Virus record (IMG/VR): IMGVR_UViG_3300029286_003693
Location: 18,731-82,730 of that record
Direction: 5' to 3' (one strand)
Source: a virus
DNA: 64,000 nucleotides
Shown here: positions 1 to 64,000 of the stretch, piece after piece
Layout: every line of letters starts with the position of its first letter
Numbering within the stretch: position 1 is the stretch's first letter
Position numbers and translations under genes: made by a program
The notes under the pieces: generated by a model
Told to the model about the DNA's origin: nothing
Database searches by the model: none
Seen by the model: the letters and a program-made list of their open reading frames with translations, nothing else

Positions 1-3000
1 GCGTCGTGAATGAAGGCGATCTGATTTTCAGGAATCCCCAGTTTGACCAGTTCCTTCTTCAGGCCCTCGTATGTATTGAACCCGGTAGACGCGCTTTCGT
101 GCTCAAACATCTCTTCATTGTAAATCGCCAGATCTTCCGGGGCCAACTGAGAGGTTTCATCTTCAGTCTTATACTTGAATTTGTCCGAGTATTTGCCGGG
201 GATCCCCAGGTCTGCGAAGACAAGCTGGACGCCCTTGTGCTTTGCCTCTTCTTGCCACCGCCGATACATGATCTTCGACGCCGTGGCGATCTTTGAATCC
301 TGCTGCATCTCCGTGTTGGCATAGTGGTGATCAAGACGCTGATCGATAGCCACCTTGCTCATATTGGAGATGATCCGGAGCATGTTGTCGGGGACGCCCT
401 CGTATTCGGCATTTTTCGGATCCGCCTCGATTGCGGCACATCGCTCCAGAACGATCTGCTTATAATCCTCGACATACTGGTTGGGCTGCACCTTTACCCG
501 TTGCGGTTCACCCCCACGGATGATCGGCCTTTTGACAGGCGTATCCTTCGCCCGGACGCTATCGACATTCTGATATGCCGTCGCCAGGAGCCGCCCGGCA
601 TTGACGATCCGGCGGTTCGTTGTGATGACCTTGTACTGCCCGCGGGCGCCGTCCCATTCCAACTGTGACCCCATGTCGCCAAAGTTGGCAATCCAGCGGT
701 CGAAAGACCACACCCCTTGCCTCTTTACCTCCTGGGGCTGAAGCATCCGCTGAATGTTGTACATCTCCGCGATGGAGTTCGACAAAGCCGTTCCGGACGC
801 CAGGACGATCCCATCCTTTTTGGGGAACTGGGCATTCAGGTACTGCGTCTTGCGGAAGAAGTCCTTCGCGGTCGGGCTTCCCGTCGGGTTCAAGCCGGTA
901 ATGCGGGTCAGCCGGGTGGCATACGGGATGTTCTTGTATTTGTGGGCTTCGTCCACGATCATGAGGTCGATCCCCAGGTCGTCGAAGAAAAGGTTCTTTC
1001 TCTTCGCTTCGTCATGGACACCCGGCGCACTGAGCTTCGCCTCCAAGGCGTGAATTTGGACCTGGATGTCCTGCTCCAGAATTCGCGCCCCCTCCTTCTT
1101 GGCCTCTTCGAGAATTTCCCGCAGCTCCAGGAGCTCCTCTTCGATGAACACCCGCTCCGACTCCGGCGACAGGCCGATCCGGTCAAGGTCCTGCTGCCTC
1201 ATGATCGCTATGTCGAAATCATTCAGGGCGATCTTCTGAAGCGACCGCTGCTTGCGCTGTTCATTGGTAGAAACGCGCACAGGCAAGATGTTTGCCATCG
1301 GGTAGAGGTTCTTGATTTCCTGAACCGCCTGCCCCATAGTGGAATCATTTAGGGTGACGTAAAGAACCTTTTTCTTGCCCCGAAGCCTTTTCGCCTCCAT
1401 GGCGATCAGGGCCATTGTCACAGTCTTGCCCGTCCCGACTTCATGCCCCAGATACAGGTTCCCGTTTTTCAAGTATTTCCATGCCGCATTCATCTGATGC
1501 GGGTAAAACGTCAGCGCGTCAGTGACCCCAAGGGCTTCCTTTTCTTTTGGCGTCAACATCCACATTCCCTTGCCCGGGAAGGTAAGGTGGGAGCCGTCTG
1601 CATTCATGGGAACGGAGGTATTGATCAGATCATTGAAACGCTTGACGGCCTCATCCGACCGTCCTGCTTCAGCAAACAGCCATCGCCCAAATTCCGACTG
1701 GATGTCCTGGAGCTTTACTTCGGCGGCCTGGGTCGCAACCTCGTCAAGGTACTGTTTTCTATCGACGGTAAAGGTGACTTGCGGACGCTTCCCCATCAAG
1801 GCGCACTTCATGAGCTCAAAGAAATCCATGCGCTGGGTGCCCCACACCGTCGTCGCCTCAACGCTCCGCTTTGCCGCGGCTATCTGCCGCTGCACTTCGG
1901 CCTTATTTTCTCCAACCCCCTTGCCGCGTCCCCGGTAATGCTCTTCCCCGCCGAACGACATGGACCACTCGTTGCTTACCGGGCTGAAATTAAAGATTGC
2001 ATGGAGACCGTGCCTCAGTGCCATCTTGTCTCGTACAAACTCCGCCAGGTGCGCGGGGTCAATCCACGACGCGCCGATGCGCGCGGTGATTCTGTGCTGG
2101 GAAATCTCCGCCGGCTGCGCCGCCTCAAGCAGTGCCACGTTGCGGGCATATTCAGGGCTGGACGCCACCATCTCCCGGGCGACGGTCAGCTTCCGCTTCA
2201 CGTTGCCGGACAGGTATTCGTCTATCGTTTCAAGGAAGCCGGTTTCGGGGTTTTCGACGATCTTGTCGGCAACCCCGGCCCTGACAGAATCGACATCCGA
2301 GCTCCGCAGCCTCGCCATGTATTCGAGGTTGGGATACCCGAATTCGTCGAGGGCCATCGCCAGGGCGTCATGATCGGTGTCCGCCCTGTCAGGCCGGGCG
2401 GCAAAAGCTGTTATGTTTTTGGTGAATATGTCCGCAAGCTTGGTGACTTTATTTGTGTCTGGGTCGTGCTCTTCCAGTGCCAAAACCCACGCGGAATCCG
2501 TATAGTCAACATACACGCCACGGTTCTTGGGATCGTTGACCGGGCCGAACTTCTTAACAAACAGGTCGTACCACTTTTTGAGTTTGACCTGCTCTTCCTT
2601 GATGACCTTGGCGTCCGTCTCGGTCTTTTGCGCCCTCAGCAATGTCCGGATTTGATCCAGAACACGAACATAGAGGCGTACAACCTCGGCCTTTTTCTGT
2701 TCGCTGGCCGTTGCGACAGGCAGTTTTAATTCCTCGGAATCTTCCTTGACACAAACCTCGCCCTTATCATTGATGTATGCTCCCCCCTCTTTGATGGTTC
2801 CGGGCGCGGAGATAATGTCATCGATCGACTTGGCTTCCTTGACGGCCTCCCGCTCGACGATCTTGTCCGGGAATGCGGCGGCAAGCCTTTCCAGGTTGGA
2901 CTGCAAATCGCCCTCGGGAGCTACCCGAAGCCCCTCGTTCCCATACCTGCCGGTGATTTTTTCCAGTTTTCCCGCAACCATCTCCGGGTGCTTGAGGAAA

Positions 3001-6000
3001 TAATTATTGATGGTCAACCCGGTTGATTCGTCTGTCCCCGCGGTCGTCCATTCCTCGGCGGGGACTCCCACGAACTTCCCCCCCTCGATATTCTTGCGGA
3101 ACACCAGGATATCGGTCGCTACTTGCGTGGCGCTGTAAATCCCGGAAGGAAGCCGGATCGCCCCCACGAGTTGAGCCTTCCCCGCGAATTCTGTCAGGTG
3201 GGCGCCGACGGCATCCAGGGTATTTGAAGTGGTGATCATCATGCTCAACGCGCCCGGTGCGGTCAGGTTGAGCATCTTGTTGATGAAATAGTTATGGAGC
3301 CGATACCCGCCCTTGTTGTGTTTCAGATCCGAAGGGGAGAAATTCTCGAACGGGACATTGGTGATGGTCAGATCGAACCGATTGTTTGGTTTCTTCACGT
3401 CCTGGAATGACTTGGTTTCGATGGAGGCCAGCCCGTAGAGTTGCGTTGCAATGCGGGCGCTCACCCCGTCCATTTCGATCCCCTGCAACGCCGTCCCCTG
3501 GGCGAGGTCGCTCGGCATGGTCCCCAGAAAGAGACCGTTCGCTCCAGTGGCAGGATCAAGCACGACACCATTCGTGAAACCAAGGCGCTGCGCCAGCTTC
3601 CACATAAATGTGCCAACGGGTACGGGGGTATAGTAGGCTGATGTTGAAGACGACGCTGCGTCACGGACCTCGTCATCGTTGAGTTCCGCCTTGAGCAGTT
3701 CGGCCTTGCCCGCCCATGCCGCGGTGGGTTCGTAGGCAAACAGCTCCGACATGCCGCCCCAGCCGCTATACTGAGCCAGGATATCTTTTTCAGCATCCGT
3801 CGGAGTGCGGTTTTCAGATTCTACGAGGTTGAGTACTTTGACAGCAGATAAATTCAGGCCGAACCGAACGGGTACTGATTTCGGATCGTTTAAGGTGAGA
3901 TCGGTTATTCGGTAGTTTCCGGCGGGAGAAGGATGTACTCCTTCAGTACTATCTCCTTCGACGCTTCCATCTGCGCCCCTCTGCTTACCAGATTCCCGAG
4001 TTCCAGGCAAGCCGCTTCCGCCGCTGCCTCGGTCTCCTGATCGAACGTCCCCTCCTTCATTAGGGCTGCTGTCAGGGCGGGCAGGTACTTCTTCCAGTGC
4101 CTCTGTGCCATCCTCTTGAATACCAACATCGATGCCACCCCTTTCTTTGGCAATATAAACCGGGTTTTCACCCTCATACTGGATGTTTGACAGCTTATAG
4201 TCTAATATATCATCGGGATGGAGCTGTGTCAAGTAGGCGACCGCCCCCGTTCCGTTCTGCCCTTCCGATGTATATCCCTTATCATGACCAGCATACCCGT
4301 CCGGCTGCATCATCGGTCCGAAAGATGTATCGTCATAGCGATACCAGTAATAGCCGTCCTTGGATGGTTCGGACGCCCAGATCGCCGTATATCGCGCCTC
4401 TACTTGGTCCAGAAGGTATCTCAACTGGAGCTGAAGCATCAATTCATTGGCTTTTTCGATGGAGATGTAATCATCCTTGAGGGACGGCTTTCCGGATTCA
4501 TCCCACACCAGACCATTAAGGAGATGCTTGATGGTCGCATTGAACGTCTCGCGCTCCTTCCCCGCGGGATAAACCAGTCTTGTCCCGACGCCGGCCTTGC
4601 CACCTACCCTGCCGGCGGCGACGAAATCGTTGACCAGGTAATTGTTCTTGCCTTGCAATGTATCGTAGATGTATGCCTCGAATGCCCTTGCCCACATCTC
4701 TTGCGCCCGTGCGGTATAGTCAGGGTCCATCTGCTGCGCGGTGCTGTAATAATCAGTGTCTTTCCTGACCGTATCCTCAAATCTGCTGGTAACTTCGTTC
4801 TTTACTGCCTCGATCCGCTGCTGCTTTTTCGACGACACCATCCGCTTGAGAAACATGGAATCCTTCGCAAGCAGGTCGTCAATCAGGCGGGTCCCAGCCT
4901 CGAAGTCATAGACATGGTGGAATGTATTGACAACTTTTTCTATTTCGGTTTTTGCATCCTCAGCGGCCAGGTCCTGCAATCCATGCCCCCATTCGTGAGC
5001 CATGGTCCCGTCGCCATTATCACGGGTGAAATTGATCGTTTGGACAGTGGGGAAGTATGCCGCCGCCGCGCCCTTCGCCTTGTGTCCCAGGTTGGCAAAC
5101 TGCACGGCAAGTTCACCGCCCAGGCTCATGCCGTTATCGGGTGCGCCGATAGTCGCGGCCAGATCCTTGAAGGCATCATACGCTGCTGGGATGACGCGGT
5201 TACGCTCCTCCTGGTTGATCCACCCCTCTTCTCCGAAGCCGACGCCCTTGAATCCGAACGGAGCCTGAAAGTCCTCCGTCTTTTTCAGTTCAACGCCCTC
5301 CCGGTAATCGGACAAGCCGGAGCGAACCACTGTCTTGTTGCGCCCGCGCTTGTTGATGTCGATCTCCGACAGCAGGATATCGTTCTCGTCGGCAAGGAGG
5401 CTCTGCCAGGAGTCAGTCAGGAAATTGTAAAGAGAATTGGGCCGCTGGACATAATCACGGGTACTCAGAAGGCCGGAGAGGCGTGTTCTCGCTTCCGAAT
5501 AATCGGGAAATGTTCCATCTTCTTTTCGGGCTCCGAACAGCACGGTCTCCTGTAACCGACCGATGATATTCGTGATGCTGGTCTGCCCGTTAAAAACATC
5601 CACGACCGGCTGCATGGTCTTCCCATACTCAGTTGCCCACTGCTTGAGCATGTCGATAGATCCGCCGCGATAATTGAGCCAGTGCTCGATCTTATCGTCT
5701 ATGCTCTTCCCCGATGAGTAACGCAGCCGATCCCGGCTCTCGGTAAGGTATTCCTTGAACGTCAAGAAATACTTCTGAATTTGCGTCATCAGGCGCACAG
5801 TCCCAGGGGTCGCTTCTTCTGCGAAAGCGGCTGTCCATATCTTCCCAGGGACCATCTCGTCGAGGATGATCTTCGCCGCGGACTTGGGCGTTTTATCCTT
5901 TGTCTTCTGGTTCAGCTTCTCGGGATCATAGACATAGCCGACGTTCTTGAACTCGCCCATCGCGGACTTCCGGGCCTTCTTTTCGGCGGCCGCCTCTTCC

Positions 6001-9000
6001 TTAGCTTTTTTCTCCGCCTTCTCCTGCTCGGTCAACTTCCGGCGCGTCCGGGCTCCCCCCTCACCTTCCCCGGTGTTTTCGTCGAGGTTGATCACTTCAC
6101 CATCTTCCGCTATGTCTTCCGGAAGGATATTTCCTTCGTGCCTTACAGACCCCACACCCTCCCATGAGTATTTCCAGCCTCCTTCCGGGATAGACACCGT
6201 CCCGCTTTCTTCCCATTCCGGGTGCTCGCTTGCAGCCTTGTTCCATGCGGCGTTCCGAGATTGCTGATCTGCTTTAACGGGTTCGTCCATAGACGCCCGG
6301 TCATATCTGAGAGAAGATTCCGGCACACTCACTCTGAGGACAACAGGCTCCCCCCCGTGCTCGTCAACAGCCTCTTTTGCATAGTATTGGGCAAGCTCTC
6401 TCGTTTTTGCGAGGTAAGGGTTATTCAACCCGTTCTTCCTTATGTCATCTAATAGTTTAGAACTCGTCCCGTGATAGGCTTCGCGGATGGGGTGATCTAT
6501 CTCTTTTTTATCCCTCTTTTCCTGAATGAACTGCTTGATGTAAGGCCGGATCGCATCGCCGAATTGTTTCACAATGGTGGCGGCAAATTCCCGGAGCCCC
6601 TTGCCGACCTGGATGAAGTGCTCCAGCGCCGCCTCGAAATGGGGCTTCGCTTTTGCGTAGGTGTCCTCATCAAACCCGCCGGGGAAAGACTTCAGGGACG
6701 ACCCGCCGAAAAGTTCATAAAGACCCTTCAGGGCTTCTCCTGCACCCTCGATACCTTCCTTGGCAACGTCGGCCAGGATATCATCGAGGGCCTTGGCTGG
6801 TTTTGCCGAGGGGATCTTTCCCGCAGCGCGATCCCTGGCGGCAGCAAATATGTTCTTGACAGCTTCGTTTGTCGTCTTTGGGGCGGTTTCTTTCTTTTCC
6901 GGCATGTCAAGCATGGCGTCGAGGTCTTCATCGGAAATCTCGGAGATCTCCTTCATGATGTCGGCCTTGGCGGCTTCTGGTTTCGTCAATTCTGTCAGTT
7001 CGGGATATTTGTCGAGTATGGCCTGTCGTGCTTTTGGATCATCGCCGGGGGCAGCATCGAGGTCGGATAGAAATCTCTTGGCATCCTCCAATGAAAAATT
7101 TTCAGCCTGCGAAACCTTGTCCGCACCCTCCAATAGGGCTGTGCGCTTTTTCTGGTATTCAAATTCTGCTTCTCGCGCATTCTGCGCCCTGAGCCGGTCG
7201 CTTATTTCGGCCTGTTCGTTGCCAGAAGCGGTGCTCTCTTTTTCCTCCTTCGGCCCCCTCTTCCCGCCCGTGCCAGCGGCTTTGATCTTTTCCGGGGCCT
7301 TGGCCTCTTCCGTGGCCTTCCCCTCGAACATCTCTTTCGCGAGGCCGGGGTAAAATTCTCTGATGCGTGCCTGCAGGTTCGGAATCCTCTCCCGTAAGGA
7401 TTTTATTTCTTTCTCGATTTCTTTGATCCGGCCCGTCAGGTCAGCGTAAGTCGGGGTCTTCCCGAACCATGAATCTCTCCATGCTTCAGTACCCGCCGAT
7501 TCTTTACTTGCGGCTGCCTTTGCATCCTCCCCGAGCTGCTTCAGGGTGATCTCTTTGGCATCAACCTTGCGCTGGATCTCGTAGTAGCGTTCGAGACGGG
7601 CCTGGGCAGCTTCGATCTCTGCCGGGACCCCTTCATACCGGGTCTTGAACTCATTCCTTTTCGTCCAGTAATCAGCGACCTCCGCCTCTGCCTCCTTGGT
7701 GATCAGATCCGTGGACTTGCCCACAGGTTTGCCGGAGTGCTGCGGGAGTTTATTCAGCGCCGCCGTTACCTTCATTCCCGCCACTTTCTTTTTGAACTTC
7801 TCCAGGTTCTCTTTCGTGTTCAATATCCTGAACTTTCCGTCCATGGGAACATCGATGATGACGTGGATGGGTCCGGCGTCCTCGGTCTTGTTGTTCTCGT
7901 AAGCGGTCCGGGCAGCTATGGCCTCGTCAAGGTGTTCGAGCAGATACTTCTTGATGATCCGGGACTTACCCTCTTCCTCCTTGGACTTTACCTCTGCCGC
8001 GGTAGGAACTGGCTTTGCTGCCTTCCCAGCTTCGGGGGCCTTGACGATTTCCGGTTTCGGGCCTCTCGCGCCGCCGGTACCAGCCGCTTTGATCTCCGCG
8101 GGTTGCTGAGAAAGACCGGGATGTCTCTCCTCCTGCTCTCCCTTCAGTAGGTTTTTCCAATGTGGTTCCGCTGCGTCTATGTCCGCAATCAGAGACATTA
8201 ACCTCTGTCCCAGCGCCTTGTCTTTTTCAGTTACCCGCTTCAGAATGTCGCTCTTCTCTGCCGGCCTGAGCGTGCTATACCCGCGTGAGCCTAAGCCGCC
8301 GCCACCTTTCCCGATCGAATGCTTGAGGCCAGCTTTCCGTTCGATAGATGCAAATTCTTCTTGATATTGAGAAATCAGCGATCTGCCCTCGTCGGCAGAC
8401 TTTGCGTTCTTCATCCTTTCCGCATAAGACGGTACCGTCTCCGTGATTACGGGTGCCGGTCCTCTTGCGCCGCCCGTGCCCGCGGCTTTGATCTCGGTGG
8501 ATTGCTCTTTCTCGAACTTTGCCAATTCTGCCAAGGCGGCTTTCCCTTTGGGGTCGTCTGCTTTTGTACGGCTCCTTATTATGTCAATGCCGGCTTTGAT
8601 CGCCTCGGCTCGCGTATCGTATTGCGTGCCGTCGATACCTGGGGCATTTCCGCTCCCCTCGTAGTCGCCATATTTTTTCGAGATATTGACGCCAATGCGG
8701 AATTTCCCGTCAGGGCCTTCCGCTATGCGGATGCTGCCCTCCCTTCCGGATGACTTACTGAATGGGATTGAGATCTTTTCCGGTTCATTATAGACGCCGT
8801 TATCGTTGATATTATGTCCTGCATCCCGGTATTGTTTGACCTCTTCATCCGATTTTTCTCGTGCCGACTTTGGTGCGGGTGCTTCCTCTCCTTTTACCGA
8901 ATCAATCACTTGTTGCAGTAAAGGCCGCTGCCAACCCTGTTCATTCATACGTCCGTCCGCCAAGGTAGCGATGGCGTCATAGACCGAATCCTGGTCGGCC

Positions 9001-11480
9001 TCAATTCCTTCTGCTTTCAACTTTGCTACGACTTTCCGGGCCAGATCCTCCTGTGCATACTGCCAGGCAATTTCCGCATGGCGGGTGACAATCTGCGATT
9101 CCACCCGAAGATTCCCGATCTCTTCATCGATCTGCTTCTTCCGGGCAACCGCTTCTTTACTGCGGTCCGATTTCAGTACGTCCCGTTCCTTGGCAAGGGC
9201 GTCGATGGTTGGTTTATTCTTGGCCGTAATATCCTCGCTTACCGTATAAAGTTCATCCCAAAGCCCACCCAGGTCCATAGGAGAATAATGTTCGGGAAAC
9301 GTAAAGTCTTCCACCAAATTGCCGGTTGCGATCTGGTTCGCTAAGCCTGTTTCTTGCGCTGCACCTTGGGCCGCGGGCTCTTCGGCGGCCTTCTTATCCA
9401 CGACGGTTTTCTCCAACATCCCGAGCCGATACCGGGCGTAAGCGCTGACAGTATCTTCGCCCCGGTATTCATCAAGGACCGCCGCAGTGCCGCCTTCCGC
9501 GAATAGGCTCGCCACCTTCGTCCGAACGAAAGGCGGGGTCCCGGTTTCCTGGGTGTCCCAGAGATCGAACGTCTTTTTATCCTGGGTCTTGACCTCTTTC
9601 GTGATGTCCAGGATCTTTCCCGGAGTTTCCCCGGTCACATTCAGCGGTCCTCTCGCGCCGCCCGTGCCCGCGATCTTCAATTTTTTGTCGATTTCAGCCA
9701 GCGTCTCGGGGGTGATATCCTCTTCGGTCTGGATGTTGACATCTCCCTCCATCAAGATATCCGTCGCCGTCAGGTTCTTCCGCTTGGCTTTCGGCTCACC
9801 TTCCAGGAGAATGTCCCTCGCAGCGCCCTTGGCTGGCCCCATGGGCTTACTGACCACACCACCCTTCCCGACACCGGCAGTATCGAGAACTTCTTCTGGA
9901 AACCCGAACGTAGTGGCCTTGGCGGCTATTGCATCTGTCAGCCGGTTGAACTCTTTCCGCTGGGGTTCTCTCGCCTTGCCGGTCGAGATGAGTTTCGTCA
10001 GTCCGTAGGCTTTATTGATGTCCGACTGGTAGGCCAAATACTGCTGGTAGAGATCCGGGCTGATGTTTTTTTCCTTGAATTCGTCCCGCAGAGAGGCCCA
10101 TCTTGCGACGTCCTCGCCGGTGGCCTCCTCCGATTTCACCACGGCGTCAAGCTTAAAGTATTCCTTGAACTTACTTGTCATATCGAAGTCTATGCCGCGC
10201 TTTTCCATCTCGGTCGCGAAGGCGTCTCTTGCCGTGGCCAGGGACTTATCCGTTGGTCTTTTATCCGACAATTCCTGGGCGTGCTCGTACATGGCCGGGA
10301 GGAATTCATTGGGGATCGAGTCGAATCTGTTCTCGGCGACAACGTCCTTAACAAGCTGGGCCGATGCCTTCGTGTCCATCTTTTCCTTGACGTGCTCGCC
10401 CGTGAGCGCCGCGCCGCCCATGACCGTAGTGAGCAGGAGGATGTCGGCGAAAACTTCCTTATTGGACTGTCTCAGGTCGTCGAAGCTGGTCCATGAGCGC
10501 TTTGTCGCGCCGGGATTCAGGCCCATCTCCACGTCGATGTTGTGCTGCCACTGCTGGGTCCAGGTCTCCGTGGTCTGCTCGGTCGCCTGTTCTGCCAACA
10601 TCTTTCCGGCAGCCCCCGCACCGTATTTGTCGAGGGCCTTCCCGATAGTCGTCTTCGCGAGCTGCTTGCCGAAGGCATTCTTGGCCGCTCCGAAAAACAG
10701 CTCGAATCCGATCAGGTTCCCGATGGCTTCCGGGATTGCTTCAGAGATGCCCTGCTCGATCAGGGATCCCTCATTTTTGTCATAGGCTGTCTTCCATTCT
10801 TCCGGGGTCAGAACCCGACCAGCCGTTTTCATGCTGGTTTCATTGAGTTTATCGTAAAGGTCTTTCGTTGAGTTATCCTTCTGCATCCGGTACGCAGCTC
10901 CACCCGATGCCGCCATGCCTGCCGCCCGACCCGCGACAAACGAGCCCACGGGGCTGGTAGGCGCCGCTGCAGTTGCTGCTGCTACGCCCGCACCGAGGCC
11001 GGCGCCTGCGCTTACCACCGAAAATGCCGCCTGCTGGGGAAATCTCGTGATCGTCCCCGTGGTGATGTCGTCAGGAAGGCCGAGTTTCGTGAGCGGTGCG
11101 ATGACCACCTTGTTATCGGCGTATTTCTTCTGGAAATCCTCGGCGTCCTTGTTGGCCCTGTCGATGATCCTCGTCAGGAAAGAGTCTTTGTCGGCCACAG
11201 CCTCTCGTGATCCGCCCCGGATCGCGCTCGCGGTTGCCCCGGCAATCTGCAAGGGGGTTCTGATCACCGCCTCGCCGACCGCGCCGACAGTCTCGGCGAT
11301 CTCCCCCGGTGACGCCAGCTCGTAGCGGGCCGGGGCCGCTGGTGCCTGCTTTACCTCTGCCGGTTTTGAGACAGCGTCATAGAAATCCTTCGAGACAGGA
11401 GAAGGAATATCCTTCGTGATGTCATCGTAGAAGGACTGGGACAGCGACAGTGGACTTCTTGCGGACGGATTCAGCTCCAT
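1..11480 (-). CDS. Giant phage polyvalent protein (DarB-like methylase-helicase with ART-like and zincin-like modules), 3' end beyond window
   Basis: The frame is open from ATG at 11480 (SD AGAGGT) through the left edge: 3826 full codons and no stop. Visible modules in order: Ala/Gly-rich, membrane-like stretch near residues 135-200 and a Gln/Thr/Glu-rich helical segment; long disordered linkers; YHGTSS near residue 1670, as in ADP-ribosyltransferase-like domains; a zincin-type HEWGH near 2160; a Gly/Ser/Arg linker; N6-adenine methylase motif I (DPATGANG, about 2643) and motif IV (TNVPF, about 2710); SNF2-type helicase with Walker A GHEVGTGKT near 3348 and DEAH near 3509. This architecture is that of 'polyvalent' proteins such as P1 DarB, which are injected with phage DNA and protect it from restriction. 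That role is inferred here; the motifs are seen. It is the last visible gene of the late operon. Confidence 0.9.
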   Translation of the reverse strand, partial: MELNPSARSPLSLSQSFYDDITKDIPSPVSKDFYDAVSKPAEVKQAPAAPARYELASPGEIAETVGAVGEAVIRTPLQIAGATASAIRGGSREAVADKDSFLTRIIDRANKDAEDFQKKYADNKVVIAPLTKLGLPDDITTGTITRFPQQAAFSVVSAGAGLGAGVAAATAAAPTSPVGSFVAGRAAGMAASGGAAYRMQKDNSTKDLYDKLNETSMKTAGRVLTPEEWKTAYDKNEGSLIEQGISEAIPEAIGNLIGFELFFGAAKNAFGKQLAKTTIGKALDKYGAGAAGKMLAEQATEQTTETWTQQWQHNIDVEMGLNPGATKRSWTSFDDLRQSNKEVFADILLLTTVMGGAALTGEHVKEKMDTKASAQLVKDVVAENRFDSIPNEFLPAMYEHAQELSDKRPTDKSLATARDAFATEMEKRGIDFDMTSKFKEYFKLDAVVKSEEATGEDVARWASLRDEFKEKNISPDLYQQYLAYQSDINKAYGLTKLISTGKAREPQRKEFNRLTDAIAAKATTFGFPEEVLDTAGVGKGGVVSKPMGPAKGAARDILLEGEPKAKRKNLTATDILMEGDVNIQTEEDITPETLAEIDKKLKIAGTGGARGPLNVTGETPGKILDITKEVKTQDKKTFDLWDTQETGTPPFVRTKVASLFAEGGTAAVLDEYRGEDTVSAYARYRLGMLEKTVVDKKAAEEPAAQGAAQETGLANQIATGNLVEDFTFPEHYSPMDLGGLWDELYTVSEDITAKNKPTIDALAKERDVLKSDRSKEAVARKKQIDEEIGNLRVESQIVTRHAEIAWQYAQEDLARKVVAKLKAEGIEADQDSVYDAIATLADGRMNEQGWQRPLLQQVIDSVKGEEAPAPKSAREKSDEEVKQYRDAGHNINDNGVYNEPEKISIPFSKSSGREGSIRIAEGPDGKFRIGVNISKKYGDYEGSGNAPGIDGTQYDTRAEAIKAGIDIIRSRTKADDPKGKAALAELAKFEKEQSTEIKAAGTGGARGPAPVITETVPSYAERMKNAKSADEGRSLISQYQEEFASIERKAGLKHSIGKGGGGLGSRGYSTLRPAEKSDILKRVTEKDKALGQRLMSLIADIDAAEPHWKNLLKGEQEERHPGLSQQPAEIKAAGTGGARGPKPEIVKAPEAGKAAKPVPTAAEVKSKEEEGKSRIIKKYLLEHLDEAIAARTAYENNKTEDAGPIHVIIDVPMDGKFRILNTKENLEKFKKKVAGMKVTAALNKLPQHSGKPVGKSTDLITKEAEAEVADYWTKRNEFKTRYEGVPAEIEAAQARLERYYEIQRKVDAKEITLKQLGEDAKAAASKESAGTEAWRDSWFGKTPTYADLTGRIKEIEKEIKSLRERIPNLQARIREFYPGLAKEMFEGKATEEAKAPEKIKAAGTGGKRGPKEEKESTASGNEQAEISDRLRAQNAREAEFEYQKKRTALLEGADKVSQAENFSLEDAKRFLSDLDAAPGDDPKARQAILDKYPELTELTKPEAAKADIMKEISEISDEDLDAMLDMPEKKETAPKTTNEAVKNIFAAARDRAAGKIPSAKPAKALDDILADVAKEGIEGAGEALKGLYELFGGSSLKSFPGGFDEDTYAKAKPHFEAALEHFIQVGKGLREFAATIVKQFGDAIRPYIKQFIQEKRDKKEIDHPIREAYHGTSSKLLDDIRKNGLNNPYLAKTRELAQYYAKEAVDEHGGEPVVLRVSVPESSLRYDRASMDEPVKADQQSRNAAWNKAASEHPEWEESGTVSIPEGGWKYSWEGVGSVRHEGNILPEDIAEDGEVINLDENTGEGEGGARTRRKLTEQEKAEKKAKEEAAAEKKARKSAMGEFKNVGYVYDPEKLNQKTKDKTPKSAAKIILDEMVPGKIWTAAFAEEATPGTVRLMTQIQKYFLTFKEYLTESRDRLRYSSGKSIDDKIEHWLNYRGGSIDMLKQWATEYGKTMQPVVDVFNGQTSITNIIGRLQETVLFGARKEDGTFPDYSEARTRLSGLLSTRDYVQRPNSLYNFLTDSWQSLLADENDILLSEIDINKRGRNKTVVRSGLSDYREGVELKKTEDFQAPFGFKGVGFGEEGWINQEERNRVIPAAYDAFKDLAATIGAPDNGMSLGGELAVQFANLGHKAKGAAAAYFPTVQTINFTRDNGDGTMAHEWGHGLQDLAAEDAKTEIEKVVNTFHHVYDFEAGTRLIDDLLAKDSMFLKRMVSSKKQQRIEAVKNEVTSRFEDTVRKDTDYYSTAQQMDPDYTARAQEMWARAFEAYIYDTLQGKNNYLVNDFVAAGRVGGKAGVGTRLVYPAGKERETFNATIKHLLNGLVWDESGKPSLKDDYISIEKANELMLQLQLRYLLDQVEARYTAIWASEPSKDGYYWYRYDDTSFGPMMQPDGYAGHDKGYTSEGQNGTGAVAYLTQLHPDDILDYKLSNIQYEGENPVYIAKERGGIDVGIQEDGTEALEEVPARPDSSPNEGGDVRSGDRGSGGSGLPGTRESGKQRGADGSVEGDSTEGVHPSPAGNYRITDLTLNDPKSVPVRFGLNLSAVKVLNLVESENRTPTDAEKDILAQYSGWGGMSELFAYEPTAAWAGKAELLKAELNDDEVRDAASSSTSAYYTPVPVGTFMWKLAQRLGFTNGVVLDPATGANGLFLGTMPSDLAQGTALQGIEMDGVSARIATQLYGLASIETKSFQDVKKPNNRFDLTITNVPFENFSPSDLKHNKGGYRLHNYFINKMLNLTAPGALSMMITTSNTLDAVGAHLTEFAGKAQLVGAIRLPSGIYSATQVATDILVFRKNIEGGKFVGVPAEEWTTAGTDESTGLTINNYFLKHPEMVAGKLEKITGRYGNEGLRVAPEGDLQSNLERLAAAFPDKIVEREAVKEAKSIDDIISAPGTIKEGGAYINDKGEVCVKEDSEELKLPVATASEQKKAEVVRLYVRVLDQIRTLLRAQKTETDAKVIKEEQVKLKKWYDLFVKKFGPVNDPKNRGVYVDYTDSAWVLALEEHDPDTNKVTKLADIFTKNITAFAARPDRADTDHDALAMALDEFGYPNLEYMARLRSSDVDSVRAGVADKIVENPETGFLETIDEYLSGNVKRKLTVAREMVASSPEYARNVALLEAAQPAEISQHRITARIGASWIDPAHLAEFVRDKMALRHGLHAIFNFSPVSNEWSMSFGGEEHYRGRGKGVGENKAEVQRQIAAAKRSVEATTVWGTQRMDFFELMKCALMGKRPQVTFTVDRKQYLDEVATQAAEVKLQDIQSEFGRWLFAEAGRSDEAVKRFNDLINTSVPMNADGSHLTFPGKGMWMLTPKEKEALGVTDALTFYPHQMNAAWKYLKNGNLYLGHEVGTGKTVTMALIAMEAKRLRGKKKVLYVTLNDSTMGQAVQEIKNLYPMANILPVRVSTNEQRKQRSLQKIALNDFDIAIMRQQDLDRIGLSPESERVFIEEELLELREILEEAKKEGARILEQDIQVQIHALEAKLSAPGVHDEAKRKNLFFDDLGIDLMIVDEAHKYKNIPYATRLTRITGLNPTGSPTAKDFFRKTQYLNAQFPKKDGIVLASGTALSNSIAEMYNIQRMLQPQEVKRQGVWSFDRWIANFGDMGSQLEWDGARGQYKVITTNRRIVNAGRLLATAYQNVDSVRAKDTPVKRPIIRGGEPQRVKVQPNQYVEDYKQIVLERCAAIEADPKNAEYEGVPDNMLRIISNMSKVAIDQRLDHHYANTEMQQDSKIATASKIMYRRWQEEAKHKGVQLVFADLGIPGKYSDKFKYKTEDETSQLAPEDLAIYNEEMFEHESASTGFNTYEGLKKELVKLGIPENQIAFIHD
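3905..4129 (-). CDS. Small ORF embedded out of frame in the giant gene
   Basis: A 74-codon frame lies inside the Gly/Arg/Ser linker of the giant protein, between the zincin-like and methylase modules. Its ATG (MLVFKRMAQRHWKKYL) is preceded by AAAGGGGT eight bases upstream, a good ribosome-binding site in the middle of another gene. The product looks like a folded helical protein (PALTAALMKEGTFDQ, then EIVLKEYILLPPE at the C-terminus), whereas the giant frame here is low-complexity. I read it as a candidate overprinted gene. Function unknown. The giant frame is also genuine, since its linker runs into a conserved GNYRITD segment. Confidence 0.5.
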   Translation of the reverse strand: MLVFKRMAQRHWKKYLPALTAALMKEGTFDQETEAAAEAACLELGNLVSRGAQMEASKEIVLKEYILLPPETTE

Positions 11481-11511
11481 TTACACTACCTCTTGCCGAT
11501 GTTAATTGGCG

Positions 11512-12624
11512 TTAAAACCCTATGGAAGTAAGCCCCCTTGCTTGCCGGACTGCGACGCGACGTTTCCGTGCCTCCTCGTCGGCATCGGCTTGCTTCTGGA
11601 TCGCGACGGCCCTTGCCGGATCATTCGCCTGCGCTACCTGCGCTGGGGTATTGAAAACCCCCAATGCTCTTTGCCCCATCGCACTCGGGGACATCAGGTT
11701 TGATGTCAGGGGTCCTCGCTCGGCGACCGTAGCCCCCACGATCGGAGAACCAGGGAATGGATTCGGTCCACCCAGGGGGTTGTCACGGTTATGCCGGTCC
11801 ACGACTTCCATTTCTGGCCTTACTGGTGGAGCCTGGGCGGCGGGCTGAACCTGCGAGACGAGCGGTCTTACGCCGGGGGCCGGAGTGACGGGCGCTACTC
11901 CCGCCGCCGGAGTAGCTGCGGCCCCTGGGTTCAGGAGCGCCAGTGCCGCCTGTCTGGTGTCAGCGGGAAGGGCATTCAAATAGTTCCGTGCTGCGTCAGG
12001 GGTCCCAGCCTTTTCGTGTTCTCTGAGAACCCCGACAGCGAATTCCGCTTCGCCGGCCACATTCCTGCTCTGGGGCGTTGCGGCTGGCCTCGCGAGCCCG
12101 GTTTGCTCCATGAGCGACCTTGCCGCGTTCCCGACCTCTGTTGTCGGCTTGCTCGTTTTCGTAACCCCGTCAACGCCCGTTTGGCTGACCTCCTGTGCGT
12201 GCCCGAGGATCGTGCCCAGGGTCGTCAAGTATGCCTTGGTCGTCTCGGTCTCGGCATTGAGTTTCGTCTTGTTCGTCTCGGTGTCGGCGCTGAGCTTCGC
12301 CCTGCTGTTTGCGCCTTCCTCCATGATCTTCTGTTTGTCTTTCGCGTCGAGCCCTTCAAGGCGCTTCTGATCAAGCATCCCGCTATTTTTGAGCGTCTGA
12401 AGATCATAATCGCCCTTGATCGCGGTCGTCAGCTTTTCCTTCTCCCATTTCAGTTTGTCCTTGTCTCCCGTGATCTGAGCTTCGAGTTTCCGGTACTCAA
12501 GATCCGTCTTATTCGCCTCATTCTTTTCTTCGAGCGACATGGCCCGTTTGCTCATCTCCATGTTGAAGGCCATCTTCTGCTCGAACAGCGGCATCAGTTT
12601 TCCTAAAATGTCATCGAAGTTCAT
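11512..12624 (-). CDS. Coiled-coil and Pro/Ala-rich phage protein, function unknown
   Basis: 370 residues, ending 32 bp before the giant gene. Residues 1-150 are charged and helical (MSLEEKNEANKTDLEYRK, then a repeated ADTETNKTKLNAETETTK pattern) and predicted coiled-coil by eye. Residues 220-330 are rich in Pro, Ala and Gly (PGAAATPAAGVAPVTPAPG). The C-terminus is short and basic. No catalytic motif is visible. The position between fibre-like proteins and the giant injected protein suggests a virion or ejection component, but this is inference from order alone. Confidence 0.75.
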   Translation of the reverse strand: MNFDDILGKLMPLFEQKMAFNMEMSKRAMSLEEKNEANKTDLEYRKLEAQITGDKDKLKWEKEKLTTAIKGDYDLQTLKNSGMLDQKRLEGLDAKDKQKIMEEGANSRAKLSADTETNKTKLNAETETTKAYLTTLGTILGHAQEVSQTGVDGVTKTSKPTTEVGNAARSLMEQTGLARPAATPQSRNVAGEAEFAVGVLREHEKAGTPDAARNYLNALPADTRQAALALLNPGAAATPAAGVAPVTPAPGVRPLVSQVQPAAQAPPVRPEMEVVDRHNRDNPLGGPNPFPGSPIVGATVAERGPLTSNLMSPSAMGQRALGVFNTPAQVAQANDPARAVAIQKQADADEEARKRRVAVRQARGLTSIGF

Positions 12625-12642
12625 GGTCGCGCCTCCTATCGG

Positions 12643-14025
12643 TTACGGTTTATAAAACGACATTGGTAAAATCAGCATTTTCGGATTGACCACGTATGCC
12701 TGATTGGATGGGGTCTCCTTCTCCATCTTCTCGCGGGCGATCAGGTCCTCCATCTCTTTCCACTTGAAGTTCCCCTTCGTCTGATCCAGGAATCGGTCAA
12801 GATCGTTGATCCGCAAGATCGACACGCGGTCCCCCACGCGGTACTCGTAAAAATCAGAGGCTGAGACGCAGACCTCCACCCCTCTTACAACGCACCTATA
12901 AGCCAGCCCGAACGAACCTTCGGGGGGTTGTAGGATCTCCGTGACGACCCCGGATGTATAGTGGTTGGTCTCGAACCAGTTGCCCGAGTAGAGGAGGGGG
13001 GATGTTTTCTGGAACCACCACACATGGGCTGGCCACGGCTTTGCCAGCAGTCCAATGAACTCGCCCGGCAGCGGCCACTTTGCGTCCCGGCGCAGGTAGT
13101 ATCGAAACGAATGGAACGGGAGTATCTTGTCGTACCCCGCAAACGGCTCCGCGGGGTATTCGGCATCACGGCTCTCTATGAGATAGCCCTTGTTGACGAG
13201 ATGCACCCCCGGACAATCTCCCTTTACGTCCGTCATGGGGGACATGAGCCCATCGAGAGGCTGGTCCGTTACGCATTTCCACCCTTCCGGGTTTTCAATC
13301 CTTACTGTTCCGTCCGGGGTGAAAGGGACCTCGTTCGTCAGCATGTCGTCCATGCTTTCGGAGAAGACGGACAGGACCTCCATGACACCCAGCGGCCCCA
13401 CGGGAAACGACAAGAGCCCGCTATAAAGCTGTCCCAGGCTTGCTTCCGATTTACTTTTGACGCCTTCCTCGACCGATGCTTTCGGACCCTTAGACGGGAA
13501 CTCGGTATTGCGGTTGAGCATCCACGTCTCAAACCGCATCTCCCGGATGACCGGGGGAGCATGATCCGCATCAAAGCCGGTTCGCATCTCATGCGCGTTG
13601 AAATAGGCATGGATGTCTTCGTAGCTCTGGAGGCTCTTTAATGGTTTGATGTTGTCGAGCCGGGTCAGATACTTTGCAAGGAAGCCGAGGATCTTCTCCG
13701 CGTTTCCCTGATAGTTCTCCCCTCGGAACGGGAGGATCGATGCACCGATGGCCAGATACCAGATGTCGGACGCGACCGGGAGGGAGAGCTTCACGTCGTA
13801 CCCGGTATCCGGGCCGGTTCGGGTTCGGTCCCCAACATCCATGACCAACAACCGGCTGAAATCATACTCGGGCAAGACCGCAGCAAACATATCATGGAGG
13901 CGTCTCTGCATCCCCTGGCCGGGAGACCCCACCGCGGAGCCGACCTGGTTCCCTGCAAGTGTGCGCTCACGGGTGCTCCGCTTCGCGAGTTCCTGTATTC
14001 GCTCTTGAACTTCCGTTAAATCCAT
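12643..14025 (-). CDS. Phage structural protein, function unknown
   Basis: 460 residues from the ATG at 14025, which overlaps the stop of the upstream gene (TAATG) and gives the natural start (MDLTEVQERIQELAKR); an in-frame extension upstream lies inside the previous gene. A globular segment follows (FSRLLVMDVGDRTRTGPDTG and LAIGASILPFRG), then a middle part rich in aromatic residues. No known motif recognised. It is translationally coupled to the two coiled-coil proteins upstream, so it probably belongs to the same virion substructure. Confidence 0.75.
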   Translation of the reverse strand: MDLTEVQERIQELAKRSTRERTLAGNQVGSAVGSPGQGMQRRLHDMFAAVLPEYDFSRLLVMDVGDRTRTGPDTGYDVKLSLPVASDIWYLAIGASILPFRGENYQGNAEKILGFLAKYLTRLDNIKPLKSLQSYEDIHAYFNAHEMRTGFDADHAPPVIREMRFETWMLNRNTEFPSKGPKASVEEGVKSKSEASLGQLYSGLLSFPVGPLGVMEVLSVFSESMDDMLTNEVPFTPDGTVRIENPEGWKCVTDQPLDGLMSPMTDVKGDCPGVHLVNKGYLIESRDAEYPAEPFAGYDKILPFHSFRYYLRRDAKWPLPGEFIGLLAKPWPAHVWWFQKTSPLLYSGNWFETNHYTSGVVTEILQPPEGSFGLAYRCVVRGVEVCVSASDFYEYRVGDRVSILRINDLDRFLDQTKGNFKWKEMEDLIAREKMEKETPSNQAYVVNPKMLILPMSFYKP

Positions 14026-15629
14026 TACTTGGCTGCCCCTATCTGGTGCGTCAGGGTATTCACGATATTCGCCTTTCTCATGATCTCTGCCGCCTTTTCC
14101 GCTCCGGCGATCTTCTCCGCATTTGCCCATACACGAGCCTCGTCGTAAGCCGCTCTGTTGTCTGCATTCTTCTCGATCATGTTCGCTTCAATGATATGGT
14201 TGGCCGTTTCCAGGGCCGTGATGGCGTCCGACGTTTTCGCCTTTTCGTCGTAACTCAGGTGACGGTTTTCGTACTCGGCAACAGCGTGCTGATTCCTCAT
14301 CTCCTGGCTTGCGAGATCGGCGTTCTTCTCACCCTCGATGGCCTGTGCGAGTTTCGGGATCGTATCGGTAATCTCGACTTCGGCGGCTTCAATCCGCTGA
14401 TCGATAAGGGGGCCTTTCTCTTTCAGGAGTTCTGTTTCCTGGGCATAGGCGGTGGTCTCGGCCTGGGCGACCGCAAGCTCCGACTCGACAAGGGACTCGG
14501 CTTCTTTTTGGGCCTTCAGCCGGGCGGTGTCCGCCTCTGTCTGTGCCACCCTGATAGGGACCTCCGCAGTGTCCAGGGCAATCCTACCGATGTCTGCCTC
14601 CAAGCCAGTCTTGCGGACATCGACCTCCTGGCAGTCGAAATCGAGGCGGCCAATATCGGATTCCAGCATGGTCTTCTTGACTTCAACCTCGCTGATATCG
14701 AAGTCGGTACGAACGATGTCAGATTCAAGCAGGATCTTTTTGACATCGACTTCCGCGGTGTCCAAGCCCAGCCGGCTGATATCCGAATTCAAACCCGCCT
14801 TTTTGATATCAACTTCCGCCGTTTCCAGCTCAAGGCGGTCAATGTCTGAATCCAACCCCGCCAACTGAACGTCCACTTCTGCGGTATCGAATTCAATGCG
14901 TCCAATGTCTGACTGGAGTGTAGCCTTCCGGGCCTCTACCTCCGCGATGTCCAGGGTAATCCGGCCAATATCGGCTTCCAGTTCTGTTTTCCGGACGCCA
15001 ACAGCGGCCAGTCTGTAGGCGGCATCTGCAATCTGCGCCTGGATCTCCAGCGCCCGGATGCCGGTCTCGATGACATCGAGTTCGGCCTTCTGCGTGATCA
15101 ACTGCTGTCGGGTGATCTCGGCTTCGACATGGGCACTGTCCAGCGTCTGCTCCTCTATCTTTGCCTCCAACTCCTTGATAAGGGTGTTGGCCTTGCTCTG
15201 GGCCACTTCAAGTTCCGTGATCTTGGTTGCGAGCGCCTGCCGGTCAGACTCCAGGGCCTCAATCTTCGCATCGACTTCAGATACTTTCTGCGCAACCTTT
15301 CGTTCCTGATTGGCCAACGCCGCATCCTTCGCGGCAAGGCTCTGATCTTCGATGTATCGTTTCGCTGTGATATCGATAACCGAGCGCCGCTCGTCGGCAG
15401 TCAATTCCGCCATGGCCTGGTCGTAAGCAAGAACCATTTGTGCGAGGGTCTCGTAGGTGATCTCTTTTAGGTAGTTGTACCCGTGAAGGTACGCCCCGGA
15501 ATAGACCCCAAAGACAACAGCCCGGTCTGAAATATGCATGGCCAGTAACCCAGGGACTTGATATTGAAAGGCAGGCCATATCGACCGACCCCGAACCAAA
15601 CCTCTATCCAGCACAGCCTGTACCGTCAT
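14025..15629 (-). CDS. Virion fibre-like coiled-coil protein with tandem 21-residue repeats
   Basis: 534 residues. The N-terminal 80 residues are globular (IWPAFQYQVPGLLAMHIS). A long coiled-coil follows from about residue 95. Roughly residues 240-400 consist of seven to eight tandem 21-residue units of the type LESDIGRLDFDTAEVDVKK plus two residues; each has conserved D, R and AEV positions and equals three heptads. The C-terminal 130 residues are again helical. No enzyme motif. The neighbour at 15642-17291 has the same repeat length with a different sequence, so the pair may form a composite rod. Confidence 0.8.
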   Translation of the reverse strand: MTVQAVLDRGLVRGRSIWPAFQYQVPGLLAMHISDRAVVFGVYSGAYLHGYNYLKEITYETLAQMVLAYDQAMAELTADERRSVIDITAKRYIEDQSLAAKDAALANQERKVAQKVSEVDAKIEALESDRQALATKITELEVAQSKANTLIKELEAKIEEQTLDSAHVEAEITRQQLITQKAELDVIETGIRALEIQAQIADAAYRLAAVGVRKTELEADIGRITLDIAEVEARKATLQSDIGRIEFDTAEVDVQLAGLDSDIDRLELETAEVDIKKAGLNSDISRLGLDTAEVDVKKILLESDIVRTDFDISEVEVKKTMLESDIGRLDFDCQEVDVRKTGLEADIGRIALDTAEVPIRVAQTEADTARLKAQKEAESLVESELAVAQAETTAYAQETELLKEKGPLIDQRIEAAEVEITDTIPKLAQAIEGEKNADLASQEMRNQHAVAEYENRHLSYDEKAKTSDAITALETANHIIEANMIEKNADNRAAYDEARVWANAEKIAGAEKAAEIMRKANIVNTLTHQIGAAK

Positions 15630-15641
15630 CTCGATTCTCCT

Positions 15642-17291
15642 TTACGCAAGCAAGTGGATCAGCTTCTCGGTTATTTCCGCGCTTGCCGTCGCATTCGCCA
15701 TCGCAATGCTATGTTCCCTGTCGGCAGCAGCCATCCTTCTTACTGCGGATGTCTGGCTGGCCAATTCGCTCGCCTGAGCGGCATACCGGGCTGCCTCAAC
15801 AACCTCAAGCTGTGACTTTTTGAGAGCCACCTCATTTGACCCCTGCGTGGTGATATAGACAATTTCCGCTGCCGACTCGGCAGTCATCGCCGTCTGGATC
15901 TCTCCGAGCTGGGGACGGAGAGCATCGACAACAGCCAGTCTCGCCTCTGCTCTTCTAAGCTCCAGAACTGCTCGATCTCTCTCGATGATGATTTTCTGCC
16001 CTTCCAGGGTTAATTCCTTGCCCATGAGCGCGAGTTCTTCGTTAAGCCTGATCACCTTCTCCTCAGCCAGTTTCACCTTCTCGACAGCAAGGAGTCGGTG
16101 ATTTTCGAGTTGTGCCGTCATCTCCGCGGCAAGTTCGATGTTGGCCTGCGCCTTGAGAAGCAGGGGGTTGAAGAGGGTGCTTAGTTCCCCAGTCAGGGTT
16201 TCGATCGCGGCGGACTTGCGGGTCATGGGGTCCAGGAGTTCGGTCTGCTTGTTTGTCAGCAGCATGGTCTTGTCTGCTCTGCGGGTCATGGGCTCCAGCA
16301 ATTCAGTCTGTTTCGCCGTAAGTTCGGAAGTTTTGTTGGCCTTTCTGGTCATTGGGTCGAGCAGTTCATACTCCTTCGCAGTCAGGGTTTCCGTCGCGGC
16401 GACCTTCTGGCTCATTGGATCGAGGAGTTCGCGCTGTTTGGTTGTCAACGCGGTCATCGCTGCGGCCTTGTCAGCCATCGGTGGCAGCAACTCGGCCCGC
16501 TTCCCGGTCAGAGCCAGGGTCTTTTCCGCTTTCTCGATCGTGGGGTCCAGCAGTTCGGTCTGTTCCACGGTGAGGGCCGCCGTGGCCGTGGCCTTGGCCT
16601 CCATCAGGGGAAGGATCTCGGCAGTCGTCAGATCCGAGACCTGCTTGTCATAATTCGCCTTCTCTTCCCGAGCGGGCATGATGATCGATTCTTCTGTGTC
16701 GAGTGCGGCACTTTGCGCTGCCAGGGCTGCCAGGATGTAGGGGATCACATCAAGTTTCCGACGAGCCGCCGCCAGTTTTGCCGTCGCCAACTGCTCTTCC
16801 AGCGGGAGAGGAAGAAGCTCGACCTCTTCCTTCTGCCGTTTTATGTCTTCAATCTGAAGCTCGATAGCGACCTTGGACACGAGCACGGCTATTTCCCGGA
16901 ACTCCTGATCGATCATCAGTCCGTCGATTTCTTCTCCCCGGAGCGACCGGATCAACTCCTTGTCGGCAAATTCCGTTTGCAGATCCGCAAAGAGCTGCAT
17001 CTTTTCGAGTTCCCACGCAATCGTAGCCTGTTTCAGGGCGATGTCATTCTCCAGACCAAGGGCCTTCAGCTCGCGGTCGATCGCATCGCTCATGATCTTC
17101 TGGTTGTACTCCGTCAGCTTAATCTTGCTGTCGATCTCGACATCCGTGAAAGCCTCGATTGCAAAACCCGGCAGTGATGAGAAATTCCGGGAGGCGACGG
17201 CGGACAGGATCGCCGCAGTGTTCTTTTTGAATTCCCGGAAGACCTCGCCCTTTCCCTTGTACCAAAGGCTGTTTTCCGTCGCGGTTCCCAT
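15642..17291 (-). CDS. Virion fibre-like coiled-coil protein with a second type of 21-residue repeat
   Basis: 549 residues. The N-terminal half is helical and acidic (VELLPLPLEEQLATAKLAAA). From about residue 240 to 390 it carries seven tandem 21-residue units with the core TAKQTELLDPMTRK followed by seven residues ending in L. Each unit keeps ELL-P and a basic residue. The C-terminal 150 residues are an uninterrupted coiled-coil and a short globular tail. It lies 12 bp upstream of the other repeat protein. Role as a rod or internal virion scaffold is inferred from composition. Confidence 0.8.
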   Translation of the reverse strand: MGTATENSLWYKGKGEVFREFKKNTAAILSAVASRNFSSLPGFAIEAFTDVEIDSKIKLTEYNQKIMSDAIDRELKALGLENDIALKQATIAWELEKMQLFADLQTEFADKELIRSLRGEEIDGLMIDQEFREIAVLVSKVAIELQIEDIKRQKEEVELLPLPLEEQLATAKLAAARRKLDVIPYILAALAAQSAALDTEESIIMPAREEKANYDKQVSDLTTAEILPLMEAKATATAALTVEQTELLDPTIEKAEKTLALTGKRAELLPPMADKAAAMTALTTKQRELLDPMSQKVAATETLTAKEYELLDPMTRKANKTSELTAKQTELLEPMTRRADKTMLLTNKQTELLDPMTRKSAAIETLTGELSTLFNPLLLKAQANIELAAEMTAQLENHRLLAVEKVKLAEEKVIRLNEELALMGKELTLEGQKIIIERDRAVLELRRAEARLAVVDALRPQLGEIQTAMTAESAAEIVYITTQGSNEVALKKSQLEVVEAARYAAQASELASQTSAVRRMAAADREHSIAMANATASAEITEKLIHLLA

Positions 17292-17295
17292 ATTC

Positions 17296-17838
17296 TTACC
17301 TCGTCAATACGACTGGGAAGAGTTCCACCTGCCCCAGCTCGTCAAAATCGGCCACCAGGAAAGTCCATTTATTCCCTACCAATGTCCGTGGAAATATCAC
17401 CTTGGAATGCAGAATAGGGATGCTGGCCCCTACTCCGCCGACCTCGCCCCGGACCACCGGCGCTGCCCCCTCGACATCGAAGAATCCCGCCCGGAAGCGT
17501 TTCCGGTTATTCGTCCCGAACATGGACGGGGAAAGAATGACGCCGCTGTGAATCGCCGCCCCGGCGTCCGTTGTCCCATCCAGGACGTAGATCCCCTCTT
17601 CCCGTGCCGCATAAGTCACCCCGTCCTCAACGGCATAGGAATTGAACGCAAAACCGCTGTAAACGGACGGCTCGAAGGTCTGCCCGTTGAACGCCCACGC
17701 CTCCCACACATCGCCGCTGACCGCGCTCAGATCCTCCAGGGACAGAACATCGGGGATCATGGAATGAAGAATGCTCTTCAGAATCGCCTCGTCTGCGGGA
17801 GTCAAGAAAGAGATCAGGGTTTCGTTGATTACTAACAT
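17296..17838 (-). CDS. Small virion protein, function unknown
   Basis: 180 residues, beta-rich with many aromatic and small residues (EAWAFNGQTFEPSVYSG, SGVILSPSMFGTNN). It resembles phage proteins that describe a modular surface patch, but no family is recognised. It sits 5 bp upstream of the repeat protein and 7 bp downstream of the acidic repeat protein at 17846-19084, within the tail/appendage block. Confidence 0.75.
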   Translation of the reverse strand: MLVINETLISFLTPADEAILKSILHSMIPDVLSLEDLSAVSGDVWEAWAFNGQTFEPSVYSGFAFNSYAVEDGVTYAAREEGIYVLDGTTDAGAAIHSGVILSPSMFGTNNRKRFRAGFFDVEGAAPVVRGEVGGVGASIPILHSKVIFPRTLVGNKWTFLVADFDELGQVELFPVVLTR

Positions 17839-17845
17839 GCGTCAC

Positions 17846-19084
17846 CTATCCTATGATGTCTGCGATATCGCAGCCGCTTTCGACCAGTACGTTGAACGCC
17901 CATCGCGTCAGCTCCACATCACCAAGGTCGAGCCCTTCCTGGATGATGATCCCCTGGATGTACGAGTCGATATCCCTGAAGGTCAGGGACTCGCTGGCGA
18001 GCCCTATGAAAGTCCCCACCGGGACCGCCGTAGCGCTGGCGTTGAATGTCTCAAGAGCCGTATTGTTGAGTGACAGGAATGTTACCGCACCGTCCACCAG
18101 CTCCACCGTGTCGTCTGCGAGACAAAGGTAATAGCGCTCGGATTCTGAAATATCGCCTGCATTGAAAGAGTCCTCGGAGGAGCAATACCGGGAGACCCCG
18201 CTCGCCTGTGCCTCTTGGAGTATCAAGAACTCATGGATAAGGTGCCCCAGGAACTCCGAAACGGCATCGTTGAAATCGAAAGTGTCTGTAGCCGTAAGCA
18301 GGAAAAATCGCTCATGCCCCGCTGAATCAAAGACGAACATCTTTTCGGCAATGACATGCAGGACTATGATCCAAGGCGCCGGCGTGTCTTCAAGGAAGAG
18401 ATAGTCATCGGCAATCTTCCCGATGATTTCTTCGATGGTATCGGTATTGACCAGGGAGTCGGCAATCAGGTGGTCCCATCCTTGTAGAATACCGTCCCAC
18501 ACAAAGATCTCCTCGCGGCAGGTAGAAGTGAAAAGGTATTCCTGGGCAACATCATGTCGCATGTTCACAAGGTCGGAAACTGAAAGATAAAGTCGCAGAT
18601 AAACCGGCAGGTATGGCTGCGGTTCCGCCATCTCGATGTTGAAGGACTCAAAGAGCTGCTCCCAGTAATACGGGACTGCGTTCGCGTAAGTGGAGTGAAT
18701 CTGAAGCTCGCTGGAGACCTCTTCCTGGAACGAGTCGCTGCCGCTCATGACAACATCCAAATGCATGTGAGCGACACTGATCGGCGCGACAGGCTTCGTG
18801 TAAACGATATTCAGAACCGATTGTTTTACCCGAGTTTGAGATCCGCCGAGAAGGTCAAAGAAGGCAATGTTATCAGCAGCAAACGCTTGGTGATAAGGCG
18901 TGAAGGCTTCGGCCATACCGAGAGTCTCCTCGATCTGGTCGTTCCAGACGACATACGCCTCGTGGCCCAGGTCGAAAGACTCCTCAACCAGGTCATCGAA
19001 AATCAAACCAGCGACATTCACGTTGCCCTGCTGATATTCGGTGAACCAGAGGTATTCTTCAATTTCCAAGTATGCGTTTGCCAT
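17846..19084 (-). CDS. Acidic degenerate-repeat phage appendage protein
   Basis: 412 residues. The protein is built from degenerate units of roughly 25-35 residues with a core of the type 'aromatic-x-E-x-[FL]-x-[LF]-x-[DE]' (for example DDLVEESFDLGHEAY and NDQIEETLGMAEAF). It is strongly acidic throughout. The same style of repeat forms the C-terminal part of the 708-residue protein at 20274-22400, so the two are probably related by repeat exchange. No enzymatic motif. The start ATG abuts the stop of the next upstream gene. Confidence 0.75.
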   Translation of the reverse strand: MANAYLEIEEYLWFTEYQQGNVNVAGLIFDDLVEESFDLGHEAYVVWNDQIEETLGMAEAFTPYHQAFAADNIAFFDLLGGSQTRVKQSVLNIVYTKPVAPISVAHMHLDVVMSGSDSFQEEVSSELQIHSTYANAVPYYWEQLFESFNIEMAEPQPYLPVYLRLYLSVSDLVNMRHDVAQEYLFTSTCREEIFVWDGILQGWDHLIADSLVNTDTIEEIIGKIADDYLFLEDTPAPWIIVLHVIAEKMFVFDSAGHERFFLLTATDTFDFNDAVSEFLGHLIHEFLILQEAQASGVSRYCSSEDSFNAGDISESERYYLCLADDTVELVDGAVTFLSLNNTALETFNASATAVPVGTFIGLASESLTFRDIDSYIQGIIIQEGLDLGDVELTRWAFNVLVESGCDIADIIG

Positions 19085-20271
19085 TATGTGTCCACGACCT
19101 CATCCGCGAAACCGGCCTCTTCCAAAATCACGCCGGTCCAGACAGGCTCTCTCAGCATGAAGCCGAACTGAGACCCTTCCAGCAGCAACTTGGTCCAGTC
19201 CACGGTAAGAACGGGGACCAAGTTGTAATAGACATCAAGAAATTGGTATGTCCACCCGGTGAGCCTCTTTGCCAGAGAGTTTGTGACAACGATCTCATTC
19301 CCCGATGACTTATATAGCGGTATCAAGGTATTAGGCGGGGGATTCCCCGGAGAAGCGACGCTTCGCACTGCGGTCCGGTGATTGATTGCGACTATCGTGG
19401 CTTCCGCAGACAATTCCGCTACCCCGGGAAACCACATTGTTTCTTGAGCCAGGTCTTGAGCGCACAGGATAAATTCCGCCTCAATCGCCGGGTCGAACAC
19501 CGGGTCGTCAATCAGTCCCGTCCGTACTGTATTATCGGGAGCAGGAAGACCATTGATGTAGGGTTCCCAGTCTACCCGGTCGCCATCGCCCAGGGGGTAT
19601 ATCGTTTTAACAAGGAAGTCCCCCAGAAAATCATTGTGGTAGCCACCCTCGTCGTCGCAGATATAAAGGGAGTCCAGCCTCATCGTATGGTTAAATTGGA
19701 CCCTGTTTATTTTTGCCCGTGGGTCGAAAGGGTTGCTTCCGAAACCGGTATATGCTGCGGTCGCGATCCCTGTTACATCATGGACCACCTTCCCGTTGAC
19801 ACCGCACTTTACTCGTCCATTCATGAAATCCGCGACATCGACCAGGATCTCTACAAAGGTGAATGCGTTTGTCTGCACGAAAGGGACCGACACATAAGCT
19901 GAACTCGGGATCGCCGGGTATCCGGTCCCACTGCCCGTCCAGAAATTGAAAGTCAATCCGCTGGCTGATAACGCTACCTGAACGCGGAAATTCTCATAAT
20001 CCCCATAACAAAATTGAATATAAAAGTTGGGATTCCCGAAGTAGTCTGCCTTCCGTGTAAAGGCGAAACCAACAACAATCCGACTGCACAATCTTGGAAG
20101 AGTAAAATATGATGGACCGACATTATAAGTGAGGGTAACATTGAGATCCAGAAGGCTACTCCCTCCCCGTCCTACCCCGCCAAGAATCTGCCTATTGGTG
20201 TCACCCCCCCAGCCAAGGGCCACCAAAGATGCTGCCGTTATGTGGTCAAACGACTCACAGTATTTCAACAT
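19084..20271 (-). CDS. Phage lectin-like (LamG/ConA-like) tail protein
   Basis: 395 residues. The N-terminal 230 residues are beta-rich (CSRIVVGFAFTRKADY, FVEILVDVADFMNGRVKCGV) and end in SLYICDDEGGYHNDFLGD. That motif recurs as DVYICNDEGEFNNTFLGN in the protein at 20274-22400. This arrangement is typical of concanavalin-like jelly-roll modules on phage tails. The C-terminal part is an alpha/beta region without visible motif. Role in host-surface binding is inferred. Confidence 0.75.
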   Translation of the reverse strand: MLKYCESFDHITAASLVALGWGGDTNRQILGGVGRGGSSLLDLNVTLTYNVGPSYFTLPRLCSRIVVGFAFTRKADYFGNPNFYIQFCYGDYENFRVQVALSASGLTFNFWTGSGTGYPAIPSSAYVSVPFVQTNAFTFVEILVDVADFMNGRVKCGVNGKVVHDVTGIATAAYTGFGSNPFDPRAKINRVQFNHTMRLDSLYICDDEGGYHNDFLGDFLVKTIYPLGDGDRVDWEPYINGLPAPDNTVRTGLIDDPVFDPAIEAEFILCAQDLAQETMWFPGVAELSAEATIVAINHRTAVRSVASPGNPPPNTLIPLYKSSGNEIVVTNSLAKRLTGWTYQFLDVYYNLVPVLTVDWTKLLLEGSQFGFMLREPVWTGVILEEAGFADEVVDT

Positions 20272-20273
20272 AA

Positions 20274-22400
20274 CTAAGCTCCCCAGGGGTTATCGCCGGT
20301 GTGGTTCCCGTCAGTTCCAGCCTGCTCAATCGGTGCTTCCTGCCAGCTATTCACAACCATCCCGAACATGGTTTCGTACCGCCAATGCTGGGTAAGAATG
20401 CTGTCTGCGATCGTGGGGCCGTCCATAAACAATTCCACCCAGAACCCATAGCCAGTCTCTTCCAGGCCAAATCCATCTGCGATGTCAAGGCCAATGCCGT
20501 TCATGGCTTCATCGGCAGAGCCAAGATATTCTTCCAGTAGCTCGTGATTATCCCACGGCTCGTCTGCGTCGATGGAGAGTTCCTCCTCAATCAGTTCATG
20601 GCCGTCCCAGAGATAAGGTTCTTCAAGGCCGAACATCTCTTCCAGGGTTTCAATAATAGAAATGGCCGTCTCGTCTGTTACCTCAATGGCATCCGTAAAG
20701 ACTTCTTCCCAGAACCCGTCCGCCCAGTCATAGACGTCAATGGCCTCGTCAATCGTGTCGAGGAACTGTACAGACACGGTCTCATCGAACCCGATGAACT
20801 CCCCGGCGAAGAGATATGTCCAGGGGATCACGTCCTCAAATTCAATGGTCTCATTCAGGAAACGATTTCCACCACGGTTCCCCTCAGTAAATGACTCAAG
20901 CACGAGGGAGTCGTAGATTGCCCATACAAACTCGTAGCCGGTGTCATCACCGGCAGCAAAAGTCTCATCAACAAACTCCTCAAAATACCTGTGCATCAAT
21001 TCCGAAAGATCAATTTCTTCGGCAACCGTATCGTAAATGATCAAATTCACACGAGCGATGGCTGGGTCGTATGTCTCGGGCGCTATTGCTACCGGTGTCA
21101 ATTCAAGACCCCACTCGGAGGCATCAACCGCAGTCGGAGCCCACCGAAGGTACGGTGATCCGGGATCTACCGTCTCTTCGTTTTCCCAAATGAAGTGACG
21201 GCTTTCAAATTCCGTCTTCATAATCAGAGGCGCGTCCATCGGCTTACTTTCGACCAGTTCTTCAGTCCCGAATCTCCTTACAGCCTTGAGGGTGTTCGGG
21301 GTGTCCCGATATCGAGGTTTCAATAGCGTATGAAGGATGGCCCCGTAGACCTTGGAGGTAGATCCTTGGGCGCCAAGAGAAGTGAAGCGCATCAACTGCC
21401 GATCTCCGCTCTCTTCCAATTCGAGGTAGTCATTGGCAAATGTTTCCCACGGTATGAAGAGCGGGGTCGTTTCATGGCTGGGAATCGGAACAGGGAGACT
21501 GTTGACGGTATCAATGTAGTCCTCGTCTACCGTTCGGAATCTATAAGTATCTCCGTAAGGAACGCTGTTGTTTTCTGTTCCGTCGCCAGAAACCGATGCA
21601 CGCCGGACACTGACGTTCCCCAAGAAGGTGTTGTTAAACTCACCCTCGTCATTGCAGATATAGACATCATCCAGACCAATCACGGCTCCGGTGTATATGG
21701 AATAATAGCTCGGCACTCCTGGTACGATCTTCACAGCATTCATAAGAAATGACGAATTCGACCCCGATTCATCCGCCGTCATAATGTTGCTGAACACAAG
21801 GTTGTCGCCCCGGCTTCCCAGTCGGACCTCCGCCCATGCCTGCGGCTGCGCGACAACATTCCCCGTGAGCGTCATCCCGGCCTGGATATAACGCCAATCG
21901 CCGTTCAGAAGGTTTGCGCTTGTATTGATGCGGCCCGTCTTTATCGTCGTGTTGGTCCCCACGAAAGACCATGTAACATCAATATACGATGCAGAAATGG
22001 CGAGGGTGCAGGTGGCGACAATCGTACCCGGAGTGGTAAAATCTCCGATTTCGTTCTGGTTGGCAAAAGCGGGCACCTTGTCGTAAGGGCACCCCTTCAC
22101 AAAGGTTAGCGTGATTGTGACAGGTCCCGAAAGTGAGGCCCTGCGGAACGCGAAACCCGTAAAGACCGTCCTGGACGGCTTTATAGGGGTCAAAAGTGAA
22201 TACTTCGTCCCCTGTATCGCCCTGCCACCCGCTCTCCTTGCGTATGGCTTGGCCGGAGAAAATGTCGTGTCGTCCCCGTGTACGATTGCCGCCCGGATTA
22301 TACCTGACGATGTCCCAGGCCCGTACCAGGAGCAATATCCCCATTTTCGCCAGAGGTCGTAAGGGCTGAATGTTTCAAACCCATCTGCAAATAACAGCAT
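20274..22400 (-). CDS. Two-part tail protein: lectin-like N-terminus plus acidic repeat C-terminus
   Basis: 708 residues. ATG overlaps the stop of the upstream gene (TAATG), with GAGG a few bases before. The N-terminal about 330 residues form a beta-rich module with YICNDEGEFNNTFLG, shared with the gene at 19084-20271. From about residue 460 the chain becomes very acidic and repetitive (LVLESFTEGNRGG, EVFTDAIEVTDETAIS, LIEEELSIDADEPW), like the whole of 17846-19084. It looks like a fusion of the folds of its two neighbours. A receptor-binding or appendage role is inferred. Confidence 0.75.
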   Translation of the reverse strand: MLLFADGFETFSPYDLWRKWGYCSWYGPGTSSGIIRAAIVHGDDTTFSPAKPYARRAGGRAIQGTKYSLLTPIKPSRTVFTGFAFRRASLSGPVTITLTFVKGCPYDKVPAFANQNEIGDFTTPGTIVATCTLAISASYIDVTWSFVGTNTTIKTGRINTSANLLNGDWRYIQAGMTLTGNVVAQPQAWAEVRLGSRGDNLVFSNIMTADESGSNSSFLMNAVKIVPGVPSYYSIYTGAVIGLDDVYICNDEGEFNNTFLGNVSVRRASVSGDGTENNSVPYGDTYRFRTVDEDYIDTVNSLPVPIPSHETTPLFIPWETFANDYLELEESGDRQLMRFTSLGAQGSTSKVYGAILHTLLKPRYRDTPNTLKAVRRFGTEELVESKPMDAPLIMKTEFESRHFIWENEETVDPGSPYLRWAPTAVDASEWGLELTPVAIAPETYDPAIARVNLIIYDTVAEEIDLSELMHRYFEEFVDETFAAGDDTGYEFVWAIYDSLVLESFTEGNRGGNRFLNETIEFEDVIPWTYLFAGEFIGFDETVSVQFLDTIDEAIDVYDWADGFWEEVFTDAIEVTDETAISIIETLEEMFGLEEPYLWDGHELIEEELSIDADEPWDNHELLEEYLGSADEAMNGIGLDIADGFGLEETGYGFWVELFMDGPTIADSILTQHWRYETMFGMVVNSWQEAPIEQAGTDGNHTGDNPWGA

Positions 22401-24856
22401 TACACGATCCTCGCTTCAAGGTTGAACACTGAGAAGTCCTTCAGGCCGAGACCAAGACCGGTATAATGACGAGCGATGAGCTTCTGGATCTCGTATTCAA
22501 GGAGACCATTCCGGGTCTGTTTGCTCGGGTTACACTGCCCAAAGTTCGTCTTCAGGGTCGAATACAAGTCACAGGCCGCCATGATCTCCACTTCGTTTCG
22601 GTTCGACCGGAGGGCGGAAGGCGGATTGTATCCGACCTCTCCTGGATACTGAGACCGGAGATAGACACGATCCGAGACCGCGGCCTTTTTCTGTTCCGGC
22701 GCCATGGCGTCATAATCGACTCCGCCCACGTATTTGATCGATGCCGGGTCAAGGTGGTCATAGATCCCCTTGTTTGCTTCCTGCCTCACAGAGGTCAATG
22801 CAGGGTTCTCAAACATAGTCACGGCCTGCCTCTGCACGATGTAAATCTGGCTGATGACGCGCCGGGTGTGCTTTGTCTGCCTGGTAAAGTGAGTGTTTAC
22901 GGGGAGGTCTCTTCTTGCCGTTATATTGCCTGGGCTGAAACTGAGCCCGCTCATGTACCAAATCGCTGCTTCCCATCCCGGAGCCGCATGCCACATGCTG
23001 CCGATCGGCGTGTCAATGAAGGTGGCTCTAATCCTCCACTGCTCGGCGTTGCTCTTGAACCACCAGGTCCTGTCCACGCCCCATGTTGCGCACGAGTATT
23101 GGAAGCTGTTCATCCAGTTGTCGTACCTGTGCCAAACGTCGATGTGCTCTAAGCGGGAGTTCATCGCCGTAATGAATGTCGGCTCCGTGGGAGAGAGGGG
23201 AATTGGATTTTGCAATAACCGAAACGATCCAATGCCCGCCGTCTTCAGCGCCGGGTGGGTTGTCCGGTGAAAGCCGCCGTCGTTGATCCGTTTCAAGGTG
23301 CCGTAACTGAAGATGTTGTTGTCGCCCGCTTGTGTGATGTCAGAGGCAACCATAAGGGATATGTCGCTCATGGATAGCGCCCCCACCAGGGCTTGCCCCC
23401 CTACTCCAAACCAGGAGGTCCCGGCCAGGCGTTCTGCCGCTGTATTCCCAATGGGAATAACCGGAGGAAGATTGGTAAGCCGCACGAATTTCCACATCGC
23501 ATCGCAGGCGTCTACAACGAGCCCGCCATAGACGTTCTTCGCGCACACCCATATTTCATCTTCTCCGTAGGCGTTCTGCATGTGATAGGAACTTCCCTTC
23601 AGTGGGTTCCCGTCCTTGTCGTTAGCGATCTCCCAAGGGGTAAAGGCACTCGTCCCGAGGATGGTGTCCACCTCCGTCTGCGCGGCATCACGTATGCTCT
23701 TATAGGCCCGGTATTTGACGATTACCTGGCCTGCTGAAAGCGCGACGAATTCGGCCTGAAGGGCGGGGTATGTCAGGGGGATCATCACAGACAGCTCTTC
23801 CCACCTGGAAATCTTAGTAGAGTCAAGAGTCCCGATCAGATCATTCATCTGGCCGATCTTCGTTTGGAGTTCTTGCAGCCGGGCCTGGGTCTTGGGAGGC
23901 ATTTCTTGTGTCTCGCCGGATCCCTTCACGTCAAAGCTGCGGGTGTCGTCGTTGAAGGCCAGGGGGCTTGCGGCCTTCCACTTCAGGATGTTTTCCTTCC
24001 CGGCGTTGAACTTCTCCATCGTCTTCGCAAAGGTTCCATCGCTCGCACCGGCGCTGTCGGTGAAAAGGGCCAGCGATGTATTCGCCAGCAAGTTGAAGAT
24101 GGGGTTCGCATAGATGTCATAAGAGGTCCACCACGCGCTCGGCTGCGCTCCGTCCCGGATCTTGTTGCCCTGGAAATCAGAGAGCCAGTCCGGCGTAAAC
24201 CCCGCCTCCTGGCTCTGGTCATCGCCCTGCGAGCCAAGCGTGAAGAGTTCTTCGTCCGCGAATTTGTAGTAATCGAGGGCCGGTTTGAAGTCTTCTATGG
24301 ACACAGGGAAGACGTAGGGCACACCTGATATAGGATTATAGACGGTGGCCGCGGTTCCCTTCGCCGTGTCCCAGACGGTGCAGTATTCACACGGATGATC
24401 ATTCACTTCATTGATTTGGTACAGCCCCCCCTCAAGCCATCTGCCGAATGGTGGAGCCAGAGGCACCAGGGCGGCAACCCCAATCCGGATGAAGAGGTAG
24501 TTGTAGGCGCACGGGAGAGCGCCGTCGCGGTGAGCGATGACGTACACCTTCTCGTACTCCTCGCCTTTGCCCGGAGTCGTCCCGATCTTCGCCATTAGGA
24601 TCACCTTGTCGCCCACGCCGAACCCCTTGGCCCCATCGACGATTGCCCCATTGGCACGATCAATGCCGGTCTTCTGGCAGTGATAACGGACAGGCGCGTT
24701 GTAGAAGATCTTCTTGTTCTCGTACTCCACGTCCGCCGTATCCCACTTCGCCGCGACAACCCCGGCGGTTTCAAGATAGACGGCTTTGATCACCCCTTCG
24801 AGGTAAACGTAGCTTTGGAGATCGCCGAGGTTTATGTGGTTGAATAGACCCATCAT
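22400..24856 (-). CDS. Large phage tail-associated protein, function unknown
   Basis: 818 residues; SD AAGGA before ATGATG. An N-terminal beta-rich region includes VGDKVILMAKIGTTPGKG and other barrel-like strands. A helical segment near residues 310-400 (QARLQELQTKIGQMNDLIG) may be a coiled-coil spacer. The C-terminal 300 residues are Trp- and Tyr-rich. No catalytic signature is seen. It lies between appendage proteins, so a virion role is likely; no family recognised. Confidence 0.75.
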   Translation of the reverse strand: MMGLFNHINLGDLQSYVYLEGVIKAVYLETAGVVAAKWDTADVEYENKKIFYNAPVRYHCQKTGIDRANGAIVDGAKGFGVGDKVILMAKIGTTPGKGEEYEKVYVIAHRDGALPCAYNYLFIRIGVAALVPLAPPFGRWLEGGLYQINEVNDHPCEYCTVWDTAKGTAATVYNPISGVPYVFPVSIEDFKPALDYYKFADEELFTLGSQGDDQSQEAGFTPDWLSDFQGNKIRDGAQPSAWWTSYDIYANPIFNLLANTSLALFTDSAGASDGTFAKTMEKFNAGKENILKWKAASPLAFNDDTRSFDVKGSGETQEMPPKTQARLQELQTKIGQMNDLIGTLDSTKISRWEELSVMIPLTYPALQAEFVALSAGQVIVKYRAYKSIRDAAQTEVDTILGTSAFTPWEIANDKDGNPLKGSSYHMQNAYGEDEIWVCAKNVYGGLVVDACDAMWKFVRLTNLPPVIPIGNTAAERLAGTSWFGVGGQALVGALSMSDISLMVASDITQAGDNNIFSYGTLKRINDGGFHRTTHPALKTAGIGSFRLLQNPIPLSPTEPTFITAMNSRLEHIDVWHRYDNWMNSFQYSCATWGVDRTWWFKSNAEQWRIRATFIDTPIGSMWHAAPGWEAAIWYMSGLSFSPGNITARRDLPVNTHFTRQTKHTRRVISQIYIVQRQAVTMFENPALTSVRQEANKGIYDHLDPASIKYVGGVDYDAMAPEQKKAAVSDRVYLRSQYPGEVGYNPPSALRSNRNEVEIMAACDLYSTLKTNFGQCNPSKQTRNGLLEYEIQKLIARHYTGLGLGLKDFSVFNLEARIV

Positions 24857-24869
24857 ATTTCCTTAAATA

Positions 24870-25076
24870 TTAAGCCACCCACGCCGCCGCGCCACCGGGA
24901 GCACCGCCCACTTCCCCGCCCTTGTCAAACAGATCCAGTGGTTCGGCAGGATAATAGTTGATAAGATCCCATGCCCAGTCACGAATGACGAGCGTTGAAT
25001 AATCACTAAAAAGCCCAAATAGTCCTTCCCAGCTTGTTTCCGGGAGTGTTGTATGCTGAACAACGGCGAAAGCCAT
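24870..25076 (-). CDS. Small phage protein, function unknown
   Basis: 68 residues with SD AGGAAG close before the ATG at 25076. It fills the gap between the genes at 25087-26700 and 22400-24856. The sequence is Trp-rich and ends in a Gly/Ala stretch (GGEVGGAPGGAAAWVA). A second frame of similar size overlaps it, but this one has the better ribosome-binding site and fits the operon spacing. No function recognised. Confidence 0.6.
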   Translation of the reverse strand: MAFAVVQHTTLPETSWEGLFGLFSDYSTLVIRDWAWDLINYYPAEPLDLFDKGGEVGGAPGGAAAWVA

Positions 25077-25086
25077 ATCTTCCTCG

Positions 25087-26700
25087 CTATGTCGGGACGT
25101 TCGTGTGGGTTATCAACATTCCGTTAGCGGCGAATGGGAATGTCGTGAGATATCGGTAAACCCTGTCATACACACGGAACGTCGTGGTCGTGTCCGGGTT
25201 AGTGTACCAAGCATAGTCAATGGTGATCGTTGTTCCGTCGTTCCCGGAGATTCTTCTGACCTGGCCTATTCCGGTCCCTCCGACCAGGACCACGTATTTG
25301 TCCTTGAACTGATCCGTGATCCAACTTTTCGTATTGTCTGTTATGCTAAGATTCGTCGCGGCTGTTGCCAAGACATTGGCTATTACGATTGACCCGTCGT
25401 CATTCGCAACTGAGACATCATGGTGCGTAGGGCAGGAGTTGTAGAAAATGCCCTTGTCAATCCACCCGATAGCTGGCTGTCCATTCGAGAGGAAGTAGAA
25501 AGGTGTCATGACCTGCTTCCCGTAAAACGCATTGGTGCTTCTCATGTCGATGACGGCGAAGGCATTGCGTCCAGTACCGACAGTCAGTCCGGCATCTGCG
25601 AAATGTGAAGTGGGGAAAGGAGTTTGATAGCCATTATTCGTATAGCCATGACACGAGAAGAACGTAGACGCTGGGAGACCAATCGTAGCCCCGGAAGCAT
25701 AATTTCGAGGGAGGGTTTCAACGATAATATGCGTAGCGTCTGGAAGCGAAGCAACCTTCAACTTGTCGCATCCTTCTCCGGCAACACCCAGGATTTGGAA
25801 GAACCCACCAGTTGAAGGGACTTTCGAGGAGTCCGTCACAGGGATGCTTACGTTGTTACCCGCAACGATGGCATCAGTCGTCTGGATAAGATCCGGGAAA
25901 AATCTCTTTGGAAAGTGCCCCCAGGCCGCACAAAACATCTCGACAGTAGAGGCATTTACAGTCCGACAGTTTATGTAGATCATGTCTTTATCGCCAGCGA
26001 TATGGCATTCATACGTGGCGTTGAACTGGTTGAGATACCAAAAAGAAGAGGGGTCATATTGTTTTCTCGTCCCGGTGTGCGCCGTTGCATCCCAATACTG
26101 ATATGCGTCATAACGCAGGACGGTTGGCTCCACTCTTAGATGAACATACCCGTATGGTTCAAGTCCGGATTCCCCCCTCGATTTCCAGACAGTATTGGCC
26201 TCTGTCCCCCATACTTGGATTCCACTCCATGCAGACCAAGAGTTTGTGTCGTTATTGTTCGCGACATTTCCCGCACAACTCCCTGTTCCGGCTCTCCATT
26301 CGACTACAACAGTGGTGCTGGTGTAGGATGTGCATTCAAAAGTTGGGTGAGCAGCCGCACATTTGTACTTGACCCCATTGTTAGTGACGGGATCTGTACG
26401 ATTAATGGCCAATGCAAAATTTGCTAAAGAGGCGGCAAGATTGGCGCCAATCAGTACCTCCATGTCGGCTCCCGTAAGGGTCGCTTTCATTGTGTACACA
26501 ATGCCGTCTAATGTTATTGTCTCGTTTGTCGAGAATATATTTCCGCCTGTGAACGTGTATTTGCACCTTTGCGCCCCATACGAATCATGGAGCTCCCAGC
26601 CTTGGGCCGCAAGAAACGTCTTGAGATATTCGTAGAACTGGTGTGCGACACTTCCGTTTAATGACGGCGTCTTGAAGTGGTATGATTTCCAGACGGACAT
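25087..26700 (-). CDS. Phage tail/appendage protein, function unknown
   Basis: 537 residues, rich in aromatic, Thr, Asn and small residues, with beta-strand character throughout (ITLDGIVYTMKATLTG, TSTTVVVEWRAGTG). It has at least six Cys residues, including RCKYTF and KCAAAHPTFEC. It resembles phage surface proteins that contact host or capsule, but I see no known motif. The next gene is the collagen-like fibre, 14 bp away. Confidence 0.75.
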   Translation of the reverse strand: MSVWKSYHFKTPSLNGSVAHQFYEYLKTFLAAQGWELHDSYGAQRCKYTFTGGNIFSTNETITLDGIVYTMKATLTGADMEVLIGANLAASLANFALAINRTDPVTNNGVKYKCAAAHPTFECTSYTSTTVVVEWRAGTGSCAGNVANNNDTNSWSAWSGIQVWGTEANTVWKSRGESGLEPYGYVHLRVEPTVLRYDAYQYWDATAHTGTRKQYDPSSFWYLNQFNATYECHIAGDKDMIYINCRTVNASTVEMFCAAWGHFPKRFFPDLIQTTDAIVAGNNVSIPVTDSSKVPSTGGFFQILGVAGEGCDKLKVASLPDATHIIVETLPRNYASGATIGLPASTFFSCHGYTNNGYQTPFPTSHFADAGLTVGTGRNAFAVIDMRSTNAFYGKQVMTPFYFLSNGQPAIGWIDKGIFYNSCPTHHDVSVANDDGSIVIANVLATAATNLSITDNTKSWITDQFKDKYVVLVGGTGIGQVRRISGNDGTTITIDYAWYTNPDTTTTFRVYDRVYRYLTTFPFAANGMLITHTNVPT

Positions 26701-26713
26701 AATGATAACCTTC

Positions 26714-27913
26714 CTATTTTGTCGCCGCTATCGTCAGGGTGAGTTTCTGGCAACCCGCGCACGAATCGACATTGAAAGCGATAACGTCACCAGCCACGAC
26801 ACTCGTTGTCCACGTAGACAGAGTGGTGTCGCTATTCATCTCCGCCACAGAAAGAGACGGCTTTTCCGTTCCAGTAATGGAGTCGGCTACCGTGGGAACA
26901 GCGCCGGCCTTTTTCCAAACGTCCAGGACGACGGTTCCTTGCGGACTGCCGACAAGATGCCATCCGGTAATCGTGCAGGCGAAAGGCATGATCAGGTATT
27001 GCTTAACCCCGACGGTAATCACCTGTCCCGCTCCGTCTATCGAAACCCCGAAACTGCCGGCGACGCTGCCCGTATCGCCTTTGTCGCCCTTGTCCCCTTG
27101 TGGTCCGGGAACGGTTGAGTCCGCCCCAGCCGGACCGACTTCACCCTGCGGTCCGGGAACGGTCGAATCCGCACCCGGGGGGCCGGTATCGCCCTTGTCG
27201 CCCTTTGGCCCAGGGACGGTCGAGTCCGCGCCCGCGGGACCGACCAGACTCGTCGGAGATCCCCAGGCCCCTCCCGTCTTCGGGCCGTAGATATCGGAAT
27301 TGCTGGTGTCGATATAGAAGTCGCCATTGACGCCAAGTCCTGCGCCGGGAGCTCCGCTTCCGCTCAGGACGGTTTTCCCGTCAGTCCCCGTTAGGCCAAT
27401 CAGCGATACTCCTGCCCCCCAATCCGCGCCATTCTTGGGGCCGTAAATCCTGGTAACGGCTGTGTCCAAGTAGAAATCGCCAGTCAACCCGAGATCGCTG
27501 GCAGGGGCGCCGACCCCATTGAGAACGGTCTTTCCGTCTGCGCCGTCTTCGCCGGGGAGGCCCGGAGCACCGTCGAGGTAGTCAATCCCCTTGACCGGCG
27601 TGTATCCGTCGGTTCCGGGCGCCCCGCCGTTCCCGGTGAAACCGATATCGCCTTGGTCCCCCTTGTCGCCCTTGTCGCCTTTCGGCCCTGGGACGGTCGA
27701 GACAGCGCCCATCGCGCCTGTGTCGCCTTTATCGCCCTTATCACCCTTCAGGCCACGCTGGGCATACGGTAGAGCATTCCAGGCAGTTATGCCGTTGCCT
27801 ATCTTGAACAGATCGCTGTCAAGCTCAGCCCCGATTTCACCTTCCGCAAGGATAGGGTTCTCGGCTGTCCAGTCTGCGGCATTGTCCCGCCTAAATTGAA
27901 TAACGACTGCCAT
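26714..27913 (-). CDS. Collagen-like phage tail fibre
   Basis: 399 residues from the ATG at 27913, chosen because GGAGGAG lies 6 bases upstream; a longer frame starts at 27934. The N-terminal 60 residues (AVVIQFRRDNAADWTAENP, then GEIGAELDSDLFKIGNG) match the tail-fibre N-terminal module common in phages. Residues about 60-300 contain three blocks of Gly-X-Y triplets (GPKGDKGDKGD) separated by two similar GDFYxDT linkers, suggesting internal duplication. The C-terminal 100 residues form a beta-sandwich-like head. A trimeric fibre is expected for this architecture. Confidence 0.9.
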   Translation of the reverse strand: MAVVIQFRRDNAADWTAENPILAEGEIGAELDSDLFKIGNGITAWNALPYAQRGLKGDKGDKGDTGAMGAVSTVPGPKGDKGDKGDQGDIGFTGNGGAPGTDGYTPVKGIDYLDGAPGLPGEDGADGKTVLNGVGAPASDLGLTGDFYLDTAVTRIYGPKNGADWGAGVSLIGLTGTDGKTVLSGSGAPGAGLGVNGDFYIDTSNSDIYGPKTGGAWGSPTSLVGPAGADSTVPGPKGDKGDTGPPGADSTVPGPQGEVGPAGADSTVPGPQGDKGDKGDTGSVAGSFGVSIDGAGQVITVGVKQYLIMPFACTITGWHLVGSPQGTVVLDVWKKAGAVPTVADSITGTEKPSLSVAEMNSDTTLSTWTTSVVAGDVIAFNVDSCAGCQKLTLTIAATK

Positions 27914-28109
27914 CGGCTGCTCCTCCGCCATCAAGGTGTATCAGGTCGCCGTAGTGCGTGTTCGCGTGGCCCCCATCATAGTTGATGATGCCTCGGTACT
28001 GACGACCCGCTCCTGCCCCGCCTGGGCTGGTGATGATCGTGACATCGTCCGCCTCGCAGACGGTAACGACGCTGTCATCTTCTTCGTGGATTATGAACGG
28101 GTTGTCCAT
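27891..28109 (-). CDS. Small phage protein between fibre genes
   Basis: 72 residues; its 3' end overlaps the start of the collagen-like fibre by 23 bp, which suggests coupled translation. The N-terminus is acidic (IIHEEDDSVVTVCEADDV) and the C-terminus is rich in Gly and His (YDGGHANTHYGDLIHLDGGG). Function unknown; it may be a fibre accessory protein, judging only from position. Confidence 0.65.
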   Translation of the reverse strand: MDNPFIIHEEDDSVVTVCEADDVTIITSPGGAGAGRQYRGIINYDGGHANTHYGDLIHLDGGGAADGSRYSI

Positions 28110-28110
28110 T

Positions 28111-28329
28111 TCACTCGATGTCCTCTGACCGCACTGTTATGTCTTCATCGCGGTCTGCCCGAGCTTTGTAACCCGGCAGATGAACAGCCTGCAGGTACTC
28201 GGCACGGTACGCATCAATTTTCTCCGTCACTGCCATCTCGCCCACCACCGCAATCGCGTTTGCAACCCACTCGTCCACGTTCACAACAACATGGGCAAGC
28301 ACAGCTCGGTCTTCTTCAGATAGTTCCAT
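28111..28329 (-). CDS. Small acidic helical phage protein
   Basis: 72 residues, helical and acidic (MELSEEDRAVLAHVVVNV, EKIDAYRAEYLQAVHLPG). It is tightly packed: 1 bp from the downstream gene and 9 bp from the upstream fibre gene. Small helical proteins next to fibres are often tail-fibre assembly factors; that is only a suggestion here. No motif recognised. Confidence 0.65.
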   Translation of the reverse strand: MELSEEDRAVLAHVVVNVDEWVANAIAVVGEMAVTEKIDAYRAEYLQAVHLPGYKARADRDEDITVRSEDIE

Positions 28330-28338
28330 CCGTCACTC

Positions 28339-29124
28339 CTAATCCACCTTGCAGACAAGATGTCCCATGATCCTTGTGTAGATATTCACCGCCTCTCCAT
28401 ACACATCAACAACTTGAGTGCTGGGGGAAACCTTGCAAAGCCAGTACGCCGTATCTCCAGCGTCCATCGGCACGCTCAGCACGTTTTCATGCAGCGCATA
28501 CGTGCGCCAATGCTGTTGACTTGCAAGAACGGTATCTTGGATGTAATTTTTTTGGGTTGTCATGAGGTACAAATAAAACCCGACGTGCGTGGCCAAAATG
28601 CCGAGGAGCTGCACGGTGATTGCAAAGTCATAAAGCCCCTTCACAGGCGCCGTAAACAGCCCCGTAACCAGCGAGTAACAGCCCCCATTGTTGACCAGAA
28701 CCGAATTGGGCTCGACCTTCCAGGTTACAGACGCGCCCAGTTTATCGGTATATTGCCAGGTGCTATGGACATGGTACGCAGGCCACGGGGCGGGGACTTT
28801 GTTATCAAGGACGTGTTTTAGGCCAGCCGGAGTGAGTGCCCTGACCGCATCGATTCCAAGCAAAGCCTCACTGAGCGTCGCGATCTCGATTTTTCCTTTG
28901 ACTGTTTCGGAAGCATCGGGGACGGTGCCCCCACTCCATGCGGAAGAGTGCGCTGCGATCTTGCTTGAAGCCGCCGCGGCCTTTAGCGCTGCAGCAGACG
29001 CGGCATCACTCGCTCCGGAAGCATACCCGATGGCCCTTGACGCAGCATCAGACGCACTTGAAGCAAGGTCGCTTGCCGCCGCGGCCTCGTTCGGGTCAAA
29101 GCTCGTGCTGAGATAGCCGGGCAT
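28339..29124 (-). CDS. Tail fibre with Ala/Ser coiled stalk and C1q/TNF-like head
   Basis: 261 residues. The N-terminus MPGYLSTSFDP is nearly the same as in the gene at 30395-30850 (MAGFLSVSFDP). Residues 12-65 form an Ala/Ser-rich stalk ending IAAHSSAWSGG, again matching the other gene. Residues 75-105 resemble the 'ALTPAGL' attachment segment of many fibres. The C-terminal about 140 residues (LVTGLFTAPVKGLYDFAITV and following) have the strand pattern of C1q-like trimeric heads. A receptor-binding fibre is the likely role. Confidence 0.8.
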   Translation of the reverse strand: MPGYLSTSFDPNEAAAASDLASSASDAASRAIGYASGASDAASAAALKAAAASSKIAAHSSAWSGGTVPDASETVKGKIEIATLSEALLGIDAVRALTPAGLKHVLDNKVPAPWPAYHVHSTWQYTDKLGASVTWKVEPNSVLVNNGGCYSLVTGLFTAPVKGLYDFAITVQLLGILATHVGFYLYLMTTQKNYIQDTVLASQQHWRTYALHENVLSVPMDAGDTAYWLCKVSPSTQVVDVYGEAVNIYTRIMGHLVCKVD

Positions 29125-29125
29125 C

Positions 29126-29287
29126 TTACTCTTCCTTGCTTTCCACCTTCAGGACCTTAAAGTCCGGGTCTTTTTTTATCGCCTCTTTGATCGTGGATCT
29201 GACTGCCCTCACCTTCCTGCGCCAGTCTCCACCGTCTCCGAAGGACACGGCAGTGGTGACTACAAACGTGATCGGTTTCGTATCCAT
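29126..29287 (-). CDS. Small phage protein
   Basis: 53 residues. The start at 29287 (MDTKPITFVVTTAVSFGDG) is chosen because TAGGAG precedes it at proper spacing and it avoids overlap with the glycosyltransferase; the longer frame is an unlikely extension. Alternating strand and helix (WRRKVRAVRSTIKEAIKK). No function recognised. It lies 1 bp from the fibre gene downstream. Confidence 0.6.
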   Translation of the reverse strand: MDTKPITFVVTTAVSFGDGGDWRRKVRAVRSTIKEAIKKDPDFKVLKVESKEE

Positions 29288-29297
29288 GTTCGCGCTC

Positions 29298-30332
29298 CTA
29301 CTTCTTGGCAAGTAGCTCATTATAAAGCTCAATATACGTTTCAACATGCTTCCCCCTATCGAAGTTCTCCCTGGCATACTGCATGGTTTCTTCCCTCAGC
29401 GTACTCCCAGGGGCCTTCAGGTCATTCCAGCATCTCTCGATCTGTTCTGCGATGGAATGAAGGTCAAACGGCTTTGCATGGTACTTCGTGTATTCCCCGT
29501 TGTAGCTGACGACAGGGACGCCGAAGGCCATCATCTCCATCGTCACCCGGCTGGCAATGCCGGAATAGTTGTTGTTGAACCCGATGTCGGCCCCCGCCTG
29601 GAACGGCTTCAGGTTGTTGTTTGCCAGTTGGATGTTCTCGCAGGCTGTTTCCAGGGCTCTTTTGTGGCTCCGGACGAAGACGTTTCTCCACATCCCGATC
29701 GGCTCAAGCAGCAGGGAAAATACGTTCAGTCTTGCCTCCGGGATCTTCTCCATCACGTATGGCATTGCCCAGATGATATGAAGGGGTAGCTTTTCCACCC
29801 TCGGAGTATCGCAGGAGAGAATCGCCGGATGGTCCTCATACTGCCACGGCGCCGTCCCTTCCAGGTCTTCCAGATCAATGCTGTTCGGGATATACCGGCA
29901 GCGCCCCACTTTCTCGTCGTACAGCTTCATGACGTCGTACTCGTGGGTGTTGATGCAGACCGTGGCGTCCATCTTCCAGAGAAGGTTCACATGCAGGTTG
30001 AACGAGTCGCTCACCTTCTCCCATTCTTTGAACACCATATGCTCAGTCGGCCCGTGCAGAACTGCCACCGTGACCTTCTTCACCTGCTCCTTCTTCATTT
30101 CCGCATCATCGGGAAAGGCGGAATGCAGGACCCAAACGTCGGCTTTTTTCGCCTCTTCCCAGGTGATCGGGCGGAAACCCTTGTCGTTCCTCTCTGCCGT
30201 TGGGATGGCTTCGTAGGAAATGGCAAGCTCCGATCGAATGCCGGCGCGGGTCTCATATTTGCACTGATTCTTACAGGATTCGTACATCCCGCTGATCCGT
30301 GGACCCCAGTTGCTCCAGTGAACTACGAACAT
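29298..30332 (-). CDS. Phage glycosyltransferase, GT-B fold (GT4-like)
   Basis: 344 residues from ATG 30332 (MFVVHWSNWGPRISGMYES), preceded by AAGGGATGG; the frame runs further upstream, but that part overlaps the Ala-rich fibre gene in another frame and is Cys/Gly-rich nonsense. An N-terminal Rossmann-like half is followed by CRYIPNSIDLEDLEG, where GT-B enzymes place the sugar-nucleotide loop, and by MEMMAFGVPVVSYNG, a clear GT4 C-terminal motif with the key Glu. Such enzymes transfer a sugar from a nucleotide donor. In the fibre block it may glycosylate virion proteins or alter host surface glycans. Confidence 0.8.
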   Translation of the reverse strand: MFVVHWSNWGPRISGMYESCKNQCKYETRAGIRSELAISYEAIPTAERNDKGFRPITWEEAKKADVWVLHSAFPDDAEMKKEQVKKVTVAVLHGPTEHMVFKEWEKVSDSFNLHVNLLWKMDATVCINTHEYDVMKLYDEKVGRCRYIPNSIDLEDLEGTAPWQYEDHPAILSCDTPRVEKLPLHIIWAMPYVMEKIPEARLNVFSLLLEPIGMWRNVFVRSHKRALETACENIQLANNNLKPFQAGADIGFNNNYSGIASRVTMEMMAFGVPVVSYNGEYTKYHAKPFDLHSIAEQIERCWNDLKAPGSTLREETMQYARENFDRGKHVETYIELYNELLAKK

Positions 30333-30339
30333 TTTGCCA

Positions 30340-30392
30340 TCCCTTTTTGGGTGGAGAAGGGAGCCTTCGCCCCCCTCTCCGGGTGATGATAC
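30340..30392 (-). other. Intergenic hairpin
   Basis: On the transcript, GGAGAGGGGGGC-GAAG-GCTCCCTTCTCC forms a long stem with a tetraloop, followed by ACCCAAAAAGGG just before the glycosyltransferase start. There is no U-run, so it is more likely an mRNA processing or stabilising structure than a terminator. Confidence 0.5.
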
Positions 30393-30394
30393 TG

Positions 30395-30850
30395 CTACGC
30401 CTGAGCGACCGAGCTGTACCGCAGTTTGATGAGCCCTGCCGACGTGTAAACGATGTTCTTGACAGCCCTCGAATTGACACCGGGATCTGTGAAGACCGCG
30501 CTCGACAGACGGCCCTTTGCCGCCAGTCCTGCCGACGCTCCGGCAGCCAACGCCGCTGCCGCACTCTGAGCATCGCTTGCCGCAGACTGCGCAATAACGA
30601 CCTGAGAAGCCGCCGCATTGGCCACGGAATGCGCGTGAACCGCAGCAGCCGAAGCCACTGCCGCTTTGGACGCGCCAACACCCCACGACGAGGAATGTGC
30701 CGCTATCGCGCTCACGGCACTCGCCGCTGCAGCCATCGCTGCCGACGCGTTGCTATGGGCATCACTTGCCGCTGCAAGAGCTGCCGTCGCAGCGCTGTGG
30801 GCATCGCTGATCTGCGCGGGATCGAAACTCACACTTAGAAATCCAGCCAT
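30395..30850 (-). CDS. Ala/Ser-rich stalk protein, paralogous to the fibre N-terminus
   Basis: 151 residues. It starts MAGFLSVSFDPAQ and continues as Ala/Ser/His-rich stalk with repeated 'SDAHSAA' and 'AAHSSSWGVG' elements, then a short C-terminal tail (KNIVYTSAGLIKLRYSS). The N-terminal anchor is shared with the fibre at 28339-29124, which has a C1q-like head instead. It may be a short co-fibre or a truncated version competing for the same attachment point. No enzyme motif. Confidence 0.75.
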   Translation of the reverse strand: MAGFLSVSFDPAQISDAHSAATAALAAASDAHSNASAAMAAAASAVSAIAAHSSSWGVGASKAAVASAAAVHAHSVANAAASQVVIAQSAASDAQSAAAALAAGASAGLAAKGRLSSAVFTDPGVNSRAVKNIVYTSAGLIKLRYSSVAQA

Positions 30851-30888
30851 TTTCTTGTCCTCCTCTCTTAGAGTCGGGCACCTACGGT

Positions 30889-31440
30889 CTATTCGTCATT
30901 CCGGCAGACGGCCACCATAGGGTTTTCGTAGCCTGAAACCAGCGGTTCCAGTGTATATGTTCGCAGGCTGACACTTACGAAAGCCGTCTTGAGTATCCCC
31001 TCGAATTCTTTCGGGGCGTACTCTCGGACGTGGGTATCCGCCTTCCGATACCTGCTCAGCCGGTTAGGTGTAGAAAGGATCAGAGAACCGTTCTTGGCCA
31101 TCATCCTCTTGACGTTCAAAAGGGCCTGCTTGTCGTGTTTGATATGCTCAATGATGTCGATCATGACGATGAAATCGTATGGGCCTTCGTCGATCCCCTT
31201 TGAGATATCCCCGTATTTGAAGCGAAGTTTCGGAATGGGGAAAACCTTCTGTGCGAACCTTATGCCGCACTCGTCTAATTCATATCCAGTCACGGCCTGC
31301 GCGTTCGTGGTCAACAGGTGCGCCCCGAACCCTGTCCCAAAGCCCACGTCGGCGACATTGCCCCGAACAACCTTGGCTACCTGCTCATAAAGGTCAAATT
31401 GAGGGCTCAACACATATCGAAGTCGGTTCCAGAGTTCCAT
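30889..31440 (-). CDS. Class I SAM-dependent methyltransferase
   Basis: 183 residues. The SAM-binding motif I is VADVGFGTGFGAHLL (residues about 29-43), followed by acidic motif II (GYELDE) and motif IV-like FIVMIDIIEHIKHDK; this is the Methyltransf_11 pattern. The C-terminus is short. Substrate unknown. It lies next to a glycosyltransferase and fibre genes, so small-molecule, sugar or protein methylation is more plausible than DNA methylation. SD is not strong. Confidence 0.8.
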   Translation of the reverse strand: MELWNRLRYVLSPQFDLYEQVAKVVRGNVADVGFGTGFGAHLLTTNAQAVTGYELDECGIRFAQKVFPIPKLRFKYGDISKGIDEGPYDFIVMIDIIEHIKHDKQALLNVKRMMAKNGSLILSTPNRLSRYRKADTHVREYAPKEFEGILKTAFVSVSLRTYTLEPLVSGYENPMVAVCRNDE

Positions 31441-31449
31441 GTCGTCTCC

Positions 31450-31740
31450 TTATGGCACTGGGGTTGAATCATATGTTATTACTACTTTTTTATCGGACCC
31501 CATCCGGATGTTCGTTATCTTGTACCCACCGGGCGGGGATACGCTCCTTATCGCGCCAGGGGTGCCAGGGTCCCGAATAACGACCGGCACGGGCGCCCCT
31601 TTGACAACGGTAGGAACTGGAGTGGTTGTCGCAACCGCTGCTCCCGTTACCGAAGCCGAGGCGTTTGTAACAACGGTCGGCACCGGCGCTCCCCTTACAA
31701 CGGTTGGAACCTGGATGGTCGTGACGATCGTTGTTCTCAT
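31450..31740 (-). CDS. Val/Thr/Pro repeat small phage protein
   Basis: 96 residues from the ATG at 31740, which overlaps the stop of the upstream gene. The first 60 residues contain two to three copies of a roughly 30-residue unit whose core is VPTVVKGAPVPVV, giving a low-complexity stalk. The C-terminal 30 residues look globular (GGYKITNIRMGSDKKVVITY). Probably a virion decoration or linker; not recognised. Confidence 0.65.
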   Translation of the reverse strand: MRTTIVTTIQVPTVVRGAPVPTVVTNASASVTGAAVATTTPVPTVVKGAPVPVVIRDPGTPGAIRSVSPPGGYKITNIRMGSDKKVVITYDSTPVP

Positions 31741-32126
31741 CAATCGGCCCTCGTGACTGCGGGGTTGAACGTAAATTTTCCTCTTTGCTGCATGCCCGTA
31801 TCGTTGTCGATCCCGTGGTCAAAGAATAGATCGTAGACGAGGGATCGCTTTTCGTGGTCCGGGCATATTCCCAAAGTCTGCGCGGGGGTGAGAAATATGG
31901 CGTACTTTCCATCGGTCGGTGGAGACAGAATGATGATCCCGCCGTTTTCGGTCGTGAGATCGAAGACAGGATCATCGTCCGCAACATCCGCCCTCACCTG
32001 CATCCTGGCAGTTACGTCAGTCAGATCCACGGGTTCAGCCGGGTCTCCCGTTTCCCAGGTGAATTCCTGATAGAAGGTCGCGCCTTCCCACCCCTCCAGG
32101 TTGATTACGGCATGTGAGCTGAACAT
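31740..32126 (-). CDS. Small phage baseplate/fibre-associated protein
   Basis: 128 residues: GATFYQEFTWETGDP, then VDLTDVTARMQVRADV and DGKYAIFLTPAQT. This order of strands is common in small phage proteins that start with a 'YQ.F.W' strand and a 'DLTG-T-RMQIR' strand. Exact function unknown. It is coupled to the downstream repeat protein by an overlapping stop and start. Confidence 0.7.
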   Translation of the reverse strand: MFSSHAVINLEGWEGATFYQEFTWETGDPAEPVDLTDVTARMQVRADVADDDPVFDLTTENGGIIILSPPTDGKYAIFLTPAQTLGICPDHEKRSLVYDLFFDHGIDNDTGMQQRGKFTFNPAVTRAD

Positions 32127-32135
32127 ATTCGGTCC

Positions 32136-32303
32136 CTAATCTTTAGGCTTCATCGGGGTCCGGTCAGGTGTCCACCCGTGATCAATCGCATTCAGGAGTC
32201 GCCTCTGGGCCTCAGCCTTTTCTTTCGTGGTGCCTTTGGCATGAACGGCATTCGGAGTCTTGACCTGATACTTTTTGCCCCTTTTTATAACTGTTACTGG
32301 CAT
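32136..32303 (-). CDS. 55-residue basic phage protein
   Basis: ATG at 32303 with AAGGAG upstream opens a 55-codon frame: MPVTVIKRGKKYQVKTPNAV, then HAKGTTKEKAEAQRRLLNAI, ending DHGWTPDRTPMKPKD. The pattern strand-strand-helix with 'AKGTTKEKAEAQ-RLL' is common in small phage tail-block proteins. It ends 9 bp before the next start. Strong RBS and clean spacing make it credible; function unknown. Confidence 0.7.
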   Translation of the reverse strand: MPVTVIKRGKKYQVKTPNAVHAKGTTKEKAEAQRRLLNAIDHGWTPDRTPMKPKD

Positions 32304-32319
32304 GACAAACTCCTTGGTG

Positions 32320-32352
32320 CTCCCCTACCCCGAGATCATTCCCTCGGGGCAG
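32320..32352 (-). other. Intergenic hairpin
   Basis: On the transcript, CCCCTGCCCCGAG pairs with CTCGGGGTAGGGG around a short loop, with one mismatch. It lies upstream of the 55-residue gene and has no U-tract, so a processing or stability element is more likely than a terminator. Confidence 0.5.
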
Positions 32353-32370
32353 GGGTCAGGTGGCGAGCGC

Positions 32371-32967
32371 TTAGCTCGTGGTACAGGTGATCTGGTACGT
32401 TACATAGATTTCATCATCGGCGATGACGGCACGGGGGGTCCCGAACCGTTTGGCGCACATCAGGGTGCCCGCCGCGCTGGTCTTCGCCGCCGTGTCAACG
32501 AGGAAGGCCCCGTAGACGGTAATCGACGCATTCATGACGAAGTGCGCCTTGGCGTTGACGTTCGTGATGACCGCGGTGGTCGTATCTTCCGTGGTGTACG
32601 CGGGCCGGTTGGTCAGCGGGTTGTCATAGTCCGCATCCTGGCACTCGCCGTAGGCATTGCCGGAGCCCAGCTTCGCTCCCGTGTCGGCCAGGGCCGGGGT
32701 AATGTTGTTTTTGAAGATACCGACGTACCAGATGTGCGACGCGGCCTTGGAGATGTCATGGAACATGATGTTCAGGAGCTTGGCCATACCCTCCGTCGTG
32801 AAGGTATTTGTCCCGGTTTCCGTAAAGAGCAGGACGCCATTGCGCCAGTGCTCAAACGTCACCTTGCCTTCGAAGATGATGTCATCCCATGCCCCTTTTT
32901 TCAGTCTCAAAAAGAGTGCCGTGACCATCAACCAGACCATCGCGATAAAACCCTTAATTCTGTCCAT
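32371..32967 (-). CDS. Phage tail-region structural protein, function unknown
   Basis: 198 residues. The N-terminus has a hydrophobic stretch (FIAMVWLMVTALFLRLKK), followed by a beta-rich domain: VTFEHWRNGVLLFTETG, GMAKLLNIMFHDIS and HIWYVGIFKNN. This strand-helix order is frequent in short podovirus tail-region proteins. It is the first gene after structured element B and has SD AAGGAGG, so its expression may be tuned by that element. Confidence 0.75.
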   Translation of the reverse strand: MDRIKGFIAMVWLMVTALFLRLKKGAWDDIIFEGKVTFEHWRNGVLLFTETGTNTFTTEGMAKLLNIMFHDISKAASHIWYVGIFKNNITPALADTGAKLGSGNAYGECQDADYDNPLTNRPAYTTEDTTTAVITNVNAKAHFVMNASITVYGAFLVDTAAKTSAAGTLMCAKRFGTPRAVIADDEIYVTYQITCTTS

Positions 32968-33001
32968 TGTGTGTTCCTCCTTGTTGTGTGGTTGTTCGGG
33001 G

Positions 33002-33112
33002 CAAAGAAAAAGGGCGACAACGCTGATGTGCTGGCACCAGCATGCCGCCCTTGTTTCTCTCTTGCGTTCCCGTCCGGGTGGCCACCCTTCAGGGAAACCC
33101 CAACTACTAATG
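33002..33112 (-). promoter_or_regulatory. Structured RNA element B: conserved 5' domain plus intrinsic terminator
   Basis: Transcript order: a stem TTCCC/GGGAA enclosing a GGGT-GGCC-ACCC hairpin, then ACGCAAGA, then a long terminator stem AAGGGCGGC...GTCGCCCTT ending in TTTTTCTTT (33003-33052 on the plus strand). It lies between the gp10-like gene and the gene at 32371-32967. Element A (38343-38450) has the same parts in the same order with compensating base changes. It may be an attenuator; no known riboswitch class was recognised. Confidence 0.65.
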
Positions 33113-33113
33113 A

Positions 33114-34355
33114 TTAAAGAACTTTCCCGTTTCTTACGACCTCACAAGTCGCAGAGTCACCAAAGCCGACCCCACTCCCGCGAGGGCGTTCCTGCTTGAA
33201 GCTGGTCAAAAACTGCTCCCGCCCGTTCACAGTCCGGGACACCGCTGCCCCTTCCTGGCCGGCTGGGAACTGGACCCGGTCCTTTGTGAACTTGGCGAGC
33301 ACACCGCTATGCCCGCCCGCCATCAGGCCGTCTTTTGATACCCAAACCGGGACGTTGTTGCCCATATCCGGCACGTTGTTGCAGTAGGCGAGGATATTTT
33401 GCGCCACCCCTGCCCCGACATGGACCTCCCGCATCGCGCTCGGTTCTGTTCCGGGAAGGAAAATAGTCCGGTCATCGAACCCGACGAAGATTCCACCGTC
33501 CACAAACGCAACTAGAAGGATGTCATTGGGGAACGAGAACATGTTCGTCGATTTATAGAGGTCGTAACGATAGGGTTCACTGTAACGTAGGGTGCTGTCC
33601 ACCGCTCCCCAGAGGCGACCGAACGCCCGTCGGATGAACTTCATGGGGTTTGGCGGGCCGCAAAGAAAGGTCGGAAGGGGCTCCATGGTCTCGATCCCCG
33701 TGATCAAAGCCTGCTCTTCCGCAGCTCTGTAAAAGGTGCTTCCGTCCGGGTCTGTCGCCCATGCGATGACGCCGGATGGTTTGTTGAGAAGTGAAATCGT
33801 AGAGTTGTCGGCCATGATGTCAATCTCGGCAATCATCCCGTTGCCGCCAACCTGCCCCCCGACGACGTTTGTGTAGCAGACCTGGTAGCGTCCGGCGGTC
33901 AGCGCCCCGGTGCCATTCACCGCTGCGAGAACCGGCTGCTCCGAAATCGGTATCCCCCAGGTGCTCACCATGTTTTGTGCTGGATCGAGGATTCCCATCC
34001 AGTGGCGGCTTGAGATATAGATATTGTCGTCCACCGCGGCATAGAAGAGTTTCTCCTCGAAGGGGCCGGACAGGGCGCAAAGGTTGACCTTTGACCCATC
34101 AGGATAGAATCGGTAGAGTCTGCCTTCCGCCGCAGCCAGCAAGACATGCCTGGTGCCCCAGGCGCTATGTGCGTTTGGCAAACTGGCCAGAAGTCGATAT
34201 CCGCCCCGCTTCTTCAGCCGCTCCTCTGCCGTGACATCGGCGTTCAGAATGACCTTCGGGATCGCTGTCATCGTCCCATCGTCATGGCCCGAAAATCCGC
34301 CCTCTTCGAGTACGTTATTCATGCCTTTGAATCCCCTGATCGTTAAAGGTTTCAT
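33114..34355 (-). CDS. Podovirus tail hub/stabilisation protein (gp10-like propeller)
   Basis: 413 residues with repeated strand blades (RYQVCYTNVVGGQVGGNG, AEGRLYRFYPDGSKVNL, NVPVWVSKDGLMAG), consistent with a beta-propeller. In P22-like phages this position, just after the gp4-like adaptor and before the distal tail, holds the tail-stabilisation protein gp10. Assignment rests on fold pattern and gene order. It shares one base with the end of the adaptor gene. Confidence 0.6.
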   Translation of the reverse strand: MKPLTIRGFKGMNNVLEEGGFSGHDDGTMTAIPKVILNADVTAEERLKKRGGYRLLASLPNAHSAWGTRHVLLAAAEGRLYRFYPDGSKVNLCALSGPFEEKLFYAAVDDNIYISSRHWMGILDPAQNMVSTWGIPISEQPVLAAVNGTGALTAGRYQVCYTNVVGGQVGGNGMIAEIDIMADNSTISLLNKPSGVIAWATDPDGSTFYRAAEEQALITGIETMEPLPTFLCGPPNPMKFIRRAFGRLWGAVDSTLRYSEPYRYDLYKSTNMFSFPNDILLVAFVDGGIFVGFDDRTIFLPGTEPSAMREVHVGAGVAQNILAYCNNVPDMGNNVPVWVSKDGLMAGGHSGVLAKFTKDRVQFPAGQEGAAVSRTVNGREQFLTSFKQERPRGSGVGFGDSATCEVVRNGKVL

Positions 34356-34993
34356 CAGAAATCCAGCCTTGTCCGTTGGACATCCGCTCTTGCCTTGGGC
34401 GCGTTCGGGTAGAAAGCGACCAGAGAGGCAATCCCGTTTGCGGCCAGACCGCTGTATTTCTGCGTGTTCGGCATCACTCCGTCGAGCCCGTCCTCGATCT
34501 GGATGTATGCCTCTTTGAGAGTGTAATTCTGGAAGATCTCCTTGTGAAGAATCTCCGGGATGTAGTCGGGAAACACGTCCCCGACTGCCAACTCCTTCGG
34601 TTTTCCGTAGAAATGAAGCGTCATATTCTCGGCATCTTCCGGGATGGGCCTGAAGTTCAGGATCTTCCCATCAAGGCAGATGATCTGCACGGGGCCGGTC
34701 TGTGTATCATTGGAATTCGCCTTCAATTCCTTAATGTTCGGGGCAATCAGAATGCCCTGTGGGTACGTCGGTGTCGTCACGAGGTAGAGGTCATGCAGGT
34801 AGGTCTTCGGAAGGGCCGCTGTTAGTGCCGCTGCTGCCGCCTCTACCACTGCGGTCGTCTGAAGGCCAGGGATTCGGCACATCGTAGCCAATAGGAGCAG
34901 GGCCTCGTTGAACTTTCCGATGATCCAGGTCTCGTCGTAAGTCGCGTCCTGGACTATTTTCTCAACCTCTGTCACGATTGCATCTACTTCCAT
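34355..34993 (-). CDS. Head-tail adaptor (P22 gp4-like)
   Basis: 212 residues. The helical N-terminus (VTEVEKIVQDATYDETWII, then FNEALLLLATM) and the following beta domain with YFPNAP-like C-terminus fit the phage adaptor family exemplified by P22 gp4, which binds beneath the portal. The order portal-scaffold-capsid-adaptor-gp10 supports this. Overlaps both neighbours by one base, so it is translationally coupled. Confidence 0.65.
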   Translation of the reverse strand: MEVDAIVTEVEKIVQDATYDETWIIGKFNEALLLLATMCRIPGLQTTAVVEAAAAALTAALPKTYLHDLYLVTTPTYPQGILIAPNIKELKANSNDTQTGPVQIICLDGKILNFRPIPEDAENMTLHFYGKPKELAVGDVFPDYIPEILHKEIFQNYTLKEAYIQIEDGLDGVMPNTQKYSGLAANGIASLVAFYPNAPKARADVQRTRLDF

Positions 34994-35415
34994 CAGTTTT
35001 TCCTCTTCTGCGGTCTCTTTGATCCTTTTTTGGGATAGGCCGGGCGATCCGGTTCATCACTCTTGTCTATCTGCCCAACATGGGGCGCGTAAGCATCCTT
35101 ACCGACCTGCTCATGCACGGGCATCTCGTTCCCGAAATGCGCCGACATGCGGCTCTCGGCAGTCTCCGGGACAGCTTCGGCTGAGTCCGCAACAGGCGCC
35201 ACTTCATCCACCACTTCTTCGGTAATCTTCTTCAGGACGTTGTATTCCTTGAACGCGGTGTTGTGGAACGGGTCCGAGATCCTTTTGATGTGCTCCTGGT
35301 CCGTGATATCACTGACAAGGTGCCCATGATCGTTTCGCTTGAACTTATAGGCCGTCCCCGCCAGGTTGACGATGCACTCGTTCTGGTCTCTCTCGACCAA
35401 CAATTGAACCTGCAT
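34993..35415 (-). CDS. Small head-region protein
   Basis: 140 residues from ATG 35415 (MQVQLLVERDQNECIVNLAG), chosen for its GGAGGAG site; a longer frame would start in the upstream hairpin. The first 70 residues look globular (AYKFKRNDHGHLVSDITD); the rest is charged and disordered, ending in a basic tail KKGSKRPQKRKN. Function unknown. It sits between the capsid-decoration candidate and the adaptor. Confidence 0.7.
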   Translation of the reverse strand: MQVQLLVERDQNECIVNLAGTAYKFKRNDHGHLVSDITDQEHIKRISDPFHNTAFKEYNVLKKITEEVVDEVAPVADSAEAVPETAESRMSAHFGNEMPVHEQVGKDAYAPHVGQIDKSDEPDRPAYPKKGSKRPQKRKN

Positions 35416-35425
35416 AACTCCTCCA

Positions 35426-35487
35426 ATGTTTGTAGGCCGTGACGGTGGAGCGAGAAGAGGGGGCACCCCCACCGCCACGCCTACGGG
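35426..35487 (-). other. Large intergenic hairpin
   Basis: On the transcript GTAGGCGTGGCGGTGG pairs with CCACCGTCACGGCCTAC around an inner GGGTGCCCCC, giving a long stable stem directly before the gene at 34993-35415. No U-tract follows. Likely an mRNA processing or stability element between head genes. Confidence 0.5.
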
Positions 35488-35503
35488 GTTGTGTGGACCC
35501 TTT

Positions 35504-35950
35504 TTAGCCGCCGTACTCCGCGGCGCGGTACGTCAGAATCCCACGAATAGTCCCTGCTGCGGCTGTTCCCGCTGCCGTGGTGATGTGCATCCCAAACAGG
35601 GTCTCCGTCTCGACGGGGGCCACCATCGAAAACAGAGTCGAACGGGCAACCCCACCCGCCTGGGCCACGGTAGACGCGGGAACCATGATCTGATCAACCG
35701 CGTCCTCCGCTGCATTGATTCCGCCGCCATCCACGACGATTGCAGGGCTGCCGGCGGAATCCAGATCGTCAACGATGAGGGTGAAATCCAGGGGGATGCA
35801 CCCAGCCGGGAGCGAGCACAGCGCGATGGTCTGCTCGTCCACGTTCAGAGCGGCGGTGATTTCATACGAGCCGTCGCTCACCAGAACCTTGCCAGCCTCG
35901 TCCGGGTAAACCGCAGGACGGGCGCCTGCTACATTTGCCGATTTCAACAT
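35504..35950 (-). CDS. Capsid decoration/head fibre candidate
   Basis: 148 residues, small-residue and beta-rich (VSDGSYEITAALNVDEQTI, FTLIVDDLDSAGSPAIVV, LTYRAAEYGG). It lies immediately after the major capsid gene in transcription order, where phages commonly place a decoration or head-stabilising protein. That function is inferred from position, composition and size. Start is preceded by AGGAGA. Confidence 0.6.
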   Translation of the reverse strand: MLKSANVAGARPAVYPDEAGKVLVSDGSYEITAALNVDEQTIALCSLPAGCIPLDFTLIVDDLDSAGSPAIVVDGGGINAAEDAVDQIMVPASTVAQAGGVARSTLFSMVAPVETETLFGMHITTAAGTAAAGTIRGILTYRAAEYGG

Positions 35951-35977
35951 AGTCGTGTCTCCTTTTCCTTTACTGAA

Positions 35978-36003
35978 GGGGGAGATCCGTCTCCCCCGCT
36001 GTC
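35978..36003 (-). terminator. Hairpin after the major capsid gene
   Basis: GGGGGAGA-CGGA-TCTCCCCC is a perfect 8-bp stem with a four-base loop followed by TTCAG on the transcript. The tail is not U-rich, so termination would be weak; it may protect the 3' end of the abundant capsid mRNA. Confidence 0.45.
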
Positions 36004-36020
36004 ATTCCTGCGATCCCCTG

Positions 36021-37124
36021 TTACCCGACCGGCTGCTTGGCTGCCGTGTCGATTGCCATGATCCCGAAGTCCTTGGCGTTGAACTGCACCTTGGAGATTC
36101 CGAAGATCGAGTGCGTGCTGATCACGACCTGGTTTCCGCTGTCTCTCTCCTCTTCGTACCAGCCGAAGCGGAGACCGTTGCCCTTGGAACCGAAGGCGAT
36201 CACTGCCGCCTGGACGCCCATGAACAGAGCCCGCGCCGCCTCAACGGTCGCGGGGTTGCCGTAGTCGGCCATACGGATTACGGCCTGGTGCTCATGCAGG
36301 ACCACGTTGTTATACATGCCGAGCCCGCCCTGGAAGATCGGGTTCTTACGGCCCTCTGCCGCTGCCGCCGCCTTCTGTATGTCCAGCCAGCCAGAGCCGC
36401 CCGTGGTCTGCCGAAGGTCGTACACCTGCCACGGGTTCATCAAGAGGACGAAGTGCTTCTCGCCGTTGATGAGGATCGGCTGAATCTTGGGGGTTCCCCC
36501 CGTTCCGCCTCCCATCATCGAGGCCATAGCCACAGCCTTGTCGATGAGTCCCAGGGTGATCGTGTCGCCCGCGGCAATGGTCGTCTTGATCTTCGTGCCC
36601 GGCATGAGCAAGTGCTCGGTGTCGGGGGCGTTGAAGGCGTTCCCTGCAAATCCCGCGTAACTGGTCGGGAAGATGTAGTCCGCATTGGACCCGCGGAGCC
36701 CGGACAGATACATGAAGAAGAGCTCGTCGAATACCCGGCTCCACCATTCCGACTGCCGTACCCGTGCGATCTCCCGAAGCTGGTGGATCGTCCGCTTCTG
36801 GGTCATCCTGCCGCCCGTGTTCACCCCGCCGCGCATCTGATTGATCAGGATGTCGTCGGAGTAGAACTTCAGGTCCTCTTCTTTCCCGGTCAAAGGGGTG
36901 TCCCCTTCCACAGGTTGCATTTTCAACTGCATGACGAGGTCGAAGGAAACCTTGTCTCCCGCCGTGCTTTCGAGGTCTTTTACGACCTGGATGGGCATAC
37001 TGGAGCCTTCAGCGCCCATGAACTTGCGGGAGAAATAGGAATCCCGCGCCACGTCTACCGCAAGGAATGCCGAATACTTCTTGACGGCCTTGGGGTCGTT
37101 TACACCGATGATTGTCTGTCCCAT
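36021..37124 (-). CDS. Major capsid protein, N4-gp56 family
   Basis: 367 residues. The N-terminus MGQTIIGVNDPKAVKKYSA and the segments DKVSFDLVMQLKMQPVEGD and GRMTQKRTIHQLREIARV match the N4 gp56-type HK97-fold capsid proteins. It follows the scaffold gene and precedes the decoration candidate, as expected. SD AGGAGGA. The final region includes ARALFMGVQAAVIAFGSKG, typical of the family. It builds the icosahedral head. Confidence 0.85.
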   Translation of the reverse strand: MGQTIIGVNDPKAVKKYSAFLAVDVARDSYFSRKFMGAEGSSMPIQVVKDLESTAGDKVSFDLVMQLKMQPVEGDTPLTGKEEDLKFYSDDILINQMRGGVNTGGRMTQKRTIHQLREIARVRQSEWWSRVFDELFFMYLSGLRGSNADYIFPTSYAGFAGNAFNAPDTEHLLMPGTKIKTTIAAGDTITLGLIDKAVAMASMMGGGTGGTPKIQPILINGEKHFVLLMNPWQVYDLRQTTGGSGWLDIQKAAAAAEGRKNPIFQGGLGMYNNVVLHEHQAVIRMADYGNPATVEAARALFMGVQAAVIAFGSKGNGLRFGWYEEERDSGNQVVISTHSIFGISKVQFNAKDFGIMAIDTAAKQPVG

Positions 37125-37244
37125 TGCGTATCCTCCTAAAAGTGATAGAAAATGTTTTTGTGTTTCACCATCTCTCCATTTCCCCCATCACTTCCCGGTC
37201 ATCGGGCTGGCTATGTTTGAACCAGAACGTGGGATGTACTGTCT

Positions 37245-38303
37245 TTATGAGCGGGCTGCGTAGATCGCCCGTTCCGTATCGCTCATCTTGGCGACTGCGT
37301 TCTCGTAGGCTTCCCCTGTGAGCTTATCAATCGCGTCATACTTGTCGTCTCCCTGATTCCCTTCCGATACCGGGACCTTGGCAAGCGTCTTGACACCCGC
37401 GGCCCTCTCGGCCTCCGCCTTCTTTGCGGCTTCGATAGCCTTGCGCTTCTCCTCGGCGGCCTCAATAGCCGTGCGCTTCTCTTCGATGGACACGACATTG
37501 CCATCGTCCGCCTTGGGCGGTCCTTCCGGGTGGAAAACCGCGTCGCATTCTTTCTTTGCGGCTGCGAAAATCTGGGCGTCGGTCATCTTCTTCGACTCGT
37601 CGGTGGCCAGGAGCCGGTTGACGGCGTCCACAAAAGCCACATTCTTGATCCGCTCTGCGGAATACTCTGGGTTGCTGCTAAAAAAATCGGCTTGGGCGTC
37701 CTTCCATCCCTTTTCAGCTGCAGCCTTCTGGACCTGGGCGTTGATCTTGTCGAACATCTTCATCTCGGTGAGCGATTCGACGTACTCGGCGCGTTCCTTG
37801 TTGTAAGCGGCCAGGGTGATGTCCCCATCCTCGAACTTCGTGTCGAGCGCCGTCATCTTGGCTTCGATTTCCTCCCTGGTTCCGTGCTTTTTCTCGGCCT
37901 CCAGGATGAAAACAGGTTCGTTTTTGGGTACAATGACGGTCGCTGCCGCAGCTGACTTTTCCGCCTTCTGCGCTGCCTCCAGGTCTGCCGCCTCTTTGGC
38001 TGCCTGGACTGCCGCTGCCGCCTCTGCGTCTGCCGCCGCCTTGGCTTTGGCCTCTTCTTCGAGCTTCTCTGCTTCCGCTTCCGCTTCCTCCGCCGCCTTC
38101 TCCTCTTCAGTCTTCTCCTCCACCGCCTTCTTCTCGACCGTCCGCTTGGCTTCCCCTGCCCCCTCTTCCTTCGCCTTGGCGGCTGCGGCGGCCTCTTCCT
38201 CGGCTTTGATCTCCTCCGTGCTCTTGTTTTCCGTTTCCCCATCAAGGGCCTCTCGCTCTTCGGGGCTCAGCATCGCCAGCTCGTCTTCCGTGATCTTTCC
38301 CAT
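37245..38303 (-). CDS. Scaffolding protein
   Basis: 352 residues. Residues 20-125 are nearly all Ala, Glu and Lys and form a long charged helix; the rest is also helical (FDKINAQVQKAAAEKGWKDA). Acidic helical proteins between portal and major capsid are scaffolds in P22-like phages and guide procapsid assembly. The C-terminus (YENAVAKMSDTERAIYAARS) is moderately basic, as expected for a coat-binding end. Gene follows element A, so its level relative to portal may be tuned. Confidence 0.75.
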   Translation of the reverse strand: MGKITEDELAMLSPEEREALDGETENKSTEEIKAEEEAAAAAKAKEEGAGEAKRTVEKKAVEEKTEEEKAAEEAEAEAEKLEEEAKAKAAADAEAAAAVQAAKEAADLEAAQKAEKSAAAATVIVPKNEPVFILEAEKKHGTREEIEAKMTALDTKFEDGDITLAAYNKERAEYVESLTEMKMFDKINAQVQKAAAEKGWKDAQADFFSSNPEYSAERIKNVAFVDAVNRLLATDESKKMTDAQIFAAAKKECDAVFHPEGPPKADDGNVVSIEEKRTAIEAAEEKRKAIEAAKKAEAERAAGVKTLAKVPVSEGNQGDDKYDAIDKLTGEAYENAVAKMSDTERAIYAARS

Positions 38304-38342
38304 AATGTCGTCCTCCCTCTCTGTCCCGGGTTGATTCGGGCA

Positions 38343-38450
38343 ACAAAAAAGGACGGCTGTAGAAGTGTAGGCTCCTACAAGCCGTCCTCGTTTGTTCTTG
38401 CGTCCCCTTTCGGTATGCCTACCGTCTGGGGAACCCTTATTTTCTAATAA
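38343..38450 (-). promoter_or_regulatory. Structured RNA element A: conserved 5' domain plus intrinsic terminator
   Basis: On the transcript: stem TCCCC/GGGGA enclosing hairpin CGGTA-GGCA-TACCG, then ACGCAAGA, then terminator stem GGACGGCTTGTAG...CTACAGCCGTCC followed by TTTTTT. It lies between the portal stop and the scaffold start. Element B at 33002-33112 repeats the plan. The terminator is strong by eye, so transcription of all head and tail genes must pass it, either partially or by antitermination. Confidence 0.7.
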
Positions 38451-38456
38451 CTACCC

Positions 38457-40892
38457 TTACTCCTTATGGTTGTTGCTCTTCAGTCCCCTTTCGACTGACC
38501 CGTTCGGCTTGTCCTTCGCCTTGACCAATTTCTCGTCGAGGGCCAGGCGCTTTACATCCATGATCCGGGTATGCTCGCCCGCCTTTTCTGTGTTCTCAGC
38601 GTTCCGCTCGGTCATCATCAGACCATGCGCCGCCGACTCCTCTTTGACGTTCTGATCCCGCGTCTGCATGGTCCTCTGGTGCTCGCCCTGCTCGATGGTA
38701 TTCAGCGTGCTGGCCTTCTCCATCCGGAGCTTTTCCTTGTCATAATCGACACCCGCGGCGCTCACCTGCTGGTTAACCGACTCAGTCTTGATCTTCGCGG
38801 CGATAAGCTGGGCTTCTTGTTCAAGCTTCTTGACCTTCGCCTGTTCGGCTGCGAGCTGCGTCTGAAGGATCTGGTTTTGTGTCTCTGCCGCCTGCGTCGC
38901 TGCATCTGCCTTGGCCTGATCTGCAGCCTGATCTTCGGGAGTGGCCGCACCCTCAGTTCCCCGTTGGCCGGTGATTGCCCTGAACCGATCGACAAACTTT
39001 TCTTTACCGGGTAAATCGGACAACTCGAACCATAGATCAATAACTTGTATTGCTGCTTCGGGCTGCAAGGTCTTGAGGATCTCAGTCATTGACTCGAACA
39101 TGGCCTCGCGGATCGTCGCGGAGTAATCCTGCTCGGAAATGACGAAATCGGCCTGACTTGCCGTGATGTCGCCGATGATCTCATCCGTCTCCGGGTCATA
39201 TTTGTTGATCTCAAGGAACTCGGGCGTCTTGCCGTTCTCGCCCCCGGTGATCCGGATCTTTTTTTCCTCGGTGTAGAGCTGCTCGATCATCGACAAAATG
39301 ATTTCACCAGACAGCTTGAAGGCCAGCCGGTTGTTATCGAAGAATGCCGTCGTTACAACACCGCCCTGCTCCTGCCGCGCCCTGATCGCCTTCCCCGACA
39401 CAGCATTCGTGTCCCGCCCCATCAGTTCGTCCGTCACGCCTGACGCGCTCTGGATGTACTTCTCGTCCTGGGTCATCAGCATGACGTGCTCTTCAGCCAT
39501 CTTGTTCTCGTTCTGGATCTCGACCCCGCGTTGACTCTTTGGGTTGACCTTGATCAATCCGTCCGGGCGATTCGCCTCCTGGACGATGTCGCTCCAACTC
39601 TGGTCGGTGTTGTCGATCGCGTCGTCATCCGCCATTACCCGGTTGGCTGACAACAGGTAGAGAGCCTTTGACCGGCGCTTGTTCAGGTCTTTCTGCGGGT
39701 CTCTGAGATTCCGGACAATGCCGTAGGGCGTCCCGTCCTTCTTCCGTTTGAAGCCCCAGATCGGCACCAGACTGAAGCGCTTGTGTCGGTACGGGCTCTC
39801 CCCGTCCTGCAATACCGAGTCGCCGGTGAAGATTATCTGACGCATCTCCATCACGGTTGACTCGACCGGCTGACCGATTCCCAGCTCCACCAGTTTCTGG
39901 TGCTTCCCCTCATCGAACGTGATCCCCTGAAGCGTTCCCAGTTCCTTGCCGCGCAACAGCTTCTTTCTTGCCGGGGTCCGATACTGACACTCGACCAGGA
40001 ACACACGATCCCGCGGCTCAACAGAGGTCTGGGTGCCGATGTACCCGAAAAACCCGGTGTACTGCGGCATAAAGCCTGTACTGCTGTGCGGCATCCCGCC
40101 CGCCATCTTTGGATCGAAGGCAGGATCAAGCATTTCCGCAAAGGTCTCGTACCCGAATCCCTGATCCCCGCTGATAACAGAAGCATGGATAACGTCCGCC
40201 CTGTCCGGGAACATGGCACAGGCAACGTCTTCATCCACCCACTTGCCCCTGAAAACGTAACGGGCGTCGGAGAGGTCGTCCTCGACGGCCAGCGTGTCCC
40301 ACCAGATGTATCGCCAATCCTCGTAAGAGACGACAAGGGGCTCGTTGTCCGGGTCCGCGTTGATCCCGTGATCGATCCACCCTACCCCGGCCAGCACGGC
40401 ATCGGCGAATGACTTCGACCGCTTGAATCCCGCGTTGTTCGCGTCGGAGACGTATTTGAAGAGCTTCGTCTTCATCTCCGCGCTCTTCGCGTCCTCTTCA
40501 CCCCTGGGTAGAACGCGATAGTCAACCCGGATCTTCTTTTCAGTCCCGAGCACCCAATCGACCGTTGGCTTGACCTGGTTGAAGGTGATCGGCACCTGGG
40601 TCCGTTTGGCCAGGATCGCCTTCTCTTCCTGCGTCCACTGCCCCGGTCCGTCGTAAAACTCATGGTCTACCATCGACTCACAACGGAAATCGGCCTGTCG
40701 CACCCTCTCTTGGGCGAACCATGACGACACCTTCGTGAACCGCTTGCGGACATCCTCCCTGTCGAGCGGATGAACTCCTTCGGGCGGCTTTTCAAGCCCC
40801 AGATCATCCAGGTGTTCATCAACGTCGAACTCGCGAGGGGTGTATTCCTCGATGCTCCTTACGTTTTCGGCTCTTTGAGTTCGCTCGCTCAT
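38457..40892 (-). CDS. Portal protein, P22-like
   Basis: 811 residues. The segments WTQEEKAILAKRTQVPITFN, VDWVLGTEKKIRVDYRVLP, PYGIVRNLRDPQKDLNKR and AVSGKAIRARQEQGGVVT follow the order and spacing of P22-type portal proteins. The C-terminal 150 residues are a helical, Gln/Ala-rich barrel-like region (LQTQLAAEQAKVKKLEQEAQ), as in P22. It forms the dodecameric DNA entry ring at one vertex. It follows the DNA methyltransferase genes with an 8-bp gap. Confidence 0.85.
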   Translation of the reverse strand: MSERTQRAENVRSIEEYTPREFDVDEHLDDLGLEKPPEGVHPLDREDVRKRFTKVSSWFAQERVRQADFRCESMVDHEFYDGPGQWTQEEKAILAKRTQVPITFNQVKPTVDWVLGTEKKIRVDYRVLPRGEEDAKSAEMKTKLFKYVSDANNAGFKRSKSFADAVLAGVGWIDHGINADPDNEPLVVSYEDWRYIWWDTLAVEDDLSDARYVFRGKWVDEDVACAMFPDRADVIHASVISGDQGFGYETFAEMLDPAFDPKMAGGMPHSSTGFMPQYTGFFGYIGTQTSVEPRDRVFLVECQYRTPARKKLLRGKELGTLQGITFDEGKHQKLVELGIGQPVESTVMEMRQIIFTGDSVLQDGESPYRHKRFSLVPIWGFKRKKDGTPYGIVRNLRDPQKDLNKRRSKALYLLSANRVMADDDAIDNTDQSWSDIVQEANRPDGLIKVNPKSQRGVEIQNENKMAEEHVMLMTQDEKYIQSASGVTDELMGRDTNAVSGKAIRARQEQGGVVTTAFFDNNRLAFKLSGEIILSMIEQLYTEEKKIRITGGENGKTPEFLEINKYDPETDEIIGDITASQADFVISEQDYSATIREAMFESMTEILKTLQPEAAIQVIDLWFELSDLPGKEKFVDRFRAITGQRGTEGAATPEDQAADQAKADAATQAAETQNQILQTQLAAEQAKVKKLEQEAQLIAAKIKTESVNQQVSAAGVDYDKEKLRMEKASTLNTIEQGEHQRTMQTRDQNVKEESAAHGLMMTERNAENTEKAGEHTRIMDVKRLALDEKLVKAKDKPNGSVERGLKSNNHKE

Positions 40893-40899
40893 GACTACA

Positions 40900-42189
40900 T
40901 CAACCCTCTGCCACCGTTATCAAAAGAGGTTGCACGCTGTTGATCCGTTTGTCGGCTATCTCAACATATTCAGGATTCAGTTCGATCCCGATGAACCCAA
41001 ATCCCTCCGCTGCCGCTGCTTTCCCTGTTGAACCGCTACCCATGAAGGGATCAAGAATCACGCCGCCGGGAGGCGTAACAAGGCGGCAGAGGTAGCGCAT
41101 CAGGGCGGTTGGTTTGACTGTGGGGTGGAAATTACCCTTCGTGTCTGTGTTCTCAACCTTTCGGAGTGTGGTACCGTGGTGGAACTGGGGGCCAGGATTA
41201 TTCAGCCCTTCATTACGATCTTCCCGGCTCGCCTTTGCGCAGTAGAAGAACCGGGCGGTTGAACCGGAGTCGCCGGGGGTGTCGCGCTTTGTAATGTCTG
41301 GGTCCATGTATCCGTAGGTATTCCGGTTAGGTCCTTCAGAATTAAGCCTTCTTTGTCCTGCAGACATCTTCCCGCTCGTCGTCACCGGAAACAGCCCCAC
41401 CACTTGATCGCTGCCGTCATATATAAGGTTGGCAGGCCAGCGTCCGTTTGCACTCACGACCTCTGGCGTGTCGCTCCCTGTCTGATTCATCCCCCATCCA
41501 TTTTTCTCGCTTTTCTTCGAGCGGTTCATTGTCCTCAATTGTGATGCGTCGGCCTTCGGGTCAATTCCCACCCTGCACCCATCGATATTCAATCCCCCCG
41601 TCCCATACTTCAGGACGTTGGCGGCCACGGTACCGATTAAGGGCTTCCGGCAAACCAAGACCGGCTCCCATGCTGGCTTGAGGGCAGTGCCCCAGCCTTC
41701 CCATTGACGGGCGGTATCAGTTGCGGGGGCGGTGATGTCAAAAACCTTTCCACTTCCATCCATGTACCCAATTCCAGTATCCCCTTTACCGTGATTGTCG
41801 AGCTTTATCCTGTGCGGCCCACTGCCGTTTTCGTTGACGCCCACCACTTGCCGTTCTGCCCCCGCCGCCTTGTCGATCGCCTTACTCACATCTAGCGACT
41901 TAGGGAACCCTGAACCATACACCCACATCACGGTATCCCGAATCTCCCACCCCGCATCCTCTATCGCAACAGCCAGCCGGTGAAAGGTTCGTGTCCCACC
42001 AAAGGCCAGCATATACGCACCCGGCTTCGCTACCCTCAATGCCGCTTCCCAAAACGGAACACCCGGCACACCGTGATCCCAATCCTTACCCATGAAGGAA
42101 AGGCCATAAGGAGGATCACAGACGATGGAGTCAACCGATTCGGTTTCAAGCGTTGGCATAATGTTCAGGCAATCGCCCTCATAAATCAT
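40900..42189 (-). CDS. DNA methyltransferase, DPPY type (beta class)
   Basis: 429 residues. Motif IV DPPYGLSFMG lies near residue 25 and motif I DPFMGSGSTGKAA near 385, an order typical of beta-class DNA amino-methyltransferases. The central 200 residues are a probable target-recognition region. The N-terminal (MIYEGDCLNIMPTLE) and C-terminal (NPEYVEIADKRINSVQPLL) ends closely match the gene at 42566-43759. It likely methylates phage DNA at a specific site to evade restriction; target unknown. Its start overlaps the stop of the preceding gene. Confidence 0.85.
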   Translation of the reverse strand: MIYEGDCLNIMPTLETESVDSIVCDPPYGLSFMGKDWDHGVPGVPFWEAALRVAKPGAYMLAFGGTRTFHRLAVAIEDAGWEIRDTVMWVYGSGFPKSLDVSKAIDKAAGAERQVVGVNENGSGPHRIKLDNHGKGDTGIGYMDGSGKVFDITAPATDTARQWEGWGTALKPAWEPVLVCRKPLIGTVAANVLKYGTGGLNIDGCRVGIDPKADASQLRTMNRSKKSEKNGWGMNQTGSDTPEVVSANGRWPANLIYDGSDQVVGLFPVTTSGKMSAGQRRLNSEGPNRNTYGYMDPDITKRDTPGDSGSTARFFYCAKASREDRNEGLNNPGPQFHHGTTLRKVENTDTKGNFHPTVKPTALMRYLCRLVTPPGGVILDPFMGSGSTGKAAAAEGFGFIGIELNPEYVEIADKRINSVQPLLITVAEG

Positions 42190-42569
42190 GACTGCATCAT
42201 CCCCACTTTAATATCGGGCCTGTTACTCGCCGGCTGCATGTCGATCACCGTGTTCGGGTCGTCGTACCCTGCCCTGAACGGCGGCATCTTCACGAGGTCG
42301 TCTATCCCATCCATGATCGTGTCTGTTATTGAAGACATCACCTGCACGAACTGACGCTTGCGCGTCGGCACCTCAATGTCAAACAACTTGCAGATTTGCA
42401 GCACCTTACCTGTTATGAACCCCCCGAACTCATCATTGTGCGTGTCGCTGTATTTCCAGAGGTCATCCAGTGTGATGATGAAGCGCTTCTTATTGTCCCG
42501 TTGCGCCCCGTTCAGGATCATGACTGGTTTACCCTTGAAGTATCCGTAGTCCCTCTCGATTACTCTCAT
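42186..42569 (-). CDS. Small protein between two DNA methyltransferases
   Basis: 127 residues, coupled by 4-bp overlaps (ATGA) to both methyltransferase genes. A strand-rich N-terminus (YGYFKGKPVMILNGAQRD, KKRFIITLDDLWKYSD) is followed by a helical segment. No motif recognised. The overlaps suggest a shared pathway or complex with the methyltransferases, but that is inference. Confidence 0.7.
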   Translation of the reverse strand: MRVIERDYGYFKGKPVMILNGAQRDNKKRFIITLDDLWKYSDTHNDEFGGFITGKVLQICKLFDIEVPTRKRQFVQVMSSITDTIMDGIDDLVKMPPFRAGYDDPNTVIDMQPASNRPDIKVGMMQS

Positions 42570-43759
42570 GCTGTCACCGCGAATAAGAGAGGCTGCACGT
42601 TGTTAATCCGCTTCTCTGCCATTTTTGCATACTCAGGATTTAACTCGATACCGACGAAATTACGGCCTAACTTCTCGGCCACCAGCCCCGTTGTTCCGGC
42701 GCCGGAGAAGGGATCAAGGACGACGCAGGGAGTAGGTTCGTGGTTGTGGGTGCAGGTCGGTCGCCAATCGTTTGTTGCTATCCGTTGTGGCGTATATGTT
42801 GCGCCACTGAGCGACCTAATCCCTGAAGGATTTCCACCCTTATCTGGGAAATAATCTCCAACATCTTTTCGCGCCCTATCGTTCGTAGCACCCGTTTTCT
42901 CCACCATCCTCACCCACGGACTCCCGCACTCGGGGCAGCACCCCTTCTCACTCGTTCCGGCCTTAATACATGGCGTCACAAGGGCTTCGGGGAATGTGGC
43001 AAAATGGGCTCCAGGGAATGGCTGGGTGGGAATAGTCCAGACAGAACGGCAGTTGCGGCCAGTAGGATGGCCAACGCTGCGTTTCCGGCCGATTTTAGTT
43101 GCAGAGCTGGCTTTACTAAATGGGTCTATTAAATCCTTATGTTTTCCACCGATACGGTCTCGGCTTTCCTCCATTTTCTTAATATCAGATGGTCCGCTTT
43201 GACAAGCTTCCTTGATTGCCTCCGCGTCATAGTAATACCGCTGACTCTTAACCAGTAGGAACAAATACTCATGACTCTTTGTCGGTCTGTCCGTTACACT
43301 CTCTGGCATGGGGTTCGGCTTGTGCCAGATAATGTCGGAACGTAACCACCATCCGTCAGCTTGAAGGGCGAAGGCCACGTGCCAGGGGATCCCAATCAGG
43401 TCTTTGGGCTTCAATGTCTTAATATTGGTAGGCATACCAAAACGTGATTTTTCTGTTGATGGCTTACCAAACTCAGTATGTTTTGCTTGATATTCTGGGT
43501 TGCTTCCTGCTTTCCCGCTGCCATTATACGAATCTCCCAAATTCAACCACACCGTCCCGTCATCCCGCAGCACCCTCCGCACTTCCCGGAACACGGCTAC
43601 GAGCTTGGCTACATAGGCGTCTGGCGAATCCTCCAGCCCGATCTGGCCATCCACCCCATAATCCCGAAGGCCGTAATATGGCGGCGATGTCACAACACAC
43701 TGAACAGAATCGGGTTCAAGCGCAGGCATAATGTCCAGGCAATCACCTTGATAAATCAT
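42566..43759 (-). CDS. DNA methyltransferase, TSPPY type (beta class)
   Basis: 397 residues from the ATG at 43759, which overlaps the terminase stop (ATGA). Motif IV is TSPPYYGLRDYG near residue 30; motif I is DPFSGAGTTGLVA near 355. TSPPY is common in N4-cytosine enzymes and some N6-adenine enzymes, so the modified base is uncertain. A four-Cys zinc site may lie in CCPECGSPWVR. It shares its first and last 20 residues with 40900-42189, while the middle differs. Probable role: protecting phage DNA. Confidence 0.85.
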   Translation of the reverse strand: MIYQGDCLDIMPALEPDSVQCVVTSPPYYGLRDYGVDGQIGLEDSPDAYVAKLVAVFREVRRVLRDDGTVWLNLGDSYNGSGKAGSNPEYQAKHTEFGKPSTEKSRFGMPTNIKTLKPKDLIGIPWHVAFALQADGWWLRSDIIWHKPNPMPESVTDRPTKSHEYLFLLVKSQRYYYDAEAIKEACQSGPSDIKKMEESRDRIGGKHKDLIDPFSKASSATKIGRKRSVGHPTGRNCRSVWTIPTQPFPGAHFATFPEALVTPCIKAGTSEKGCCPECGSPWVRMVEKTGATNDRARKDVGDYFPDKGGNPSGIRSLSGATYTPQRIATNDWRPTCTHNHEPTPCVVLDPFSGAGTTGLVAEKLGRNFVGIELNPEYAKMAEKRINNVQPLLFAVTA

Positions 43760-45093
43760 GCGGCCCACCCCGATAGCACCTGCCTGGTTCCTTGTTTCTG
43801 AATCCTCTTTGCCTTATACCCAACGGCAAATGTCCTGAAAGAATCCGCCCCGTGAGAGCAGTGGTCATGCAGCGGTGTCCGCTTGAGAATCTTTTTTTCT
43901 TCGTCGTATTCGGCCCTGTAGCCTTCCAAAGCCGATATGCCGGGTGAACACTTGCGTTCGTCAAACCAACACGAGCCAAGGGCGTTTCTGACGGCCTCGA
44001 TGCCGTTCATGACGGCGTCCGTGTTCCGGGGGCGCTCAACGACGATGATGGGCTTGATCCCCAGCTCCTCGGCTACCTCAACCCTGGACTTCGCGTGCTC
44101 CCCGGCGGACATTTCTCGTACCGCTGCGTCGTGGGGCATATAGTGATCACCGTAAACATAGGGCTTCTCTTTCAGGATCTTGGCGTAGTGAGCCAGGCCC
44201 ATGCCACTGTTCTCGTAATAATCGATGCACCTGGTCTCCTTGCCGATGAACTGCGCGAACCAGATCGTCATGCTGTCGTCCACACCCAGATCCCAGAACG
44301 TGTAGACCTCGGCGCCAGTCTCGTAGGGCACGCGGGTGATGCGGCCCTCCTTGTGAGCCAGCGCCATCTGCTTGCCGTAGTACGCGCCCATCACTGCGCC
44401 CTGGAACGAGCAGAAATACTCCTGCTGAAACATAGCCTCGCCCATCTCTTCGCCGAACGTTCCAACCAGCTCGGCACGGATCTCCTCCAATTTCACCTTG
44501 GTGAAGACAGGGGTGTCATCTGCGGTCAGGACTTGAGCGAACCAACCGGGTGTGATGCGGGCGAAATCCAACATTGTTTTCAGATGATTGTCGCCGCGGG
44601 ATGTGCTGATGAACGCGGCCCAGCCGCCATTTTCTTCGAGTATCGGGGAAAGGTAAGCCCATGACTGCGGGTTTGATAGCGCGTATTCGGAGAAGACGAT
44701 GCCGATCGGTGGGCTGCCGACCAAGGCATTGTAATTGTCGGAGCCCACAAGCTGCCAGGAAGAGCCGCCAACGAGGCCAATGTACATATCGGTGCTTCTC
44801 GTACTGGTCCTCATCTCCATCGGAAACGCCTCGTCGATCCTCTTCATGCCTGTGCGGGGGTTGACGGCTTCCCAAATCGCCTTACGGCACTGATTGAACT
44901 GTGGGAGCATGTGCCAGTAGTTTCCGACACGCTCCTGCGATGCCGTGGCGGTGAAGTGAAGGGCAATATCATCCTTCCCCCAGCGACGATGGGCGACCTC
45001 GACGGCACGCTTCCCACCATTCTCCAGGTAATCCCAGAGGGCGATCTGATCGTCGCGGGGTTCCCACCCGTTATGAGGTAGCTCGACTCCCAT
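43756..45093 (-). CDS. terL: Terminase large subunit
   Basis: 445 residues from ATG 45093 (MGVELPHNGWEPRDDQIALW) with AAGGA upstream; this start overlaps the small-subunit end. The ATPase Walker A variant is HRRWGKDD near residue 33 and the Walker B region GIVFSEYAL near 120. The RNase H-like nuclease follows with FWDLGVDDSM, IDYYENSG and a late HGADSFR aspartate. The enzyme packages DNA into the procapsid and cuts it at the end of a headful or site. Confidence 0.9.
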   Translation of the reverse strand: MGVELPHNGWEPRDDQIALWDYLENGGKRAVEVAHRRWGKDDIALHFTATASQERVGNYWHMLPQFNQCRKAIWEAVNPRTGMKRIDEAFPMEMRTSTRSTDMYIGLVGGSSWQLVGSDNYNALVGSPPIGIVFSEYALSNPQSWAYLSPILEENGGWAAFISTSRGDNHLKTMLDFARITPGWFAQVLTADDTPVFTKVKLEEIRAELVGTFGEEMGEAMFQQEYFCSFQGAVMGAYYGKQMALAHKEGRITRVPYETGAEVYTFWDLGVDDSMTIWFAQFIGKETRCIDYYENSGMGLAHYAKILKEKPYVYGDHYMPHDAAVREMSAGEHAKSRVEVAEELGIKPIIVVERPRNTDAVMNGIEAVRNALGSCWFDERKCSPGISALEGYRAEYDEEKKILKRTPLHDHCSHGADSFRTFAVGYKAKRIQKQGTRQVLSGWAA

Positions 45094-45802
45094 CGGTATC
45101 CTTCGCCGTCTTCCGGCTGCAGAACTTCTTGATCGTGATCTGGACCGGCTGTTTGAGGTCAACCTCGGTTTTGTCGTGCAGGAGCCCCAGGTGCCGGGCC
45201 AACAGCTCCAGGGATTTCACCTTGTCGCAGAGCTCGAACTCGAACGTCGCGTCGAGGATCTGATCACCATCCGGGTTGTCCTCAGTCCCCTTGGTGCTCC
45301 GAATGACGCGCTTTTCTTTGACCTTCTTGATGATCCGGCTCTTCCCCTCAGCCATGGTTTCCAGTGGTATCGCCTGGACCAGGCCGCTTTCATCGATCTC
45401 GACGAAATCCTTCATGTCTGCGAAGCCGACACGGGCGAGCTCTTCCAGAACCTGATCGGCAGTAAAGGTGATCCGTGCCTTCTGCTTTTCAATTTCGGTG
45501 TCGATTGCGGCTTTTATGACTGGTTTTGACAGGTTTTCGGTTGCTATCTTGCGAGCCGTGCGAACGCTGTAACCGGCCCGAATCGCGGCTTGTGTAGCGT
45601 TTTTATCCACCAAAAATTCGAGGATAAAAAGTTGCTGCTTTGCAGATAGTGTCAGGTTTGATACAGGTTTCGACAGATTTGAGGCAGATTTTGACAGGTT
45701 TGGTGTAGGTTTGGAACTGGTCTTGGTAGTATTAGCGCATATTTTGGCCCTCCCCTTCGGGGTGGTCTTTTGGCGGGTGGGTTTTGATTTCAATGGTTTC
45801 AT
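45071..45802 (-). CDS. terS: Terminase small subunit
   Basis: 243 residues from ATG 45802 (MKPLKSKPTRQKTTPKG). The N-terminal 45 residues are basic and carry a heptad NLSK-like repeat encoded by the phased DNA array. Next comes the Terminase_2 helix-turn-helix (LFILEFLVDKNATQAAIRAG, then YSVRTARKIATENL), then an oligomerisation helix region. It recognises the packaging site and recruits the large subunit. The start overlaps a short leader frame; SD is weak, so coupling is plausible. Confidence 0.85.
   Translation of the reverse strand: MKPLKSKPTRQKTTPKGRAKICANTTKTSSKPTPNLSKSASNLSKPVSNLTLSAKQQLFILEFLVDKNATQAAIRAGYSVRTARKIATENLSKPVIKAAIDTEIEKQKARITFTADQVLEELARVGFADMKDFVEIDESGLVQAIPLETMAEGKSRIIKKVKEKRVIRSTKGTEDNPDGDQILDATFEFELCDKVKSLELLARHLGLLHDKTEVDLKQPVQITIKKFCSRKTAKDTDGSRATS
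45652..45714. repeat. Helically phased CAGRTTT repeats inside terS (candidate pac)
   Basis: Six successive units (CAGGTTTGATA, CAGGTTTCGA, CAGATTTGAGG, CAGATTTTGA, CAGGTTTGGTG, TAGGTTTGGAA) have lengths 11-10-11-10-11-11, about one turn of DNA each. Two more related units lie at 45519-45541. P22 carries its pac site within the small-terminase gene, which makes this a natural candidate. The function is inference. Confidence 0.5.
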
Positions 45803-45906
45803 GGCCCCATTGGAACAGAAAACCAACCCGAACGATAGAACCCCAATAGGGGATACCGTAGGGGTACAATCCCGGACAGATTTATTGGTTCCTCCGATTT
45901 AAGCAT
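45799..45906 (-). CDS. Possible 35-residue leader peptide of the late operon
   Basis: A frame from ATG 45906 (MLKSEEPINLSGIVPLRYPL, then LGFYRSGWFSVPMGP) ends TGA overlapping the terS ATG. This would couple translation to terS, whose own ribosome-binding site is weak. The AAGG before the ATG is too close to be ideal. It could also be non-coding leader. Function unknown. Confidence 0.3.
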   Translation of the reverse strand: MLKSEEPINLSGIVPLRYPLLGFYRSGWFSVPMGP

Positions 45907-46589
45907 CCTTGTGAAAAATATGTAGCAAGCTGAAGTCAGTAAAACGTCAACCTTGAGAAAAATGCCTTGAGAAAAATGCTTGCTTTCGACCGGATATAGT
46001 GGATATTCTATTGTCCAAAAGGCGGGTGCAGCGAAGTATGGACAGCTGAAAGCAGTAAAACGTTTAGCCCGAGGGAACTGCAAGCTTTCAAGTGGAAAGC
46101 ATTACCTGATGACCCTGAATAAAATTGACTTAATGCTTGGGAGTAGAGTAGTAACGGACTCATAAACAAACGAACGATTCTGATTCTCATAATTATTCAT
46201 CTTTGGATATCTTGGGGTGGGTTAATGTTTCAGGTAATCAATAATATCTCTAATATGAATAGATCCCTCCAAAAAGCGGCAGTCAATACCCCCCCCCCCC
46301 CGACGCTCTAACATACTGTATTATAAAGACATTATCGTTACGCCACATTTGTGGGATGCCACCCACCGGTTTGATGCAGCCGGCGCGGCAGTTGTGTCAG
46401 TTTCAGCCCCGCTCCTTACGAACATCCGCACATCCTGCACCGTTATCGTATGACCGGCTGCGTTGCTTTGCGACGGATTCTGCCGAGTACAACCCATTGC
46501 CGAATCGACCGGCGTATGGCCATCCATCAGATCGAAATGCGGATGTTCTTTTGCAACATACTGAATCCGAATCAGGAGGGCTTTGATTA
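45907..46589. other. Non-coding region upstream of the late operon, with repeats and a poly-C tract
   Basis: No convincing gene. Contents: a tandem duplication of CCTTGAGAAAAATG (45951-45979); two similar 24-bp direct repeats with the core AGCTGAA-NN-CAGTAAAACGT at about 45928 and 46043, 115 bp apart; a run of 13 C (46289-46301). On the minus strand TTGACG (about 45950) stands upstream of an extended -10-like TGCTACATA, with a long spacer of about 20 bp, so it is only a possible late promoter. Two short frames between 46321 and 46586 look degenerate. Confidence 0.5.
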
Positions 46590-46937
46590 ATGCATGACTC
46601 GATTGATTTACCCGATGATTTGCGCGGGTTCATTGATTCTTCGCAATGGACGTTTTTCAGAACGATGCCGGAATGGCCCCACGAGTATATTGTCCGAGAG
46701 GGGGTAAACGAGAAGCTCTTTTTGCGGTTGGTTAGCCACATTCGAGCCAACGGATACGAGGGGAAGTTCCATTTGACAAACATTACCTGCTATGATGATA
46801 AAGGAATGGTTTACTGGACAACGGAGGGACCGGTTGATGACAGGATTATCATCAACCGTTGCAAGAAAGAGGACTCATATGAGTACCGGCGGCTAAAAGG
46901 TACGCTACCGGAATCGAAGATTATCGTAGGCGAATAG
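46590..46937 (+). CDS. Conserved hypothetical protein, probable accessory (moron) gene
   Basis: 115 residues with GGAGGG upstream. Sequence features: DDLRGFIDSSQWTFFRTMPE, WPHEYIVREGVNEKLFLRLV, YWTTEGPVDDRIIINRCKKE. I recall this type of protein as a widespread bacterial family without known function; that memory cannot be checked here. It is the only plus-strand gene between two minus-strand operons and lies outside the phage modules, which fits an independently acquired cargo gene. Confidence 0.7.
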   Translation: MHDSIDLPDDLRGFIDSSQWTFFRTMPEWPHEYIVREGVNEKLFLRLVSHIRANGYEGKFHLTNITCYDDKGMVYWTTEGPVDDRIIINRCKKEDSYEYRRLKGTLPESKIIVGE

Positions 46938-47161
46938 GCAGGTGCCGATTAATGCTTCACAGGCGGCTGACCAGTGCCTTTATTCCTTTGAGATTCATAA
47001 TGCTCGATTTATATGAATAGCATCTGTTAGCTCACATAGCATCGAGACGAGCCATCGTTCGTGGGGGACCGCCATGGTCAGGAAGAAAAAAGACATACAA
47101 ATGCAGCAGATTCAGGTTCCGCCCATTAATCCCGGTGAGTTGCCACAACTCTCAGGAGAAT

Positions 47162-47545
47162 TTATTTATCCGCTACTGCCTCGTCATGTTGCTTCAGCCA
47201 TTCGTCGATCTCGACTTTATAGAAGACTGGCCTCCCGTCCACCCAATACCGGAGAGGAGCCCTGTAACGCTTGATCCACCGTTTCGCTGACTTCCAGGAC
47301 CCGGCGTTGAGATACTTTCGGCACGCTTCCGGCCCGATGATCCAACCCATGGCGCAGTCGGCCATGCACTTCCTGACCAGCTTCTCCATCTGCGTATGGA
47401 ATTCCTTGTTCCAGGCATCCGACCACTCCTCGGCAGGCATTTCCCCTCTCGTTTTCCCACATTTTTTATTGGCTTTGTCTTCCGCCGCGGGGATCACCCC
47501 TTCGCGCATCTCGATATAATCCTTGTTGATCTTGGCTTTCGGCAT
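47162..47545 (-). CDS. Phage DNA-binding protein with HTH_17-like domain
   Basis: 127 residues. The C-terminal 60 residues (ACRKYLNAGSWKSAKRWIKR, then WVDGRPVFYKVEIDEWLKQH) look like the winged helix of excisionase/MerR-type HTH_17 proteins. The N-terminus is charged. It is the last gene of the early right operon, just before the divergent cargo gene and the late operon, so it could be a late regulator. A pentamer array separates it from its upstream gene. Confidence 0.7.
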   Translation of the reverse strand: MPKAKINKDYIEMREGVIPAAEDKANKKCGKTRGEMPAEEWSDAWNKEFHTQMEKLVRKCMADCAMGWIIGPEACRKYLNAGSWKSAKRWIKRYRAPLRYWVDGRPVFYKVEIDEWLKQHDEAVADK

Positions 47546-47620
47546 CTGCTTCTCCTTCTGGGCTTACCGCTATTAAATTCACTCCGTTATTTTAAGATTC
47601 CGAAGAGTGCACTAATTATC

Positions 47621-47775
47621 CTTGCCTTGCCGAGCCACACCCGGCCTCGCCACACTGAGCCATGTCTAACAGTGCCTGTCCTTGCCAGAACTACCCCAAC
47701 CCAATCTCGCCTTGCCCAACCACATCCTGCCTTATCCTGCCGCACCTGGCCCCGCCATGCCAAAACTTGCCGACT
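47621..47775 (-). repeat. Pentamer array 1 (31 units, GCNNG on transcript)
   Basis: 155 bp divide exactly into 31 pentamers without any indel. On the plus strand 29 begin with C and 24 end with C (cttgc, cgagc, ccggc, ctcgc and so on); on the transcript the consensus is GCNNG. The array fills the gap between the IS-interrupted gene (stop 47774) and the HTH gene, and on the transcript ends in GCAAGG then an AT-rich stretch. Arrays 2 and 3 share all of this. Confidence 0.85.
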
Positions 47776-48038
47776 ACCGGAACGCCTCCAATGTCTTCAC
47801 ATACGGAAGCTGATCTTGAGTCTCTTGCACTCTTGCTTCGATCTTTTTGATGCTGCTACCCTTCGTCATCACAGCCATGACTCCCAGCACAGACGCATAA
47901 GTGTTTAGCCTGACCTTCTCCTCATTCGGCATGATCGACATATCGGATATACAGGCCATCCGATTGAGAGACCTCCTGGTCGTTCGTTTGATATGGGCAA
48001 TGCTGAATGCGCCCGTGTTGATAATCTCGGTATCATCC
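47774..48038 (-). pseudogene. C-terminal part of the IS-interrupted phage gene
   Basis: Read from the target-site duplication at 48034-48038, this segment gives DTEIINTGAFSIAHIKRTTR, RSLNR, and then the 61-residue frame starting at 47959 (MACISDMSIMPNEEKVRLNT and on to KTLEAFR). It is in frame with the N-terminal part at 50957-51188 once the insertion sequence and one copy of CATCC are removed. The restored protein has 163 residues. No function recognised. The 3' half might still be translated from an internal Met, but no good ribosome-binding site is obvious. Confidence 0.85.
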
Positions 48039-48156
48039 TGTAACCCCGCACATTATTTTGATTGAAGCGGGTATCTTTTTATCACGATGTTTTGTATGAG
48101 AGGCAGAGTCGTGCACATTGATTTGATCATAAAGAAAGAGGGCAACCGAAGGTTGA

Positions 48157-48660
48157 TTGGTTTGGCCGCCATCCCCGTTGGTTACCCTCTCAGAAAGCGG
48201 TATCTTGATACTACACCTTGCGGTCGATGTAAAGGTTTTATTCGAGAGGGGGAAGAGGTTCCCATGGTTGAAGCATTTGCGGTGCCCTCGATGTGGGAGC
48301 GCGAGACTATGGGGGCACGGATTTGCGGAGCGATATTTTGAGGGATTCGGCAAGTGTTTATGGGTGAAGCGGTTCCGCTGTCCGGATTGTCTTGCCATCC
48401 ATACCTGCCGGCCATTGGGATTTTTGAAAGGTTTTCGATATTCTGCCGGCGTGATCCGTTCAAGTCTGTTGAAAAAGATTACGGAGAACGCCTGGGTCAG
48501 AGGCGTTGTGCGGCAGAACCAGCAGTACTGGTTTCGTTGTCTTCGGTTTCGGATCTCCGGTCGCTGTAATGTGAACAAGCCCGCCATCGATTCCATCGCG
48601 TTATTTTTTTCCGAGAGAATCTTTCCCGTGACAGAACATTTTGCGCCGCTGCGCATATGA
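48157..48660 (+). CDS. IS-encoded zinc-ribbon accessory protein
   Basis: Up to 167 residues; no ATG suits, so the start (TTG at 48157 or further inside) is uncertain. A zinc-ribbon is visible: CPRCGSARLWGHG then FRCPDCLAIHTCRP, giving paired CxxC motifs. The rest is basic and helical. It precedes the transposase gene on the same strand inside the element. A DNA-binding helper role is inferred. Confidence 0.6.
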   Translation: MVWPPSPLVTLSESGILILHLAVDVKVLFERGKRFPWLKHLRCPRCGSARLWGHGFAERYFEGFGKCLWVKRFRCPDCLAIHTCRPLGFLKGFRYSAGVIRSSLLKKITENAWVRGVVRQNQQYWFRCLRFRISGRCNVNKPAIDSIALFFSERIFPVTEHFAPLRI

Positions 48661-48743
48661 TGGTTTCCCCACCTTCTTCTTGCGTCGATAAGTCCATGAC
48701 GCCTCTGGTATGGGTAGCGAAAATCTTTCAGGAGGTGTTTGCT

Positions 48744-50057
48744 ATGGACGAAGAAGGAAAAAGACGGATTGCGCAGTTTCGGTTCGGGGTGATTCACGAT
48801 CTGATCGGTGACAGGAAGCTGAGTCGAGGAGAGCAAAAGAGGCTTCTTCGGGAGAAGTCTTCCTGCACATGGGAGATCCCCGGTTCCGGACGGAGTTACA
48901 TCAGCGCCTCGACGATCCTGAGTTGGACCAGACGGTATGAAAAGGGAGGCCGCAGGATCGAGAGCCTCTACCCGGAAGCCCGGTGCGATCGAGGACGGCC
49001 CCGTATCCTCGACGATGAAACGATCCTTTCCCTGGTGGAGCTCAAAAAACAGATGAAGGAGGTCTCCCTGCCGGTCATCCTGCGAGAGGCAAAACTCCGG
49101 AAGATCTTTCATCCGGGGATCAAGGTTCATCCCGCCACCATTTACCGCCTGTTCAAAGAACGGGGTTTGATGAAGCGGGAAGAAGTTCGGATAGATCGCA
49201 GACGCTTCGAGGCGGAACTGCCCAACGACATCTGGCAGTCCGACGGCATGCACGGCCCCCGGATCACTCACGAAGGGAAAGAAAGAAAAACCTATCTGTT
49301 CGCTTTCATCGACGACATGAGCCGGCTGATCTGCCACGCAGAGTTTTTCTGCCATGAGCGGGTGGAACATTACACCGCCGCCTTGAGAGTCGCCCTTGCG
49401 AAACGGGGCTTGCCGAGGAAGCTCTATGTGGACAACGGCCCCGCCTTTCGATCTCATCTGCTGGCTCACGCCACTGCTTCTCTGGGCATTGCCCTGATTC
49501 ACTCCACCCCCTACCAGCCCCAGGGCCGGGGAAAAATCGAACGGTTCTTCCGCACCCTGCGCATGCAGTTTCTCAGTACATGCCCCGAGGGGCTTTCCCT
49601 GGAAAAACTCAATGACGGCCTCAACCGATGGCTCGACGAGCAGTATAACGTCACCATACATTCCAGCACGAAGCAGACACCCTTGAACCGCTATCTCAAA
49701 CATGCCCATCTGCTCCGGGAAGCCCCGAAAGATTTAAATGATTACTTCCGCATCCGTACCACCCGAAAGGTGGATCGGGACCGAACCGTTTCGCTTAACG
49801 GCATGCTCTATGAAGCCCCGATCCCTCTGATCGACAAGACGATCACTCTGCTGTATCATGATGGCGACCCCGCACGAATCGAGGCCTTCCATGAGAGCGT
49901 CTCCCACGGCATGCTCGTTCCCCTGGACATGAAGATCAACTGCCGAATCCGAAGAGAACACCACATCGTCAAACTTCTATCATCGGAGCAAGCCCCGGAA
50001 GAACAACCCAAATACACCGGCGGAAAACTCTTCGGGGAGGTGGACCATGGGCTATAA
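48744..50057 (+). CDS. DDE transposase of the insertion sequence
   Basis: 437 residues from ATG 48744 (MDEEGKRRIAQFRFGVIHDL) with AGGAGG upstream; an in-frame extension to 48657 lacks a site. An N-terminal HTH (SASTILSWTRRYEKGGRR) precedes the rve-type catalytic core: Asp in WQSDGMHGP, Asp in LYVDNGPAF, Glu in GKIERFFRTLRMQF. The C-terminal beta domain (RDRTVSLNGMLYEAP) is Mu-transposase-like. It should cut and join the element ends. Coupled by overlap to the ATPase gene. Confidence 0.9.
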   Translation: MDEEGKRRIAQFRFGVIHDLIGDRKLSRGEQKRLLREKSSCTWEIPGSGRSYISASTILSWTRRYEKGGRRIESLYPEARCDRGRPRILDDETILSLVELKKQMKEVSLPVILREAKLRKIFHPGIKVHPATIYRLFKERGLMKREEVRIDRRRFEAELPNDIWQSDGMHGPRITHEGKERKTYLFAFIDDMSRLICHAEFFCHERVEHYTAALRVALAKRGLPRKLYVDNGPAFRSHLLAHATASLGIALIHSTPYQPQGRGKIERFFRTLRMQFLSTCPEGLSLEKLNDGLNRWLDEQYNVTIHSSTKQTPLNRYLKHAHLLREAPKDLNDYFRIRTTRKVDRDRTVSLNGMLYEAPIPLIDKTITLLYHDGDPARIEAFHESVSHGMLVPLDMKINCRIRREHHIVKLLSSEQAPEEQPKYTGGKLFGEVDHGL

Positions 50058-50847
50058 AACCTTCTTCAGCTTCCAGAAAGAACCCTTCTCTCAAGATATC
50101 CGCGTGGAAGATCTCTACCCCCTGCCGGGTCTCCAGGCCGCCTCGGAACGCCTCCTTTATGCCCTTTCCCTCGGCGCCGCCTCCATCATCACCGGCGACG
50201 TGGGAAGCGGCAAATCCACAGCCCTCAGATACGCCACCGCCAAACTCCACCCTTCTCAGTACAAGGTCGTCTCGGTCATCGCCTCCACCGGCTCCATGGC
50301 CGACACCCTTAGGCAAATCTGCAATGGCTTCGATCTGGATGGGCAAACCAACTCACTTGCCAGGCTCACCAAAACCCTGCGCACAGCCATCCTGGAAATC
50401 TCCCAGAGAAAGCAGATCCCCGTATTGATCATCGATGAGGCCTCTCTGATGAGGCTGGAAATCTTCGCCCAGCTCCACACCTTAAGCCAGTTCGACATGG
50501 ATTCCAAACCCCTGCTCCCGATCGTCCTGGCAGGCCAAAACAACCTCGTCGACAAGCTCATGTTCCATGCCTCAAGACCTCTGGCTTCCCGAATCATCGG
50601 CAGAAGCCATCTTGAAGGCCTTAAATACAAAGATATGGCGGGATACATCCAGCACCACCTGAAGATCGCCGGCAGTAAAGACCAATTGTTCTGTGATGAA
50701 GCCATACTCGCCATCCACCAAGGCTCAGGCGGCCTCCTCAGAAGGGCCAACCTCCTGGCAAAAGGAGCCCTCATGGCCGCGGCGAATGAAAAATGCCAGC
50801 TCGTTTCACCAGAACATGTCAGAATGGCGTCCACCGAAATCATGTGA
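50047..50847 (+). CDS. AAA ATPase of the insertion sequence (ExeA/TniB-like)
   Basis: 266 residues. Walker A GDVGSGKST near residue 55, Walker B VLIIDEASLM near 130, and a C-terminal helical domain (GGLLRRANLLAKGALMAA). These features match the ExeA/TniB group of AAA ATPases, which select targets for DDE transposases of the Mu/Tn5053 kind. Overlaps the transposase gene by 11 bp. Complete. Confidence 0.9.
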   Translation: MGYKTFFSFQKEPFSQDIRVEDLYPLPGLQAASERLLYALSLGAASIITGDVGSGKSTALRYATAKLHPSQYKVVSVIASTGSMADTLRQICNGFDLDGQTNSLARLTKTLRTAILEISQRKQIPVLIIDEASLMRLEIFAQLHTLSQFDMDSKPLLPIVLAGQNNLVDKLMFHASRPLASRIIGRSHLEGLKYKDMAGYIQHHLKIAGSKDQLFCDEAILAIHQGSGGLLRRANLLAKGALMAAANEKCQLVSPEHVRMASTEIM

Positions 50848-50861
50848 AAAGAACACCAAAC

Positions 50862-50890
50862 ACCGGAAGGGATAACCCATCCCTTCCGGT
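50862..50890. terminator. Perfect hairpin downstream of the IS ATPase gene
   Basis: ACCGGAAGGGA-TAACCCA-TCCCTTCCGGT is an 11-bp perfect stem 15 bp after the ATPase stop. No U-tract follows in either direction, so it may act with Rho or protect the mRNA end. Confidence 0.45.
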
Positions 50891-50951
50891 CAATCTCTAT
50901 TGCAAAACATCAAACGATTGTAAGATTATCGAGTCAATTTATTGTGCGACG

Positions 50952-51188
50952 TTACACATCCAGGCGTTTCAGCCCCTGGTTGATTACCACGCCGAATATC
51001 TTCCCATCTTCACGTTCTGCCATGCTGCGGGCCGTGTTGAGAAAACCACGCCCTTCCTTCTGGACATCCCGCCCGATAATCCCATTAAGCTCTTCGTATG
51101 TGACAAAATCTCCGATGTCCATCTCCGCCAACCGCTGATACATCAACCTTGCGTCCGCGCTTGCCTCCCTGATCCATTTCTTTTCCAT
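50952..51188 (-). pseudogene. N-terminal part of the IS-interrupted phage gene
   Basis: ATG at 51188 with GGGGAGGGG upstream. Residues 1-77 (MEKKWIREASADARLMYQRL, AEMDIGDFVTYEELNGIIGR, then DVQKEGRGFLNTARSMAERE) belong to the phage gene; the last codons and stop at 50952 are supplied by the insertion sequence. The intact protein would be 163 residues (second part at 47774-48038). The N-terminus resembles small winged-helix-like phage proteins, but I recognise no family. Confidence 0.85.
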
Positions 51189-51213
51189 TCCCCTCCCCTT
51201 CCTGTTAGAAAAC

Positions 51214-51308
51214 CTTGCCTAGCCTCACTGTTCCACGCCCTGCCAAGCCACGCCTTGACGCGCCCAGTCTAATCTTTCCTTGCCGAGCCGCTCCCAGCCC
51301 AGCCCTGT
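51214..51308 (-). repeat. Pentamer array 2 (19 units, GCNNG on transcript)
   Basis: 95 bp divide exactly into 19 pentamers; 18 begin with C and 15 end with C on the plus strand. On the transcript it lies between the RAMP-like gene (stop 51312) and the IS-interrupted gene (start 51188), and ends GCAAGG then GTTTTCTAAC. Same consensus and orientation as arrays 1 and 3. Confidence 0.85.
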
Positions 51309-51311
51309 CTT

Positions 51312-51869
51312 TTATCCCCAGACGATTTCCTTCACCTGAAATCGCCCGTAGAACCCGTTGTTCTGAGGTCTGAAACGCCCAATACCGATAAACTTGCCCG
51401 CCTCTTCAAGGTGTAGCCTGAAAACATCCTCGGTGATCGTCTCATCAAGAATGAAAAATGATACCGGGCCGGACCATACCGGGATAACCGGGAAGCATCT
51501 CTTGACCCGCTTTCCGCCTCCACGCCTCCCATCCGACGGGACGAAATACCACTCACCCGCCACGTCTTCCTTTTTGACTGGCAAGACAAGAGCCTCAGTT
51601 ACCAGCACCCCTGCTTCTATGTGCTTCGTGAAGGTCGATTTCCCCTTTCCGGGAATCTGGATTGACAGATACTTCGCCACCGACGACAGGCAATTCTTGA
51701 AGCTCATAGGAGGAATGAAAACATTACCCTGCTCATTTGCGTGCATTCTATCCCGCCACGTTCTCGTTTCGTAATCATCGGGCCTTTCCTTTTGGAGCTT
51801 TGCCGTCTCGTAGAACTTTGATTGACTGTAAGGACTGATGCTTTCCAACTGACAAATTGCTGTTTTCAT
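51312..51869 (-). CDS. Possible RAMP/Cas7-like phage protein
   Basis: 185 residues; SD AGAGGGGA. The N-terminus has LESISPYSQSKFYETAKLQK; residues 50-75 read NVFIPPMSFKNCLSSVAKYL; the C-terminus has a glycine-rich loop GIGRFRPQNNGFYGRF. The 'IPP-S-K-L--VA' helix and 'G-GR--P---G-F' loop recall RAMP-superfamily proteins such as Cas7, which bind RNA along a filament. No Cas genes or CRISPR array are nearby. The similarity is by eye and unproven. Pentamer arrays lie immediately on both sides of the gene, suggesting a functional link. Confidence 0.55.
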   Translation of the reverse strand: MKTAICQLESISPYSQSKFYETAKLQKERPDDYETRTWRDRMHANEQGNVFIPPMSFKNCLSSVAKYLSIQIPGKGKSTFTKHIEAGVLVTEALVLPVKKEDVAGEWYFVPSDGRRGGGKRVKRCFPVIPVWSGPVSFFILDETITEDVFRLHLEEAGKFIGIGRFRPQNNGFYGRFQVKEIVWG

Positions 51870-51902
51870 AGATTTCCCCTCTCTCGTTTGTGATTAAATA
51901 AC

Positions 51903-51962
51903 CTTGCCTTGCCAAATCATACTATGCCCAGCCTTGCCTGGCCGCACCGAGCCTAACCCTGA
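51903..51962 (-). repeat. Pentamer array 3 (12 units, GCNNG on transcript)
   Basis: 60 bp form 12 pentamers in one register; 11 begin with C on the plus strand. It starts within the last codons of the KTSC gene and ends, on the transcript, in GGCAAGGCAAGG then GTTATTTAATC before the RAMP-like gene start. Confidence 0.85.
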
Positions 51963-52198
51963 CGAGTATTTTCGTCCCCTTTCTCCTCCTCGATCCTGAG
52001 CCCCCTCCGGCCAGCCCGAACAACTTGTGAGACGAACCGTCCGACCGACTCCGCCGCCAGGAGATCGGCGTACATTTCCGGCTGCACTCCAGCGTATTGA
52101 TAAATGCCGCCCGACTTGAATTCCACTTCCAGGACCTTCGTCTCCGCGTCGTACCCGACTGACTTCACATTTGTTGACTTAACCGGCTTTCTTTCCAT
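51953..52198 (-). CDS. KTSC-domain protein
   Basis: 81 residues from ATG 52198 (MERKPVKSTNVKSVGYDAET) with AAGGGGG upstream; a longer frame overlaps the zinc-protein gene. The segments SVGYDAETKVLEVEFKSGG and YQYAGVQPEMYADLLAAESV are the KTSC domain (found in phages and at the ends of some nucleic-acid enzymes; role unclear). The C-terminus is basic then acidic. Overlaps the previous gene by 20 bp. Confidence 0.85.
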   Translation of the reverse strand: MERKPVKSTNVKSVGYDAETKVLEVEFKSGGIYQYAGVQPEMYADLLAAESVGRFVSQVVRAGRRGLRIEEEKGDENTRQG

Positions 52199-52352
52199 TG
52201 CGTTCCCCCTTATTGTCGCACCCCGAACATATATCAGTTCCAGCCTCACAAGATTCTCCACATACATCACAGATATTCCCTGTGCCGTTGCACGTTAAGC
52301 AATCCGTATCTTTCGCCCCGTACCCCGATCCATCGCAATCTTGGCATTCCAT
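52179..52352 (-). CDS. 57-residue zinc-finger-like protein
   Basis: ATG at 52352 with GGAGG upstream. The sequence carries CQDCDGSGYG, CLTCNGTG, CDVCGESC and CSGCDNKG, the DnaJ-type CxxCxGxG layout for two zinc sites. Small proteins of this kind occur among phage early genes; a nucleic-acid-binding or chaperone-like role is possible but unproven. It overlaps the KTSC gene by 20 bp. Confidence 0.75.
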   Translation of the reverse strand: MECQDCDGSGYGAKDTDCLTCNGTGNICDVCGESCEAGTDICSGCDNKGERNGKKAG

Positions 52353-52368
52353 AACCACCTCCGTTGAC

Positions 52369-52737
52369 TTAGAAGTTCACGGCTTTCTTTCTAAAACTCT
52401 CCAGAATTCCCCTCAGTTCCACTCGCTTGGCGACATAGTCCATGTCTTTCACAGCCTCGGATGACCTCCGGCGAAGCTGATAGTATCGGTCTCCCATTCG
52501 TTCGACCATGAATTCCTTGAATAGCCTCGGGTGATTGTGTGCAAATCCGGTATGGCACTGCGTACAGAGGCCGATAACCGCCTCCGGGTCGAAGGCGGTA
52601 GCGAGCCGGTCGCGCTTGAATAAGTGATGACCAGCTTCGCCCAGTCTACTACACTCTGGGTTCTGGCAGCCCTTGTCTCTTGCGAGGGCGATCATCTGGA
52701 TCAGCTTATAGCAATCGTCTTTGGCTTTTGAACTCAT
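52369..52737 (-). CDS. HNH/NinG-like recombination protein
   Basis: 122 residues. CQNPECSR, then AGHHLFKRDRLATAFDPEAV and GLCTQCHTGFAHNHPRLFKE form a two-CxxC zinc-bound HNH-like core, as in lambda NinG and related phage recombination nucleases. The C-terminus is a basic helix. It overlaps the DnaC-like gene by 4 bp. Nuclease activity is expected for the family; not all such proteins are catalytic. Confidence 0.75.
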   Translation of the reverse strand: MSSKAKDDCYKLIQMIALARDKGCQNPECSRLGEAGHHLFKRDRLATAFDPEAVIGLCTQCHTGFAHNHPRLFKEFMVERMGDRYYQLRRRSSEAVKDMDYVAKRVELRGILESFRKKAVNF

Positions 52738-53477
52738 AGTCGGTTTTTCCTGTAATCCGGCATATTGATTTTTATATTTTCCATACCAGCGAGTCGTGAG
52801 GCAATTCTGGCCCCGAACGTCGCATCAATTTCCTCTTTCGTTAGATTTGTCGTGATGATTGTTTTCCGGCACTCCCGAATACGACGGTCGAGGATGATGT
52901 AGAGCGTCGTGATCGCAAATTCAGATACTTTTTCCGCTCCCAGGTCGTCGAGAACAAGAACGGGGATTTCTGAATATCTACTGATGATTTCATCTTCTGA
53001 TTCAGACCCCCCACTGAACGAGGATCTTATTTTTAATAGCAGGTCTGGAACTGTGATAAACCGCGCAGTGAATGCACTCTGCCCCTGAATCATTGCCACG
53101 GCCAGGTGTGTTTTCCCGCATCCCGTATTCCCACGGATGACGACATGGTCATCGCTTCCGGCGATCGCTATCAGGTCGGTAACGAGTTTTTCGTTCCCCT
53201 GGTAGCTCTCGAAGGTGCATCCCCCGAACAGTTTAGGCACTCCTGAGTAATGCAACTGCCATGTTTTTTCTGGTTCCGGTTTTAGATCCACACCATAAAT
53301 TCTCTCCTCATGAAACGGAATCACATTGTCGCTCCTCTCGCGTGAGATCGCCATGCACCGCTCGGCGATAGACTGGAAATCAGTATTCTCGGTCTGCGGG
53401 GTATGGCTGCCCGTCTGACTGAGCACCGCCCGTTTTTGCGTGAGCCGTTCTTGAGCCCGCTGTAATTCCTGATACAT
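52734..53477 (-). CDS. DnaC-like helicase loader ATPase
   Basis: 247 residues from the ATG at 53477 (MYQELQRAQERLTQKRAVLS), placed 8 bases after GGAGG; an upstream ATG at 53483 is too close to that site. AAA core: Walker A GNTGCGKT near residue 115, Walker B VLVLDDLGAE near 170, sensor-like TIITTNLT, then an arginine-rich C-terminal region. It should load the host DnaB helicase at the phage origin with the replisome organizer, whose gene overlaps by about 100 bp. Confidence 0.85.
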   Translation of the reverse strand: MYQELQRAQERLTQKRAVLSQTGSHTPQTENTDFQSIAERCMAISRERSDNVIPFHEERIYGVDLKPEPEKTWQLHYSGVPKLFGGCTFESYQGNEKLVTDLIAIAGSDDHVVIRGNTGCGKTHLAVAMIQGQSAFTARFITVPDLLLKIRSSFSGGSESEDEIISRYSEIPVLVLDDLGAEKVSEFAITTLYIILDRRIRECRKTIITTNLTKEEIDATFGARIASRLAGMENIKINMPDYRKNRL

Positions 53478-54201
53478 TGCCATTACCTCCCCGATTTTGA
53501 GCTTTATGTAACCATGTGTTTATATGGGCCATAATACCCCTTGATGTTTTTCTCTTTTTTTCGTTTGAAACGTTCCATCCACGGATATTCCTCAATTCCT
53601 GGCCAATATCCACATTTGGATAAAGAGATTCCCATTCAACTACCATAGCTTTGGTGACTGGAAATTCATTTTTATTTGACAATGGAATACAAATAATAAT
53701 CTCCGCCGCCTCGCATGTAGTGTTATTGTCTTTATCTAAGTCTTTATCTAAGTCTAAGTCTGTCGGCGTCACGTGACGTAGCGTGACGGGTGCGTGACGC
53801 GTCACAGGTTCGTCACATATACGTAACCGCTCCCGATATTTAACAGTCCGCGCTCTTGTAAGATCGCGAGTTCTTTCAATTCCTTCAAGTTTCTGATGTT
53901 TTGGAAAGTTTATAACGTCGATTGACCCGCCTTCCAATACATCGACCATTCGGTATTTCACGAACAAAGCGAGTCCCATTTCCACTGTTTTTTTCTCGAT
54001 ATTGAATTGATTGGCGAGGTCATCAAGGGTGTATGGAAGGCCATCTGCGATTTCGATTGTCCCAGGGCGGGATGATTTCATGGCCAGACAAAGAAGGCCG
54101 ATCCATAGAAGGACCACTGAATCTCCGTTAGGATGGGACCGGATGATCTTTATTTTAGCGTCATCCAAGATGTTGATGTCGAGTTTGATCCAGCTTATCA
54201 T
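53380..54201 (-). CDS. Replisome organizer (origin-binding protein)
   Basis: 273 residues from ATG 54201 (MISWIKLDINILDDAKIKII) with AGAGGA upstream. Residues 1-125 match the phage replisome organizer N-terminal winged-helix (SVVLLWIGLLCLAMKSSRPG, YTLDDLANQFNIEKKTVEMG). Residues 135-165 are encoded by the iteron DNA (53735-53830). The C-terminal half is the probable loader-interaction region. As in lambda O, the origin lies inside the gene for its own binding protein. Confidence 0.85.
   Translation of the reverse strand: MISWIKLDINILDDAKIKIIRSHPNGDSVVLLWIGLLCLAMKSSRPGTIEIADGLPYTLDDLANQFNIEKKTVEMGLALFVKYRMVDVLEGGSIDVINFPKHQKLEGIERTRDLTRARTVKYRERLRICDEPVTRHAPVTLRHVTPTDLDLDKDLDKDNNTTCEAAEIIICIPLSNKNEFPVTKAMVVEWESLYPNVDIGQELRNIRGWNVSNEKKRKTSRGIMAHINTWLHKAQNRGGNGNVSGITAGSRTAHAKTGGAQSDGQPYPADREY
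53735..53830. other. Probable phage replication origin (iterons in the organizer gene)
   Basis: Direct repeats of TTTATCTAAGTC run into a cluster of GTGACG/CGTCAC hexamers: at least six within about 55 bp (53766-53816) in both orientations, with GTCACGTGAC palindromic. A cluster of short repeats in the organizer gene is the standard layout of lambdoid origins. Confidence 0.6.
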
Positions 54202-54223
54202 CTTTCTTTTCCTCTTTGGAAAG

Positions 54224-54322
54224 CTACAGCCTGCATCGTTTTCCATCCCGGATTAAGTAGCAGCCGCTCTCGTCCTCGACGCAGCCATCGATTCCGTGAA
54301 ACTTCATCCGCTCGATCACCAT
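54224..54322 (-). CDS. Possible 32-residue early protein
   Basis: The frame MVIERMKFHGIDGCVEDESG continues CYLIRDGKRCRL and stops 23 bp before the organizer start. GGGGGAGG lies just before the ATG, slightly too close; the internal Met6 is an alternative. Cysteine content and the strand-like end suggest a real small protein. Function unknown. Confidence 0.4.
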   Translation of the reverse strand: MVIERMKFHGIDGCVEDESGCYLIRDGKRCRL

Positions 54323-54375
54323 CGCCTCCCCCACGTTGTCCAGTCAGCCGGGTAACTTCGGCTTTCAGTCCGGCG

Positions 54376-54627
54376 TCACGATAGCAACCTCCGGGCGAAG
54401 ATCCGAAGCAGGGCCTCGTTGTCGGCGTACTCCTGTTCGGTTATTACGCGCACTCCAGCCATCGAGAAGATTTTTTCCAAAGCTTCCAGTTTGACCGAGC
54501 CCTCACCGGAGATAACTTTCGACAGACCGCCGCCATCCATGCCGGCCTCGCTGGCCACAACAGACTGAGTTCCCTTGATTCTTACCGCTTCCATTATGAC
54601 GGACCTGATGACGCCCTTCTCACTCAT
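54376..54627 (-). CDS. CII-like transcription activator
   Basis: 83 residues from ATG 54627 with GGAAGG upstream; the first possible codons further up are GTG/TTG. A helix-turn-helix QSVVASEAGMDGGGLSKVIS (about residues 22-42) is followed by VKLEALEKIFSMAGVRVIT. Size, domain and place between cro and the replication genes match lambda CII. Its promoter targets are not identified. Confidence 0.75.
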   Translation of the reverse strand: MSEKGVIRSVIMEAVRIKGTQSVVASEAGMDGGGLSKVISGEGSVKLEALEKIFSMAGVRVITEQEYADNEALLRIFARRLLS

Positions 54628-54799
54628 ACGCAACACCTTCCAAAATAATTTGATTGGATTTGCATTGGATGCCTGAGAGAATGTAATTGCGGGAGGGTTT
54701 CATGTTTCGTATACCACAGTACCGTTTACGACGGTCGCGGAGGGGGAATTTGAGGCTAACTGCCGGGTCTTTGTGCGGGAAATTCGCTACCTCTGGCAT
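54620..54799 (-). CDS. 59-residue basic early protein
   Basis: ATG at 54799 follows AAGGAGG at ideal spacing. The frame reads MPEVANFPHKDPAVSLKFPL, RDRRKRYCGIRNMKPSRNYI, then LSGIQCKSNQIILEGVAYE; its TGA overlaps the cII-like start by 8 bp. Basic middle with two Cys. Position between cro and cII is unusual for a lambdoid arm; function unknown. Confidence 0.7.
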   Translation of the reverse strand: MPEVANFPHKDPAVSLKFPLRDRRKRYCGIRNMKPSRNYILSGIQCKSNQIILEGVAYE

Positions 54800-54884
54800 C
54801 GTTCCTCCTTGGGAATATAAATTGTTTGAAATCCGACCAAAAAAGAGTAAAGTGGGGTTGGTTATGTGGCTGAGGATTGCTCCG

Positions 54885-55091
54885 TCAGCGGCCCCCTATT
54901 TTACCGGGATACCAGGCCCGGAATGGGACAGCGCCCGCGGTCGCCTCATCGATCAGGAGGGCATTTGCTGCGCAAGGTCTGAATTTCCCGTTCACGTACC
55001 GCCATACGGTCGGAACGGGCAGCGAAGAAACTTTTGAAAAGTCAGTAATCGTCATCGCTTTTTGATCTAAATATTTTTTAAGGATGTTCAT
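54885..55091 (-). CDS. Cro-like repressor
   Basis: 68 residues from ATG 55091 (MNILKKYLDQKAMTITDFSK). The HTH is TITDFSKVSSLPVPTVWRYV and the tail LIDEATAGAVPFRAWYPGKI is typical of Cro/YdaS-type phage repressors. Its ATG shares the tetramer CATG with the first possible ATG of the CI-like gene on the other strand. The likely pR start is within a few bases, so the mRNA may be leaderless. Confidence 0.8.
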   Translation of the reverse strand: MNILKKYLDQKAMTITDFSKVSSLPVPTVWRYVNGKFRPCAANALLIDEATAGAVPFRAWYPGKIGGR

Positions 55092-55734
55092 GGAAAACGA
55101 TCTTACAGATGTGCAAGACAAAAAGCAAGAAGAATTTGCATACGTGAAAGTTATTCAAGATGCCATGGCAACATTGGGGTGGAATGCCTCACGCTTGTCC
55201 AAAGAATCCGGCGTTTCCGAAGCCACTATCAGCCGCTCTCTAAAAGGGGGCCGTGGTATGAGTGGGGCCAATCATAACAGGGTATTAATAGCCCTCGGCC
55301 TTTTGCAGACCGTTCCCCTCCCTACCCTCCAGCCCCGCCCTATCCCCGTCGTTTCCTGGATTCATGCCGGCGAATTTGCGGAAGCTGCTAATCACTGGCC
55401 GGTCGGAGTATTGGGTGATGGCGAACCGGTTTACTCCTATGTAAAAACAGGACCAAACGCTTTTGGTCTACGAGTCGAGGGTGACAGTATGCTCCCGCGC
55501 ATCATGCCTGGTGACATCGCCATCGTAGACCCGGAATTGCGCTGTGATAATGGATCTCCATGCGTTGTATATGTAAACGGAGAGACATCGATAAAATTTT
55601 TCTGGGACCGGGAAACCGAGATCGTTTTGAAATCCATGAATGATAAATATCCAGACATCACCATTCGTAAAGACAGCAAGGTTGATTTCAGAGTTATCGG
55701 GAGGGTGGTGGATGTAAGAATTAAATTTTTTTGA
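55090..55734 (+). CDS. CI-like repressor with S24 self-cleavage domain
   Basis: 214 residues from ATG 55090 (AAGGA upstream). HTH near residues 35-52 (ASRLSKESGVSEATISRSLK). The S24/LexA domain has the scissile Ala93-Gly94 (IHAGEFAEA), nucleophile Ser133 (EGDSMLP) and base Lys169 (TSIKFFW), so RecA-stimulated self-cleavage is expected. The operator lies at codons 11-18 of this start, so a GTG start at 55144, which gives a conventional HTH N-terminus, is a serious alternative. It should hold both early promoters silent. Confidence 0.85.
   Translation: MENDLTDVQDKKQEEFAYVKVIQDAMATLGWNASRLSKESGVSEATISRSLKGGRGMSGANHNRVLIALGLLQTVPLPTLQPRPIPVVSWIHAGEFAEAANHWPVGVLGDGEPVYSYVKTGPNAFGLRVEGDSMLPRIMPGDIAIVDPELRCDNGSPCVVYVNGETSIKFFWDRETEIVLKSMNDKYPDITIRKDSKVDFRVIGRVVDVRIKFF
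55099..55142 (-). promoter_or_regulatory. Right early promoter with operator
   Basis: On the minus strand: -35 TTGCTT, 17-bp spacer, -10 TAAGAT (55128-55100). The operator TATGCAAAT-TC-TTCTTGCTTT (55122-55142) overlaps the -35; its core is the inverted repeat GCAA-N7-TTGC. The same operator with two base changes lies at the left early promoter. Confidence 0.65.
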
Positions 55735-55801
55735 TGCCTGCTTAAGATAACCCCCATACACCTCCCCAACAGCAGCCCTTCTATCCGGCTTTCATTCCTT
55801 C

Positions 55802-55823
55802 ACCCGCTTCGGCGGGTTTTTTG
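55802..55823 (+). terminator. Intrinsic terminator after the repressor gene
   Basis: ACCCGC-TTCG-GCGGGT is a perfect 6-bp stem with a stable tetraloop, followed by TTTTTT, 68 bp after the CI-like stop on the plus strand. It isolates repressor transcription from the left early promoter just downstream. Confidence 0.9.
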
Positions 55824-55862
55824 TTGCCCCGTAATTTCCGCCTGAAAAATAATTCTTACATA

Positions 55863-55906
55863 TATGCAAATATTTCTTGCTTTCTCATATTACGTTAGTG
55901 TAAGCT
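55863..55906 (+). promoter_or_regulatory. Left early promoter with operator
   Basis: Plus strand: operator TATGCAAAT-AT-TTCTTGCTTT (55863-55883), whose GCAA-N7-TTGC core overlaps the -35 TTGCTT (55877-55882); 18-bp spacer; -10 TAAGCT (55901-55906). It matches the right promoter at 19 of 21 operator positions and would drive the recombination block. Confidence 0.6.
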
Positions 55907-55920
55907 ACGATTGACAGTGA

Positions 55921-55951
55921 GGACCGCATGAAGATGTAACCATGCCGGTCC
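55921..55951 (+). other. Leader hairpin directly after the left promoter
   Basis: GGACC-GCATG pairs with CATGC-C-GGTCC around AAGATGTAAC with one bulged C. It begins about 8 bases after the predicted start of transcription and precedes the tRNA-Ser. It could be a phage antitermination site or part of tRNA processing; no boxA is obvious. Confidence 0.45.
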
Positions 55952-55979
55952 GAGTCCGATCCATGCCAGAACTACGAAT

Positions 55980-56065
55980 GGAGTGGTGGCCGAGAGGCTG
56001 ATGGCGGCGGTCCTGAAAATCGTTGATCAAGAGATCCGAAGGTTCAAATCCTTCCCGCTCCGCCA
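55980..56065 (+). tRNA. tRNA-Ser(TGA) with encoded CCA
   Basis: 86 nt. Acceptor GGAGTGG/CCGCTCC, D-arm GGCCGAGAGGCTGATGGC, anticodon stem GCGGT/ATCGT, anticodon TGA at 56014-56016, long variable arm with GATC/GATC stem, T-arm GAAGG-TTCAAAT-CCTTC, then GCCA. The serine-type variable arm fits UCN decoding. The base before the anticodon is C rather than the near-universal T33, and two stem pairs are G-T. Confidence 0.85.
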
Positions 56066-56091
56066 TCATACCCGCCAGAAAGGAGGGAGAA

Positions 56092-56220
56092 ATGGCAAAG
56101 AAGAGTGCTCCGGTAAAGAAAGACAAGATCGAAAAGAAGTTCCCGGATACCAAGATTCCACCGAAGAAAAGAAGTAATCCCGGTTCAGGCTCTCCGGCAT
56201 CTAAGAGCTACGGCCTGTAG
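56092..56220 (+). CDS. 42-residue very basic protein
   Basis: ATG at 56092 after AGGAGGGAG. MAKKSAPVKKDKIEKKFPDT is followed by KIPPKKRSNPGSGSPASKSY and GL; about a third of the residues are Lys or Arg, with no hydrophobic core. Probably disordered and nucleic-acid binding. First protein gene of the left early transcript, directly behind the tRNA. Confidence 0.7.
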   Translation: MAKKSAPVKKDKIEKKFPDTKIPPKKRSNPGSGSPASKSYGL

Positions 56221-56281
56221 TAGCAGCATGTTGTATGGGTTTGGCGGGGACGAGATGCCCCGCCATACTTAGGAGGTTGTC

Positions 56282-56437
56282 ATGGATTTCTCAGAAAACA
56301 TCTTCGTTTGCATGGTCCTCATTGTGCTGTTCGTCGGCGGCGTCCTGACCTGTCATGGCATCGGCCTGGGGTTGATGTGGCTCCGCGACCGGCGGTCGGG
56401 AAAGAAGCGGATGTATGCGGTCAGGAAGATCCTGTGA
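56282..56437 (+). CDS. 51-residue single-span membrane protein
   Basis: ATG at 56282 after TTAGGAGGT. The frame begins MDFSENIFVCMVLIVLFVGG and continues VLTCHGIGLGLMWLRDRRSG before a basic tail KKRMYAVRKIL. One long hydrophobic segment (about residues 7-34) with a basic C-terminus indicates one membrane span, inside-out topology by the positive-inside rule. Small membrane proteins in this place may affect superinfection or lysis; not known here. Confidence 0.75.
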   Translation: MDFSENIFVCMVLIVLFVGGVLTCHGIGLGLMWLRDRRSGKKRMYAVRKIL

Positions 56438-56465
56438 TCAACTTTTTTAAAGGAGGAACCAGATT

Positions 56466-57698
56466 ATGGCACAAACACCAGTCGTAAAGAACGGAAATCA
56501 GCCGGCACCCCCGCCGGTGGTAGCGCTGATGAGCATCGAGGCGGCGCTCAAGTTGGTTGAACAGAAGGCCCCCGAGGCTTTCCCCGTCCTCTCCGGAGTG
56601 GTCCGAAAGGACATCGTATCCCTCGGGACTGACGACGCCTTTGCGCTGCGCGACCAGGAAGGCGAGATCCGGGCGTTCAAGCAGCCCCTCACCCTTAGTG
56701 AAAAAGCCGGAACACTGATTCAGCCTGTACCCGGTGGACCTTTCGCCGTCTCGGCTCAAGGGTACGAGGTATGGCAGGAAGCGGCCGGAGCGTGCGTCAT
56801 CTTCCCTTCAGAGGTCCTGGTCGACGGGAAGTGGCAGGCCAACCCCGCCGTGATCAGGGATACGAAGAACGGGCGTATCCTGATGATCTACGCTCGGGCG
56901 GTAGCGTTCCGGTTCTCGTCCAAAGGTATCCCGATGGTCTCCGACTGGACAACCATTTACGATACCCCTTCTTACCGCATGATTGACCTTCTGGGGAAGG
57001 CAAAGCAGTTTCCCCAGGCATTCACCCTTCTCCCCTCGGACATGGCACCTGAAAAAGAAAAAGGCACATGGGCGAAGTATCCCTTTGATGAAGCCACAAA
57101 CCTTTGGATGAACACGACACACGACGAGGCCTTGCGATGGCTGGCGTCGATCATCAACCGCGAAAAGAAAAGCATCGACTTCGCCCAGACCTTCGCCAAG
57201 CGGAATTCCCTCAAGCACCTCAGCGGCATCCAGAAGGCCCCCGGCTCGCAGTGGACCATACCCGTAATCTCATGGCGGCCCATCTCCGGAAACATCATCA
57301 AATGGGATGCGACGCAGTATGCCAACCTTCAGGCTCGTGTCGGGAAGATGATCTCCGGGGACCGGAGCGAGTTCGCGGCAAAAGAAATAGAAATGCGGAC
57401 CGGGGCGGAGAGGGTTTCTGATGACCTGAATGCAGTCCAGGAGGAAGCCCACATCGATCCCGAGGACCAGGATAGAGTTATCGATGTCGCCCCAGAGAAG
57501 GTCACGGAGAAGAAGCAGCCCGATGGACATGTCTCCAAGGTCATGCAGAATCTTGCTGTCGCCAAGAAGGAATTCCATGACGAGTACCTTGCTGCATGTC
57601 AGTCCATGGGGATCGAAGCGGACGCGGATATGACGGACGAGCATGCCATCAAGATCATGAATACAATCAACGAGACGCTGGATAAGGCAGCAGCGTGA
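56466..57698 (+). CDS. Phage early protein in the recombination block, function unknown
   Basis: 410 residues; SD AAAGGAGG. The N-terminal 30 residues are Pro-rich. The core is alpha/beta (RILMIYARAVAFRFSSKGIP, TIYDTPSYRMIDLLGKAKQF, HDEALRWLASIINREKKSID). Residues 310-380 are acidic and disordered. Its position next to the Rad50-like pair suggests single-strand annealing or DNA binding, but no RecT, Erf or Redbeta motif is certain. Confidence 0.7.
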   Translation: MAQTPVVKNGNQPAPPPVVALMSIEAALKLVEQKAPEAFPVLSGVVRKDIVSLGTDDAFALRDQEGEIRAFKQPLTLSEKAGTLIQPVPGGPFAVSAQGYEVWQEAAGACVIFPSEVLVDGKWQANPAVIRDTKNGRILMIYARAVAFRFSSKGIPMVSDWTTIYDTPSYRMIDLLGKAKQFPQAFTLLPSDMAPEKEKGTWAKYPFDEATNLWMNTTHDEALRWLASIINREKKSIDFAQTFAKRNSLKHLSGIQKAPGSQWTIPVISWRPISGNIIKWDATQYANLQARVGKMISGDRSEFAAKEIEMRTGAERVSDDLNAVQEEAHIDPEDQDRVIDVAPEKVTEKKQPDGHVSKVMQNLAVAKKEFHDEYLAACQSMGIEADADMTDEHAIKIMNTINETLDKAAA

Positions 57699-57707
57699 GG
57701 AGGGGTT

Positions 57708-58760
57708 ATGATTAGCAAAGTCACAGCAACAGGGTTCAAGGGGTGCGACTTCGAGCAGGACCTTTCCGAGCGCACCCTATTCGTCGGCCCGAACGGCGCC
57801 GGCAAATCGGCCCGATCCCAGGCCCTCCAGCTTGCCGTCAACGGGGGCGTCATCGGGGCAGGAAAGACGAATGACGATATCCTCTCCACGTTCGGGGAGG
57901 GAGACAAGCTGGTCGTCGGCGTGGAGATCGACGGAAAATACCTCTTTCAACGGGGGTTTGTCCGGGGACCATCCGGGTCTGTCTCCCAGGGTTACAAGGC
58001 GGGCGGGGTCAAGGTCTCGAAAGATTACTTCATGAAAGCCCTCGGGGAGTCGGGCGCTCCTGTCGTCCTGAACGTGGCCGACTTCATGGCGCTATCGGAC
58101 CAGAAGAAAATCGAAGCATTGTTTCAGCTATACCCTCCCGCGGGGGACATCAGCGCCGTGCAGGGGAAGATCGATACGTCCAAAGAGAAAATCAACTCCC
58201 TGGCCACAAAAGTGAAGACATCGGAACAAGCAGCGGCCCGTATTGCATCTTCAAAATCGCAGATCCAGGTCCCTGCGGGAACGCTCGCAGAGGTTGATGC
58301 TCAGATTTCCGCCATGGAGACAGAACTGAAGGAGGCTCAAGACAGCCTGACGCAGATCCGCCTGGAGGAGCAGAGGGCGGCGGATGAACTGAAGGCCAAG
58401 GATGAGGCTGAGCGGAAGGAAAAGGAACAGATCGCGGCGGCGGAAAAGGCCCAGGCCGAAAAAGCGGCTGCTGAAACCACCGCCATCACCGACGAAGCCG
58501 TGCAGAAGTCCCTGGCCGAAAGGCCGGGGGAGATGTCGAAGAAGTGTGAAGCGCTGTTTGGGGAGAAAAAAGCAAACCCGCTGATGGATCAATACCCCTC
58601 AGTCGCGCAAGCCGTTCAGGGAGTAATCGCAAATAACGGATCTGCGGCTTCCATCCAGGCCATCATCACAGCCATGGACGAAGCCGGGTGTGAATCCTGC
58701 GCGGCGAAGATGATCGCTCGCCGGGAACTAAGGAAATACAAGGAGGCGCAAAATGGATAA
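57708..58760 (+). CDS. Rad50/SbcC-like ATPase, N-terminal lobe with coiled-coil and CxxC
   Basis: 350 residues. Walker A GPNGAGKS at residues 27-34 in an SMC/Rad50-type N-lobe (MISKVTATGFKGCDFEQDLS), then coiled-coil from about 150 to 265 (Glu/Ala/Lys-rich). Near the C-terminus CESC (328-331) sits where Rad50/SbcC carry the zinc hook. There is no signature motif or Walker B; these are in the next gene, which overlaps by 8 bp. Together they would make one complete ABC-type DNA-repair ATPase. Confidence 0.85.
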   Translation: MISKVTATGFKGCDFEQDLSERTLFVGPNGAGKSARSQALQLAVNGGVIGAGKTNDDILSTFGEGDKLVVGVEIDGKYLFQRGFVRGPSGSVSQGYKAGGVKVSKDYFMKALGESGAPVVLNVADFMALSDQKKIEALFQLYPPAGDISAVQGKIDTSKEKINSLATKVKTSEQAAARIASSKSQIQVPAGTLAEVDAQISAMETELKEAQDSLTQIRLEEQRAADELKAKDEAERKEKEQIAAAEKAQAEKAAAETTAITDEAVQKSLAERPGEMSKKCEALFGEKKANPLMDQYPSVAQAVQGVIANNGSAASIQAIITAMDEAGCESCAAKMIARRELRKYKEAQNG

Positions 58761-59304
58761 ACAGATCATTGAAGACCAAATCATCGGCATCAATTCCCGG
58801 ATCATAGCGCTCCGGAAGGACAGGGACGTCCATGTCCGCCTCCAAGGGCTGAACGTCGAAGCCGAGAAACTTCGCGGAGAGGCGTCTGCAGATGCCGTGC
58901 AGATAGAAAAGGAAAAGGTTGTAGTGACCGTCCTGTTGGCCCAACGGCAGCAGATCGTTCAAAGCACCATCGTAGGGCTGTCAAAACGCATGGTGGAGAT
59001 CCTTCCGGTCGGCAGGCCGGATATCCAGATCACCGAGGACGGCGGCGTCTATATCGGATGGGTCCGCCAGGACGGAAAGAAAGTGGCTTATGCAGGGCTC
59101 TCTGGTGGGGAGAAGGCGCTTTTTGACCCAGCCCTTGCCTATGCCCTCAAGGCGAATGTGCTCCTGCAGGAGAGTGCAGAACTGGATGAAGAACGTCTAT
59201 TGGAATCCCTGGGGAAGTTTAACGGGGCGAAGGTCCAGGTCGTCGTCTCAACCTGCCATGCCCCGGCGGTACTTCCTGCAGAATGGAAGGTGATTCAACT
59301 ATGA
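58753..59304 (+). CDS. Rad50/SbcC-like ATPase, C-terminal lobe
   Basis: 183 residues: coiled-coil (1-70), then the ABC signature LSGGEKALFDPAL (116-128), a Walker B/D-loop region VLLQESAELDEERL (136-149) and an H-loop-like VVVSTCHAP. The usual Walker B Asp appears as Gln139 while the catalytic Glu140 remains. No N-lobe; it must pair with 57708-58760. No Mre11/SbcD partner is seen in the block. Confidence 0.85.
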   Translation: MDKQIIEDQIIGINSRIIALRKDRDVHVRLQGLNVEAEKLRGEASADAVQIEKEKVVVTVLLAQRQQIVQSTIVGLSKRMVEILPVGRPDIQITEDGGVYIGWVRQDGKKVAYAGLSGGEKALFDPALAYALKANVLLQESAELDEERLLESLGKFNGAKVQVVVSTCHAPAVLPAEWKVIQL

Positions 59305-61061
59305 CTCAACTCGACCTTCAGCAGCAAGCAGCCGCCACCACCACATCCCTACGCGCCCTGGTTCTTGCCGGCGCCGGGAGCGGTAAGAGCCGTTGTCTCA
59401 TCGAGCGCATCGCCTGGTTGATCGAAACGCAGAAGGTAAGCCCCACGGAGATCATAGCATTTTCGTTTACCAGAAAAGCCAGCGGCGAGATCCGGGACCG
59501 CCTCAAGGAGAGGATCGGCGGGAAGGCAACCGGCGTGCAGATGGGGACAATGCACGGCCTCTCCCTGGAGTTCATCCACCGCTTCGGAGAAGTCATCGGT
59601 CTCCGGCCAGCCAATGTCACCGTCTATGGTGACTTTGAATCAGGCTACCTACTCGCGGATGTCGCTCAGGAAATGAGCGCGAAGAAGCCCTCCATCAAGG
59701 CCGCGAAAGAGGCCCTTGAACGATACTACCAGACGGGCGAGGAGCCGAAAGAGGACGACCCTGGACGCGATCTATTCATGGTGTTCCTGGCAAGGTGCCG
59801 AGAGAATAACGCCGTTTCGTATGGATCACTTCTCGTCGGGATGCGGCTTCTCGTCCCGACGCTGGCCAAGTATCTCCACGTCCGGCATATCCTGGTTGAC
59901 GAAATTCAGGACATCGATCCTTTACAGTGGAACGTCATCAATGAAATGGTCTCGGCGTTCGGGTGTTCGCTCTTCGTCGCGGGGGACATCGATCAGAGCA
60001 TCTATGAATTTCGCGGAGCCGTTCCCCGCTACCTCGTTGACCACTCGGGAGAGTTCGACATCTACCGGCTGGAGGCGAATTACCGGAGTATGCCGGAGAT
60101 CGTCAAGGCGGCGAACAGGCTGATAGAAAACAATCAGGATCGAATCACAAAGACCATGAGGGCGACACGGGAAGCTCCGGCACTCGCACCGGAAAGCGTT
60201 CAGGTTGAAAACAACATCCAAAGCGAAGGGATCGTGGCCAGGGCCAATTCGTGGCACTGCACAGAGGCCCCCGTCGCCATCCTCGCCCGGAAACACTCCC
60301 TCCTCGGAAAGATCGACCGCCTCATGGAGGAGGCCGCTATCCCTCACACCTACATCGGCAAGACCACGGCTCTGACCAATTCGGAGCCCTTTCGTCGTTT
60401 CCATGCGTTTCTCAAATTGGCCGTCAACCCGTTCGACAACATGAGCTTTCTCCTGATCCGCGATATCATCGGGCTCTCGCGGGAGGAGTACGGGCGGATC
60501 AGGCTCTCTGCGGCGCAGACCGGGAGGAGTCATTTCCGGGTTCTCATTGAAAGATACGCCTTGGTAAGTACAGAAGACTTGAACATAACACACCTTGAAA
60601 ACAACCCCCTTATTACAGGCGGATCTTTATCGCAGTGCGCCGAATGGCTGAACGAACACCACCCCGACCTCTCTCCGGAGTCCATGGCCTTCATCCAGAA
60701 GTATGTCGCCGGCCATCCTGACGACATCGCCTCCTACCTCGACTGGCTCGCCACGTTCGACGTTCAAGACGAGATCAACGGGGAAGGGGCTGAAGGCATC
60801 ACCCTGGCAACCATTCATGCCGCCAAAGGGCTGGAATGGCCCGTCGTCATCGTCGCTGGATGCAACGAGGGAATCATCCCGGCGCGACCGAACGACACGG
60901 ATGAGATAGAGGGGGAGCGGCGCTCGATGTACGTCGCCATGACCCGCGCCATGGATCAGCTTATACTGACCGTCCGGCCCATGGAGTCAACAGACGCGGC
61001 GGGGAGGGTGCATAACTCGCCGGAGAGCCGGTTTATCACGGAACTGCAAGGAGATAGGTAA
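59301..61061 (+). CDS. UvrD/Rep-type SF1 helicase
   Basis: 586 residues from ATG 59301, overlapping the upstream stop (ATGA). Motif I LAGAGSGKS near residue 23-31, motif II LVDEIQDIDPLQW near 200, motif III GDIDQSIYEFRGA, motif IV region, motif V ITLATIHAAKGLEW and motif VI ERRSMYVAMTRA. The DEIQD form of motif II is a conservative variant. A 3'-5' helicase for phage recombination or repair, coupled to the Rad50-like pair. Confidence 0.9.
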   Translation: MTQLDLQQQAAATTTSLRALVLAGAGSGKSRCLIERIAWLIETQKVSPTEIIAFSFTRKASGEIRDRLKERIGGKATGVQMGTMHGLSLEFIHRFGEVIGLRPANVTVYGDFESGYLLADVAQEMSAKKPSIKAAKEALERYYQTGEEPKEDDPGRDLFMVFLARCRENNAVSYGSLLVGMRLLVPTLAKYLHVRHILVDEIQDIDPLQWNVINEMVSAFGCSLFVAGDIDQSIYEFRGAVPRYLVDHSGEFDIYRLEANYRSMPEIVKAANRLIENNQDRITKTMRATREAPALAPESVQVENNIQSEGIVARANSWHCTEAPVAILARKHSLLGKIDRLMEEAAIPHTYIGKTTALTNSEPFRRFHAFLKLAVNPFDNMSFLLIRDIIGLSREEYGRIRLSAAQTGRSHFRVLIERYALVSTEDLNITHLENNPLITGGSLSQCAEWLNEHHPDLSPESMAFIQKYVAGHPDDIASYLDWLATFDVQDEINGEGAEGITLATIHAAKGLEWPVVIVAGCNEGIIPARPNDTDEIEGERRSMYVAMTRAMDQLILTVRPMESTDAAGRVHNSPESRFITELQGDR

Positions 61062-61177
61062 TGGAAAAAGAAACAAACAAAAAAGAATGCCCCGAGCGCC
61101 CCGGATGCTTCATGTTCGTGACGTTCTGCGCGAAGTGCAAGAAGCGGGAGGGATGCAGGGCGTGGAGGAAAAGATGA
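61061..61177 (+). CDS. 38-residue Cys-rich protein
   Basis: ATG overlaps the helicase stop (TAATG). MEKETNKKECPERPGCFMFV continues TFCAKCKKREGCRAWRKR. Five Cys in C-x5-C...CxxC-x6-C spacing make a zinc-binding mini-domain likely, and the tail is basic. Its stop overlaps the next start (ATGA). Function unknown. Confidence 0.65.
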   Translation: MEKETNKKECPERPGCFMFVTFCAKCKKREGCRAWRKR

Positions 61178-61350
61178 AGTGTAAATCCTGCGGAAAAGAG
61201 ATCGTTTTTCTCCGGACGGACAATGGAAAGGCGATCCCGGTTGATAAGGATACGGTGGACACGGCAGACGAGTATTTCGACCGGGATCGCCACGTCACCC
61301 ACTTTCGCACCTGTCCAGAGGCGGGGAAATTCAGGAAGGTAAAGAAATGA
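61174..61350 (+). CDS. 58-residue zinc-ribbon-like protein
   Basis: ATG 61174 with GGAGG upstream. MKCKSCGKEIVFLRTDNGKA continues IPVDKDTVDTADEYFDRDRH and ends with HFRTCPEAGKFRKVKK. CKSC at the start and His/Cys near the end (HVTHFRTC) can bind one zinc; this layout is common among short phage proteins. Translationally coupled to the 38-residue gene. Confidence 0.7.
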   Translation: MKCKSCGKEIVFLRTDNGKAIPVDKDTVDTADEYFDRDRHVTHFRTCPEAGKFRKVKK

Positions 61351-61635
61351 GGAATGGGCAGACTTCCCGGAGCTATCCATTATGAGGGGAAAGCGGGGCC
61401 AATGCAGGGGGAGTAAGTTGTAGGCTAACCTGCCCCAACCGCTTAAAAGAGGAGAGCAAGGAATGACAAAGAGAATCATCCGATGGCTTTTCAGCCTTCT
61501 ATCCTGAAAACATATTTATGGAGGAGAGGAGAGCGCTGTTTCTTGATGCGGGGGGTGAGGACACTGATTACATAAGAGAAACGTATCGAAGTAATGATGA
61601 TGATAACGATGAAATTGAAAAGCGAGATTTAAAAA
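61351..61635 (+). other. Gap before the excisionase-like gene
   Basis: Contains a 14-codon frame at 61462-61506 (MTKRIIRWLFSLLS) after GCAAGGA that could be a leader peptide, and a 74-codon frame from 61518 whose acidic start overlaps the xis-like gene in another frame. Neither is convincing. No clear promoter or terminator seen. Confidence 0.35.
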
Positions 61636-62001
61636 ATGTTGACACTTTCAAGAAAATTCAACATAGATACTGCACCTCCGGCCCTGCTGACCCCACAAGA
61701 GGTCGCCGACCATTACAAATGCAGCATCAAGTCCGTCTATGAACGGAAAAAGGACCTTAAAGGATTTTACCCGCCGGGGATAAAACTGCTCCGCTTTTTG
61801 CCAGAGGTCATCTATGGGTATCTACAAGGACAAAACTACCAAGACATGGCAGTACAGATTCGAGCACGAAAAAAGGAACTATGCCGGGAGGGGGTTCACT
61901 ACCCGGCGAGAAGCAGAAGCCGCAAGGGTGAAGCGTCGGGAAGAAATAAGGACTCAAGTGCCGATACCAATCCCGATGAGTCAGACCGCCACGGGATTTA
62001 A
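61636..62001 (+). CDS. Excisionase-like HTH protein
   Basis: 121 residues. Residues 17-66 (LLTPQEVADHYKCSIKSVYE, then PPGIKLLRFLPEVIYGYLQG) are a MerR/excisionase-type winged helix. The C-terminal 60 residues are basic and overlap the integrase gene by 188 bp, so they may be a by-product of overlap. Excisionases direct the integrase toward excision and often lie just upstream of it. RBS weak. Confidence 0.6.
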   Translation: MLTLSRKFNIDTAPPALLTPQEVADHYKCSIKSVYERKKDLKGFYPPGIKLLRFLPEVIYGYLQGQNYQDMAVQIRARKKELCREGVHYPARSRSRKGEASGRNKDSSADTNPDESDRHGI

Positions 62002-63046
62002 GGCTATTGCCAATGAGTACCTTGATACATCTCAACGGAAGCATGTAAAAGACGTTTATCTCCGGAAGGTTAATGTCTGCAAGCGGTTCAGGAAGACTCT
62101 CCCGGATGGCGACATCCCGATCGAGGAAATCACGCCCCGGCACATCCACGACTATCTGAAGACCCTCGAAAGCAATAGCCTCTACAACGAACATCGGCAT
62201 GAATTGTCCGCGCTATTCTCCTGGGCGAAAAAGATATACTCCGCACAGCTCCCCTTCCTGATAAACCCCTGCATCGGCATCGAGCCCATGACCCATGTGA
62301 CGAAAGAGAAGGAGATCCCGACCCAAAAAGAAATACTCCGAATGATCGCGGCGGCCAACCCAGGAGACGACCGGGACATTTTCCTGACCTGCCTCCATAC
62401 TCTCGGACGTATCGATGAGATCCTGCGGCTGCGATGGCATGAGGACATCAACTTTGAGAAACGATATGTCGTCCTCTGGACCCGGAAGCGCAAAGACGGT
62501 GCCTACCAACCTGACGTCCTGCCGATGAACGACGATCTATACGATGTCCTGAAGAAGCGATGGGATACCCGTAAACAGGATAAATGGGTGTTCTGGAATC
62601 AGACGGCTAATGAGGGGCAGGGCGACAGGTATAAAGGGCGGCCCAAAATGATGTGGACGATCTGTAAACGCGCCGGATGCCCCCCGATCGGTACGCGAAG
62701 GGTCAAGAGATCCCCGAAGCAGATACGAGCGTTCGAGAAAAAGAACAACCGTCCTATCCGTGAAGACGAAAGAATTATGACCATCCCTCAGTATTACGGG
62801 TTCCATTCAATCCGGCACTTCATGGCGTCGTACCTGATGGATGAAAAGAAAGCATCCCTGAAAACCGTCTCCGGGATGTTGAGGCACAAAAACGTCAGGA
62901 CGACCGAAATTTACCTCCATTCCGTAGACGCATCCGCCCTTGCTCTGTCGGCCCAAATTAAGGGCGATTTTACGTTAAAAATGATCGAACCGCAGCGACC
63001 AGCCGCAGCGCAAGACCTATCCAAAGAAAAAGGGGCTACGGTATGA
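61814..63046 (+). CDS. int: Tyrosine-type phage integrase
   Basis: 410 residues. N-terminal arm-binding segment (MGIYKDKTTKTWQYRFEHEK), core-binding SAM-like domain (about 60-165), catalytic domain with Arg199 (HTLGRIDEILRL), His331 and Arg334 (FHSIRHF), His358 (GMLRHKN) and Tyr367 (TEIYLH). All key residues are present. It stands 22 bp from the 3' end of tRNA-Val, the usual position for an integrase using that tRNA as attachment site. Confidence 0.95.
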   Translation: MGIYKDKTTKTWQYRFEHEKRNYAGRGFTTRREAEAARVKRREEIRTQVPIPIPMSQTATGFKAIANEYLDTSQRKHVKDVYLRKVNVCKRFRKTLPDGDIPIEEITPRHIHDYLKTLESNSLYNEHRHELSALFSWAKKIYSAQLPFLINPCIGIEPMTHVTKEKEIPTQKEILRMIAAANPGDDRDIFLTCLHTLGRIDEILRLRWHEDINFEKRYVVLWTRKRKDGAYQPDVLPMNDDLYDVLKKRWDTRKQDKWVFWNQTANEGQGDRYKGRPKMMWTICKRAGCPPIGTRRVKRSPKQIRAFEKKNNRPIREDERIMTIPQYYGFHSIRHFMASYLMDEKKASLKTVSGMLRHKNVRTTEIYLHSVDASALALSAQIKGDFTLKMIEPQRPAAAQDLSKEKGATV

Positions 63047-63065
63047 CCCGTAACCCCCTGATTTT
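63032..63065 (+). terminator. Hairpin at the integrase stop
   Basis: GGGG-C-TACGG pairs with CCGTA-A-CCCC around TATGAC, followed by TGATTTT. The stop codon lies in the loop. A moderate intrinsic terminator for the left early transcript before the tRNA on the opposite strand. Confidence 0.55.
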
Positions 63066-63105
63066 CATGGTAGGCGGTACTGGGATTGAACCAGTGACTT
63101 CTACC
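63047..63105. other. Probable prophage attachment site (right end)
   Basis: The 3' half of tRNA-Val and the 22 bp between it and the integrase stop form the likely attachment region. The duplicated core cannot be delimited because the other copy is outside the window. Confidence 0.6.
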
Positions 63106-63142
63106 GTGTGAAGGTAGCACTCTCCCGCTGAGTTAACCGCCC
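63068..63142 (-). tRNA. tRNA-Val(CAC)
   Basis: 75 nt with encoded CCA. GGGCGGT/ACCGCCT acceptor (first pair G-T), D-arm AACTCAGCGGGAGAGT, anticodon stem CTACC/GGTAG with loop TTCACAC (anticodon CAC), T-arm CTGGTTCAATCCCAG. T33 is present. Its 3' end faces the integrase gene. Confidence 0.95.
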
Positions 63143-63190
63143 GGGCGTGCTATCCTATATCCTAAAGAAATCCCGTTTTCAAGCGAAAAA

Positions 63191-64000
63191 TCACCGCGTC
63201 CGCTGTTTCATCAGTTCCCCGTAATATTCGATCCTTCTGCTGCCGAAGGCGTCGTTGTACGGGTTGATCGCCTTGTTTCGCGCGAGGGTTGGGTCGATAT
63301 CGCCGCCGCCGATCTCCTCCGTCGCCTCCCCTCCCCGGCAGAGGATCGACCCGTCCGGACCCGTAATCTGACTTTTTCCCGTAAAGTGAAACGACTTTTC
63401 CCCCCGGGTTTCCGTCCCGGTCCGGTTGGCCGTGACGGCAAAAACGCGGTTTTCCAGGCACCGGGTGACCATCGCCTCCTGACAGTAAGGAAGGACGAGG
63501 TTCGCACAGTGGCAGATTACATCCGCGCCCTTGAGGGCCAGAATCCTCGCCGTTTCCGGGAAGATCCAGTCAAAGCATATCATGAGCCCCACGCGGCAGA
63601 TGCCGATGTCGTGGACGGCAGGTTCACGGTCCCCAGGATCGAACCAGAGGGTCTCCTCAAAAAAAAGATGGATCTTCCGGTACGTCGCAATATATCCGGC
63701 CGGACCGACCAGAACCGATGCATTGTAGCACTTGTCTCCGAATTTTTCGATCAAGCCGGCAACAACATACGCCCCTTTGGCCTTCGCCAGCCGGCAGAGA
63801 GACTCCGTGGTCTTTCCGAAAGGGATCTCTTCGGCAAGCGTCTCGATCTCCTGCCGCGAGGCAAAATGATAACCGGTATTGCACAACTCCGGAAGGACGA
63901 CCAGGTCCGCATCGGTTATGTCCACAAGCTTGCAGATTTTCAGGATGTTTTGCTCGATATCGCCGAGAACCGGCGTAAACTGAATGAATCCTGCCCTCAT
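63191..64000 (-). CDS. Carbon-nitrogen hydrolase, nitrilase superfamily (host gene)
   Basis: 269 residues, start codon at the last base of the window. The catalytic triad is Glu38 (VLPELCNTGY), Lys109 (YRKIHLF) and Cys142 (MICFDWIFPE). The length and the 'YNASVLVGPAGYIATYRKIH' strand match amidase/carbamoylase-type members. It hydrolyses a C-N bond in an amide; substrate unknown. It lies 48 bp upstream of tRNA-Val in the same direction and is the first bacterial, non-phage gene. Confidence 0.9.
   Translation of the reverse strand: MRAGFIQFTPVLGDIEQNILKICKLVDITDADLVVLPELCNTGYHFASRQEIETLAEEIPFGKTTESLCRLAKAKGAYVVAGLIEKFGDKCYNASVLVGPAGYIATYRKIHLFFEETLWFDPGDREPAVHDIGICRVGLMICFDWIFPETARILALKGADVICHCANLVLPYCQEAMVTRCLENRVFAVTANRTGTETRGEKSFHFTGKSQITGPDGSILCRGGEATEEIGGGDIDPTLARNKAINPYNDAFGSRRIEYYGELMKQRTR

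Follow-up and report, generated by a model that had tools for sequence, protein, structure and literature searches.

Pentamer arrays beside a Cas7-like protein gene of an uncultured temperate phage as very probable guides of a VIPR locus

Register and unit of three intergenic arrays

Three stretches between the genes of an uncultured phage keep a strict 5-nt step, and the letters within the step vary from unit to unit; what holds the register, and what do the free positions carry? The window analysed here (64,000 nucleotides, positions 18,731 to 82,730 of IMG/VR virus record IMGVR_UViG_3300029286_003693) holds array 1 at 47617-47771 (31 pentamers), array 2 at 51210-51309 (19 pentamers, 20 in the phase GGYNN) and array 3 at 51899-51963, or to 51968 with its guide (12-13 pentamers), all intergenic and on the minus strand. 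On recounting, the figures of a sequence-only reading of this DNA proved exact: 31, 19 and 12 units in pentamer register with no indel within any array, one orientation for all three, and a plus-strand C at the start of 58 of the 62 units (binomial tail ~8e-26). The transcript unit proposed there, GCNNG, is better replaced by GGYNN, the natural and best-fitting phase on the transcript, with the last two positions free. Base 1 is G in 58 of the 62 units, base 2 is G in 49 and A in 9, and base 3 is C in 39 and T in 17, the GGY being relaxed to GRY in some units. The common 3' end, described earlier as GCAAGG and read here as GGCAAGG followed by an AT-rich stretch, was confirmed and is present in relatives too. 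Arrays flank both sides of the gene that we call vipr, with array 2 directly downstream of it, and the successive operon gaps to which the arrays had been assigned are successive for arrays 1 and 2 only if a 2918-bp insertion sequence (48039-50956) is left out of account.

A model-free test ranked the three arrays as the top period-5 stretches of the whole 64 kb (scores 4.71, 4.68 and 4.66), against a maximum of 3.34 in 15 shuffles, and the periodicity thus withstood the shuffled-sequence control that had been suggested for it. The stretch next in the ranking, 38086-38145, is a 15-nt tandem repeat unrelated to the arrays. A TRF run on the window called none of the three arrays, and scans of it for Rfam families and for promoters and terminators gave nothing above chance.

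Vipr, the arrays of its relatives and a split accessory gene

VIPR systems are presented in passages of a 2026 preprint as Vipr proteins, mostly phage-borne RAMP relatives of Cas7, acting with vrRNAs in which GGY alternates with NN and NN pairs with DNA, the target advancing three bases per unit (two read and one skipped, mostly the wobble base) (PMC13142463). The same passages give as criteria a Vipr RAMP of ~20 kDa, repeats in the intergenic regions flanking vipr and an invariable 3' tail, and they describe as examples, among types numbered I-VII, the type II systems of Escherichia phage SUSP1 and a Pseudomonas fulva prophage (PMC13142463). Against the 9-16 repeats reported there for a vrRNA (PMC13142463), the arrays of the window run to 31, 19-20 and 12-13 units and the two guides decoded below to 11 units plus tail units.

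The gene between arrays 3 and 2 (51312..51869, minus strand) encodes a 185-aa protein that matched the SUSP1 Vipr in the PDB (36pp_D) at E 7e-4 and ~23 bits as a single sequence, and at E 7.4e-15 as a profile of 63 relatives. Its AF2 model (pLDDT 95.3) had type VII/III CRISPR Cas7/Csm3-type subunits as its top Foldseek matches in the PDB (8yhe_E, E 3e-8). Pfam and PADLOC gave no match to the protein, PHROG only a family of unknown function, and the plasmid collection held no Vipr of the window's kind at tblastn sensitivity. By homology and modelled fold, then, the product is Vipr, the Cas7-like RAMP of VIPR systems. The multimeric RNA binder stepping 5 nt at a time that the sequence-only reading had postulated therefore fits in kind, since the array-linked protein is such a RAMP, and the solved SUSP1 entry has six chains; the TRAP-like identity offered as its model did not hold.

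Scans with the window's Vipr yielded 83 further loci, around which a GRY model detected 140 arrays. An array was detected in 55 of these loci, and the 28 others include contig ends and loci with other consensus units. No fewer than 138 of the 140 lay within 1.3 kb of vipr, a zone that makes up 241 of the 1112 kb in the loci examined, and 130 of those 138 shared the strand of vipr; shuffled loci gave 0 arrays. These counts answer in the affirmative an earlier question, whether such arrays are co-directional and linked to particular genes. A frequent order in the relatives is array, vipr, array, accessory gene, array, and the window follows it once the insertion sequence is discounted.

Alignment of 89 distinct arrays, chosen for a terminal CAA unit, showed AA in 69% and 48% of the two preceding units, and mostly GGTTT, GGTTC or a similar GG(T)n after the last unit. 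The entropy of NN was ~3.6-3.9 of 4 bits upstream in the guide units and 0, 1.8 and 2.8 bits in the last three units, and this hypervariable upstream part with an invariant end points to a programmable part followed by a fixed tail. A decaying, functionless microsatellite born of GGCAA slippage would account for GCAAG being the commonest unit of the window (10 of 62), but it is hardly credible for a register that is kept while NN reaches near-maximal entropy, for arrays that TRF does not call, and for a linkage that ties 138 of 140 arrays to a single gene family.

Some relatives depart from the common layout. One locus carries a 39-unit array 4.3 kb from vipr (L067:9121-9315), the segments and 3' end of which repeat those of the vipr-adjacent arrays, as if guides had been copied between arrays; another has seven arrays of up to 39 units around a single vipr, some segments recurring within the 39-unit array (L075:9829-11938). 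Two loci (L037:7311-8043 and L041:7827-8234) show array series with a common 5' leader (acaccaacac) and a common 3' segment, an architecture that differs from the window's, and at L022:1815-3728 unit base 1 is often A (AGY/GRY), the consensus being relaxed.

The accessory gene (vap) of the window is split by the 2918-bp insertion sequence, which carries an rve transposase (48657-50057, plus strand) and an AAA ATPase (50047-50847, plus strand), ends in imperfect terminal inverted repeats (TGTAAC..GCACA) and is flanked by a 5-bp target duplication, CATCC (48034-48038 and 50957-50961). The N-terminal part (50957..51188, minus) reads as a 78-aa ORF ending at 50952; the frame of the C-terminal part (47774..48038, minus) runs on across the insertion and closes with a stop codon that overlaps the opening unit of guide 1a. 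In a relative whose vipr is 87% identical to the window's, a 166-aa gene follows vipr (L021:5201-5701), and its start and its remainder are each 71% identical to the N-terminal and C-terminal parts, respectively. Homologues of the accessory gene occur in 63 of the 83 loci. The protein model (pLDDT 95.1) weakly resembles winged-helix DNA-binding proteins (best E 0.04), which agrees with the passages cited, where the vap of some VIPR types is predicted to bind DNA (PMC13142463). Accessory protein is probably not intact in the window copy, and because the gene is broken this copy of VIPR may be partly defunct. Downstream of array 1 lies a 127-aa gene (47162..47545, minus) with a weak HTH match (phrog_668).

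Candidate targets of two guides

Guides were read by the published rule of a 1-nt skip, two target bases being read and one skipped per unit. Matches were counted only by extension beyond the search pattern, open frame and gene identity; the decoded peptide was not counted as evidence, because it follows from the search pattern itself.

The guide of putative vrRNA 3 (51914-51968, minus) has 11 units, TC AG TA TC GC CA AA TG AT AT TT, followed by the tail GGCAAGGCAAGG (51902-51913, minus). Eight exact units of it with a 1-nt skip found 19 viral contigs, in two of which (L107 and L123) three further flanking units matched as well (22/22 bases), inside integrase genes of 411 and 418 codons with the Pfam domains Arm-DNA-bind_3, Phage_int_M and Phage_integrase; the last two AA units of array 3 were unmatched in both, as expected of a tail. 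By our own estimate, scaled from 6-22 contigs per 16-base core, ~0.003 exact 22-base matches are expected by chance in the viral collection. Among 398 genomes the 11-unit pattern with at most two mismatches gave 29 matches in 25 genomes, against ~0.4 chance single matches (again our own estimate), and the reversed pattern gave 0. Integrases made up 24 of the 25 fetched loci, in wobble frame and with the motif xMMQxWADYL[DE] or a one-residue variant; as the matched genes are homologous, the 29 matches weigh as about one event, or one motif. Skips other than 1 gave no match of 20/24, a weak control since the loci had partly been chosen with skip 1. The candidate target of vrRNA 3, judged from these alignments, is the C-terminal motif KMMQxWADYL[DE] of P4-type integrases, at the 3' end of the gene.

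The 5' part of array 1 would form vrRNA 1a (47707..47776, minus), with a guide at 47717-47776 that reads TC AA [GTTTT unit not read] AT GG CA GC AG AA AG GT TG and a tail-like GGCAAGGCGA at 47707-47716; the 3' part (47617..47706, minus), 18 units ending GGCAAGGCAAGGATA, is probably a second vrRNA. Of the 13 contigs found with a first pattern from the 5' part, four had the match in a terminase gene, and in all four one extra unit matched. The GTTTT unit lacks GGY, and if it is skipped over the two preceding units also match terminase genes. With a pattern spanning the omitted unit, 14 of 22 exact 8-unit contig matches were terminase genes in wobble frame, four of these 14 matching all 11 units of the guide, and two of the guide's targets were terminases by PHROG. 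The site reads LLACPIFE or FLACPIFE, with GGARGGGKT, GTRGPGKT or a similar segment a little further on, which makes large-terminase genes just before Walker A the candidate target. We take this match as support and not as proof, because leaving out GTTTT was a choice made with the matches already in view, and because six of the eight units in the second pattern had been in the first as well. Both decoded guides skip the wobble base of the codon.

Other searches gave no targets. Guide 1a had no match in 299 genomes, and searches with the cores of array 2 and with the 3' part of array 1 stayed at control level with no extension of matches. The latter part decodes antisense to [DE]TRST[DE][IM]YV, similar to a tyrosine-recombinase catalytic segment, and was set aside when no supporting gene was found. 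The guides had no self-targets within the window, where neither decoded target occurs; the phage itself has an integrase and a terminase of other kinds. In the 83 vipr loci, skips of 0-3 gave no excess over shuffled guides, the 20/20 matches at skip 3 proving to be a homologous array missed by the detector; all 140 arrays of the relatives, run against the other fetched loci, gave no excess at any skip.

Around the window's terminase genes we also noted two consecutive DNA methyltransferase-like genes adjoining them (40900-43768), the first PHROG-supported and the second judged from its sequence only, and elsewhere a cassette of an unknown phage protein, an SbcC-like ATPase and a DNA helicase (56466-61061).

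Could the VIPR locus be real and the two matches coincidental, falling on very common conserved motifs while the true targets are others? The two further guide regions that matched nothing (array 2 and the 3' part of array 1), the clumping of homologous matches and the unit that guide 1a has to omit all speak for it. We nevertheless consider it unlikely: two exact 22-base matches were found for guide 3 where ~0.003 were expected, the reversed control gave 0, and both decoded guides match hallmark genes of mobile elements, in coding frame and with wobble as the base passed over. Much less probable still is a leader-RNA regulator, a TRAP-like protein that binds the arrays and controls translation of the gene downstream of each. 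Each array does sit in the gap ahead of the next operon gene, as TRAP sites do, but NN is hypervariable with a fixed tail, the arrays go with vipr, and two guides decode into foreign genes. The arrays may still have an autoregulatory side effect. Of what the sequence-only reading proposed, neither the likeness to TRAP, a leader regulator, nor a processing or recombination element proved right; the varying positions appear to carry a message, as guide dinucleotides, and are not neutral filler.

Proposed action and relation to known systems

We put at roughly 95% the probability that the window contains a temperate phage's VIPR locus, the guides and Vipr of which would silence rival mobile elements; sequence could hardly place it in VIPR more firmly. 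Computed here were the repeat anatomy, the homology and fold of Vipr, the linkage, the wobble-phase target matches and the split accessory gene; transcription, RNP formation, DNA binding and repression we infer by analogy from the SUSP1 work in the passages cited (PMC13142463). The minus-strand arrays would be transcribed into vrRNAs in which one Vipr subunit holds the GGY of each unit and leaves its NN pair exposed for DNA pairing; per unit, two target bases would be read and one passed over. In this clade the tail behind a guide (11 units in the two decoded) consists of two or three invariant GGCAA units and then GGTTT or similar. Vipr filaments on the guides would bind to double-stranded DNA in rival mobile elements, silencing them, with vrRNA 3 acting on the 3' end of genes for P4-type integrases and vrRNA 1a on the beginning of those for large terminases.

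With the skip falling on wobble, a single guide would fit a conserved protein motif in many synonymous spellings. It is possible, though we hold it with slightly more doubt than conviction, that such wobble-blind guides are selected at the level of the protein motif, aimed at the best-conserved stretches of entire gene families, and that a GGY-less unit loops out and does not move the reading forward on the target; if selection of this kind is true, one guide would give broad protection against many elements (at the integrase C-terminus, or in terminases before Walker A). The VIPR class is already known, and the integrase and terminase targets may be new relative to the passages of the preprint cited; what an uncultured phage adds beside that single preprint is independent evidence in a distant Vipr, its arrays and its 1-nt-skip targets (PMC13142463). 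A distant VIPR clade seems to obey the same code, its guides sitting on strongly conserved motifs of mobile elements. If the targets hold, one short guide would cover a whole integrase or terminase family, which bears on mutual phage exclusion and on the possible breadth of a programmable repressor. The VIPR reading also accounts for a repeat pattern that, but for the preprint, would resemble nothing known.

TRAP is a multimer that binds constant (G/U)AG triplets with short spacers of 2-3 nt. The locus is like it in its putative repeat-stepping RNA-binding multimer, and unlike it in the unit GGYNN, in which the free positions 4 and 5 are the informative ones, and in the RAMP protein. With the Cas7/Csm3 of class 1 CRISPR and the Cas7 backbone of type VII the Vipr model has its RAMP fold in common, and the repeated subunits on a guide RNA would be alike by analogy with Cas7/Csm3; unlike CRISPR guides, a VIPR guide pairs in interrupted dinucleotides, and no CRISPR repeat-spacer array was present among the tandem repeats of the window.

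The closest likeness is to the VIPR systems of SUSP1 and P. fulva as those passages describe them: a homologous Vipr, intergenic GGY/NN vrRNA repeats adjoining vipr with a 3' tail, a small accessory gene predicted to bind DNA, carriage by phages, and targets that belong to rival mobile elements and have their skipped base at wobble (PMC13142463). Compared with SUSP1, the Vipr of the window is distantly related (~23 bits) and its GGY more relaxed; the tail consists of repeated GGCAA units, the arrays are interleaved with vipr and the accessory gene, reach 31 units and probably hold more than one guide, the accessory gene is split by an insertion sequence, and the decoded candidate targets are integrase and terminase genes.
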